A stretch of DNA of 38,694 nt, from the IMG/VR virus record IMGVR_UViG_3300008625_000027, positions 1 to 38,694 of that record; one strand, written 5' to 3'. Of the stretch, positions 1 through 38,694 are shown in pieces (within the stretch, counting starts at the first letter, position 1; each line of letters opens with the position of its first letter). The translations under genes and the position numbers were made by a program. A model generated the notes under the pieces. The model did not search any database. It was not told where the DNA came from and saw only the letters and a program-made list of their open reading frames with translations. This DNA comes from a virus.

Positions 1-73
1 TCGAACCTGCTCTGCCCGTTACGGACGCCGGGTTTACAGCCCAGCTGGCACACCAGTGCGCGACTACCCCAGG
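1..73 (-). tRNA. tRNA-Tyr (anticodon GUA), 3' end cut off by window start
   Basis: On the minus strand a 5-bp anticodon stem (CUGGG/CCCGG) closes the loop CUGUAAA, giving anticodon GUA at 37-35, with U33 and A37 in the expected places. It is followed by a 5-bp variable arm (GUCCG/CGGGC) as in bacterial class II tRNA-Tyr, then the 5' strand of a T stem (GCAGG) and the start of a UUCGA T loop at the window edge. The 3' acceptor strand lies outside the window, so the 5' end near 73 is an estimate. The D arm does not fold cleanly in a standard register; the best pairing I find is GGUA/UGCC with a 14-nt loop. The anticodon and variable arms are convincing, the rest less so. Confidence 0.62.
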
Positions 74-147
74 TGAGGGCGCTTGCCTTCAATGCCTATG
101 ACGATGATCAAGTTGAACCAGGAGGCCCAAGAACCCTCAGAAGTGGA

Positions 148-230
148 TGCGAGGAGGGGGACTCGAACCCCCAAGCCCCGAAGGGCACCGAATCCTCATT
201 CCGGCGCGTATTCCGTTCCGCCACTCACGC
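148..230 (-). tRNA. tRNA-Leu (anticodon GAG), with imperfect acceptor stem
   Basis: The minus strand folds as a class II tRNA: D stem GCG/CGC with a GG-containing loop, anticodon stem CCGGA/UUCGG closing loop AUGAGGA (anticodon GAG, Leu), variable arm GCCC-UUCG-GGGC, T arm GGGGG-UUCGAGU-CCCCC, discriminator A at 148. CCA is not encoded. The acceptor 5' strand GCGUGAG pairs poorly with the 3' strand UCCUCGC: positions 4 and 6 mismatch and position 7 is G-U. A second copy of the 5' half just upstream (minus strand from 269) starts with GCGAGGA, which pairs perfectly with the same 3' strand. The gene therefore looks rearranged at its 5' end. It may be functional, slow to mature, or a pseudogene. 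Confidence 0.75.
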
Positions 231-262
231 GAGGTGCGAGGATGGCGTATTCCGTTCCGCCA
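206..262. repeat. 18-bp direct repeat: duplicated D-arm segment of the tRNA-Leu gene
   Basis: Bases 206-223 and 245-262 are identical over 18 positions (gcgtattccgttccgcca), offset by 39 bases. The first copy is the D arm of the tRNA-Leu gene; the second lies just upstream of the tRNA 5' end on the minus strand. Confidence 0.9.
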
Positions 263-270
263 TCCTCGCA
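235..270. repeat. Perfect 13-bp inverted repeat next to tRNA-Leu
   Basis: Bases 235-247 (tgcgaggatggcg) and 258-270 (cgccatcctcgca) are exact reverse complements around a 10-base loop that carries the tRNA D-loop sequence. In minus-strand RNA this would be a very stable hairpin immediately 5' of the tRNA-Leu. There is no T run after it, so it does not look like a terminator. Confidence 0.9.
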
Positions 271-425
271 GATGAGCTTCCCTGCTCCCCTCTGGGGAGG
301 GAACAGGAGGTGGTCGCCCGGGGAGGACTTGCTCAAGGACCTCGCTCTCCCCTCGACAGAGGAAGGGAGGCGGAACCACCTACAAGAGCTTGCGATTTCA
401 AAGATGCTTGGGGCGGTTCCCCAAA
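271..425. other. Intergenic stretch, nothing recognised
   Basis: This stretch lies between the tRNA-Leu 5' region and the minus-strand terminator. I see no tRNA T-arm, no credible promoter pair and no protein-like reading frame. It holds one short inverted repeat (ctcccc/ggggag near 285-299) and is purine-rich on the plus strand around 297-375. Confidence 0.4.
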
Positions 426-470
426 ACCAGGAACCCCCTCCGGCCGTTTGGGCCGGAGGGGGTTCCTGGT
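426..470 (-). terminator. Strong Rho-independent terminator
   Basis: A perfect 20-bp stem (426-445 with 451-470) and a 5-base loop, very GC-rich in its inner half. Read on the minus strand, the stem is followed directly by TTTT. It would end transcription of the minus-strand genes to its right, before the tRNA genes. It lies 16 bases after the stop codon of a possible 26-codon gene. Confidence 0.85.
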
Positions 471-486
471 CGGTGACCTCGTTGGT

Positions 487-567
487 CTACTCGCGCACCC
501 TCCCTGTGCCAAACAGGCTCGAAAGCCAGCTTGAATAGGACAAGGTGCTGAAGGAGACGTTGGTCAT
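487..567 (-). CDS. Possible small peptide (26 aa) just before the terminator
   Basis: A short frame starts with ATG at 567 and stops 16 bases before the terminator stem, the spacing expected for the last gene of a transcript. The peptide (starts MTNVSFSTLSYSSWL, ends LFGTGRVRE) is rich in Ser, Leu and aromatic residues with a basic tail. No Shine-Dalgarno sequence precedes it, but TTATAC lies 10 bases upstream, so a leaderless transcript is conceivable. I recognise no family. It could be a chance frame. Confidence 0.3.
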   Translation of the reverse strand: MTNVSFSTLSYSSWLSSLFGTGRVRE

Positions 568-622
568 AACGATTGAGGTATAACCGCGTTTGGGTCTGCG
601 CCTACTCTTTTGGCGAAAAAAC

Positions 623-1027
623 CTATGCGGCGAATGTGTTCTCGGAGTCGGGCGGGGTGGACAGGACGCAGAGCCACCGGTCAAGCATGCGGACCAGCTG
701 GGTGTCCTCCTCCTGGGTCAGCCAACAGGAGGTGACGGGATCTCCCTCCTCCGTGTAGTACTGGAGGACCAGGAACCAGGGGTTCCCTGCCTCGAGAGCG
801 TCGAAGAGGAATGAGGTCACGGCCTGCTCTGGATCGGAGAACACCGTATCAACACCGTCACGGACGATGAACAGGCCGTGTTCATTGTTCATCCAGAGGG
901 TGGAGAAGTCCGAGAGGGCCCACTTGCGACAGAGGCCTCGGGTGTTGGTCTGAAGGACCAAAGCGGGATGTCCTCCAGCCAGGGTGACAGTCCAGCCGAT
1001 GTTGGGGGTGGTGTCGGGCTTGCTCAT
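623..1027 (-). CDS. Hypothetical protein, 134 aa
   Basis: The chosen start (MSKPDTTPNIGW) has a GGGAG box five to six bases upstream; an in-frame codon 15 residues earlier has no such support. The protein is acidic and rich in Trp and aromatic residues, with a central segment (WALSDFSTLWMNNEHGLFIV) that looks like compact beta structure and a helical C-terminal half (residues about 75-125). No signal peptide or membrane segment is visible. It is the last sizeable gene of a minus-strand series before the terminator at 426-470. I do not recognise a family. Confidence 0.75.
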   Translation of the reverse strand: MSKPDTTPNIGWTVTLAGGHPALVLQTNTRGLCRKWALSDFSTLWMNNEHGLFIVRDGVDTVFSDPEQAVTSFLFDALEAGNPWFLVLQYYTEEGDPVTSCWLTQEEDTQLVRMLDRWLCVLSTPPDSENTFAA

Positions 1028-1078
1028 CGTATCTCCCTGGCTCACCTGCATTACCCCACAGGGATAGCCCAAGAAACT

Positions 1079-1486
1079 CTATGCTACCGGACACTCCTCG
1101 ATTGCCTTCTCGTACAGGGGATCTCCCATGAGTCCCTGTATGGTTGCGGCCTCCATGGTGTCCAGTCCGCAAGGGTACTCGTGGAAGGGGTTGGCCCACG
1201 GACAGGTTGGGCACTGGACACAGGGCCATACACGAGCGGCGCCGGCCTCTCCCATCAGAAGGGAGCGAATCCTCTCCTGCTCCTCGCTTGGCTTCCCCGG
1301 CCGGAAAAACTCTATCTGAGATCCTGCCCTGAGAGCTAAGCCTCTCAGGGCCTCTTCCTCTTCGGGGGTGATCATCAACGGTTGGACTGTGGTCGCCCCG
1401 TTGTGCGTGAAGAGAGGATTCCCTTCCAGGGAGATCTCGAATGGCTCTCCCCCACGGATCTGGACAGTAAGGAGATCAGAGGGCAC
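1079..1486 (-). CDS. Hypothetical Cys-containing protein, about 135 aa, GTG start
   Basis: The frame is open further upstream, but that part is only the antisense-frame reading of the preceding gene. The likely start is GTG at 1486, with GGGAG four bases before it, overlapping the previous gene's stop by 11 bases as expected for translational coupling. The middle is acidic and helical (ITPEEEEALRGLALRAG). The C-terminal part has a cluster CVQCPTC followed by another Cys about 13 residues later (EYPCG), arranged like a small metal-binding site. No known family is recognised. The metal-binding idea is inference only. Confidence 0.65.
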   Translation of the reverse strand: MPSDLLTVQIRGGEPFEISLEGNPLFTHNGATTVQPLMITPEEEEALRGLALRAGSQIEFFRPGKPSEEQERIRSLLMGEAGAARVWPCVQCPTCPWANPFHEYPCGLDTMEAATIQGLMGDPLYEKAIEECPVA

Positions 1487-1778
1487 GTGTCTCCCACTCC
1501 TGAAGACACCTCTGGGCCTCGGAGGGGAAGGACTGGCCCCCGTTGCACAGGAACAGGGTGTATCCTGAGAGGTCCCCCGGAGACTCCTTTGTGGACCGGA
1601 CTCGTATCTCCCGGTCCCCGGCTGCCCAGAAGTTGGTGGTGAACACGGACTCTGGGAACTCCGAGGAGATGAGCGCGTGGGCACGGGTGACATCCCTTCC
1701 AGGGTGAACCACCACAACCAGGCTGTCGGTATCCCAGCGGCGGAGGAACCCGACCAGGTTGGATGCGAACGTGTCCAT
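1476..1778 (-). CDS. Hypothetical protein, 100 aa
   Basis: ATG at 1778 is preceded by AGGGAGA at good spacing and lies nine bases after the stop of the upstream gene. The N-terminal half (FLRRWDTDSLVVVVHPGRDV, then SESVF-type beta and loop residues) alternates predicted helix and a strongly hydrophobic strand VVVV, then SGYTLFLCNGG near residue 75. This pattern suggests a small alpha/beta fold. Its stop overlaps the start of the next gene. Function unknown. Confidence 0.7.
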   Translation of the reverse strand: MDTFASNLVGFLRRWDTDSLVVVVHPGRDVTRAHALISSEFPESVFTTNFWAAGDREIRVRSTKESPGDLSGYTLFLCNGGQSFPSEAQRCLQEWETRAL

Positions 1779-1787
1779 GGTGTCTCC

Positions 1788-2792
1788 CTACTTGGCTGGG
1801 GGTCCGTATTCCATCACCCACCCGAACTTTCGCGAGGGGATGTCAGCCCAAGGGCTCACGGAGAAGACAGTCGAGGGATCTTCCCGGGAGGCCTGACGGA
1901 GGAGCCTCAGGAAAGCAGCGGCGGCCTGGGCCATGCTGTTTGAGTCTCCGAGGTCCTCCGCTCCGTGGGCTTCGGCCTGCCAGATGACGGCAGGGCTGAT
2001 CTCGGAAGGCTTCCCCTCTGGGACTCCTGATCGGCGGGTGAGGTCCTGTTCGATGCAGAAAGCGGCAGACTTGCGTCCCTGGGTCGTTGACAGGACCTTG
2101 AAGGACAGGGCGCGCTTCTGGGTCTCTGGGAGAGCCGCGATCGCCAGTGGATTGGGCTCCGCTATCCTGAGTGCTGTGGGGGCCTGCCCCGCCTCGTAGC
2201 CCGGAACTCCAGTAGGGACTGGAGGGAAGTTCTGGGAGGCGATCATCATGGCCGTGACCTGATCCACTCCATTGCGCGCTGCGGTCTCCCGAGCAAGCTC
2301 AATGAGCCGGCCACAGGTCTCCGTGTGCCCCGCCCGAGCCGCTACCAGCTTCCGAGAGATATGCTCCGAGGCGGTCTCGAGCATGGAGCCCAGGGTTGCA
2401 GGCTCCATTACATCGGCGATCACCGGGACGGCGGGACGTCCTTCCGGAGGGAGTTGCCCTGTTCTCATCTCGGGAACATCTCCGTCCAGGGAGGCCCGCT
2501 CCATGATGGCGGCCTCCACCAGAGGATTGAGCTGAGGCAATCCCGTGAGCTTGACCGCTACGGGGCGGCCTCCCTTGAGCATTCCGGGGGAGATCTCGGA
2601 GAACCTCTTGGAGAGGGAGGTCAGGTCTGGAATCAATCCCGACCGGGCGGCGATGTCATGAAGAGCAACGGCTGCATTCTCCATGTCGATCTCACCCCTC
2701 TTCAGGCGATCGAAGATGTCTCGCCCCTCTGGAGTCGCGGCCAACTTCTCGTTGACGGCTCCGAGGAGGCTGAGGATGGTTGGTTGGGTCAT
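1788..2792 (-). CDS. Hypothetical protein, about 334 aa
   Basis: A GTG at 2795 and an ATG at 2792 are adjacent in frame; I chose the ATG. The ribosome binding site is weak (AGG 11 to 14 bases upstream). The start lies 11 bases from the stop of the upstream gene, so it is probably cotranscribed. The sequence is mostly helical and Ala/Glu/Arg-rich, with proline-rich linkers around residues 110-125 and 195-215. The C terminus (residues about 285-320) has an amphipathic helix followed by SVSPWADIP. There is no signal peptide, membrane segment or recognised motif. It sits among small unknowns, between the tRNA island and the structural genes. Confidence 0.75.
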   Translation of the reverse strand: MTQPTILSLLGAVNEKLAATPEGRDIFDRLKRGEIDMENAAVALHDIAARSGLIPDLTSLSKRFSEISPGMLKGGRPVAVKLTGLPQLNPLVEAAIMERASLDGDVPEMRTGQLPPEGRPAVPVIADVMEPATLGSMLETASEHISRKLVAARAGHTETCGRLIELARETAARNGVDQVTAMMIASQNFPPVPTGVPGYEAGQAPTALRIAEPNPLAIAALPETQKRALSFKVLSTTQGRKSAAFCIEQDLTRRSGVPEGKPSEISPAVIWQAEAHGAEDLGDSNSMAQAAAAFLRLLRQASREDPSTVFSVSPWADIPSRKFGWVMEYGPPAK

Positions 2793-2803
2793 CACGGGGT
2801 TGA

Positions 2804-3697
2804 TTACCTGTTCTTGGGTCCGGAACTCTTCTTGAATCTGATTCTCCCCCCAACGGATATCTTCCGCTCCCTCACCTTTGGCGTCGGTGTCGGGGCCCAG
2901 GGGTCCTCGGAGGGAGAGGGCTTGCCACCCCCTACCATGATCCCCTGGGAGGGCTCAGAAGTGTTCTTTAGCCCCTGTCCCGGAGCCCATACGGGAGCCG
3001 CTGAGGCCGGTGGGGGGAGCCTTGGAGGCTCGACCTTCTTGGGAGCCTCCGGAACGGGGAGTCGACGTACCCTCTTCTGTATGTGTTGTATGTGCTTGCA
3101 CGGATCTTCTCTCGAAGGACAGGTGCATCTCCATACATCCCCAGGGAACTGAGAAACCTCGTAGAAGGTTCCCTTCTTGGACCCTTGGACACGCCAGAGG
3201 CCCTCTGGCTCGGGAGGGGGTGGAAGTTGCTGGAGCTCCTGCATCCTCTCGAACTTGGAGACCTTGACTTCATCTACGAGGCGCTCTGGGGGCTTGACAT
3301 CATCAGGCTCGGGGGTGCTACGAAATCCTGAAGGGGTCAGTCCAATCAAGGACGCAGCCTCCGTCCCAACTTCCTCTGGGGTGGGGATAGACCAGTCCCC
3401 CTTCCTCTCCGCGACCTCAATAGCCAGGGCCTTCTGTACGATGTCTTGGAACTGGGCCTGTACCACGTTCCGATACGCTGGATCCTGGGGGTTCCCGAAG
3501 TTGGGGTTGTGGAGCAGACGATCTGCTTGGGTAGACATCCGCTTGTCCCAGAGAGTCAGACCCCTATCCTCTCCACGGGCGTTCCTGCATCCGAAGTTGA
3601 TACACTTCCGACAGTATTCGTTCCGGAAGGCTTCAGGAGAGAGCAGGCTGCGAGCCTTCCCATCATAGCAGTTGTCCCATAGATCAGGAAGTGACAT
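2804..3697 (-). CDS. SWIM zinc-finger-like protein, 297 aa
   Basis: Residues 191-202 read CTCPSREDPCKH, a CxC-x6-CxH pattern that matches the SWIM zinc-binding signature, preceded by the usual beta segment (FYEVSQFPGDVWRC). SWIM domains in other proteins bind DNA or protein. A second Cys cluster near the N terminus (C29-x2-C32-x4-C37) could hold another metal. The region 155-165 and residues about 210-275 are proline-rich and probably disordered, and the C terminus is basic (VRERKISVGGRIRFKKSSG). The start ATG has only a weak ribosome binding site, nine bases downstream of the preceding stop. What it acts on is unknown; a nucleic-acid or protein-binding accessory role is inference. Confidence 0.75.
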   Translation of the reverse strand: MSLPDLWDNCYDGKARSLLSPEAFRNEYCRKCINFGCRNARGEDRGLTLWDKRMSTQADRLLHNPNFGNPQDPAYRNVVQAQFQDIVQKALAIEVAERKGDWSIPTPEEVGTEAASLIGLTPSGFRSTPEPDDVKPPERLVDEVKVSKFERMQELQQLPPPPEPEGLWRVQGSKKGTFYEVSQFPGDVWRCTCPSREDPCKHIQHIQKRVRRLPVPEAPKKVEPPRLPPPASAAPVWAPGQGLKNTSEPSQGIMVGGGKPSPSEDPWAPTPTPKVRERKISVGGRIRFKKSSGPKNR

Positions 3698-3706
3698 GAG
3701 ACTACT

Positions 3707-4162
3707 CTACCGATAGTTGAAGCCAGGGCCCTCCACCACCACAGTGTGGCGCCCCTCAGACCAAGCCAGGGCTACGCGGCGGAATAGGTGGGCAACCTCG
3801 GGGTCCGGGCTCTCCAGAGGGGCATCGTAGCAAGTCGGCGGGCCGGGGGATCCCTTGTGCTGGCCGCCAGGTCGACAGAGCTTGGGGTTCCAGGACATAC
3901 AGGTAGAGCGAACCCCGCACAACCCTTCCTCCTCAGACACCCTTCTCCCAGAGGCGCGGGGGTCTCTCCCCAACTCTCGGAGGAGAGGTATGAGATGTCC
4001 ATGGAGGGCATGGGAATAGGACGCTCCGGAGACCACACATACCCCGCCTTCCCAGCTGGTTCCTCGGAAGACCTCGAAGTCTCCCCAGTCCTCGGCGGAT
4101 CCAGGGGTCGCCAGCAATAGGATCTCTTCGGTGTGGTCCTTGAGGGAGAGTTCCCGGATCAC
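3707..4162 (-). CDS. Hypothetical Cys-rich protein, about 151 aa, GTG start
   Basis: The best start is GTG at 4162, which overlaps the TGA of the upstream gene as GTGA, a translational-coupling arrangement. An earlier ATG in the same frame would run deep into the neighbour. The N-terminal 70 residues look like a small alpha/beta fold (EEILLLATPG, GGVCVVSGASYSHALHGH). The second half has several cysteines (LCGVRSTC, LCRPGG, PTCYD) and many prolines, and the C terminus ends in HTVVVEGPGFNYR. Function unknown. Confidence 0.65.
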   Translation of the reverse strand: MIRELSLKDHTEEILLLATPGSAEDWGDFEVFRGTSWEGGVCVVSGASYSHALHGHLIPLLRELGRDPRASGRRVSEEEGLCGVRSTCMSWNPKLCRPGGQHKGSPGPPTCYDAPLESPDPEVAHLFRRVALAWSEGRHTVVVEGPGFNYR

Positions 4163-4368
4163 AAGATCCGCTTGATCTTGGGACGACCCATATCCGGATC
4201 GAATCCGATGTTGGAGCAACCCCCTACATGGGCTCTCTGAGCCTGCTCAGGACCGATGATCTTGGCAAGGCCCTGGCGCGCCAGGTCCACGTAGTTGAAG
4301 TCGTCAGTCCATACCTCGAAGCCGTAGGTATCGCTCTCGGTTTCCAGCTGGACATGATAGCAAGGCAT
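4159..4368 (-). CDS. Small hypothetical protein, 69 aa
   Basis: The frame is open to 4491, but the upstream part is a shadow of the preceding gene. ATG at 4368 (MPCYHVQLETESDTYGFEVW) lies 19 bases after that gene's stop. The protein begins like a beta-hairpin (YHVQLETESDTYGFEVWTDD), continues with a helix (YVDLARQGLAKII), and ends in a basic tail (GRPKIKRIL). Its TGA overlaps the GTG start of the next gene. No family recognised. Confidence 0.65.
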   Translation of the reverse strand: MPCYHVQLETESDTYGFEVWTDDFNYVDLARQGLAKIIGPEQAQRAHVGGCSNIGFDPDMGRPKIKRIL

Positions 4369-4387
4369 AGTTGGTGTTACCCCGACA

Positions 4388-5038
4388 TCAATATCCAAGG
4401 TTGGAAAACTCAGCGGATACTGTATCCCGGAAGCGTCTCGAGAAGTCCCGAGGGTCGTCGACATTGATGAGGAACGAACAGGTCTCCTCATCCAGGTCCA
4501 GGCGTCGGGTGATCACCCGCGCTCCGCTGCTCTCCAGGTCTGCCTGGTAGTGTTGGGCGTCTCCGGTGTGCTCGCACTCGTAGAAGACGATCCGAATCCT
4601 CTTCGCGACCTTGGTTCCTGCGAACCGGGGCCCAAGACGGTCCGCCTGCTCCAGGAGGTTGTCCCATGCATTCCTGGTGAAAGTCAGGAGCTTCGGGGCT
4701 TCTCCCTTCTCCGAATGGCGGGCACGGACCTTGTAGATGGCCCCCCGGACTTCCACCACCGTATATGTGATATCTCCATCCGAACCTGTGTATGTGACGG
4801 AGTCGTTGATGGTCGCGGACTCTTTCCTCCAAGACTTCCCCTCCATCCAGTCGGCCAGCCCCCCACAGAAGGCCCCCGGATCCCCGACCTTGCCGTCCAT
4901 CTCCTTGATACACTTGGTCACTGGGTGCTTCGGAGCTCCCTTGGTCATCGTGTCCCAGAACTTCCGCACGGACTCGTCGGTCCAGCCCTTGGGGAGATTC
5001 TTCCACTTCTTGGCGACGCGTGCAGCAGAGGGCTTCAT
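4388..5038 (-). CDS. Hypothetical phage protein, 216 aa
   Basis: The start has a clear AGGAG box eight bases upstream. The N-terminal 65 residues contain FWDTMTKGAPKHPVTKCIKE followed by a second Cys in PGAFCGGLADWM. I recall similar HPVTxCIKxM...PxAFCAxLxD segments from other phage proteins and annotate this as a recurring phage motif from memory only. Residues 75-120 form a beta-rich unit (TYTGSDGDITYTVVEVRG). Residues 140-215 are alpha/beta (KRIRIVFYECEHTG, ARVITRRLDLDEE) and could be a separate domain. Role unknown. Confidence 0.75.
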   Translation of the reverse strand: MKPSAARVAKKWKNLPKGWTDESVRKFWDTMTKGAPKHPVTKCIKEMDGKVGDPGAFCGGLADWMEGKSWRKESATINDSVTYTGSDGDITYTVVEVRGAIYKVRARHSEKGEAPKLLTFTRNAWDNLLEQADRLGPRFAGTKVAKRIRIVFYECEHTGDAQHYQADLESSGARVITRRLDLDEETCSFLINVDDPRDFSRRFRDTVSAEFSNLGY

Positions 5039-5084
5039 ATCCGATCTCCTTGAACGCGGGAGCCTGGATATTGGCTGTCGACCG

Positions 5085-5933
5085 TCAGAGAGCGGTGTTC
5101 TCCTCCTCGTCTTCGTCTACCATCAACGAGTCGTAACCGGCCAACACGCTGGTGTTCAAGGAGCCGGACTGTCCTGCGTCAGCTGTATCGTCAACCGGGA
5201 TGGACGTGGGGTCATCAGAATCCGGAACACGGAACGTCGAGTCGAAGAAATACGCGATGCTGGCTGCCGTGAGACTCGGATTGTACTCGTCAGTTGAGAA
5301 GTTGGAGCCCAAGGAGAACCCAGTCGCTCCAATCATGTCCTGGACCTCCTGTTCCAGCTGTTCCCGTAGGTCCATCAACTTGATGATCCTTTCCTCGAGC
5401 CGGGTGCGCTTGGTCCGCATTGCTTGGGAGATCCAACGGCGACCCACCCCCACGTAAACGGAGATGTCCTTCTCCCGAATCGCGATCCCCTTGCCTCCCA
5501 TCCGGGAGGGCCTGTACTTTTGGAGACTTGCGTCCCCGTCCTGGACTCCCTGATCATAGCTGTATCTGATGTTCTTCTGGTATAGCTGACCCCCTCCAGG
5601 CATCGTTGGGATGTATTCCCCGTCAATCTCGATAGCCCTCTCTGGTGTCAGGAACAGGGAGATGTCGAGAGGATTCCCGCCCAAGCTTGTGTACGCCAGG
5701 AGGAGCTTGCCCAGGGAGGAGTCCGCAGGCTCTACGACGATCCCTTTCCGCTTCTCCGTGGTGTTCCCTGCCTCGTCCCTCTCGAAGAGGACCTGGATCT
5801 CTCCGATTCTCTGGAGTTCTGCGTCTATCACCTGGAAGCGTGCAGCCACGTCCCGGCGCTCCTCCAGCATGAACCTTCGGAACGCACGCCACTGTCCCTC
5901 ACGAAATCGGGAGGACCAGGAGAACACCGCCAT
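5085..5933 (-). CDS. Probable phage structural protein, 282 aa
   Basis: The start codon shares a base with the stop of the 840-aa gene (TGATG) and has GGAGGAT at good spacing, so the two are cotranslated. The N terminus is helical and basic (FREGQWRAFRRFMLEERRDV). The middle is beta-rich with FLTPERAIEIDGEYIPTM. Residues about 170-200 form a strong helix with heptad-like spacing (RTRLEERIIKLMDLREQLEQ), suggesting oligomerisation. The C terminus is very acidic and low-complexity (MVDEDEEENTAL). The position beside baseplate-type genes suggests a virion or assembly role; this is inference. Confidence 0.7.
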   Translation of the reverse strand: MAVFSWSSRFREGQWRAFRRFMLEERRDVAARFQVIDAELQRIGEIQVLFERDEAGNTTEKRKGIVVEPADSSLGKLLLAYTSLGGNPLDISLFLTPERAIEIDGEYIPTMPGGGQLYQKNIRYSYDQGVQDGDASLQKYRPSRMGGKGIAIREKDISVYVGVGRRWISQAMRTKRTRLEERIIKLMDLREQLEQEVQDMIGATGFSLGSNFSTDEYNPSLTAASIAYFFDSTFRVPDSDDPTSIPVDDTADAGQSGSLNTSVLAGYDSLMVDEDEEENTAL

Positions 5934-8455
5934 CAGTCCGATCCTCCGTCGAAGATCTTCTTGAGGAGATCAAGCAGTAGTGTTGGGAGACCTCCCGCTA
6001 CCAGGACCACTCCAGCGCCATACGCGGTGGCGCTATCCTCTGGTTTCTCCTCTGCGGCAACCAGAGCCTGGACGATTCCTGCGGTCCCCGACTCGGCCAG
6101 CACCAATCCAGACGCAGGGCCGAAGCGGAGCAGCTCAAGGGAGTTCAGGAGAGCGCGGATCTTCACCAACAGGGCCTGCAACTGGTAGATCCGCGCCTGG
6201 ATAGCCTCGATGTAGGCAACGATTTTATCTGTGATCCCCTCCAGGCCATCCAGGACTGCCTGGAGGAAACGGTCCAGCCTCTCAAGGAGATCATCAAGAG
6301 GAGTGAGGGCTTGGGGAAGAAGGCGTATCGTCACCCACTGGGTATCCGCTACGGGACGGGAAACCCAGGCCCCCGCCAGCTGCAGGACTGCAACAGCAGC
6401 GTCCAGCAAGGAACCCCCATCGTACTGCGAGACAGCGTTCCGGATGAACTGAACCTCTCCCGTCGAGTCATTGAACAAAACAGGAGAGTCGTCGGCAGAC
6501 CCCCCTCCTGAGACCCATACCACCGTCCCCGTGGTGTCCAAGACCTCTACCTTGGGGGACTCGGAGAAAGCAGGGGCTCGAGGGGGTCCCTGTCCCTCCT
6601 GGTACTGGCCACGCAGGTTCCGCTTGTTGATGGTCCGACAGAAAGGGTTCCCACCTACCCCGCTGTCCTCAGAGGAAGAGGTGGCTCCAAGGCCCAAGGA
6701 CTCAAGGATGGTCTGCTCGGGGAAATCGTCGTGGGCGTCCTTCCAGACGAATCCCAAGAGGTCCTTGGCCCCGGAAACAATGGCGTCAGCGACTCCCTCT
6801 GGAGGAAGAGCTCGGTTGAGCAGGTCGGAAGAGACCCGCAGAAGAACAGCCTTCAACTTGCGGCGGAATGCTCCTGGACGACGTCCCTTGAACCATCGAG
6901 GCTGGAATCCGTATCGAGCCAGGATGTCTCGAGCCGCGTTCTCCAGGCCCTTGAGCCCCTGGCCCGGGAGGTAGGTGCTCTCTCGGAATCCGGAGTCCGG
7001 AGCCTCGGATAGATCCGCGCGACACAGGACAGCAAGAGCTATGGCTGCCTGGACGGCCTGTGTGTACCTGACCTGGTTCTCGGAGGGGAACTCGGCGACT
7101 ACAGGCCCTGATGCCTGGGTCATACAGGTGTATCCCACTTCCGAGCTGAACTTGGATGCTTGCTCGGGGAGGAGGATGCCTCCGGACGCCTGGACGATTG
7201 AGTTGGCGGTGAAGTAGTAGGGGGCTGCTCCCGAAGGATACACGGGAGAGGGGTTCTGTAGGGTCCCGGATACCCCTGGGAGGAGCTCGTCTATGTAGTC
7301 CTTGGTGACCGCCCGGATCCGGATCCAGTAGGTCTGGGCCTCGAAGGGAGATCCATCCACCTCGGCGAAACCCTCGGATCCCGCGACAAATGTGGCATGG
7401 AGTGGGAGATCCGACTTCGAGATCGTAGCTGAGAACGTGGCGCCAGCCCCCAGCTTGGAGACGAACCCAGCCTTCGCGAAGAACGTCGTCGCCAGGAGCG
7501 GGGCTCCTTCATGGATCAGTGTGGCCGGCTGGATAAGGGGCGTGTTCGCGCCAGCTTGGAGGAACAGGAGAGGGGCTCGAGGATCCGGGAGAGCCAGGTC
7601 GGAGAAGTCCGGGACCGTCGTGTTGAGGTCAGTGATCCCCCCATACAACTTGAGAGGACCGTTGGTGAGGGGATCCACGGCGCCAGACAGGACCCGAGCC
7701 AGGTCCTCTACGTCACTGGAAGTCTCCGCCTTGGGTGTGGCGCTGATCACCTGTAGTCCATCAGGGATGGTGGAGACATGGATCAGGAACCCTTTGGGGG
7801 CCGGAGAGAACCCTTTGCCTCCCAGGGGAGCCGGCATGGACCAGGACACAGTGAGTGCTGTGGGAGTCACCGACAGTGACCCTATCTGACGGAACGCTGC
7901 GACTCCTGCTCCGTCTGTCCCGTACTTGATGGTCGGTGTGTTCGGTGTTCCATAGGGCATGGAAGAGGATAGGAGGTCCTCTCTCCGGAAGAACTTGACG
8001 ATGGCCCTGATGAGTCGGATGACCGTATCCAGGTCTCCAGAGGACACATACAGGAACAGGGCCACCACTGTAGAGGAGGAGGTGAAATCCGGCCGTCCGG
8101 GGTCCGTGTTGTCCAGCAACCGCCCAATCATCCGGCGCTCATACGCCTGGTAGCCTCCGACCAAGTAGATGTAGCGGTCCTCGGACTTGATCAGATCCCA
8201 GTCCCCCGACATGTACAGGCCAAGCTGCCGGAGGTCGTGGATGAGGTCCCGGATCTCCTGTATGATCTGCTCAACCAGGGAGCGGATGGGGTCCAGCAGG
8301 CCTACCAGGAACGCTTTCAGGACGTTGAGGATTTGCTGGGCGATGGAGAGGATGGTGATTAGGAAATCGAGGACCGCGGTGAGCGAATCGATAGGGGGCT
8401 GCACCTTCTCGAGGAGCGGCTCTGTCGAAACCTCTACGGACTTCCATTCAGCCAT
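5933..8455 (-). CDS. Large virion protein, probable baseplate/fibre component with fibronectin-III-like domain, 840 aa
   Basis: The protein begins and ends with long amphipathic helices. Residues 23-80 contain LTAVLDFLITILSIAQQILN and later EQIIQEIRDLIHDL; residues about 730-785 contain LLERLDRFLQAVLDGLEGIT and further helices. Near residue 200 TPTALTVSWSMPAP followed by GFLIHVSTIP resembles the first strands of a fibronectin type III domain, a fold common in phage tail proteins. The centre is beta-rich and Gly/Pro-rich. The gene overlaps its upstream neighbour by 8 bases and its downstream neighbour by 1. It lies two genes from the giant structural gene, on the same strand. The exact role is not identifiable. 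Confidence 0.72.
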   Translation of the reverse strand: MAEWKSVEVSTEPLLEKVQPPIDSLTAVLDFLITILSIAQQILNVLKAFLVGLLDPIRSLVEQIIQEIRDLIHDLRQLGLYMSGDWDLIKSEDRYIYLVGGYQAYERRMIGRLLDNTDPGRPDFTSSSTVVALFLYVSSGDLDTVIRLIRAIVKFFRREDLLSSSMPYGTPNTPTIKYGTDGAGVAAFRQIGSLSVTPTALTVSWSMPAPLGGKGFSPAPKGFLIHVSTIPDGLQVISATPKAETSSDVEDLARVLSGAVDPLTNGPLKLYGGITDLNTTVPDFSDLALPDPRAPLLFLQAGANTPLIQPATLIHEGAPLLATTFFAKAGFVSKLGAGATFSATISKSDLPLHATFVAGSEGFAEVDGSPFEAQTYWIRIRAVTKDYIDELLPGVSGTLQNPSPVYPSGAAPYYFTANSIVQASGGILLPEQASKFSSEVGYTCMTQASGPVVAEFPSENQVRYTQAVQAAIALAVLCRADLSEAPDSGFRESTYLPGQGLKGLENAARDILARYGFQPRWFKGRRPGAFRRKLKAVLLRVSSDLLNRALPPEGVADAIVSGAKDLLGFVWKDAHDDFPEQTILESLGLGATSSSEDSGVGGNPFCRTINKRNLRGQYQEGQGPPRAPAFSESPKVEVLDTTGTVVWVSGGGSADDSPVLFNDSTGEVQFIRNAVSQYDGGSLLDAAVAVLQLAGAWVSRPVADTQWVTIRLLPQALTPLDDLLERLDRFLQAVLDGLEGITDKIVAYIEAIQARIYQLQALLVKIRALLNSLELLRFGPASGLVLAESGTAGIVQALVAAEEKPEDSATAYGAGVVLVAGGLPTLLLDLLKKIFDGGSD

Positions 8456-8684
8456 TCTTGGCCGCCTTTCCCCCGCCTGCCTTCAGCTTCTGTAGGGCTG
8501 AGTGTAGCTCTGACACCTGCTTCTGGTCCTGCTCGATCTGCTTCTCAACCAACCCTTCCAGGGAGGTAAGGAGAGCTCGTTGTCTCCCCAAGAGGAGACC
8601 CTCAACCAACCCATCGGTGCTGGGAGACCACCCCTCGGGGATCCCCGCCTCTCGGAGCCTTCTCCGGGCTTCCTCTGGAGTCAT
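8448..8684 (-). CDS. Small coiled-coil protein, 78 aa
   Basis: ATG at 8684 is preceded by GGGAGA. The product begins with a short helical repeat (TPEEARRRLREAGIPEGWSP), continues with a helix (GLVEGLLLGRQRALLTSLEG), and then a Gln/Glu-rich coiled-coil segment (EKQIEQDQKQVSELHSALQK). It ends in a basic Gly/Lys/Ala tail. The 3' end overlaps the start of the 840-aa virion protein gene by 8 bases, so it may be an assembly partner of that protein. It is the first gene of this minus-strand run, divergent from the SET-domain gene. Confidence 0.75.
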   Translation of the reverse strand: MTPEEARRRLREAGIPEGWSPSTDGLVEGLLLGRQRALLTSLEGLVEKQIEQDQKQVSELHSALQKLKAGGGKAAKNG

Positions 8685-8717
8685 GTGTTCTCCCGTAGGG
8701 TGTTGGGGATATAGTCA
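8685..8717. promoter_or_regulatory. Short divergent intergenic region
   Basis: These 33 bases separate the minus-strand small coiled-coil gene from the plus-strand SET-domain gene. They hold ribosome binding sites for both: GGGAGA on the minus strand and GGGGAT before the plus-strand GTG. A TATAT is present, but I see no convincing -35/-10 pair, so any promoter would have to reach into the flanking genes. Confidence 0.4.
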
Positions 8718-9125
8718 GTGTACTCCCGAACACCCGGAGGGAACGTGCTGCCCGAGAACAGTCTCTTCAGAGTCGTGTCCCGTCGGGGACACCTATGCCT
8801 GGTTGCCAAGGTGTCCTTCTCTCCCGGGGAGGTGGTTCGCCTCCTGGATGGGGATGTGTACCTCCATCCTACCAGAGAGTCCATTCGCACTGCTCCGGAT
8901 GTCCACATAGATGACGAGTTTGGGAGATACACGAATCACTCTGTGAACCCCACCTGCAAGGTAGAAGGGGGGTGTCTGGTGGCTCTCGTTCAGATCAACC
9001 CTGGAGGTGAGATCACCTTCAACTATATCGAGAACGAGGAGAAGATCCTGGCCTCTCCTTTCGTAGATCTGGAGACCGGAGAGCCCGTCGGGTTCCCCGT
9101 CTCTACGAGTCCAGACCCTTCTTGA
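8718..9125 (+). CDS. SET-domain protein (putative protein lysine methyltransferase), 135 aa
   Basis: Residues 70-76 read RYTNHSV and residues 96-103 read GGEITFNY. These correspond to the two SET signatures, NHS and GEEITFDY, that form the S-adenosylmethionine pocket and supply the catalytic Tyr. The segment from 18 (FRVVSRRGHLCLVAKVSFSP) fits the N-terminal SET strand region, and ASPFVDLETGEPVGF after the Tyr matches small bacterial SET proteins I know. There is no Cys-rich post-SET motif and no extra domain, so this is a minimal SET unit. Start is GTG at 8718 with GGGGAT upstream. It is the only plus-strand gene in the first 33 kb and its 3' end overlaps the giant gene tail-to-tail by 23 bases. 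The substrate is unknown; a host or virion protein are both possible. Confidence 0.82.
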   Translation: MYSRTPGGNVLPENSLFRVVSRRGHLCLVAKVSFSPGEVVRLLDGDVYLHPTRESIRTAPDVHIDDEFGRYTNHSVNPTCKVEGGCLVALVQINPGGEITFNYIENEEKILASPFVDLETGEPVGFPVSTSPDPS

Positions 9126-12100
9126 GGGCTACGAGCTCTCTCTGGCGTTGGAGCTTGTCCGGAAGTTCGTCCTCGGCACGTCGCGCTTCCATGATAGAGC
9201 CGTCCACCCGATCAGCTCGGAAGCGGATCCATGCGTAGCGGAGGTCCCGGAACCGGTCATCGAGGTTGAGGACGTCTTCGATGAGGTCAGGGATCACAGG
9301 CCGCTGTCCGAATCCATCATCCGCGAAGTCTGTCCAACCCCCCTCATCCAAGCGGCCGTCCAAGAGCCAGAAGCGCCGGCCCAGGATAGAGAGGCAGTCG
9401 GACGTATTGGTGTAGGGTGTCTCGTCTACCAGACCTTCCAGGGATTCCACCACCAGATTCGACACCACCCCGGCTCCGTCTGTGGGGTCAGTTGGTGACC
9501 CGATGTTGTTGATGTGGTCCTCCGCCTGGAAGACATGGTAGTCCCCCCCACGCCCTTCCTCGTAGATCCCCTTGATTTCATCCAACCAGGATAGGGTCCT
9601 CTCCCACAGGAAGAACACCAGGTCCAACGCATCCTGGGAGAAGATCGAGTTGGGCCGGATGATCCGGTACGGGAACGGCTGGATGCTGGAGACCGCGTCG
9701 TTCCCGGTTCGGTTTCCAAACAAGCCTCCGACAGCAGGAGACGTCGGCCGGAGAGTGTTCTGCCCCTCCCTCCCGGATCCCAGGGTGCTGACGTGGATGG
9801 TGGGCAGAGCCACGTATTCAGCACCCGTGCCTCCAAGGATGACGTCATCCCCCCCGCCCTCATCGCTTCCTCCAAACCGGGAGGTTCCATCAACCTCGAG
9901 GTCGCCGCCACTGATTCCGGTGATCTTGTAGGCTCCTCGGTTATCATCAAGGGCTGCTGCGGCTCCGGAGACGTAGGCTGAGCGCCCCACAGTTCCGGTA
10001 TCCCCTACGGGGCGGACACCCTTCTCGGACGGGTCGTAGAGCTCCCCAGCCGGCTGTACAAGCACGTAGTCGCCCTCTACCACCCCTTCAGAGGTCCAGG
10101 AGGATACCAGGTTGTCCTGCATCGTGTTCCACGTAGATGCGGATCCTCCGTCGGTATCTCCTCCCGGATAGTCGACCACACGTCGAAGTACTTCAGAGTC
10201 CGTGACGCAATCCAGGAGCTGGGCGTTGGACTGCTCCTGGGGAACGATCGGCTGTTCCAGGTAGATCTCGAAAGTGGCCGCCGACACCAGACTGGCGGTT
10301 AGACCAGGCCGCCGGAGGATGAGGTCCCCAGCCCCCGACACTCCTTGGATCTCGGCAGAGTCTATCAAGGCTCCGTTCACATCCAGGATACGGAGGACGT
10401 CTCCCGCGTTGATGTTGACGCGTCCCTCGTTGAAGTCCCCAATCGTGGTTGCAGGACTCGTTCCCGCGGAGAAGGTTCGGGTCGCAGCCACGTAGGAGCC
10501 GAAGGTCCCCCGCCTGATCTCGTACAGATACTTGAGGAGACTCAGCGCATCAGAGATCTCCGTCTGAATCTCATGGAAGCGGCGGATTCTCCGGACCTTG
10601 AAGTGAACGGCCTCCGAATAGGTCCCTGGGACGAAGTCTGAGTAGTTGCGATGTCCAACTTGAGCAGGGAACCCCGCCAAGCTATGGGAGTCAGATACTA
10701 CATGGGGCCGAGCGAGATTCAAATCAGTGGAGGGCCGGGCGAAAGTCGGCTCAAGGAACACGCCCCCAAGAGCAGTGAATCCAGGAGTGCCTCCTTCCTC
10801 GAGAGTGCTGCCGAGAATGAACCGGTCCCGAGGAAGGAGGCACTCGAGGACTTGACCGGGGAGCCCCGCCCCAGTGTCAAAATGTACGGCTGTCCAGTCA
10901 GCTGCCTGCATCCCCTCCAGGGAGACGTGGGTTGGGACGCCTTCGATCTTCTCAGCAATCGAGACTCCTGCGTAGCTCCGCGCATATCTCACTGAGGCGC
11001 GGTCCTCGAAGAAGACCGCCTCGCTGACAGGAGTCGGGACTCTGACACCCAAGGAGCTGGAGGAAGGAGTGCTCGTGTCTCCCAACAGGTACTGGATATC
11101 GGAAGCAGTGCTCGTCTTGTCCCAAGCCATGGTGGTGACGGTTGTTGTTCCGTGGACGCTGGGGTTTCGGTTTCCCATCACAGCCAAGGTGAACCCCGCT
11201 GTAGCATCGTTCCCGGAGCCATCTTCGGAGCTCCCCACCACGTTGTTCGAGGGAAGTCCATGCGAGGCTCGCGGGGTGAATGGGAAGTAGATCATCCCGG
11301 ACACCTGGACTCCAGACTCGTTCGCCGCGTCCCGGAACTCTGCGTCGGTGAGAGCCCCCCCGTTGGCGTCGGTCGCTGTTCCCGTAGACAGAGTGAATGT
11401 GGCCTCCCCCGTGGCGCTGTCGTAGGAGACAGCGGAGTAGGCCATCCGGTACACGGAATCGGACTGAAGGGTGTAGGATCCCGCATCGTAGATGGCGTAT
11501 CGGGAGTTCCTGATCAGGTACACGAACGTCGTGGCGCCGTCGCCGGTTGGGAATCCGCAATCCTCGGGGGAATGTGGAACTTCGGGGACCTCCTCAGCCA
11601 CGAGAGTCAAGCTGATGGCTGACTTCACCGAAGGGAAGCGGAGGTCCAATCCGTTCTTTTGTCCCGCGTCCGAATAGATCTCCTGCTCCCAGAGATTTCC
11701 TGTGTTGGTGTCCACGGCGTGCCGGACCAGGTATGTTCCTGTCGCGACCGCCCCGCCGCCCCCTGTAGTCTGATCGATCAGGAGGATATCTCCTGGAACC
11801 ACCTCGGAGAGACCCCCAGAGGTCGCCGAGACAGCGCTGATCCAATGACGAAGTCCATCCACTGTCAGAGCTCCGTCGGCGGCATCCCAGAGGGTTCCAT
11901 CCCCTTCCAGGATCACGGAGTCCTCATCCAGGTCTGAAGAGGGGATCACCGAGAATATCACCCCCTCCACGCTTCCGGTGGTGAACGGAGAGGTCGTGTT
12001 CCCATGGCCCTCCCAGGCCATGGCTCGGAGCTTCCCTTCCTCGGATCCCGCTGCTCCTGGGATAAAGGTTCCCACGTAGGGAACCCCTGAGAGAACAGTG

Positions 12101-15100
12101 CTGTCCTCGTCGGGCCCAACCCGCTCCAGGAACGTGAGAGCGGACCCTCCGTTCACCTCTGCGGAGGCGTTGACCGCAGTAGCTGTCCCTGCACCGATCG
12201 GAGACTCATGTGCCTCCAGAGAAACTCCAAGTTCCGTAGCGTCTCCGTTGGCAGGATTGGAGTTCCGAGGGAGGGTTGTCGCGAAGGAGACCTGCTCACC
12301 GAACGTGAGGCGATTCGCCTTGATCTCGCAGGTGGTTGACCCCCCTGCCGAACCCACCGGGATGTTGTTCCCGGAAGAGACACGGGTTGTGTTGGTGATG
12401 TAGGTGTCGATCGTGACGGTGAAGTCATGATAGTTGCCACCGGTGACTCCCGAGAGCGCAGAGAGCAATGAGGCAGAGGTCTCTACCGAGATGATCCCCG
12501 CAGCTGTCAACGAGACCCCTGTCCCTGCCAACGTGAGAGTAGTCACGGTCGCGAAGGGGTCGTTCACGTAGATGGAGCCTGCAGCTGCCAGGGTCGGGAT
12601 GACAACCTCACCTATGAGGGACTGTCCGGAGGCAGTCGCAGGGTCTGGGTTGTAGAGGCGGATGACAATGGCGTTTCCGCCTGCGACCAGGGCAAGCAAC
12701 CCTCCTGCGAGACCTCCTCCATTGGAGTCGAACACCAGCCCACCCACCGATGAGCAGTCGAGGAGGGTGATCCAGTTCCCAGGGTTCGTCTCGGAGGGGG
12801 TGAGGCCAGAGGTCGCAGGGAACGCGCCCCCCAGGTATCCAAACGCATTCTCCACTGTGTACTTGTGGGTGTCCGTCTTGGTAGTCGGGGTCACGAACCG
12901 TGGGGTCTCCACCTTCCCGGAGGATACGGCGCCAACGGAGAGGATCCCTGTCATTCCCGTCAGGAGCTCTCCGGCAGCTTCCTGGGGCTGATCCGCCTCC
13001 ACCAGGATGAGGTCGTAGGCTCGGCCGTCACCGATTGCCGTTCCGTCTGTGTAGGAGCCTGCTGTGGCGACAGGGGTCAGGTCCTGACCTGTATAGAGAG
13101 TTGCGGGATCTCGGTCGGGACCCAGTGTGTAGGTCTCTACCAGAACGCCATCGACAGCTACGATCTCATCCGGATATACAGCCTTCCAAGTCTGGTCTCC
13201 ATAGGGCATTGCCACGGACGTGTCCGCACCGAGGAGGATTCGGAACTTGGCCGCTACGTCCCCGAGGATAGCGAGCTCTGTCTCGGTTCCCTGGAGGTAG
13301 GGGATCTGGATATCCCCTGAGTCGTCAGCGGACTCCCCCTTGAGGCAGGGGAGCTTGACGGGCCTTCGATCAGTGTTGTTGAACTCTACCAAACCTTCGA
13401 TGCAGCTGAGGGGCTGAGGGGGCTTCTGCCCAAGCATGTCCTGGAGCGGGAGTGGGAAGATGTCCTCCCGACCCGGGAGGGAAGCGTCGATGAACTCCCC
13501 TGAGCCCCGAGCCACCTTGAGATCGAACTGGACTCGGTAGTCCGGAATCATGCGGGAGAGCTCCCGCATCTGCTTTGGCGTGATCTCGTCTTCGTCCTCT
13601 GGGATATCCTCGATATCCAGGAGGTCCTCCCCGCCGAAGATAGTATCCCCGCGCCCGGTGTTCTCGGAGACCACATCCTCGAGAGGGTCTGTGCCGTCCA
13701 CCAGGACTTCCGATCCGGAGAGGTCGGAGCCGTCCACACCAACGAGGGTCAGGATACAGCCTACCTGGACTTCCCCGACGAAGATCCCGTTGCCGTTTGG
13801 ATCGCTGAGCTCAAACACCGACCCGTCGGGCTTCCCGAATCGTAGCCGTTGGCCGGTCTCGAATCCCGGGGTGGAGAGATCGATATCCCCTGTGAACAGG
13901 GAGAACAGGGAAGCCCCTGCCGGGAGCGGGTTGAACATGAGCTGGGTTGCGTCAGGCCATCCCGTGTCTGGATCTACAGGGAACTCAGAGAGAAGCAGCG
14001 GCGTTGCTACCAGGGTTGCCTTCCCGACGGTGGAGACTGTTATCCCTGTAGCTGATGTGAGAGCGGAATCCATCTCCGCATCTCCCTCTGGGAAGAACCT
14101 CCAGATCCGAGCCCGAGGGTGTCTATCGGTGGCGAGGACCTCGATGATCCCCGTGATGTTCCCAAGAGCTTCATTGGAGATGTTCCCAATGGCAGTGCCT
14201 CGAGTTCGGACAACGGACTTGGTTGTCTCTCCAGGCTCCGGACCGGGGGTCTCAACCTTCCGGCCGGACGTGTAGTATCCGGGATCAGTGAAACCAGAGG
14301 CGCTCGGGACAGCATCGATCCCGGGAAGGAGCCGCGAGAAGTGCCGGGCTCTCTCGGGGAAGAGCCTCGAATAGACATGAGGCTCCCACATATCTCGGAA
14401 CAGCCCAGGGACGTTGAGTCCTGGGAAGATGAGCGCGAGCCCTCGAGGACGGCCCATTCCAATGAGGAGCCGGTCGTCCATATCGTTCTTGACACGACCT
14501 CTCTGACGGACCGTGAAAGAGGCCAGAGTCTCGGGGTCCGGGGTATCCCCGTCCGTCTCACCAGGACGCCCTACAGGGTCCTTCTCGGTTGCTGTAGTTG
14601 GGTCGTAGACCGGGTCCACTTCCTCGTAGAATCCGACACCACCGGACCACTCGTCCAGGACTTCCCTCCAGATGAGACGAACCGTCAGGTCTCCCGAGAT
14701 TTCGTCCTCGTAGCCGGGCCCTGCGTACCTCTTGTCATGTCCGATGAAGAACCGGAACTTCCCATCCCGGTCCCCGATCACACGCCCATCGAAAGACTCC
14801 AAGACCTGCTCGAAGGCCAGGACCACCCCGTTGTAGAGCTCGATGAAGGCACGGGCGGCACGGTCCAGGTCCTTCTTGTCTCGCACATCCCCACGGAGCC
14901 CAAGGAGCCCCTGTTCAGAGTTGTCCGGGAGACCGGCGAACGCGTCGGTGGGGCCTCCGCTGTCCGAGGCCACAGCCCCCAAAGCCTTCCCTGAGACCTC
15001 TCCCAGGAAATCCTCCATTGGAAGGACCTCGTAGAAGAAGCTGTCCGGATTCGAGAACGTGTACTGGGCAGTGAGGGTTGCTCCAAGGATCCGATTCTGG

Positions 15101-18100
15101 AGAGACGGAGTTGTGATGAAGAGGTACTGGGCCTTGAAGGCCGGAGCAAGGATGGCCGCCTCGTCTACCAGAGGACCCACCTCGGACACTGCCGTGTAGG
15201 TGGCGACCAGGGATTCCCCGGGCTGGAGAGCTCCCTGTGTGGGGAGGACGAACTCCACGGCGCCAGAGGAAGGATCCGCCTCGTAGTGGACGCCCTCCGT
15301 GAGCTCTTTCCCAGGGAGTTCAACCCCAGCCTCTGTCCGGCCGACCAGGAACAGGGAGAACTCCTCTGTATCTACGAATCCTGAAATCCCTGGGAACGTC
15401 CTTGGGAGAGGACCAAAGACGGGCCGGACCGAGAGACGAATGGTGTCTGTGGATGTATGTCCCGTGGCTATGGGGTTGGAGAGGTCTACTCGGGTGAATC
15501 TCCCATCATCGGACAGAGCAGAGCCTGCAACCAGGTAGGGATATCCAGCGATTTCCAGGAGATGACCTACACGGGCGTACTGGGTCAGGTCCCCGAGGAA
15601 CACAACTTGCAGCTGCCCTCTGTCCGCTTCTACCAGAGGAACCCCGGAGACAACTGGGAGGAATCCCTCTTGTCCACCCCCTGCTACGGGGTCGGAGGGG
15701 TCTACGGTGATGGCGATCCTCTGGGAAGAGAACGAGAACTCGGAGTCCCGAGCCGGAGCCCTGCTTCCAACCTCGGTGCTGGGCGGAGGCCACACAGTGA
15801 ACGTGGTTTCGTCTTCCCCGGCGTCGTACGAGACCGACTTCACGTAGAAAAGGGTCTGGTCCAGGACCATCAGGGCGCCGACCTGCACGTCCGGAGTGCG
15901 ATTCCCTCCCACGGTTGCTGTGTCCTGGCCCTCTTCCAGGAAGAACGGCTTCCTGTACACAGGGGGAGTGGACACCTGGTAGGCTTGTTCCCCACCGAAG
16001 GCTTCCAGGACCCCATAGGTGATCTTGACTGTCTCGGAGGGGTCAACAGCCTCGGCGAATGTGAGAGTACTCCCACTCACAGTGACCTGTACGAGACCAG
16101 CGAAGTTCTGGAGCTCCACACCTACCCAGATTGCCGCCTCGATCTCCTCCGATACAGTTCTCCCGGTTGGGTTGAACGTGTAGGTGAAGTCGTCTACGCG
16201 AGTGGCCTCCTCCAGCTGTACGATCAGAGGAAGGAACTCAGTGATCAACGTTCCGGTGAGGGGGTCTCCGTCCGTGTCCGCTTGGTAGTATGCGGCCTCT
16301 ACTATCTGTCCGTCCCGCAGGGGCTTGGTGATATAGATGTCTCCGGAGAGGGGAGACATCACCACATCCAATCCTCGCTCAGTGATCAGCTCCTCGAGGA
16401 AGTAGGCTGTCTCCCCTGTATGGGCTGTAGTATCAGCGTCAGAGAGGCGAATGCTCCCATCAGTGGGATCGATCTCACAGAACCCAGAGGCCAAGAGGCT
16501 CCCATCCAGGAACAGCTGATCGTAGTAGACCGTTTCCCCCGCGAAGTTCGTGAGCACATCAGAAGCGAATCGGATCTCTCCCGCGACCCCGCCGCCGGGC
16601 TCCCCTACTTCGATCTCCCCCGTCGCGATCGTCGGGGAGAACGACGAAACCAGCGTCATGTTGGTCCCGGCTGTGAACTCCTGAGACCCCACTCGGATCC
16701 TGAAATACGCGGTCGCCGGCGCTGTGGAGTTGAGGAAATGGGGATCGGTTACGTCGGGGACGGACAACCCGGTCTCTGCCAATGTCCCCAGGTCCGACCC
16801 CGTCTCGAGGAAAGAGACCGTAGCCGAAGGACTACTTGACGCAAGACCGAACCGCAGAGCCACAGGCCGGTTGCTCCCCAAGGCATCCGATACGACGGCG
16901 GATAGAGACCCCCCGACCGTTCCCGTGGGGGACAGGAGTCGAATCCTGAACGGCTCGTTCAGGAAGTGGTTGAACGGGACCCTCTGGGCGTCTGCGAGGA
17001 TCGTGGGGTCGAAGGTATCAGTGGTCTGGCCTTCCAGGATCCTCCACGAGAGTCCTGTCTCATCAGCAGGTGTAGGGGAGACAGTGAACTCAGCGATCCC
17101 CCCGACCAGGTTGGCGCCAGTGACTGTGTAGAGACCGGCCCCGGATCCGTTGATGACATGGAGTCTGTCACCCACCGAAACGGCGCTCAGGAGATTCCCC
17201 TGGAGGATCGCGTTCTGGGTTGACTCGGGGCTCAGGACAGGGTTCGAGAAGACCCCCGATGAGAAGGTTCCGCCACCCCCGGAGTAAACGGAACCTCCTT
17301 CGGGGGAGATCAGAACAGCTTGCCCGGGGGCTCCCTCTCCAGGGAGGAGAAACTCGGAACCCTGTCCCAGTTCTGAATAGCTGATGAGACCAGGCCGCTT
17401 GAGGTACAGACCGAAGCCTGCCCGAGTGGGATCCATGGCTTCGCTGTCTACTGTTTCCTCGATGACCCCCGTGTGGTCCAGCTGAAGCGTATCCGTTGGG
17501 GACAGGACAGTTGTGGCGGGGGTCTCTCCGAACTCGGCCCAGATGACCCGGTTGTTCTCCAGATCGTACTTGAGGCCAACCCTTTGACGGAGACCATAGT
17601 TGGACAGACGGACCAGGTTCAGCCCAAGGCTCATCTGGAAGTGTACGTCCTCATCGAAGCCGGGGATGTCCACCAAGGGAGGGTTGTTGACATGAACGAA
17701 CGGGCTGGCCTGGACGTTATCGGTGAACACCTTCCCAGTGTAGGAGCCTGTCGCTCGGATGTCTGCGGTCAGATTCTCCCGGCTCAGATTCTCAGGACTC
17801 CGGTACAGGCCGAGGCTTGATCCGTTGTCGGGCTGCCAACGGAAGGTGTCCCCTGAGGCATCCACCCTCCAGCCGGGAAGGAATCCCAGGACGGTGTGTC
17901 CGGAGAGGTCATCGGCGTCGGTGTTCCAGCCGATCTCCACACGCCCCGAAGAAGGAGTTCCGGCCTCGATGAAGACGCGACCTCGGATGACCCCTGCCTG
18001 GCCCGTCCCGGTGATGACCGTGTTGAGTTCCGTTGCGATCTGAGCTGCGGTGAACTCTCCGCTTCCAGAGGCCGTCCATGTGTAGGGGGTGCCGTCTACG

Positions 18101-19998
18101 GCGAAGCGAAGCTCCTCTGTCCCCACGAGAGTGTAGGGCTCCGAGTTCCGAGAATAGAGCCGCGCCTCGTCCGAGTACGTGGCTGGAGTGACCTGGGCCT
18201 GCGCGAAGTAGAGACCCTCTCCCTTGATGCCTCTTCGCTTCATCTGGACTCGGGAGGTCGCAGCGAACCCTGGCGGCTGGGAGGGTGCGGGCTCCAGAGA
18301 GGTCACTGCCTCGGTCTTCTTGACTCGAATCTTGAGGGTGGGGATATCCTCCTCGTACTCGACAACCTCGAGGGTCTCCAGAGCACGAGAGCCTGCAAAG
18401 ATGAAGGTATCTCCGACGCCCTCAAGCTGACGGACCAGTCCGCTGCCGTTGGGGCGAGCGTTCGCTGCGGTTGAGGAATCCGGGCTCTCTCCGGTCCTAT
18501 CAGGAACATAGAGGACTCCGGAGGCTCCTGGAGGGGGCATAGAGGCACTCCTCTGGATGAAGAGATCCCCAGACCCAGGAACACCAGAGCCTCCAGTATC
18601 CTCTCCGACCAGCTCATTCCCGTTCTCGTCCACCAGAGGAACAGGGCTCTGGAGCGGAACAGGCTGGGTGGAGAGGGAAACCCCATCGTAGAAAGCGTGA
18701 GCTCCCAGATATGCGATATCGTATTCGGTCTCTCCCGGCTGGGTCTTCTTGATGTCCGTCTCGGAGAACACCACCTTCCCAGTTGCACGAGACCACCAGA
18801 CCTCTCCTTCAGGGACGGAGGAGGGATCCCCAGGAAGGTCCGCGTCTGTATCGTAGGCCACAGGCGCCAGGTACCTGCGACTCCCAAGGCGAATGAAGGG
18901 TCGCTCGGTGGGTCCAGGGACTGGAGAGAGGACCGGATATCCCAGAGTTGAGTCCGTGGGAAGGCCGGCGAGCTCCCCGAGATCCCCATCGTCCCCAGGG
19001 CGGAAGCTCTCGGGGTTGTACCAGAGGGTGAGGCCTACGTTGGCGGTGGTGTATGTGGTGTTGAGGAGAAGGACCCCGTTGGTGACTCCGACCACAGCGT
19101 CGTATCCCGAGCCCACTGCAGGATAGTCCCCTTCGGTATCGGGGTCGGCGACGACCAGGATATCCAGGGGTATCGCGGTCGAGTCGGGGAACAGACCCCC
19201 ACGAACCAGGGAGAAGCTATCCGGAGAACCAGAGGCTCCGGGAAGGGTGTCTCCGACGGAGAAGCGGGACGGGGGTGGGGAGAGCTCATAAGAGTCCTTC
19301 GAACCCACCTCCCCGAGATCCTGGGGAGTGGTGCCTTGGAACGGAACCCACCTCCCCTTGCTGCCATCCCACCCGAATCGTGTCGCCTGGGAATCGTTGC
19401 GAGACCACCAGAAGGTAGGGCCTGAGAGCCTGTACGAGACGAGGAGGATTTGGTCCCCTCTGCCTACCGAGAACCCTCCCCCCATCGAAGAGAGAGTGGC
19501 GGCGTCAATGACCACCTTCCCGATGAGGGGATCCTGCCCCGGATCGAAAGCCGCGACCACCTGCCCCAAGGTGTCGCCCCGGAGGAGAGTCATCCCGGTC
19601 ACGGAGGACAGGTCCCGTCCGTTTTCATCCCTCACGTAGAAGGTAGCGGTCCCGTCTGTGTAGGTCCCGACGGTCAGGGATCCTTCGGCCGGTTGGACGT
19701 AGGTGGGATCTCCCGAGATTCTGAACGCATCCGAGTCCACTGTAGACAGGGATCCAGAGGTGGCTGCCCACACCAGGTATTCGTCCGTTCCGCCTCCTCT
19801 CAGGAGGACAGCTGCCCTGTACATGTCGGCATAGGGCTCTACGTCGCGGGGAGCCGGGATCTCGTACCCCGCTGCCAACATCTCCGCGGGAGAGAGATGA
19901 TCCCGGCTGACTCCTGAGGTCGCCTCCCCTGTGGAAGAAGCGTTCCCAGTCGCTACGCGCGCCGGGCGGAGCACGTACCCAGAGAGATTGAAGCCCAC
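9103..19998 (-). CDS. Giant virion structural protein, probable tail-tip/fibre or baseplate protein, 3631 aa
   Basis: One uninterrupted frame of 3631 codons. The GTG start at 19998 is preceded by AAGGGATC, 11 bases after the upstream stop. The composition is typical of beta-rich phage tail proteins: abundant Gly, Thr, Ser, Asp and Pro, few cysteines, no signal peptide. A module of the form GD-x-L-x-I ... GxYxV ... L-x-V recurs, for example near residues 945, 2735, 3200 and 3310, suggesting repeated small beta domains. Residues about 1715-1755 hold a conserved-looking segment (AFEQVLESFDGRVIGDRDGK), and about 1830-1900 another (RGLALIFPGLNVPGLFRDMW). The C-terminal 100 residues are charged and helical. 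It follows hub and spike genes, so an outer tail-tip or fibre role is likely but unproven. Confidence 0.8.
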   Translation of the reverse strand: MGFNLSGYVLRPARVATGNASSTGEATSGVSRDHLSPAEMLAAGYEIPAPRDVEPYADMYRAAVLLRGGGTDEYLVWAATSGSLSTVDSDAFRISGDPTYVQPAEGSLTVGTYTDGTATFYVRDENGRDLSSVTGMTLLRGDTLGQVVAAFDPGQDPLIGKVVIDAATLSSMGGGFSVGRGDQILLVSYRLSGPTFWWSRNDSQATRFGWDGSKGRWVPFQGTTPQDLGEVGSKDSYELSPPPSRFSVGDTLPGASGSPDSFSLVRGGLFPDSTAIPLDILVVADPDTEGDYPAVGSGYDAVVGVTNGVLLLNTTYTTANVGLTLWYNPESFRPGDDGDLGELAGLPTDSTLGYPVLSPVPGPTERPFIRLGSRRYLAPVAYDTDADLPGDPSSVPEGEVWWSRATGKVVFSETDIKKTQPGETEYDIAYLGAHAFYDGVSLSTQPVPLQSPVPLVDENGNELVGEDTGGSGVPGSGDLFIQRSASMPPPGASGVLYVPDRTGESPDSSTAANARPNGSGLVRQLEGVGDTFIFAGSRALETLEVVEYEEDIPTLKIRVKKTEAVTSLEPAPSQPPGFAATSRVQMKRRGIKGEGLYFAQAQVTPATYSDEARLYSRNSEPYTLVGTEELRFAVDGTPYTWTASGSGEFTAAQIATELNTVITGTGQAGVIRGRVFIEAGTPSSGRVEIGWNTDADDLSGHTVLGFLPGWRVDASGDTFRWQPDNGSSLGLYRSPENLSRENLTADIRATGSYTGKVFTDNVQASPFVHVNNPPLVDIPGFDEDVHFQMSLGLNLVRLSNYGLRQRVGLKYDLENNRVIWAEFGETPATTVLSPTDTLQLDHTGVIEETVDSEAMDPTRAGFGLYLKRPGLISYSELGQGSEFLLPGEGAPGQAVLISPEGGSVYSGGGGTFSSGVFSNPVLSPESTQNAILQGNLLSAVSVGDRLHVINGSGAGLYTVTGANLVGGIAEFTVSPTPADETGLSWRILEGQTTDTFDPTILADAQRVPFNHFLNEPFRIRLLSPTGTVGGSLSAVVSDALGSNRPVALRFGLASSSPSATVSFLETGSDLGTLAETGLSVPDVTDPHFLNSTAPATAYFRIRVGSQEFTAGTNMTLVSSFSPTIATGEIEVGEPGGGVAGEIRFASDVLTNFAGETVYYDQLFLDGSLLASGFCEIDPTDGSIRLSDADTTAHTGETAYFLEELITERGLDVVMSPLSGDIYITKPLRDGQIVEAAYYQADTDGDPLTGTLITEFLPLIVQLEEATRVDDFTYTFNPTGRTVSEEIEAAIWVGVELQNFAGLVQVTVSGSTLTFAEAVDPSETVKITYGVLEAFGGEQAYQVSTPPVYRKPFFLEEGQDTATVGGNRTPDVQVGALMVLDQTLFYVKSVSYDAGEDETTFTVWPPPSTEVGSRAPARDSEFSFSSQRIAITVDPSDPVAGGGQEGFLPVVSGVPLVEADRGQLQVVFLGDLTQYARVGHLLEIAGYPYLVAGSALSDDGRFTRVDLSNPIATGHTSTDTIRLSVRPVFGPLPRTFPGISGFVDTEEFSLFLVGRTEAGVELPGKELTEGVHYEADPSSGAVEFVLPTQGALQPGESLVATYTAVSEVGPLVDEAAILAPAFKAQYLFITTPSLQNRILGATLTAQYTFSNPDSFFYEVLPMEDFLGEVSGKALGAVASDSGGPTDAFAGLPDNSEQGLLGLRGDVRDKKDLDRAARAFIELYNGVVLAFEQVLESFDGRVIGDRDGKFRFFIGHDKRYAGPGYEDEISGDLTVRLIWREVLDEWSGGVGFYEEVDPVYDPTTATEKDPVGRPGETDGDTPDPETLASFTVRQRGRVKNDMDDRLLIGMGRPRGLALIFPGLNVPGLFRDMWEPHVYSRLFPERARHFSRLLPGIDAVPSASGFTDPGYYTSGRKVETPGPEPGETTKSVVRTRGTAIGNISNEALGNITGIIEVLATDRHPRARIWRFFPEGDAEMDSALTSATGITVSTVGKATLVATPLLLSEFPVDPDTGWPDATQLMFNPLPAGASLFSLFTGDIDLSTPGFETGQRLRFGKPDGSVFELSDPNGNGIFVGEVQVGCILTLVGVDGSDLSGSEVLVDGTDPLEDVVSENTGRGDTIFGGEDLLDIEDIPEDEDEITPKQMRELSRMIPDYRVQFDLKVARGSGEFIDASLPGREDIFPLPLQDMLGQKPPQPLSCIEGLVEFNNTDRRPVKLPCLKGESADDSGDIQIPYLQGTETELAILGDVAAKFRILLGADTSVAMPYGDQTWKAVYPDEIVAVDGVLVETYTLGPDRDPATLYTGQDLTPVATAGSYTDGTAIGDGRAYDLILVEADQPQEAAGELLTGMTGILSVGAVSSGKVETPRFVTPTTKTDTHKYTVENAFGYLGGAFPATSGLTPSETNPGNWITLLDCSSVGGLVFDSNGGGLAGGLLALVAGGNAIVIRLYNPDPATASGQSLIGEVVIPTLAAAGSIYVNDPFATVTTLTLAGTGVSLTAAGIISVETSASLLSALSGVTGGNYHDFTVTIDTYITNTTRVSSGNNIPVGSAGGSTTCEIKANRLTFGEQVSFATTLPRNSNPANGDATELGVSLEAHESPIGAGTATAVNASAEVNGGSALTFLERVGPDEDSTVLSGVPYVGTFIPGAAGSEEGKLRAMAWEGHGNTTSPFTTGSVEGVIFSVIPSSDLDEDSVILEGDGTLWDAADGALTVDGLRHWISAVSATSGGLSEVVPGDILLIDQTTGGGGAVATGTYLVRHAVDTNTGNLWEQEIYSDAGQKNGLDLRFPSVKSAISLTLVAEEVPEVPHSPEDCGFPTGDGATTFVYLIRNSRYAIYDAGSYTLQSDSVYRMAYSAVSYDSATGEATFTLSTGTATDANGGALTDAEFRDAANESGVQVSGMIYFPFTPRASHGLPSNNVVGSSEDGSGNDATAGFTLAVMGNRNPSVHGTTTVTTMAWDKTSTASDIQYLLGDTSTPSSSSLGVRVPTPVSEAVFFEDRASVRYARSYAGVSIAEKIEGVPTHVSLEGMQAADWTAVHFDTGAGLPGQVLECLLPRDRFILGSTLEEGGTPGFTALGGVFLEPTFARPSTDLNLARPHVVSDSHSLAGFPAQVGHRNYSDFVPGTYSEAVHFKVRRIRRFHEIQTEISDALSLLKYLYEIRRGTFGSYVAATRTFSAGTSPATTIGDFNEGRVNINAGDVLRILDVNGALIDSAEIQGVSGAGDLILRRPGLTASLVSAATFEIYLEQPIVPQEQSNAQLLDCVTDSEVLRRVVDYPGGDTDGGSASTWNTMQDNLVSSWTSEGVVEGDYVLVQPAGELYDPSEKGVRPVGDTGTVGRSAYVSGAAAALDDNRGAYKITGISGGDLEVDGTSRFGGSDEGGGDDVILGGTGAEYVALPTIHVSTLGSGREGQNTLRPTSPAVGGLFGNRTGNDAVSSIQPFPYRIIRPNSIFSQDALDLVFFLWERTLSWLDEIKGIYEEGRGGDYHVFQAEDHINNIGSPTDPTDGAGVVSNLVVESLEGLVDETPYTNTSDCLSILGRRFWLLDGRLDEGGWTDFADDGFGQRPVIPDLIEDVLNLDDRFRDLRYAWIRFRADRVDGSIMEARRAEDELPDKLQRQRELVALKKGLDS
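10785..10845. repeat. Perfect 17-bp inverted repeat inside the giant gene
   Basis: Bases 10785-10801 (gagtgcctccttcctcg) and 10829-10845 are exact reverse complements separated by 27 bases. The element lies within the reading frame (around residues 3051-3071 of the giant protein) without disturbing it. No T run follows, so it is not an obvious terminator. Confidence 0.85.
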
Positions 19999-20009
19999 TC
20001 AGGATCCCT

Positions 20010-20576
20010 TCAGAACAGCGTGGATACTGAGGCCCCCATACCCGGTAGAGGACCTCCTCCCCCTGTCGACACGCCGACACCGCTACCTGTCCTCACGATA
20101 GCGCTGATACCGTTGCTCAGAGCGGTCGCGTATCGGAGAGCAACAGGTCCTGTGACCCCCTGAGCTGCAAGAGAGGATATGAGGGAGGTGGCCAAGGAAG
20201 GCGCCAGGGCAGATACCACTCGAGATGCATCCGCTCCGACGGCCCCTGTAGAGACCCCCTTGTAGGTCGCTGAAGCGTTCAAAGCGTTGGCGACTCCCAG
20301 CCCTACCGCAGAAGCCATCCGGAGGCCTGTAGGTCCGCTCAGGCCGGCTGCTACAAACGCTGCCACTACAGGGGTTGCGCTGGGGACTACAGTGAACTTC
20401 CCTTGGACTGTTCCAGCCCCCAGGAAGCCGGATACGGTGCCTTGGAGCTTGACTGATCGGATCCATGCCGCGACACCAGCACCCGTCGCAGAGGCTATCT
20501 GCATCCATAGAGGGCCTGTCAAATCAGGTCCTGCGGTGATGATGGCAACTGTCGTGGGGGGTGCTGTGAACGCCAT
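20010..20576 (-). CDS. Ala/Gly/Val-rich small structural protein, 188 aa
   Basis: The start ATG overlaps the stop of the spike gene (TGATG). The protein is unusually rich in Ala, Gly, Val, Ser and Thr and poor in charged residues. A similar unit appears three times: GPLWMQIASATGAGVAAWI, then GPTGLRMASAVGLGVANAL about 60 residues later, then GPVALRYATALSNGISAIV. The protein is therefore an internal triplication of about 60-65 residues, and each unit is followed by a Gly-rich beta segment. The context between spike and giant tail protein suggests a baseplate component; no established family is recognised. Confidence 0.75.
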   Translation of the reverse strand: MAFTAPPTTVAIITAGPDLTGPLWMQIASATGAGVAAWIRSVKLQGTVSGFLGAGTVQGKFTVVPSATPVVAAFVAAGLSGPTGLRMASAVGLGVANALNASATYKGVSTGAVGADASRVVSALAPSLATSLISSLAAQGVTGPVALRYATALSNGISAIVRTGSGVGVSTGGGGPLPGMGASVSTLF

Positions 20577-22987
20577 CAGTTGGAGACTCGGAAGGTAGCG
20601 ACTCCCAGGCCTCCGGACAGCGCGTACGAACGTCCTGTAATGGGGCTCAGGCAGCCGTCAGTGAGGACTCCTCCTGTGAAGGGAGTAGGTGTGTTCACCT
20701 TGACAAAGGACGCACGGATCGTTGCTGATATCCCACCCTGGACCACGGCGCTCACACTCCCCTTCAATGAGGCGGACCCCTTGGTCGCCTGTACCTTCAC
20801 GGACCCCGCTCCGGCCACCAATGCTGCTCCGAGGACATCCAGGTCCAGCTTGTTCTTCAATCCCGGAAGTCCTGTGGAGAGATGGACTCCGGAACCCTGG
20901 CCTACCGTGATTGGGGCTGGCGCCATGGTGGTGACATTGAACGACCCTGCGTTCATCACTGTATCCTGGCGTCCGACGCGGAACACCGACTTCCGGCCGC
21001 CGAACACGTAGTCGAAGCGATCTACGACCCCGCCGGTCCCTCCCGTCAGTGGGGTGGCTGTGAACGTGGTCGTCCGCGAGGGACCGTTGGTGGGCTTGGA
21101 GTCGAGAGGCCCTCCGTAGGTGAACTCTGCCTTCCCTGTGATGGTCACGTTCAGCTTCTTGGAGGACACAGCAATCGTGTCTCCGGACAGGATCTCCATA
21201 GAGGTGTTCGCGCGGGCCCTGAGAGTATCGATCTCATCGAGCTCCACTCGTTGGCCCGAGATCTTGAGCGTCTCTACTGCCGAGAGCAACATAGACTTGG
21301 CGCTCTCGATCAGGACAGCGTATCTGTTGCCCGCCAGAGTCAGATTGGGGTCGGAAGTCGGAGAGGCTGCCCCTGAGGTCGTCGCGGCTCCTCCGAAGAT
21401 AGAGACAGCGGACTCCTCTGCCCGCATCTCCACACCAATGTTGTCCACGGAGCGGCCCACGCCGATTCCTCGGACAGAGACACCTCCTGTTCCCTCGAGG
21501 ACGTAGCTCTCTCCAGCAGCGCTTCTCCCGACGCGGATTCTCTTCCCCGTCTGGTAGAACTCCTGGTGGCTCTCGGACCCAGACCCCGGGAAGTAGGATC
21601 GATATGCTCCGCCCTTGGTGATCGCCATGAAGGCGGGAGGGGCCTTGGGGTCAGTGGGGTTGTGGACCCGAACCAGGAAGGCGGCGTGGTCCGAGACCGG
21701 GGTTGTAGGTCCCGCAGCGTGGAGACCTGGAGAGAATCTTCCGTTCTCGTCGAACAGGGCGGGGACCAACGGACGGCCGTAACTGGACCTCTCGTTGATC
21801 GGATCGTTCCCGATCGCCGTTCCCATGACGACCTCAACCATAGGAGCGTTCGGGGATCGGTTCAGGGGGTTCACATCCCCACTCCCGTCCGTCCCCTCGG
21901 TGGGAGCGTTCGGTAGGAGCCGATCGATGTCGATCCCATCGGTCTGCTCAGTAACCGGGAGAGTTCCGTCTGCCGTATGGGAGACCTCCCAACGGACCTC
22001 GGTGAAGACCTCAGCATCCTCGCTCAACGCAGCGTTCGGGTAGCTCCCGTCAGCGTTGGGATCCATGGAGACCCGATAGAGGTTCTTTCCCCCATAGGTC
22101 GCCGAAGGACGCACCAATTCGTCGTACATCATCCCGTGTTCGTCGATGAACAGACCACGAACCAGTGCCTGGTTGGGATCTACGTTCCCCATCTGCAGGT
22201 TGGTTTCAAATACGGGGTGTGCGGTGAGTGCTCCGGGGTTGTCGGTCTCTGGGAGATCTCCAGGCGCCACGGCGGTTCCGTCGGATTCGATCTGCTTGCC
22301 CGCTGTCCAGTCGATGTCATCAGCAAACATCTGGGTCGGAAGGAGAGTGCTATCCCTCTGGACCATTCCCGAATAGGTGCGGACCCCGGCTCCCGCATGG
22401 AACCTCTGCAAGGACCGGGAGACGAGAGCTTGATCCTGATCCCTGAGGAGGAGCTCGTTCCCTCTCCGGTTGGCCAGGAGGACCCCCTCGTCAAGGATGA
22501 GATCAGATCCCTGAGAGCTGGAGGCCCCTACGTTCCCGGCCTCCAAGTGTCGGAGCTTGTGGCGCCTCCGGCCGAATGTTCCCGTGAGGGCTTCTCGCAT
22601 AGCTGGGGTGAGGGAGACCTCGTCCTCCTTGGTCGGAGAGGTCATCAACCAGTCGTACCCAGCCGAAGCTCCCGGGACCAACCATCCCACCACATAAGGG
22701 ACAGCTGAGCTCCCTGACTCGGCAGGGGAGAATCCCACCACACAGAGGTCATTCACCTCTGGGATGGCGCCGAGGAAGTGTCGAGCCCCTGCTCCGGGGA
22801 AGGACATCTGCATCTTGTCGTAGGTGTCTCCACTCCCTGTGAGGATGTACAGGGAAAACGTCCGCTGGATAGAGTCCACCTCGGTGACCTTGGCGATCCG
22901 AAGTGGGTACTCCCCGGGCTGGCCCCCTGCGCGGTCCTTTCGAAGCTGGCGGGGGCGGAGCTTTTCCTTGAGGGCTGCGGTGCTCAT
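20576..22987 (-). CDS. gp5-like tail spike / baseplate puncturing protein, 803 aa
   Basis: Residues about 28-103 look like the OB-fold domain at the N terminus of T4 gp5 and VgrG proteins: a charged strand region (LRIAKVTEVDSIQRTFSLY), then MSFPGAGARHFLGAIPEVND, LCVVGF and a final PYVVGWLVPG. In that family the domain trimerises and docks on the hub. The C-terminal part (from about residue 450) is beta-rich and repetitive with SMLLSAVETLKISGQRVELD and Gly/Thr/Val-rich strands, compatible with a trimeric beta-helix spike. No lysozyme catalytic motif is visible. The start overlaps the hub gene stop as ATGA and has GGGGAT upstream, as expected for hub and spike partners. Confidence 0.72.
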   Translation of the reverse strand: MSTAALKEKLRPRQLRKDRAGGQPGEYPLRIAKVTEVDSIQRTFSLYILTGSGDTYDKMQMSFPGAGARHFLGAIPEVNDLCVVGFSPAESGSSAVPYVVGWLVPGASAGYDWLMTSPTKEDEVSLTPAMREALTGTFGRRRHKLRHLEAGNVGASSSQGSDLILDEGVLLANRRGNELLLRDQDQALVSRSLQRFHAGAGVRTYSGMVQRDSTLLPTQMFADDIDWTAGKQIESDGTAVAPGDLPETDNPGALTAHPVFETNLQMGNVDPNQALVRGLFIDEHGMMYDELVRPSATYGGKNLYRVSMDPNADGSYPNAALSEDAEVFTEVRWEVSHTADGTLPVTEQTDGIDIDRLLPNAPTEGTDGSGDVNPLNRSPNAPMVEVVMGTAIGNDPINERSSYGRPLVPALFDENGRFSPGLHAAGPTTPVSDHAAFLVRVHNPTDPKAPPAFMAITKGGAYRSYFPGSGSESHQEFYQTGKRIRVGRSAAGESYVLEGTGGVSVRGIGVGRSVDNIGVEMRAEESAVSIFGGAATTSGAASPTSDPNLTLAGNRYAVLIESAKSMLLSAVETLKISGQRVELDEIDTLRARANTSMEILSGDTIAVSSKKLNVTITGKAEFTYGGPLDSKPTNGPSRTTTFTATPLTGGTGGVVDRFDYVFGGRKSVFRVGRQDTVMNAGSFNVTTMAPAPITVGQGSGVHLSTGLPGLKNKLDLDVLGAALVAGAGSVKVQATKGSASLKGSVSAVVQGGISATIRASFVKVNTPTPFTGGVLTDGCLSPITGRSYALSGGLGVATFRVSN

Positions 22988-25900
22988 GTGGTATCCCCAT
23001 CCGTTGCGGAGGCCAACCCTCCGGTGAGGTTCCCTACGGAATCTTGGATTGCGCGGGAGAAGTCGGCGAGAGGCTGCTCGTTGCTGCTGTCCACAATAGA
23101 GCCCGCCATTGCCTCTCGGGAGAACTGATGGCTCTCGCTGACCCCAGCCGCCTGCTGCTCCAGGAAGCCCTGGACAGGATCATCGAAGAGGTCGATGAAC
23201 TCCTCCGAGAAAGCTGAGAGGAGAGTCGCGGCGTCAGCCCCCTTACAGACGCAGGTGTCTCCCGTAACCGAGAGATCTGCGAGGTTGGCGGCAGCCACCT
23301 CTCCTGTCTGGGACATTCCCCGGAAGAAGCTGGTCACTGGAGTGTTCCGGATACGGGCTCTCTGGCTGGTGGAGTTGTGCTGGAGGCTCTCAACTGCCTC
23401 CCGTGTGATTGCCTCCTCCGTGGTATTGGATGCCGCCAGGACAGCATCCCTCTCGGTGGCCGAGAGCTTCCCAAAGATCGTCTGGGGATCCTCTCCGGCC
23501 AGGAAAAGGATGATGAACTTCTCGATAGCTTGGAGGTCGGAGGCGTTTGAGCCTACCCCGCCGACCCATGTGGTGGAGGTCGTAGACGTGGTTGTAGCGT
23601 CTCCTGAATCGTCCCCTTGGGTAGTGCTATCCATCAGGGACGCGAAGGCTTCTACCCCCACTCCCCGACCGTATGGGAGGTTCCCGTACACCTCATAGCC
23701 TCCCGCGTCGGAGACAGGGAAGATCGGGGTGTAGTCATTGATCTCTTCATAGGAGTCTGGGCGGAATACCAAGACACCCGGCTCCCCTTCAGACACCTCT
23801 ACAACGCCGTCTGTGTAGTTCCGGATGAAGCTCTCCCGAGCATCCATGAACTCGGACCAGTCCTCGGGTGAAAGTTTATTCGCTGCGCTGACAACTTGGC
23901 GGGTATAGGCCCACAGCCCTTGAGACAAGGAGGACGCCAAGGACCGAACGGCGTCCAGGTCCGACTTCCGGATGAACACCGCAGATACCAGGCTTCCGTC
24001 GGATCCTTCGGCAAGCTGCTTCGCATAGCTATCCAGACACCGACCCACGGTTGACACCTTGGACTGGGCCGCACTAACCTGGGAAGCGGAATCCACACCC
24101 AGGTCCTGACTGAACTGAAGGATCTCTCCCAGGATTCGGAAGTACTCGTCCTCGAACCTCTCTCCGATAGTGAGGCCAGGATCAGGAACCGCTCGGGACT
24201 CCAGCAGGGCTGTGTAGGCATCCTTGGTCGAGGAGGGGGACAGGCCGAAGTTGGTCCCCGCGCTCCAACCGGGCTTGGTCCGAGACACCGTGATCCGCTT
24301 CCTGACCGTCTGGGGGCCGAATGTGACGAACCGGATATCGGAGGTTGCCATGACCTCCGTCTGGAAACTGTAGTCTCCCGGGTCCTCCTTCTGGGAGAGC
24401 GCCGCTACCTTGATCCCTCTCTGGATAGGCCGGGGCTCTGTATCGAGAGCGATCCCCTTGCCGTTCCCTGCATTGGTCAGTGCGCGGATAGAGGTGGTGA
24501 AGCCCTCATCAGGAACTCCCCCTGCCACCGTAGAGTGCTCAGAGGTTTCGTGATCAACATAGAGGTTCCCTGGCGCCTGATGCTCTGCGTCCGGATGTGA
24601 GCACGAGAAGTATCGGTATCGGCCCTGGGCGCTGGTGCCTGGAGCAAAAGTGCCCTTCAAGGAAGTCTGCAGCGCCAGGTAGTTGTTCAGGTTCGAGGAA
24701 TCTGAGACATCTATGGAAGTCCGGCGTTGGATTGCGGCCAGGACCAATCCCAGGTTGTTGCTGGGATCCGGTTGGTAGGTGCCTGCCTTGAGGGCTTCTT
24801 GGACATCCGTCCACTGCTGCTCGATCTCGGACAGCTGTATCTCGATCTTCTCCTCATTGGAGGACCTGAGATAGAAGATCTGGTCGGTCTCCCCGCGCTC
24901 CAGGATCCCTGAGGTCAGGGCGATCTGGATGTACCCCTCCGCAGTGATGACCCCGCTCGCCAGATCCACAGTGGCCAGGTTGATCTTGTCTGGGTCCAAT
25001 GCCAAGACAACGTTGGGGAATCCGTAGTTGCGCGGGGGTCCTGCATCCCCCGCGTCCTCCGACATATGTTGGTCGAATCCCATCATGGGCTGGGCAGGGA
25101 ACTCCCCAGGAGCGTCCAGGCGAACGTGGGAGACATCCGGAAGAGAACCGTCTCCTGGGGTTTCCATCGGGGGAAGCCACTTGGCCCTCTTGGCCACTCC
25201 GTTGATCTGGGTGTTGCACTGCCCACCGGCCTGGTAGCTGTGGGAGAAGGACCTCACGTAGTAGAAGCAGTCCATGGAGCGGACGTAGACAGGGAAGCCT
25301 GGGCGGAGCTCGGGGCGGAGAGGGATGGTAATGGAGGCGCTCTTGACTCCTACGTTGGCCATGTCCAGTCGGTTGATCGCAGATACGAACAGAGCCTGGC
25401 GAGAGCTCAGGTAGTTCGACTCGAAGGTCTCCTCGCGGTATCCGTACTGAGCGACCAGCTTGTAGTCGATGAAGACACCCCCGACCCCCAGCCATCCTTC
25501 GATCCCGTGTCCGGAGAGATTGGCAAAGTGGGAGCCTGTCCCCTTGACCATGGTGGCCTCGGGCTCTCCCTCAGAAGGGTTGATGGAGATCAGATCCCGG
25601 TCCTCGATCACGTAGACAGGGTCGTCTCGGGTGTCCATGTTGTACAGAGGGGGCTTGAAGACGAGGTCCCCATCAACGTCCTGGTAGAACTCGAAGCCTG
25701 TGATAGACTTGACCCGCTCGACGATCTCGAGCTTGGACATGTACTCGGTTTCGAACATGTTGATGGACCCAAGACGCCCCACATCGAGAGTGAACGCCTG
25801 CATCCGTAGAACGTCCTCGGTCGCGAAGGACGTCCCGTTCCCTCCTGATGTATCGTACACAGCAGCCCGAGTAGCCAGGGGGTCGTATCCCAACTCCTGG

Positions 25901-26853
25901 GCCTTCTCCAAGAACTCCTGATGCCTCTGGGGATTGTAGTCCTGGCCCTCCGTCTGCAGGATCCTTTGCGCAGTCTGGAAGAGCACAGAGCTTCCAGAGG
26001 ACTCTCCCCGGGTGTCGTACCAGGCCCCCAGGTACGCCTGCTCGAAGGCGTTGAAGATCCTCCCGTCAATCCCATACATGCGGAGGCTGCCTGAGTGCTC
26101 CGTCCAACGTTTCTCCCACCACTCAGCGGCGTGCTTGAACTGGTACTTGCGGTTGTCCCCGTCCTTGGCCGAGATGCTGGTTTGCTTCCCCAGCATGAAC
26201 TCGACGCCATAGGCAGCCCCGAACCCCACCCGAACCAGCGTGTAGATGATGGCGTAGGGGTTGGCGCTGGTGAACTTGTGTCCCCGAAGATCAGGCTGGA
26301 CTTGGGAGTCCGCCGGCCTCTTCCCCATCACCGCACCGTTGGTGGACAGTTTGAGGTTCTGCCAGAAGTGTAGGAGGTTGGAGCACTGTAGAGTCGCCGT
26401 GTAGAAGCCCCCGCTGAATCCATGGGAGACGTTGGTCGTGACTCCTCTGAACACCTGGTAGTAGGGATAGAGGGGGACTCCATCCGGGTCGAAGCCTTCG
26501 AGCTCCGAGGGGTCCTGCCCCAGGCTGGCGAAGCCCTTCATGGGGAAGTATCCCTTCATGAAGACAATGACTTCCAATCCCGGCTTCAGGACATGGTTCC
26601 CATCGAAGGAGAAGAGACTCGCGTCATAGCGAGGGATGCTCAGGGAGATGTTCGCGGAGGCAACGGGATCGGTGGTCCCATCCACCGAGATGTTGGTGAT
26701 GTAGCGGTTGAGATCCAGACCCTTGTTGCAGGTAGGACAGGTGGCCATCTCCTGGTGGCCGTTGATCAGGACGATGGCATCGGGCGAGTGCTTGACCGAA
26801 GTCTGGCCTCGCATCTGCCAGGTCCCGATGTAGGGGCGGTTGCTCAAGGACAT
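22984..26853 (-). CDS. Large baseplate hub-type protein, 1289 aa
   Basis: The N-terminal 250 residues look like a hub domain of the gp27/gpD type: beta-rich, with ISVDGTTDPVASANISLSIP and LKPGLEVIVFMKGYFPM, then YYQVFRGVTTNVSHGFSGGF and YTATLQCSNLLHFWQNLKLS. Residues about 440-580 (LISINPSEGEPEATMVKGTG, then RPGFPVYVRSMDCFYYVRSF) resemble the second half of such hubs. A CPTC pair at 39-42 and a CVC near the C terminus are the main cysteine features. The rest, from about 600, is an extension of unknown fold with helical segments. It lies directly between the adaptor pair and the gp5-like spike, which strongly supports the hub call. Much longer than T4 gp27 (391 aa). Confidence 0.68.
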   Translation of the reverse strand: MSLSNRPYIGTWQMRGQTSVKHSPDAIVLINGHQEMATCPTCNKGLDLNRYITNISVDGTTDPVASANISLSIPRYDASLFSFDGNHVLKPGLEVIVFMKGYFPMKGFASLGQDPSELEGFDPDGVPLYPYYQVFRGVTTNVSHGFSGGFYTATLQCSNLLHFWQNLKLSTNGAVMGKRPADSQVQPDLRGHKFTSANPYAIIYTLVRVGFGAAYGVEFMLGKQTSISAKDGDNRKYQFKHAAEWWEKRWTEHSGSLRMYGIDGRIFNAFEQAYLGAWYDTRGESSGSSVLFQTAQRILQTEGQDYNPQRHQEFLEKAQELGYDPLATRAAVYDTSGGNGTSFATEDVLRMQAFTLDVGRLGSINMFETEYMSKLEIVERVKSITGFEFYQDVDGDLVFKPPLYNMDTRDDPVYVIEDRDLISINPSEGEPEATMVKGTGSHFANLSGHGIEGWLGVGGVFIDYKLVAQYGYREETFESNYLSSRQALFVSAINRLDMANVGVKSASITIPLRPELRPGFPVYVRSMDCFYYVRSFSHSYQAGGQCNTQINGVAKRAKWLPPMETPGDGSLPDVSHVRLDAPGEFPAQPMMGFDQHMSEDAGDAGPPRNYGFPNVVLALDPDKINLATVDLASGVITAEGYIQIALTSGILERGETDQIFYLRSSNEEKIEIQLSEIEQQWTDVQEALKAGTYQPDPSNNLGLVLAAIQRRTSIDVSDSSNLNNYLALQTSLKGTFAPGTSAQGRYRYFSCSHPDAEHQAPGNLYVDHETSEHSTVAGGVPDEGFTTSIRALTNAGNGKGIALDTEPRPIQRGIKVAALSQKEDPGDYSFQTEVMATSDIRFVTFGPQTVRKRITVSRTKPGWSAGTNFGLSPSSTKDAYTALLESRAVPDPGLTIGERFEDEYFRILGEILQFSQDLGVDSASQVSAAQSKVSTVGRCLDSYAKQLAEGSDGSLVSAVFIRKSDLDAVRSLASSLSQGLWAYTRQVVSAANKLSPEDWSEFMDARESFIRNYTDGVVEVSEGEPGVLVFRPDSYEEINDYTPIFPVSDAGGYEVYGNLPYGRGVGVEAFASLMDSTTQGDDSGDATTTSTTSTTWVGGVGSNASDLQAIEKFIILFLAGEDPQTIFGKLSATERDAVLAASNTTEEAITREAVESLQHNSTSQRARIRNTPVTSFFRGMSQTGEVAAANLADLSVTGDTCVCKGADAATLLSAFSEEFIDLFDDPVQGFLEQQAAGVSESHQFSREAMAGSIVDSSNEQPLADFSRAIQDSVGNLTGGLASATDGDTT

Positions 26854-27917
26854 CAGAACCCCAGGAGATCAATGGGCAGGTGGGCCAGGGATTCATCTAC
26901 CGATGAGGCTCCGGAAGATAGACCAGCGCCAAGCCCAGGGTCTGCACTGTTGGTCTGGGTCTCCCCCAAGGCCCTCATCGGCTGCACCACTGTAGTCCTC
27001 TCCGCGTGATCGTACATAAAGCTAACGGTGAACTCCATGGACCACTCGATCCGATGAGGAGACCCCTCCTGGTAGCTGTAGGAGAACCTCTCGATGTGGC
27101 CGAAGTAGGTGAACTGGTCGTAGTCAATGGCCAGGCCGCCTACCATGTGATGGGCTTCGGACCCCTCTATCGTATTGAAGATGTAGCCGTTGTTCCTGTA
27201 GAAGTGGTACAGAGAGGTGAAGTTCTGGAACGCGGCGCTGTCCCGCTTCGATGCGAACTGAGTTCCGCTGGCTGAGCCCGTTTCCGCTTGGCCTGGGATC
27301 GCTGTGGCAGGGTTCGCCCCCGCCATGAACGCGCCGGTGGATCCAGAGAACGAGATCGCAGGCTGACCCTCTCCCCAGCGCTCGAACATGAATCCCCAGC
27401 GGGTTCGATTCGAGAACTGCTGGACCGTCGAGTAGCTGACGGACATGTTCGCCGGGTTGACGAAGAGCGTCAGGGGCGGTGTGTTCAGGAGGATCTCTAC
27501 CTGACGGGCTACATCGGCTGCGGTCAGAGCATCAGTGAAGACAGCCCGCTCCGTGTTCGTGGCTCCCGATACAATTTGGCCTGCCGACACGATCCGCTCG
27601 AGTTGAGACAAGGCTCCTGTCCCTCCGGTGATCGTAGAGATTCCGAAAGAGGAACGAACAGCGTTCGCGGCTGTGTTGAACTCGTCGGTAGACTGTCCTC
27701 CCCGGCCGATCAGGTTTACATCGATCCCTGTGTTTTCGGCGACCAGATCCGGGACTACAATCCGGATCGTGAATGGAGACAGGTCCCGGGTGAGAGGGTT
27801 CCCTGCGTCTACGGGGATCCCTGCCTGGGTCTCGAACGAATACACCAGCCCTGGCCCCACAGGGAGGGTCGCGTACCGATCGGCAATCAGGTCCTCTCGG
27901 AGGCTTGCAATGGCCAT
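26853..27917 (-). CDS. Tail/baseplate adaptor-type protein, 354 aa (paralogue of next gene)
   Basis: The core (residues about 150-305) contains LFVNPANMSVSYSTVQQFSN, GFMFERWGEGQPAISFSGST, FTSLYHFYRNNGYIF and FTYFGHIERFSYSYQ. The adjacent 201-aa protein has the same order of elements: VNP-x-x-M, GF...E..G, a Phe/Asn/Asn-Gly helix end, then a beta strand with an aromatic-Gly step. I know this arrangement from tail proteins sitting between tape measure and hub in many contractile-tail phages, often called LysM-associated or gp53-like. The N-terminal 100 residues are an insertion specific to this copy. Start and stop each overlap neighbours by one base. Confidence 0.6.
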   Translation of the reverse strand: MAIASLREDLIADRYATLPVGPGLVYSFETQAGIPVDAGNPLTRDLSPFTIRIVVPDLVAENTGIDVNLIGRGGQSTDEFNTAANAVRSSFGISTITGGTGALSQLERIVSAGQIVSGATNTERAVFTDALTAADVARQVEILLNTPPLTLFVNPANMSVSYSTVQQFSNRTRWGFMFERWGEGQPAISFSGSTGAFMAGANPATAIPGQAETGSASGTQFASKRDSAAFQNFTSLYHFYRNNGYIFNTIEGSEAHHMVGGLAIDYDQFTYFGHIERFSYSYQEGSPHRIEWSMEFTVSFMYDHAERTTVVQPMRALGETQTNSADPGLGAGLSSGASSVDESLAHLPIDLLGF

Positions 27918-28522
27918 CAGGAGTCCCCCAACTGGATTGCGGTTCGCCAGACTTGGCTCTCATGGGAGATCGTCATAGCTGCCGTCAGGGTGAACTGGAA
28001 CGGCTTGTTGGCGTCTTCCGTCACGTTGAATGTATCGAACCAACCGAAATAGACACCGCCGTCAAATATCACCTTGATAATCCCCTGGAGAACCACCTGT
28101 CCTGCGGCGTCGTACACAGAGCCATTGTTGTGGAACAAAGCCAACAGGTCAAGGTAGCTGTCATAGGAGAGGGTCTCGCGACGGGTTCCTCCCGTCTGGT
28201 TCGGAGAAGTGGTGCTGGTGAGCCCTGTGTAAAGCCTCTTGAACCCGCCCGTAGCGACGTCGAAGTCGATGTTCTGCGCGTTGTCCCCGAAGTGCTGCTC
28301 TACGAACCCTGACTTGGTCTGGATCCGCACGACCGAGCGAGTCCACTTGATGGTCATCGAGTTTGGGTTGACATGGAGGACCAACCGGACCCCCTCGGGG
28401 AGGATTGAGGTCTCCCAGTCCGGGCCCAGAATATCAAACACCACGGGGCGGACCCCTCGCCCGGAGAACTCATCCTCCTCCCCGGCAGGGAACGCTCCTG
28501 TGAAGATCGGCCGATCAGCCAT
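27917..28522 (-). CDS. Tail/baseplate adaptor-type protein, 201 aa
   Basis: The core begins with LVLHVNPNSMTIKWTRSVVR, then GFVEQHFGDNAQNIDFDVAT, SYDSYLDLLALFHNNGSVYD, and ends with GGVYFGWFDTFNVTEDANKP and a final beta strand. This parallels the next gene (354 aa) element for element, so the two are paralogues. The start overlaps the tape-measure gene by 8 bases. In phages with this family the protein caps or joins the tail tube to the baseplate hub, which fits its place directly after the tape measure. The family assignment is from memory of patterns. Confidence 0.65.
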   Translation of the reverse strand: MADRPIFTGAFPAGEEDEFSGRGVRPVVFDILGPDWETSILPEGVRLVLHVNPNSMTIKWTRSVVRIQTKSGFVEQHFGDNAQNIDFDVATGGFKRLYTGLTSTTSPNQTGGTRRETLSYDSYLDLLALFHNNGSVYDAAGQVVLQGIIKVIFDGGVYFGWFDTFNVTEDANKPFQFTLTAAMTISHESQVWRTAIQLGDS

Positions 28523-31500
28523 AGGACTTCATGCTCGGGTAGCCGGTGTCCAGGAGCACTTTGGTGACCACCTCCTTCACCTTGTTGATGTCCCCTCCGT
28601 TGATGTTGATGGTGACGCTCTTGTTCCCCATCCCCTGGGAAATCGGACCTCCCGGCTTCGCACCGAAGAACTCGTCAGACTTGTTGATGGGCGTGATGTT
28701 TCCGGACCGACCGTCTCCCCGGTAGATGAAGTCGTTGGCCATGGGATTGTACAGAAGGTCGGTGCTTGCCCCACCCAAGGCCAGGGCTTGGCTCTCTTCC
28801 ATGGTGAGACCCCCCTTCCGGGCGTTGGCCACCACCGAGGTCCAGTCCCCGGTCTGGTGGGCCGTCTGGACTGCCTTGTAGCCGAACTGTGACCCAAGCT
28901 CGGCCAGGGCCTCCCGTTTCTGGGCGTTCTCTACACTCTCAACGACAGCATCGAACCCTTTCTTCTCCTCCTTGAGCTGCTTCTCTTGGAGCTTGAGCTG
29001 TTCCTCGTCGCGCAGCTTCTGCTCCTGTTCTGCGTCTGTGATCCCGGAGGCCATCTCTGAGATCTTCTCTGGGGTCATCCGATCTTTGTCAAACTCAGGG
29101 GAAGACGTTGCATAGGTCTCCGTATGCATCTCTCCCATACGCTTCGTGGTGCGAGTGGCGTAGGTGCTCTCTCCGTAGTCCACCATGGACTTCTGCTCAT
29201 CGGAGAACGTAGCTTCCATCGCTTCTTGGGCTGTCATCCCCAAGGAAAGGTTCCTCTGGAACCGGGACTGGGCGTCCCCCTGGGCGGAGAGACCGGAACG
29301 CTGTCCCTGGAGGCGGGAGATTTCTTTCCCCAATGCAGCAACCTCCTCCCCATCCGCAGAGGTGACCTGCTTCTGCTTGAGCTCGGAGAGCTTCTCGTCC
29401 AGCACAGCGATCTCGTCTCCGATCCTCTGGGACTCCCCGACACTGGCGCGGCGGGCCTCGATCTTCTTCGAATGCTCATCGTCGCCCATGATCCCGACCA
29501 GCATCTCCATGCCGCTGGCAATCTGCTCAAGGAGCCCGGCGATGACGTTACTGAGCTCCTGGGAGAAGCTACGAGTCTCCTCCAGCTGCTCCTTGGCGAT
29601 CCGTTCCATGGTAGAGAACTTCAGCTCCCCGAGGGCTTCAAGCTCTGCTCCTCCGCTGAGCTCCCCAGCGGCCAATGCATCGTAGAAGTCCCCCAGGACT
29701 TCCTTCCCACCCTTGGCCTCGTATTCGGCTCGGAGTCCCGTCTCCAGGAGGGCCAGCTGGTCGAAAGCTTCTCCAGTCAGTCCTGTGACCTCCTCCATCA
29801 TCATCCGGTTCACGCCAGTGAGCTCAGCAAGCGGGGTCTCCCCTCCTCCTCGGAACGCGGCTCCCTGGGCCAGCTGGGCCGCGAGCTCTCCTGTCTTGGA
29901 AAGATGCCCGAGCGCTCCCGCAGCAGCCATGCCCCCACCGGTGGCTCCTTGGGCGAGTCCCCGGAGAGAGAACAACTGACGTGCGGCAGCAGGATCAGCT
30001 TTCTGGGCAGAAGCATAAGCGGCGCGGAACTCCTCGCCTGTCATCTTGGAGAGGGCCTCGATATCCATGGACCGACCGTCCGCGGAGAACAGCCCCTTGA
30101 AAGCGGGGTCTCCGGAGAGCTTCCCTGCAAACTTGTCCGCGAAGGCTTCTCCCTGGGACTCAGCATCCGCACGAACGATCCCGGAAGCCCGGCCCCGGCC
30201 CATCAGCATCTGGCTCTTGAACCGCTCCTGCATTCCCATCCCACGGAACGTTCCCTCGAGACCGATCTTCTCCTTGGCCAAGTCTTCGCCGAGGATCTTG
30301 ACCAGGTCCGAGAACAGCCCCACCGTATCCCCGACACGGAAGTTGTACAGGGCCATGCCTGAGGTCGCGTTGTTGATGGCTGCGAAGAAGTCCTTGGTGT
30401 TCATCCCCGCCTTGCCGGCTTCCTCGGCGATCATGCCGAAGGCCCCCTGGACGGAATCCAGGCCGGCTCCCAGGTCCCGGTTCATCTTGTTGGTGAAGTC
30501 CGCGACATCGGAGAAGGACAGACCCAGAGTTTGGGTCGCCCGGATGGCCATCTCCGTGATCGTCTTGTACTTGGCCATGTCAATGGTGGTCTCAGTGACC
30601 ATCCCTCTCATCTCACCAAGGGTGACGCCCGCCTCATTGAACGCTGTGATGGCGCCGAGCACCTCCTCCTTGGTCAACCGATAGTCTCCGGCGAGGCCGA
30701 TTGACACCTTCCGGAGATCACCCAGGGTTGCTCCCAGGCTGACAGCCCCTGCCCCATACATGTCGGCGGCGGAAACACCCTCCATCAGAGCCTTGTTCAG
30801 ATCCTTGGTCTGCCCATAGGCGGCTCCCAGGACTGCCAAGAAGGCGGCGAGACCTCCCGCAGCGGCGGCCAGGGTTCCGGCAGCGGCCGTCAGCTTGGCA
30901 ATCCCAGCCGCTCCCGCTGCCGTACCTCCGGCGCCAGAGGCCATCATCTTCCCAGCCTTGGCGTCCATCACTCCTGAGAGACCCTTCATGAGCCCCTCTG
31001 CTATGTTGGACGGGTCCAGCCTGTCCATGGACAGCGCGCTCTGGATGCTCTTCTGGAACCCGTCGGAACGGTCCTTCCAGACCTGGTCCTGGGTCCGATC
31101 CATGCGCTTCTGGGCGGCTTCCATGAGAGCTACGCGATCTTTGGTGGCGCCCATGGCTCGATCGATCAGCTTCTCTTGAGCCTCGTGCTGTGCCGCCAGC
31201 TGGAACTTGAGGCTATCCTCCTGCATCCGGAGGATCTCCTTCTCCTCCTCTTTGTCCGTCTTCTTGAGCTTCTTCCGGATGTCGGAGATCTTCTTCTGGG
31301 TCTCCAGCTGGTCCTTGTTGGCCCTGTCCACCTCGTAGCGAAGGGTCTTGGCCGCCTCGGTCATCCCGACCTTGCCCAGCTGGGCGTATGTCTTGTAGAG
31401 CTTCTCCTGGGCCTTCTTGGTTCCGGCCGTCATTCCGCGGATGACCCCCTCTTCGGTGGCCTCCCCAGTCATCCGTGTGATCTCCCGCTCTGCCTCTCGC

Positions 31501-31553
31501 CCACGGGTGACGGTCCCGACGACAAGATCTACGATGGCTTTCAGGTTGAGCAT
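28515..31553 (-). CDS. Tape measure protein, 1012 aa
   Basis: This is long and almost entirely helical, as tape measures are. Residues 65-160 are a highly charged coiled coil (DIRKKLKKTDKEEEKEILRM). A hydrophobic Ala/Gly-rich stretch at 207-247 (AAGTLAAAAGGLAAFLAVLG) resembles the membrane-active segment of tape measures. The region about 300-420 (LTKEEVLGAITAFNEAGVTL, MAIRATQTLGLSFSDVADFT) resembles the TP901-type tape-measure core. A second coiled coil lies near 700-760, and the C terminus ends in SVTININGGDINKVKEVVTK, a common tape-measure ending. It sits after two chaperone-like genes, the canonical position. An AGGA box lies five bases before the ATG. Confidence 0.88.
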   Translation of the reverse strand: MLNLKAIVDLVVGTVTRGREAEREITRMTGEATEEGVIRGMTAGTKKAQEKLYKTYAQLGKVGMTEAAKTLRYEVDRANKDQLETQKKISDIRKKLKKTDKEEEKEILRMQEDSLKFQLAAQHEAQEKLIDRAMGATKDRVALMEAAQKRMDRTQDQVWKDRSDGFQKSIQSALSMDRLDPSNIAEGLMKGLSGVMDAKAGKMMASGAGGTAAGAAGIAKLTAAAGTLAAAAGGLAAFLAVLGAAYGQTKDLNKALMEGVSAADMYGAGAVSLGATLGDLRKVSIGLAGDYRLTKEEVLGAITAFNEAGVTLGEMRGMVTETTIDMAKYKTITEMAIRATQTLGLSFSDVADFTNKMNRDLGAGLDSVQGAFGMIAEEAGKAGMNTKDFFAAINNATSGMALYNFRVGDTVGLFSDLVKILGEDLAKEKIGLEGTFRGMGMQERFKSQMLMGRGRASGIVRADAESQGEAFADKFAGKLSGDPAFKGLFSADGRSMDIEALSKMTGEEFRAAYASAQKADPAAARQLFSLRGLAQGATGGGMAAAGALGHLSKTGELAAQLAQGAAFRGGGETPLAELTGVNRMMMEEVTGLTGEAFDQLALLETGLRAEYEAKGGKEVLGDFYDALAAGELSGGAELEALGELKFSTMERIAKEQLEETRSFSQELSNVIAGLLEQIASGMEMLVGIMGDDEHSKKIEARRASVGESQRIGDEIAVLDEKLSELKQKQVTSADGEEVAALGKEISRLQGQRSGLSAQGDAQSRFQRNLSLGMTAQEAMEATFSDEQKSMVDYGESTYATRTTKRMGEMHTETYATSSPEFDKDRMTPEKISEMASGITDAEQEQKLRDEEQLKLQEKQLKEEKKGFDAVVESVENAQKREALAELGSQFGYKAVQTAHQTGDWTSVVANARKGGLTMEESQALALGGASTDLLYNPMANDFIYRGDGRSGNITPINKSDEFFGAKPGGPISQGMGNKSVTININGGDINKVKEVVTKVLLDTGYPSMKSYG

Positions 31554-31592
31554 GGGAATCCTATCCTGCCGATAGGGAGGGAGATAGCCTGA

Positions 31593-32819
31593 TCACTGCT
31601 CCTTCTGCGGGGGCCCTTGATGTAGACGGGGGTTCCTCTTCGCGATCTGCTCCTGCAGGGAGGGCCTATCTGCCTGCTTGGGCTGAGTCCCGATCTCCTC
31701 AACTCGGCGATCTACGGTGATCTGTCCGGGCTTCAAGTCAGGCTGGATGTAGCGGTCGTAGACATGATTCACCCTCTGCGACCCAGGAATAGTAGCGGTG
31801 GTCCGGGGGCGGTCTGCCATCCCCGGACGGAGCTCCTTGAGCTGCTCTGGTGTGTATCCGACCAAGGAGGGCCTGCCTACATCGATTGCCTGCTCGACGG
31901 CTTCTTGTGCTGCTCTGATCTTCTCCGCGACGGCGTCCCTTCGGCCCTGGATCTCCCTGCGAACATCCTTGTGGTACTGGGCGATGAGGGCGTCGTGTAG
32001 ATCGATCTCCCCTGACTTGACACGGTCCATCTCCTCGAGGAGATCCTTAGTGCTCCTCTGGGATACCACCCGCTTCACCTCGATGTCCTGACCGTCGATG
32101 GTTACGACGACCTTCTGGGCCTCCTCATCCCCACGGATTACCCAGTTCACAGCGTCCTCGATCACCCTCTGGCGCCGTTCCTTCTCCCTTTCCTGATCCC
32201 GAGTCACTGCGTTCCGGAGCTTCTTCCCTCCCTTGCTCGTGAGTGCCGAAACCAGAGCTTGGGTGTGGCTCCAACGTTCTATGTCCTGTTGGTTGAGATC
32301 CTCACTCAGGTTGTAGGCGACCCATATCCGCCGGACGGCGTTGGCGTCCTCGAGCCCTGTACAGGGCTTCCCAAGCATCCTCCAAAGCCCCCTGGAGTAT
32401 GGCTCGTAGCAGTAGGCCTCAACGAGCCTCAAGGCCCTGGAGAACCTGTTACGGAGCCCGTTCGCGCAGGACAGGAGGATGTCTGCGTACGCGACATGGA
32501 GGTCCTTGATCCATGATCTGTACACGTGAGGTATAAGGTGGGGCGGCACCTCACATCCGTCGATCAGCCAGATCGAGGACGCTATGGTCCATCGATACAG
32601 GTCTCCTGCTTGGGCTCGCGCTCTCAGGAGAAGGGTCGTCCTGGGGGAGAGAGTCCTGAGAGTGACCGAGTGCTGTCCCAGGATCAAGGTGTGGTGAAGG
32701 AAGCCCTCCCCAACCAAGGTCTCTACATCACGGTACAGGAACCGGCGGGCCTGGGATTCGAGGAGTAGGCTGTCCTCGTTTGCCTCATTGAGCGCCTTGA
32801 GGAATTCCTCTCGATCCAC
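31593..32819 (-). CDS. Tail assembly chaperone-like protein, 408 aa
   Basis: This gene lies between the 341-aa chaperone-like gene and the tape measure. The N-terminal 200 residues are helical with LGQHSVTLRTLSPRTTLLLR, DLYRWTIASSIWLIDGCEVP and AYCYEPYSRGLWRMLGK, a pattern I associate with tail assembly chaperones in myovirus-type genomes. The C-terminal half is highly charged and helical, then proline-rich (PRLHQGPPQKEQ). The start is GTG at 32819. It is in the same frame as the upstream gene and separated from it only by TGA and one codon, so readthrough would give one 751-residue product. A GGGGAT box provides for separate initiation. Confidence 0.6.
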   Translation of the reverse strand: MDREEFLKALNEANEDSLLLESQARRFLYRDVETLVGEGFLHHTLILGQHSVTLRTLSPRTTLLLRARAQAGDLYRWTIASSIWLIDGCEVPPHLIPHVYRSWIKDLHVAYADILLSCANGLRNRFSRALRLVEAYCYEPYSRGLWRMLGKPCTGLEDANAVRRIWVAYNLSEDLNQQDIERWSHTQALVSALTSKGGKKLRNAVTRDQEREKERRQRVIEDAVNWVIRGDEEAQKVVVTIDGQDIEVKRVVSQRSTKDLLEEMDRVKSGEIDLHDALIAQYHKDVRREIQGRRDAVAEKIRAAQEAVEQAIDVGRPSLVGYTPEQLKELRPGMADRPRTTATIPGSQRVNHVYDRYIQPDLKPGQITVDRRVEEIGTQPKQADRPSLQEQIAKRNPRLHQGPPQKEQ

Positions 32820-32822
32820 ACC

Positions 32823-33848
32823 TCATCCCCGGCGCTTGAAGTGTGGGTTCTCCGCCCCGCCCTTTGGCTGGTTGGTTCGGACCTTGACGTCCTTCATCCC
32901 CCGGCCTCCCGAGTCTGCACGTCCCGAGATGACCTCCCTTTGCCTGGGCCCCTCTCCGACCACCGTCAGGGGATCGCTGGCTCCGACGATCAGGTCTGCC
33001 TGCTCCTGTGCCTCTCTGATCCTATCCTCTGGGGACGGGGTTGGGGGCGCTGTAGGAGGAGGGGCTCTCTTTGGGACGACGCTCTGGCGCCGGGGAGCAG
33101 GCGGGCGCACCTGAACCTCGCTGGGAGCTTCGGGCTCCGGAGGGGTATCCTCTTGGGCTGCCTGGCGGATCTCCTCGGCGAGGCGGCGGTCCTCTTGGGA
33201 TGCTTGGATAGCCGCATCCACATCCTTCTGGAGCGCCTCTCCCGCGGACACCAGGTTCTGGATCTGCTGGGTCGTTGCGCTGGGATCTCCCTTGGCGCGC
33301 TTCGCCCGCTCCTCCTTGACCGCCTTGAGACGGCGCTCCAGGCGCTCGACCTCCTCGTCCAGATCGGAAATCGACTCTCGGGCGATGCGGTCAGCCTTTT
33401 CGGCAATCTTGGTGACCAGGTCCCCGTACTTGGCGAAGCAGATAGTGAGCATCGCCCGGGACCAAGTCTTGTTAATCAGGTCTCGGAGGGCGCGCTGTAG
33501 GGGAACCTGAACCCGCGTTCCGTTGTCGAGCACCTCTCCCGTGTGGATGCCCTGGAGACCTCGGAAGTCGTGTGGGCCTACCTGAACCAGGGCGAACCCG
33601 ATGACCTCAGCTCGGAACTGGTCGAAGTACTTCAGAGAGAGGGCTCTGGTGACCTCATCGTTATCCTCGAGTTGCTCCTCTTCCTTGGCCTGGGCCAGGA
33701 TCTCCGCTGCGCGCTCCTGGCAGATGACCTCCTCTCGGGGGAGAAGGGGGCGTAGGTGGACCTCAGTCCCGTCGACCTCGAAATCCAGTTCGTCCTGTCC
33801 GAACTGGGACAGGGGCTTGAGGGCCTGGGTGAGACTGCTGAGGTCCAT
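32823..33848 (-). CDS. Tail assembly chaperone-like protein, 341 aa
   Basis: The N-terminal segment (DELDFEVDGTEVHLRPLLPR followed by EEVICQERA) resembles the start of phage tail assembly chaperones, which recognise the tape measure during tail assembly. Residues about 60-150 are helical. Residues 158-190 form a charged coiled coil (LDEEVERLERRLKAVKEERA). The C-terminal third is proline- and basic-residue-rich (PPAPRRQSVVPKRAPPPTAP) and probably disordered. ATG at 33848 has GGAGA at good spacing. It is the first gene of the long minus-strand tail transcript and is divergent from the tail-tube-like gene. Confidence 0.62.
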   Translation of the reverse strand: MDLSSLTQALKPLSQFGQDELDFEVDGTEVHLRPLLPREEVICQERAAEILAQAKEEEQLEDNDEVTRALSLKYFDQFRAEVIGFALVQVGPHDFRGLQGIHTGEVLDNGTRVQVPLQRALRDLINKTWSRAMLTICFAKYGDLVTKIAEKADRIARESISDLDEEVERLERRLKAVKEERAKRAKGDPSATTQQIQNLVSAGEALQKDVDAAIQASQEDRRLAEEIRQAAQEDTPPEPEAPSEVQVRPPAPRRQSVVPKRAPPPTAPPTPSPEDRIREAQEQADLIVGASDPLTVVGEGPRQREVISGRADSGGRGMKDVKVRTNQPKGGAENPHFKRRG

Positions 33849-33908
33849 ATGCTCTCCACAATAGCGCCACTATACTCGGGAAGAGGCTGAACACGGAGGG
33901 TATCTTCC
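33849..33908. promoter_or_regulatory. Divergent intergenic region between tail chaperone and tail tube genes
   Basis: Sixty bases separate two outward-reading structural genes. The octamer actatact at 33869-33876 offers a -10-like TATACT on the plus strand and TATAGT on the minus strand. I see no good -35 at the right spacing on either strand, so a phage-specific sigma factor or polymerase may be used. Ribosome binding sites are GGAGGG for the plus-strand gene and GGAGA for the minus-strand gene. Confidence 0.45.
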
Positions 33909-34661
33909 ATGGCATCCAACACCGACCACAACCCGCAGGGCGGAGTTCAGGGGACCTCTCCCCTGTATCGCTTCGGGACATCGCCCAACACTCGGTCGGT
34001 CGTCTCGCAGAAGGTCCGCATCCTGGCCCCCGCCTTTGGGGCGAACGACGTGCTCCATCAGATCGGAGTTCTCGGAGGATTCACTCCCTCTGAGTCTCGC
34101 TCGGTCGAGCCTGTCCGGGGGATCGGCTTCGGGGATATCATCGCCGAGCTCGTCCCCGGCGTGACTGACCCAATGTCCCTCTCCTTCGAGCGGCAGCTTC
34201 TCTACCTGAGCGATCTGTGGCAGGCCACTGGGTACGCATCAGGTGTCTCTGGTCCGATGCGGTCCCTGCGCCACCACCGCTGGCCCTTCGACATCCGACA
34301 GGAGATCGTGTTCTCCGTCATCGCAGACTTCGAGTTCTCAGGCGGCTCCAGCATCCAGGCGGGGAACGGCTCCCAGGCTGGCGTCGGGACCCTGACCTAC
34401 TCGGGGAACCTCGGGGGAAGCTCCGTCGACGCGACCCAGGGCACCCACAACGTCCTGATCACCTACTATGAGGCCTGCTGGTGGACGGGCGGCGGGAACT
34501 CCGGCTTCATGCGGGACTCCGCTCTCGTGACCCAGAGTGCTGACGCGATGTGCACCGACGTCCACGACGCTTCCAGCCTGATCGGTGAGTTCTCGTCTCT
34601 GGGCAATGACCCCTCTGTGGGCCAGATCGGCAGCATCGCTTTCGGGGGAACTTTCTCCTGA
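33909..34661 (+). CDS. Tail tube-like protein, 250 aa
   Basis: A beta-rich protein with a conserved-looking block SVEPVRGIGFGDIIAELVPG followed by VTDPMSLSFERQLLYLSDLW. This is the pattern of contractile-tail tube proteins of the gp19 type, where an inner-tube beta-barrel begins with such an RGIGxGD-like turn. Later segments include RHHRWPFDIRQEIVFSVIAD and alternating Gly/Ser-rich loops, and a C-terminal GQIGSIAFGGTFS. The start has GGAGGG eight bases upstream. It lies next to the chaperone and tape-measure genes but on the opposite strand. A sheath gene is not in this window. The tube call is by pattern, moderate confidence. Confidence 0.55.
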   Translation: MASNTDHNPQGGVQGTSPLYRFGTSPNTRSVVSQKVRILAPAFGANDVLHQIGVLGGFTPSESRSVEPVRGIGFGDIIAELVPGVTDPMSLSFERQLLYLSDLWQATGYASGVSGPMRSLRHHRWPFDIRQEIVFSVIADFEFSGGSSIQAGNGSQAGVGTLTYSGNLGGSSVDATQGTHNVLITYYEACWWTGGGNSGFMRDSALVTQSADAMCTDVHDASSLIGEFSSLGNDPSVGQIGSIAFGGTFS

Positions 34662-34731
34662 TCCTCTTGAGTAGGTGAGTCAGACCGGACCTTGGTGCCA
34701 CCAGTTCGGGACTGAGACTGTAGGGGCGGGT

Positions 34732-35403
34732 ATGTGGAGTCACGCCCAGGCCCGTATCCTCGTCAAGAAGGAGCACGGGAAGATCGAGAAGGGGGAGCTC
34801 CACGTCCAGCTTCGCCCCCTCCACCTCACGACGGCCCTCTACTCGGGAGGGCGCCACAAGGATGACGACGACAACGTCTCCAAGGCTGAGATCCAGAGGC
34901 GGCTGGACTGGGTCCGCCACATCTTCGCGGGTGTCTTCAAGCTCGATCTCCGGGATCCCAACGAGAACAAGGAGCGCTGGGAGAAGGCCCTGAGCTCCAC
35001 GCGGTGGTGGACTCCGACCAGCTTCGTCCGGGAGGAGGAGCATCCCTGGAAGGTTCCCAACCCGTCTCGGTGGGACAAGGCTTCCCAGGAGGAGAGGGAT
35101 AGCTTCGAGCAGGAGCTCTTGGAGAAGTTCGGAGACCTGGCTTCGAACGGGACAGAGAAGCAGCTCGAGGATATCTGGAAGCGCCCGACGGCTCGGCAGA
35201 TGGAACTGGCCTACCTGGACATGGTTCCTCTCTTCCCGGGCGTTCCCGGACCCCTGTTCTCCACTCCTCCGAGGGAGGAGAACGAGGAACAGTTCGAGGC
35301 GTTCATGCGCGACCGCAGGCTGCAGGAGCAAGACACGGTGGTGATCCTGGGCAAGCCTACAGGTCGGCAGGGCCCCGCTTCAGTCGAGACTTCTTCTCCT
35401 TGA
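34732..35403 (+). CDS. Hypothetical protein, 223 aa
   Basis: ATG at 34732 (MWSHAQARILVKKE) has AGGGG six bases upstream; a GTG at 34675 is in frame, but the sequence between does not look like protein. The N-terminal half starts with a strand (ELHVQLRPLHLTTALYSGG), then a basic/acidic region with DDDDN, and helices with many Trp residues (RWWTPTSF, HPWKVPNPSRWD). The C-terminal half is Glu/Lys-rich and helical. Its last 47 bases overlap the minus-strand 509-aa gene tail-to-tail. It is transcribed behind the tail-tube-like gene. I do not recognise a family. Confidence 0.65.
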   Translation: MWSHAQARILVKKEHGKIEKGELHVQLRPLHLTTALYSGGRHKDDDDNVSKAEIQRRLDWVRHIFAGVFKLDLRDPNENKERWEKALSSTRWWTPTSFVREEEHPWKVPNPSRWDKASQEERDSFEQELLEKFGDLASNGTEKQLEDIWKRPTARQMELAYLDMVPLFPGVPGPLFSTPPREENEEQFEAFMRDRRLQEQDTVVILGKPTGRQGPASVETSSP

Positions 35404-36886
35404 CGTCTGATCCTCGGGAGAAGGCGATCTTCTTTCCGTCGGGGCCTGTCTTCCCCCGCTTCCGCCAAACACGGAACTGGGTGTAGCGGACCCCCTTGGA
35501 GGAGACCTTCTCCCGAGTCTCGATGGCCTTCTCGTGGGGGAGAGGCTTGTTCACCCAGACGCGGTAGTTGTGGGGCTCTACGGTGTGGAGACAGGGCTTC
35601 TTCCGTTCCTGCTCCAATCGACGCTTCTCGGCTTCCACCTCTGCGTCCAACAAGGCCCACCTCTTGGTGACCAAGCAGAGTCCACTCTCGTCGAGGATGA
35701 GGCTCTTCCCAGGGGTCTGGGGAGCCCGGCGGTGACGTCGCTTCCGGGGAGGCTTCCTCTTCCCGACCACGATCTTGGGCTTCTCGTTCATGGCAGCCAA
35801 GGCGTTGACCAGGACCTGAAACACCTCCTTCAAGGGGCTGGGAGTTCCAAGGAGTTGGTCCAGAGCATTCCACTTGAGGGGGCCTACCCAAACCCGATCG
35901 GGATCCTCTGCGGGCGCATACGCCTCCCAACAGCCATCCTTTTTCTCCCATACGTAGACACTGACACCCCGTTCCCCGTTCTCCTCTACGGTGGGGCAGA
36001 CCCCATACACCAACCCGTCCCAGAGGAACGCGAGGTTGTTCTCCTTGGAGGGCGGGGGGAGATCTGAGAAACGAGGGGCGATCTCCAGGAGAGTGTTCGC
36101 TGCGGCGGGGGTGATCTCAATGACCTTCTGGGATCCCCGAAGCCAACGACCTACTCCCACCATGAAGCAGGGGATGGTATCCAGGTAGTCGGGCTTCCAA
36201 GCATGGGCCTGGAGGTTCCTGGTAACCCACCGGAGTCCTTCGGTGACTCGCTCCTCCGGTCCGGAGGCGTCTATCAGGACCCGAAGGAGACCCTTCGGCA
36301 TGTTGGACCAAGGGAGAGGATTCCCGCCTCGGACCAGGCGGTCCGGGAGAGGCCAATGCCCTATCCGAGCCAGAGCATCTCGGATGTTCGTGCTCTTGAA
36401 GCGAACACGTCCGACCCGAGGTTCCCCAGGTTTGCCTCTGTACGAAAGGGTCCGCAGATTACTGGTCGCGCCGAGGATCGACCAGTCCCACGCAGGGTGT
36501 CCCGGAGACCCCTTGACCTCAGTGAGCCACTCAGGTGGGATGACACCAAGGAACACCCACCAGTGCTCGTGTCCCTCTGTTGCCTGGTTCTGGATCCACT
36601 CTTCCGACGCGCCGTGCCCACGGAGGAGGTCTTTCCACCACCGCAGCCGATGTCTTTCGGACGAGGGGATCTCCACCCGGAACCGGGTCTGGGCCTTGTT
36701 GAAACCAGGGGTCGAGTTCTGCGTCCAGCTCTGCTTGTCCCAGGAAGAGTCCGCGGTCAGACAAGGAGCGCAGAACCCTGTCTCCAGGGAGACAGTGATG
36801 TCTCCCCGCCGGATCCCCTGCTGCCGGATCATCGGCGCGTAGAGAGGCGACGTGAAGTGGTACAGGACCTGGGGGGCTTCGGACAT
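35357..36886 (-). CDS. Protein with ADP-ribosyltransferase-like N terminus, about 509 aa
   Basis: I chose the second ATG, at 36886, because GGAG lies six bases before it; an ATG at 36898 has no spaced ribosome binding site. Residues 9-30 (YHFTSPLYAPMIRQQGIRRG) and the following LTADSSWDKQSW and KAQTRFRVEIP segments resemble the opening of small phage-encoded ADP-ribosyltransferase-like proteins, where a His-Phe-Thr turn binds NAD. Residues 225-340 contain a second domain (YLDTIPCFMVGVGRWL, ITPAAANTLLEIAPRF). Residues about 370-385 are very basic (KRKPPRKRRHRRA), and the C terminus (residues about 430-509) is basic as well (YTQFRVWRKRGKTGPDGKKI). Its product may modify a host protein; this is inference from partial resemblance. 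Confidence 0.6.
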   Translation of the reverse strand: MSEAPQVLYHFTSPLYAPMIRQQGIRRGDITVSLETGFCAPCLTADSSWDKQSWTQNSTPGFNKAQTRFRVEIPSSERHRLRWWKDLLRGHGASEEWIQNQATEGHEHWWVFLGVIPPEWLTEVKGSPGHPAWDWSILGATSNLRTLSYRGKPGEPRVGRVRFKSTNIRDALARIGHWPLPDRLVRGGNPLPWSNMPKGLLRVLIDASGPEERVTEGLRWVTRNLQAHAWKPDYLDTIPCFMVGVGRWLRGSQKVIEITPAAANTLLEIAPRFSDLPPPSKENNLAFLWDGLVYGVCPTVEENGERGVSVYVWEKKDGCWEAYAPAEDPDRVWVGPLKWNALDQLLGTPSPLKEVFQVLVNALAAMNEKPKIVVGKRKPPRKRRHRRAPQTPGKSLILDESGLCLVTKRWALLDAEVEAEKRRLEQERKKPCLHTVEPHNYRVWVNKPLPHEKAIETREKVSSKGVRYTQFRVWRKRGKTGPDGKKIAFSRGSDVKEKKSRLKRGPADL

Positions 36887-36907
36887 CAGGGTCTCCATTC
36901 CCCGACG

Positions 36908-37372
36908 TTACGTCTTGGAGCTATCCTGGGAAACCTCGTCTGTGAGGAGACCCCTCTGGAAAGCACGCTCTACGATCTCATCGATGGAGAGCGGAGATAC
37001 CGACTCGTAGATCTTGATGTCTCCAGAGTTCCCCGAGAGGAGACTTCGGAGGTTCTTGCGGTCCCGTTTGTACCAGGAGTACTTGTCGAGCTTGGCCATG
37101 GCCTTTTCGAAGAAGCGGTCGAGCTGCATCTCGAGTTCCGCTTCCTTCATGTCCTCCACCTGAACTCGACGCCAGACGCCTCGAGCCTTCTCAGGGTGGA
37201 AGAAAAAGTCAGACCCCACGTACGAGAGCCTCCCGCCGACCTCTCCCCGATACCAGAAGACACAGACCAACTCAGGGACACGACCCCTGGGCCCCCCTTC
37301 ATGATCTCCCCGGTCCCCGATGAACAGGTAGTAGCCCGCCTCCGTCGGGAGCTCAGTGGTCATATGTGGCAT
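36908..37372 (-). CDS. Hypothetical protein, 154 aa
   Basis: ATG at 37372 has AGGAG nine bases upstream and overlaps the end of the upstream gene by 13 bases; a second ATG three codons on is possible. The N-terminal half looks like a beta-rich unit (AGYYLFIGDRGD, ELVCVFWYRGEVGG, LSYVGSDFFFHPEKARGVWR). The second half is helical and charged (DMKEAELEMQLDRFFEKAMA). The C-terminal part contains a segment with SPLSIDEIVERAFQRGLL. Short proteins with GxYxxxG...E...VxxxxGxLxYxxxG...V...WRRV patterns are common phage accessory proteins of unknown role, and this one fits that style. Confidence 0.72.
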   Translation of the reverse strand: MPHMTTELPTEAGYYLFIGDRGDHEGGPRGRVPELVCVFWYRGEVGGRLSYVGSDFFFHPEKARGVWRRVQVEDMKEAELEMQLDRFFEKAMAKLDKYSWYKRDRKNLRSLLSGNSGDIKIYESVSPLSIDEIVERAFQRGLLTDEVSQDSSKT

Positions 37373-37593
37373 CTGTCAGACTCCTGGTCGATGACGTCGA
37401 AGTGGTTCCGAGTGGCCTGGACGGAGATGGACATCCCCGGCGACTCGAGGAGCACGTACATGCAGGTGTCCGGGGGGAGACACTCCTGGAGAAGGAAGCC
37501 CCGGACACCTGCACGGATGTCCATCTGTGTTCGCCCAAGACCGGCCATGACGATCCTCTGCTTCAACACTACCGGTGTTCCTTTTCTGTACAT
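37360..37593 (-). CDS. Small hypothetical protein, 77 aa
   Basis: ATG at 37593 follows GGAGA with five bases between. The product is a compact mixed alpha/beta protein (RIVMAGLGRTQMDIRAGVRG, then CMYVLLESPGMSISVQATRN) ending in DRCHI. Its stop (ATATGA) overlaps the start of the next gene. Most of its length coincides with a nested inverted repeat at 37425-37526, so coding and structural constraint may be combined here. It is divergent from the terminase-like gene. Function unknown. Confidence 0.65.
   Translation of the reverse strand: MYRKGTPVVLKQRIVMAGLGRTQMDIRAGVRGFLLQECLPPDTCMYVLLESPGMSISVQATRNHFDVIDQESDRCHI
37425..37526. repeat. Nested inverted repeats inside the 77-aa gene
   Basis: Outer arms 37425-37436 (agatggacatcc) and 37515-37526 are exact reverse complements. 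Inside them, arms 37461-37475 (tgcaggtgtccgggg) and 37499-37513 are also exact reverse complements around a 23-base loop. The two pairs are not concentric, but they nest without crossing, so both could form in one RNA or in extruded DNA. Confidence 0.88.
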
Positions 37594-37643
37594 GTTCTCT
37601 CCGGGTACGTTCCAGTTACGTCCTGCAGCAGGAATAGAAGCCC
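37594..37643. promoter_or_regulatory. Divergent intergenic region before the terminase-like gene
   Basis: Fifty bases separate the 77-aa minus-strand gene from the terminase-like gene. The plus-strand ribosome binding site AGGA falls in the right arm of a short near-palindrome tcctgcAgcagga at 37620-37632, so pairing could restrict translation. I see no clear -10/-35 pair on either strand. Confidence 0.4.
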
Positions 37644-38627
37644 ATGAACATCATCCAGTTTGCCGCGTCCATCGGATACCCCTTGACCAAAGGCCAAGAA
37701 TGGGTCCTGAGGATGTTCTACGATCTGGACCTGAGCGACCTACCTCCCTTCTACAAGGAGGCTCTTCCGAGCTCTCTCCTTGAGCAGAAGAAGCTGAACC
37801 ACATCCCAGGGGAGTTCGGGCCGTTCCGAAGGCTCCTTCTCTGCGCCGGCCGTCGGAGTGGGAAGACCCATATCCTGAAGCTGATCGTCCTCTACGAAAC
37901 GACAGCCCATCTGAAGGTCGGTTGCTCAGACACCCCGCTCTCCGGAGTCCTCCTCGGGATGAACCGGAATCATGCCCACTCGATCCTACGGAGCCTCCGG
38001 GAAGATGTAGAGGAGATCCCTCTCCTCCGAGAACGCTTCCTCCAGGGTGGTGATTGGGAGATCTGCTTCCAGACGGACAAGGATCTCTCTTCAGAGCACG
38101 ATGGCCTGGCGACCCTCCGGGTGTTCGCCCAACCCCAGGACACAAGGGGACTCATTCTGTTCGTGGGGGCGGTGGATGAGGCCGCCCGCCGCCATCCTCG
38201 AAGTCTGAGGATAGAGGATCCCCGGCAGAATGAGTTCCGGCAGGTCTACGTGACAACCGGCCACACCGGGGAGAACCAGTTCTCTGGTATGTTCGACGAG
38301 TTCTGGGACGACCCGCAGACCCTATGTCTGGAACTCAGCACCCACGAGCTTCGGGAGGGCATCGAGTTTTCCCATGCCTCCAAGCAGGGGCTGAGCTCCC
38401 TCCATGCGGGCATCGAATGGAACGGGGACCAGGGGACGCTCCTCATGGAAACCGTCCCCGCCCACTTGATCCGACAGATCCATGCTCTCAGAGGGGCTTC
38501 TCCTCTGGAAGAGGTGGTGAAGAACGCGCTTCAGGTCTGGATCACTCTGCGGAAGCAGGGGTCTCGACACCTACAAGATCTGGCTGGTACACAGGAACAT
38601 CCTCAGGAAGGCCCAGACGACGCCTGA
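37644..38627 (+). CDS. Terminase large subunit-like ATPase, 327 aa (lacks nuclease half)
   Basis: Residues 68-76 (AGRRSGKTH) are a Walker A motif of the terminase type, and LILFVGAVDEA (residues 170-180) ends in the Walker B Asp-Glu. QVYVTTGHTGENQFSGMFDE from 200 corresponds to the coupling (C) motif, followed by FWDDP. A large terminase normally continues with an RNase H-like nuclease domain to about 450-600 residues, but this frame ends in a low-complexity tail (GTQEHPQEGPDDA). Frames +1 and +2 are open from there to the window end, so a frameshift, a split gene or a sequencing error is possible. Start ATG has AGGA about ten bases upstream. The packaging role is likely given the motifs. Confidence 0.65.
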   Translation: MNIIQFAASIGYPLTKGQEWVLRMFYDLDLSDLPPFYKEALPSSLLEQKKLNHIPGEFGPFRRLLLCAGRRSGKTHILKLIVLYETTAHLKVGCSDTPLSGVLLGMNRNHAHSILRSLREDVEEIPLLRERFLQGGDWEICFQTDKDLSSEHDGLATLRVFAQPQDTRGLILFVGAVDEAARRHPRSLRIEDPRQNEFRQVYVTTGHTGENQFSGMFDEFWDDPQTLCLELSTHELREGIEFSHASKQGLSSLHAGIEWNGDQGTLLMETVPAHLIRQIHALRGASPLEEVVKNALQVWITLRKQGSRHLQDLAGTQEHPQEGPDDA

Positions 38628-38694
38628 GATCCCTGGCGGCGCCCATCCTCATCTGGAAGGCCTCCGTGACGGAATCAGCGAAACGAGGCCGGCC

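Follow-up and report, generated by a model that had tools for sequence, protein, structure and literature searches.

A plus-strand gene in a minus-strand block

We analysed a 38.7-kb linear record of an uncultivated bacterial virus (hereafter the window), in which one short gene runs against the direction of its neighbours. The open reading frame, at 8718-9125 on the plus strand, begins with GTG, encodes 135 amino acids and carries the NHS and GGEITFNY motifs pointed out by a sequence-only reading, which had called it a SET-domain methyltransferase. A Shine-Dalgarno-like GGAGGG can be read from the sequence at 8736-8741 (+), and the gene probably starts at the GTG behind it (8745-9125, +; 126 aa), since this start has GGAGGG upstream and yields a product that fits the lengths of its minimal relatives, mostly 113-139 aa. 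In the family alignment, the N-termini of many members start near residue 16 of the 135-aa frame.

Profile searches and codon statistics were used to assess the frame. The protein matches the Pfam SET family (PF00856) over residues 64-103 with 26.2 bits against a curated cut-off of 22.4 (E 1.1e-5). Built from 15 viral relatives and excluding the window, a family HMM matches the frame at E 4e-31, and among the 549 stop-to-stop frames searched no other one reached an E below 3.6; a second HMM, from 79 bacterial loci, matches the SET frame at E 4.5e-28. The protein had no match in PHROGs (E 0.01) or NCBIfam (E 1). A codon-statistics caller trained on the large minus-strand genes of the window ranked the SET frame best of six in 8690-9102 (+0.147, the next being -0.02). 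Its coding score was reached by 0.7% of 546 equal-length antisense windows, while 6% of 182 true-gene windows scored as low, both sets being drawn from the genes used for codon training. We rejected a minus-strand or chance ORF, as codon statistics and the family HMM both favour the plus-strand frame. The ORF is a genuine gene, and in three other contigs of the window's population it is open and without a single nucleotide difference.

Convergent with the SET gene lies a giant gene of 3631 aa (9103-19998, -), for which scans of PHROGs (E 0.01) and Pfam (E 0.05) gave no match; the two genes overlap at their 3' ends by 23 bp (9103-9125), as had been described. On the other side, a divergent 78-aa ORF (8448-8684, -) had no match in family scans, and an 840-aa protein (5933-8455, -) has a weak tape-measure match (phrog_4200, E 0.0071). 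Elsewhere in the block, a tail tube initiator match (E 0.0014) falls below the family cut-off, and a terminase match at 37.6 kb is weak (E 0.0025). The gene had been placed between two minus-strand structural genes; minus-strand neighbours do flank it on both sides, but the term structural comes from weak matches, and the 78-aa ORF has none. That it is the sole plus-strand gene in the first 33 kb holds by the codon caller over 1-33,848, which gave no clear call in the first 620 bases and in 2796-4387. A tRNA-Leu (anticodon gag) is present at the edge of the window (148-230, -).

The sequence-only reading also proposed a moron-type insertion with its own regulation. The first part agrees with a lone gene opposite its neighbours' strand; for the second, no sigma-70-like promoter was found for the SET gene, and the one terminator-like site upstream of it (8667-8682) compares with 0.5 expected. 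From its strand, separate regulation of the gene is plausible. Scans of viral contigs with the flanking proteins returned only the three contigs of the window's population. Among these population contigs the giant gene differs in patches, while the SET gene is identical. Two of the patches, at 9196-9223 and 9646-9741 near the giant gene's 3' end and close to the SET gene, are dense in differences that mostly fall at third positions, a pattern expected of recombination tracts.

The window's population also includes a 101-kb contig that encodes an SNF2-like helicase together with DNA polymerase A, a DnaB-like helicase and an NAD-dependent ligase, a gene set indicating a bacterial host. An archaeal virus acting on histones was rejected because of the bacterial-type replication genes in this longer contig, despite a Volactin match there. 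The latter involves a 333-aa protein encoded outside the window (L066:15714-16715, +; PF25216, E 4e-70); we take Volactin to be an actin homologue. The NAD-dependent DNA ligase may be split, with a family match at L065:10268-11398 and a second ORF, recognised by eye, at 11442-12245 (+). A relative of the window's 840-aa neighbour (5933-8455, -) was found at LR745208.1:241676-242572 (E 5e-23, with 29% identity across one third of the neighbour), and the window may belong with large phages because this relative sits in a 485-kb uncultured phage. Searched with the SET profile, the 485-kb phage gave only a weak partial match (E 0.014, 23 positions).

Fold and active-site residues

We predicted the structures of the window protein (pLDDT 85.3, pTM 0.76) and of a viral relative, L036, modelled from 23 sequences (pLDDT 93.5). 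Absence of a SET fold had been named as one observation that would count against the assignment; both models show the fold, and among the 50 structure matches listed for the window model the titles are SET enzymes or complexes holding one. The closest solved structure is BurB of Burkholderia thailandensis (PDB 9l4t, 9l4v), which aligned with the window model at Z 13.8 (rmsd 2.7, 123 residues aligned), ahead of EZH2 at Z 11.5, and with the L036 model at Z 15.1 (rmsd 2.3, 119 of 120 residues aligned), ahead of ASH1L at Z 11.0. Foldseek likewise placed BurB first for both models. By sequence profile, three histone methyltransferase chains, two of them named as specific for H3 lysine-36, score slightly above BurB (50.8-53.5 versus 47.6 bits). 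According to PMC12542666, BurB converts methionine and SAM to S-methylmethionine, and its Tyr124, His93 and gating loop are described there; changing Tyr124 to Ala (Y124A) abolished nearly all of its activity.

Other viral SET proteins are also found by structure. The minimal SET protein vSET of a chlorovirus (PDB 3kma) matches the window model at Z 10.4, below BurB. Chloroviruses infect algal eukaryotes, which have histones, and vSET is a histone methyltransferase; because it too matches, compactness does not by itself speak against a protein substrate. The fold also occurs in BFVD entries from giant viruses and uncultured Caudovirales (Foldseek, best E 6.5e-5); these SET proteins carry only a domain name, and the lengths of the best matches lie between 100 and 971 residues.

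To read the active site we compared the window protein with an alignment of 16 minimal viral members, with four BurB-like proteins, with four histone methyltransferases and with 79 bacterial relatives. The viral alignment leaves out eight contigs with other SET types and six near copies or broken frames, and its members were found with patterns built on G[EGD]E[IL][TS]F[DNH]Y and [RS]xxNHS[CV]xP, which do not touch Glu107, residue 43 or the SET-I spacing. The bacterial set, which numbers 79 after a locus with a broken frame (L090) was dropped, was found with patterns containing NHS or E[IV]TF[ND]Yxx[NTS]E, so that its counts for N, H, F, Y and E107 are not independent. Ten positions are invariant in the 16 minimal viral members (window numbering): S55, N73, H74, P78, E98, T100, F101, Y103, E107 and F115. 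N73 and H74 belong to the N73-H74-S75 motif (8934-8942, +). F101 and Y103 lie in GEITFNY (9006-9026, +), where Y103 is the active-site tyrosine, aligned with Tyr124 of BurB, and F101 occupies the Phe/Tyr switch position. The NH motif and the active-site tyrosine are thus kept in all 16 viral members. E107 (9036-9038, +) lies four residues after the tyrosine, and this Tyr-x3-Glu arrangement occurs in 16/16 viral and 4/4 BurB-like proteins and in none of the four histone enzymes; the bacterial relatives have Glu107 in 79/79 sequences, one search pattern having favoured it.

Two further marks set the viral members apart from histone enzymes. Spacing from G45 to H74, which spans SET-I, is 28-30 residues in 15 of the 16 viral members (37 in the other) and 30 in all four BurB-like proteins, against 47-48 in the four histone methyltransferases. 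The EYxG tyrosine, which we take to be an active-site residue of histone-type lysine methyltransferases, is present in 4/4 histone enzymes but in 0/16 viral and 0/4 BurB-like proteins, the window protein having Leu43. The four histone references are three Set2-type chains and one MLL1 chain, hence not four independent lines. Bacterial relatives are divided on the first mark, with spacings of 28-33 in 40 of the 79 and of 39-44, between the viral and histone types, in the other 39; two of the 79 have the EYxG tyrosine.

The remaining positions point the other way. Asn73 and Phe101 are kept in the 16 viral and the 79 bacterial members (the bacterial counts being pattern-biased), whereas the BurB-like proteins have L, A or T at the Asn73 site and M or I at the Phe101 site (4/4), BurB itself having L and M. 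The histone enzymes have Asn, as does the window protein, and at the switch site Phe in three cases and Tyr in one. The phage protein therefore shares with BurB the short SET-I spacing, the missing EYxG tyrosine, Tyr-x3-Glu and the active-site His and Tyr, while with the histone-lysine methyltransferases (Set2, MLL1, ASH1L, EZH2) it has the SET fold in common and, in the Set2-type and MLL1 chains, the N, H, F/Y and Y residues. Judged by two marks each, it would be neither a strict BurB (N73, F101) nor histone-type (SET-I insert, EYxG tyrosine).

Post-SET cysteines are absent from the window protein, in which VDLETGEP replaces the C-terminal cysteine site. This replacement, together with the low coding score, might be taken for the decay of an inactive insertion with no role. 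We consider that very improbable: the active-site residues are intact, the Shine-Dalgarno sequence is good, the frame is open and unchanged in the three other population contigs, and the C-termini of the relatives L038, L045 and L072 resemble that of the window protein. The earlier assignment to the SET domain is thus borne out by the Pfam score, the predicted fold and the intact catalytic motifs. By sequence and model, the ORF encodes an intact minimal SET-fold protein, a predicted SAM-dependent methyltransferase of a family found in prokaryotes and phages.

Relatives in phages and bacteria

Single-protein scans and a first alignment returned only the three viral contigs of the window's population. 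A scan of viral contigs with a core-motif alignment returned 32 loci, these three and 29 others; reading of the frames showed a minimal SET of the window type on 21 of the 29 (one with a broken start) and other types on eight. Three of these eight (L049, L055, L064) carry a distinct type with NHSVNPN behind an N-terminal part that by eye is cupin-like. A tblastn search of 50,697 phage records with the window protein, L017 or L038 as query yielded no relative, the window protein giving a single chance-level match (E 9) at E up to 10. With L058 as query there were two weak matches, to a 636-kb uncultured phage (E 6e-3) and a Rhizobium phage (E 0.3); at the former site a 135-aa SET-like protein of another type was recognised by eye.

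We compared 30 neighbours around 11 viral populations with PHROGs, choosing larger genes and not a random sample. Eighteen match families of replication, recombination or nucleotide metabolism, namely UvsX, exonuclease, DnaB, ribonucleotide reductase, DNA polymerase and its exonuclease subunit, SbcC, SbcD, thymidylate synthase, clamp loader, ligase and HNH endonuclease. The rest comprise one endolysin, three other named families, four families of unknown function and four proteins that had no match, and no head, tail or packaging family was found among the 30 at E 0.001. Eight of the 11 populations have replication or nucleotide-metabolism genes within 5 kb of the SET gene. In these relatives the SET gene is co-directional with the neighbours tested; the window differs in that its SET gene opposes the strand of a putative late block. 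Since 18 neighbours are of the replication type and none is of a virion family, we see nothing that ties the family to virions. Strand and the relatives' replication context together suggest that the SET gene is expressed apart from late genes.

These observations bear on the original proposal, a lysine methyltransferase whose targets would be proteins of the virion or of the host nucleoid. As a target, the adjacent giant protein was rejected, no evidence for it having been found. In its broader form the proposal is that lysine is methylated in some protein of the host or the virus, be it from the nucleoid, ribosome, replisome or virion. The Pfam match and the histone-like N73, H74, F101 and Y103 agree with it, as do a family profile that matches histone enzymes down to 1.7e-13, the intermediate SET-I spacing of half of the bacterial relatives, and vSET as an example of how compact a small viral SET can be. 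Against it are the short SET-I spacing and missing EYxG tyrosine of the viral members, a metabolite enzyme as the best fold match by 2.3 to 4.1 Z units, the absence of virion families among the 30 neighbours tested, and a post-SET site that has no cysteines in the window protein. We regard protein lysine methylation as a real but doubtful possibility.

Scanning of genome contigs gave 122 stretches that encode relatives, from which 80 loci were taken. Bacterial kin occur in Bacteroidota, Planctomycetota, Verrucomicrobiota, Chlorobiota, Actinomycetota and others. In a tree of 101 rows and 127 columns (11 near copies of 112 left out), the window protein groups with the viral protein L045 and with L072, from an Akkermansiaceae bin, at an SH-aLRT of 93, within a region in which viruses and bacteria are mixed. 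BurB-like proteins form a branch of their own with a support of 98; 42 of the 98 inner branches of the tree are open.

This separation weakens a strict BurB-type reaction, in which methionine and SAM would give S-methylmethionine and SAH, either draining SAM against restriction-modification or feeding sulfonium synthesis. The idea has in its favour that BurB is the closest solved structure and carries out that reaction (PMC12542666), and the destruction of SAM by phage SAM lyases is known (PMC7877911). Set against it, beside the branch, are N73 and F101 in place of L/A/T and M/I, and the KM values that PMC12542666 gives for BurB (1.8 mM for SAM, 16.6 mM for Met), which would suit a SAM drain poorly. 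We consider the strict form improbable.

Natural-product-like neighbours are evident at 4 of 16 bacterial loci inspected. At two of these, L069:22-10644 (Nitrospirota bin) and L076:3715-12300 (Chromatiaceae symbiont), the SET domain lies inside an NRPS adenylation domain, between TSGSTG and YGPTE; at L071 it adjoins a complete NRPS module. At the fourth, L100:2040-6330 of Chlorobium ferrooxidans, two standalone SET genes flank an ABC exporter and an ATP-grasp/SET fusion that is D-Ala-D-Ala-ligase-like, possibly a peptide natural-product cluster. L074 adjoins a QueC-like protein, and the remaining 11 loci had no clear natural-product link; L068 lies near genes that by eye resemble those of ribosomal proteins L35 and L20. 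The SETs of the four NRPS or ATP-grasp loci have the NH motif, the Phe switch and Tyr-x3-Glu like the phage protein, and L069, L071 and L076 fall in its mixed tree region, with the Chlorobium rows near it (L100 itself being omitted as a near copy). They differ from the phage gene, which stands alone, in lying within or beside multidomain assembly enzymes. Their contexts suggest amino-acid or peptide-metabolite substrates. BurB-like plasmid proteins have metabolic neighbours as well: a polyketide synthase (L026), a diaminopimelate decarboxylase (L028), and an asparagine synthase-related protein with a SAM decarboxylase (L025).

Candidate substrates and possible role during infection

Because its nearest solved relative methylates methionine, the SET protein may be a metabolic enzyme, and the viral branch is best described as built like a small-substrate enzyme. 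The substrate need not be methionine, since N73 and F101 are histone-like and not BurB-like. We tentatively favour an amino-acid or small-molecule methyltransferase in the general sense, to which we give slightly less than an even chance.

For such an enzyme the following course can be proposed. Viral SETs lack the SET-I insert that forms the peptide groove of histone methyltransferases. SAM would bind at the NH(S) motif, and a small amino-acid-like substrate would most likely be enclosed, like methionine in BurB, in a pocket that Y103 and the Y-x3-E loop shut, there taking the methyl group by proximity. Lying opposite its neighbours' strand, the gene would be made independently of that block, probably early, and the enzyme would change a host metabolite or the SAM pool. 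A more specific proposal appears to us unlikely: that phages carry an early metabolic gene for a SET amino-acid methyltransferase, which would consume SAM and so remodel or deplete the host methionine/SAM pool during replication, perhaps also blunting SAM-dependent defence. Under that proposal it would be the first case of a viral SET enzyme with a metabolite as its known substrate.

SET proteins of uncultured phages are already known in structure collections under that name. In open-licence PMC literature, none of the titles among the matches listed pointed to work on a phage SET enzyme or on a SET embedded in an NRPS, and a term search found no word beginning "phage" or "virus" in the text of a review of bacterial SET proteins (PMC3980110). 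Database records label bacterial SET proteins "protein-lysine N-methyltransferase". Our comparisons suggest that the minimal phage SET and some of its bacterial relatives stand closer to an enzyme of amino-acid chemistry. If so, this label, which is in use in several bacterial phyla, would be misleading for the minimal SET group, and phages would have a new means of influencing the SAM economy.
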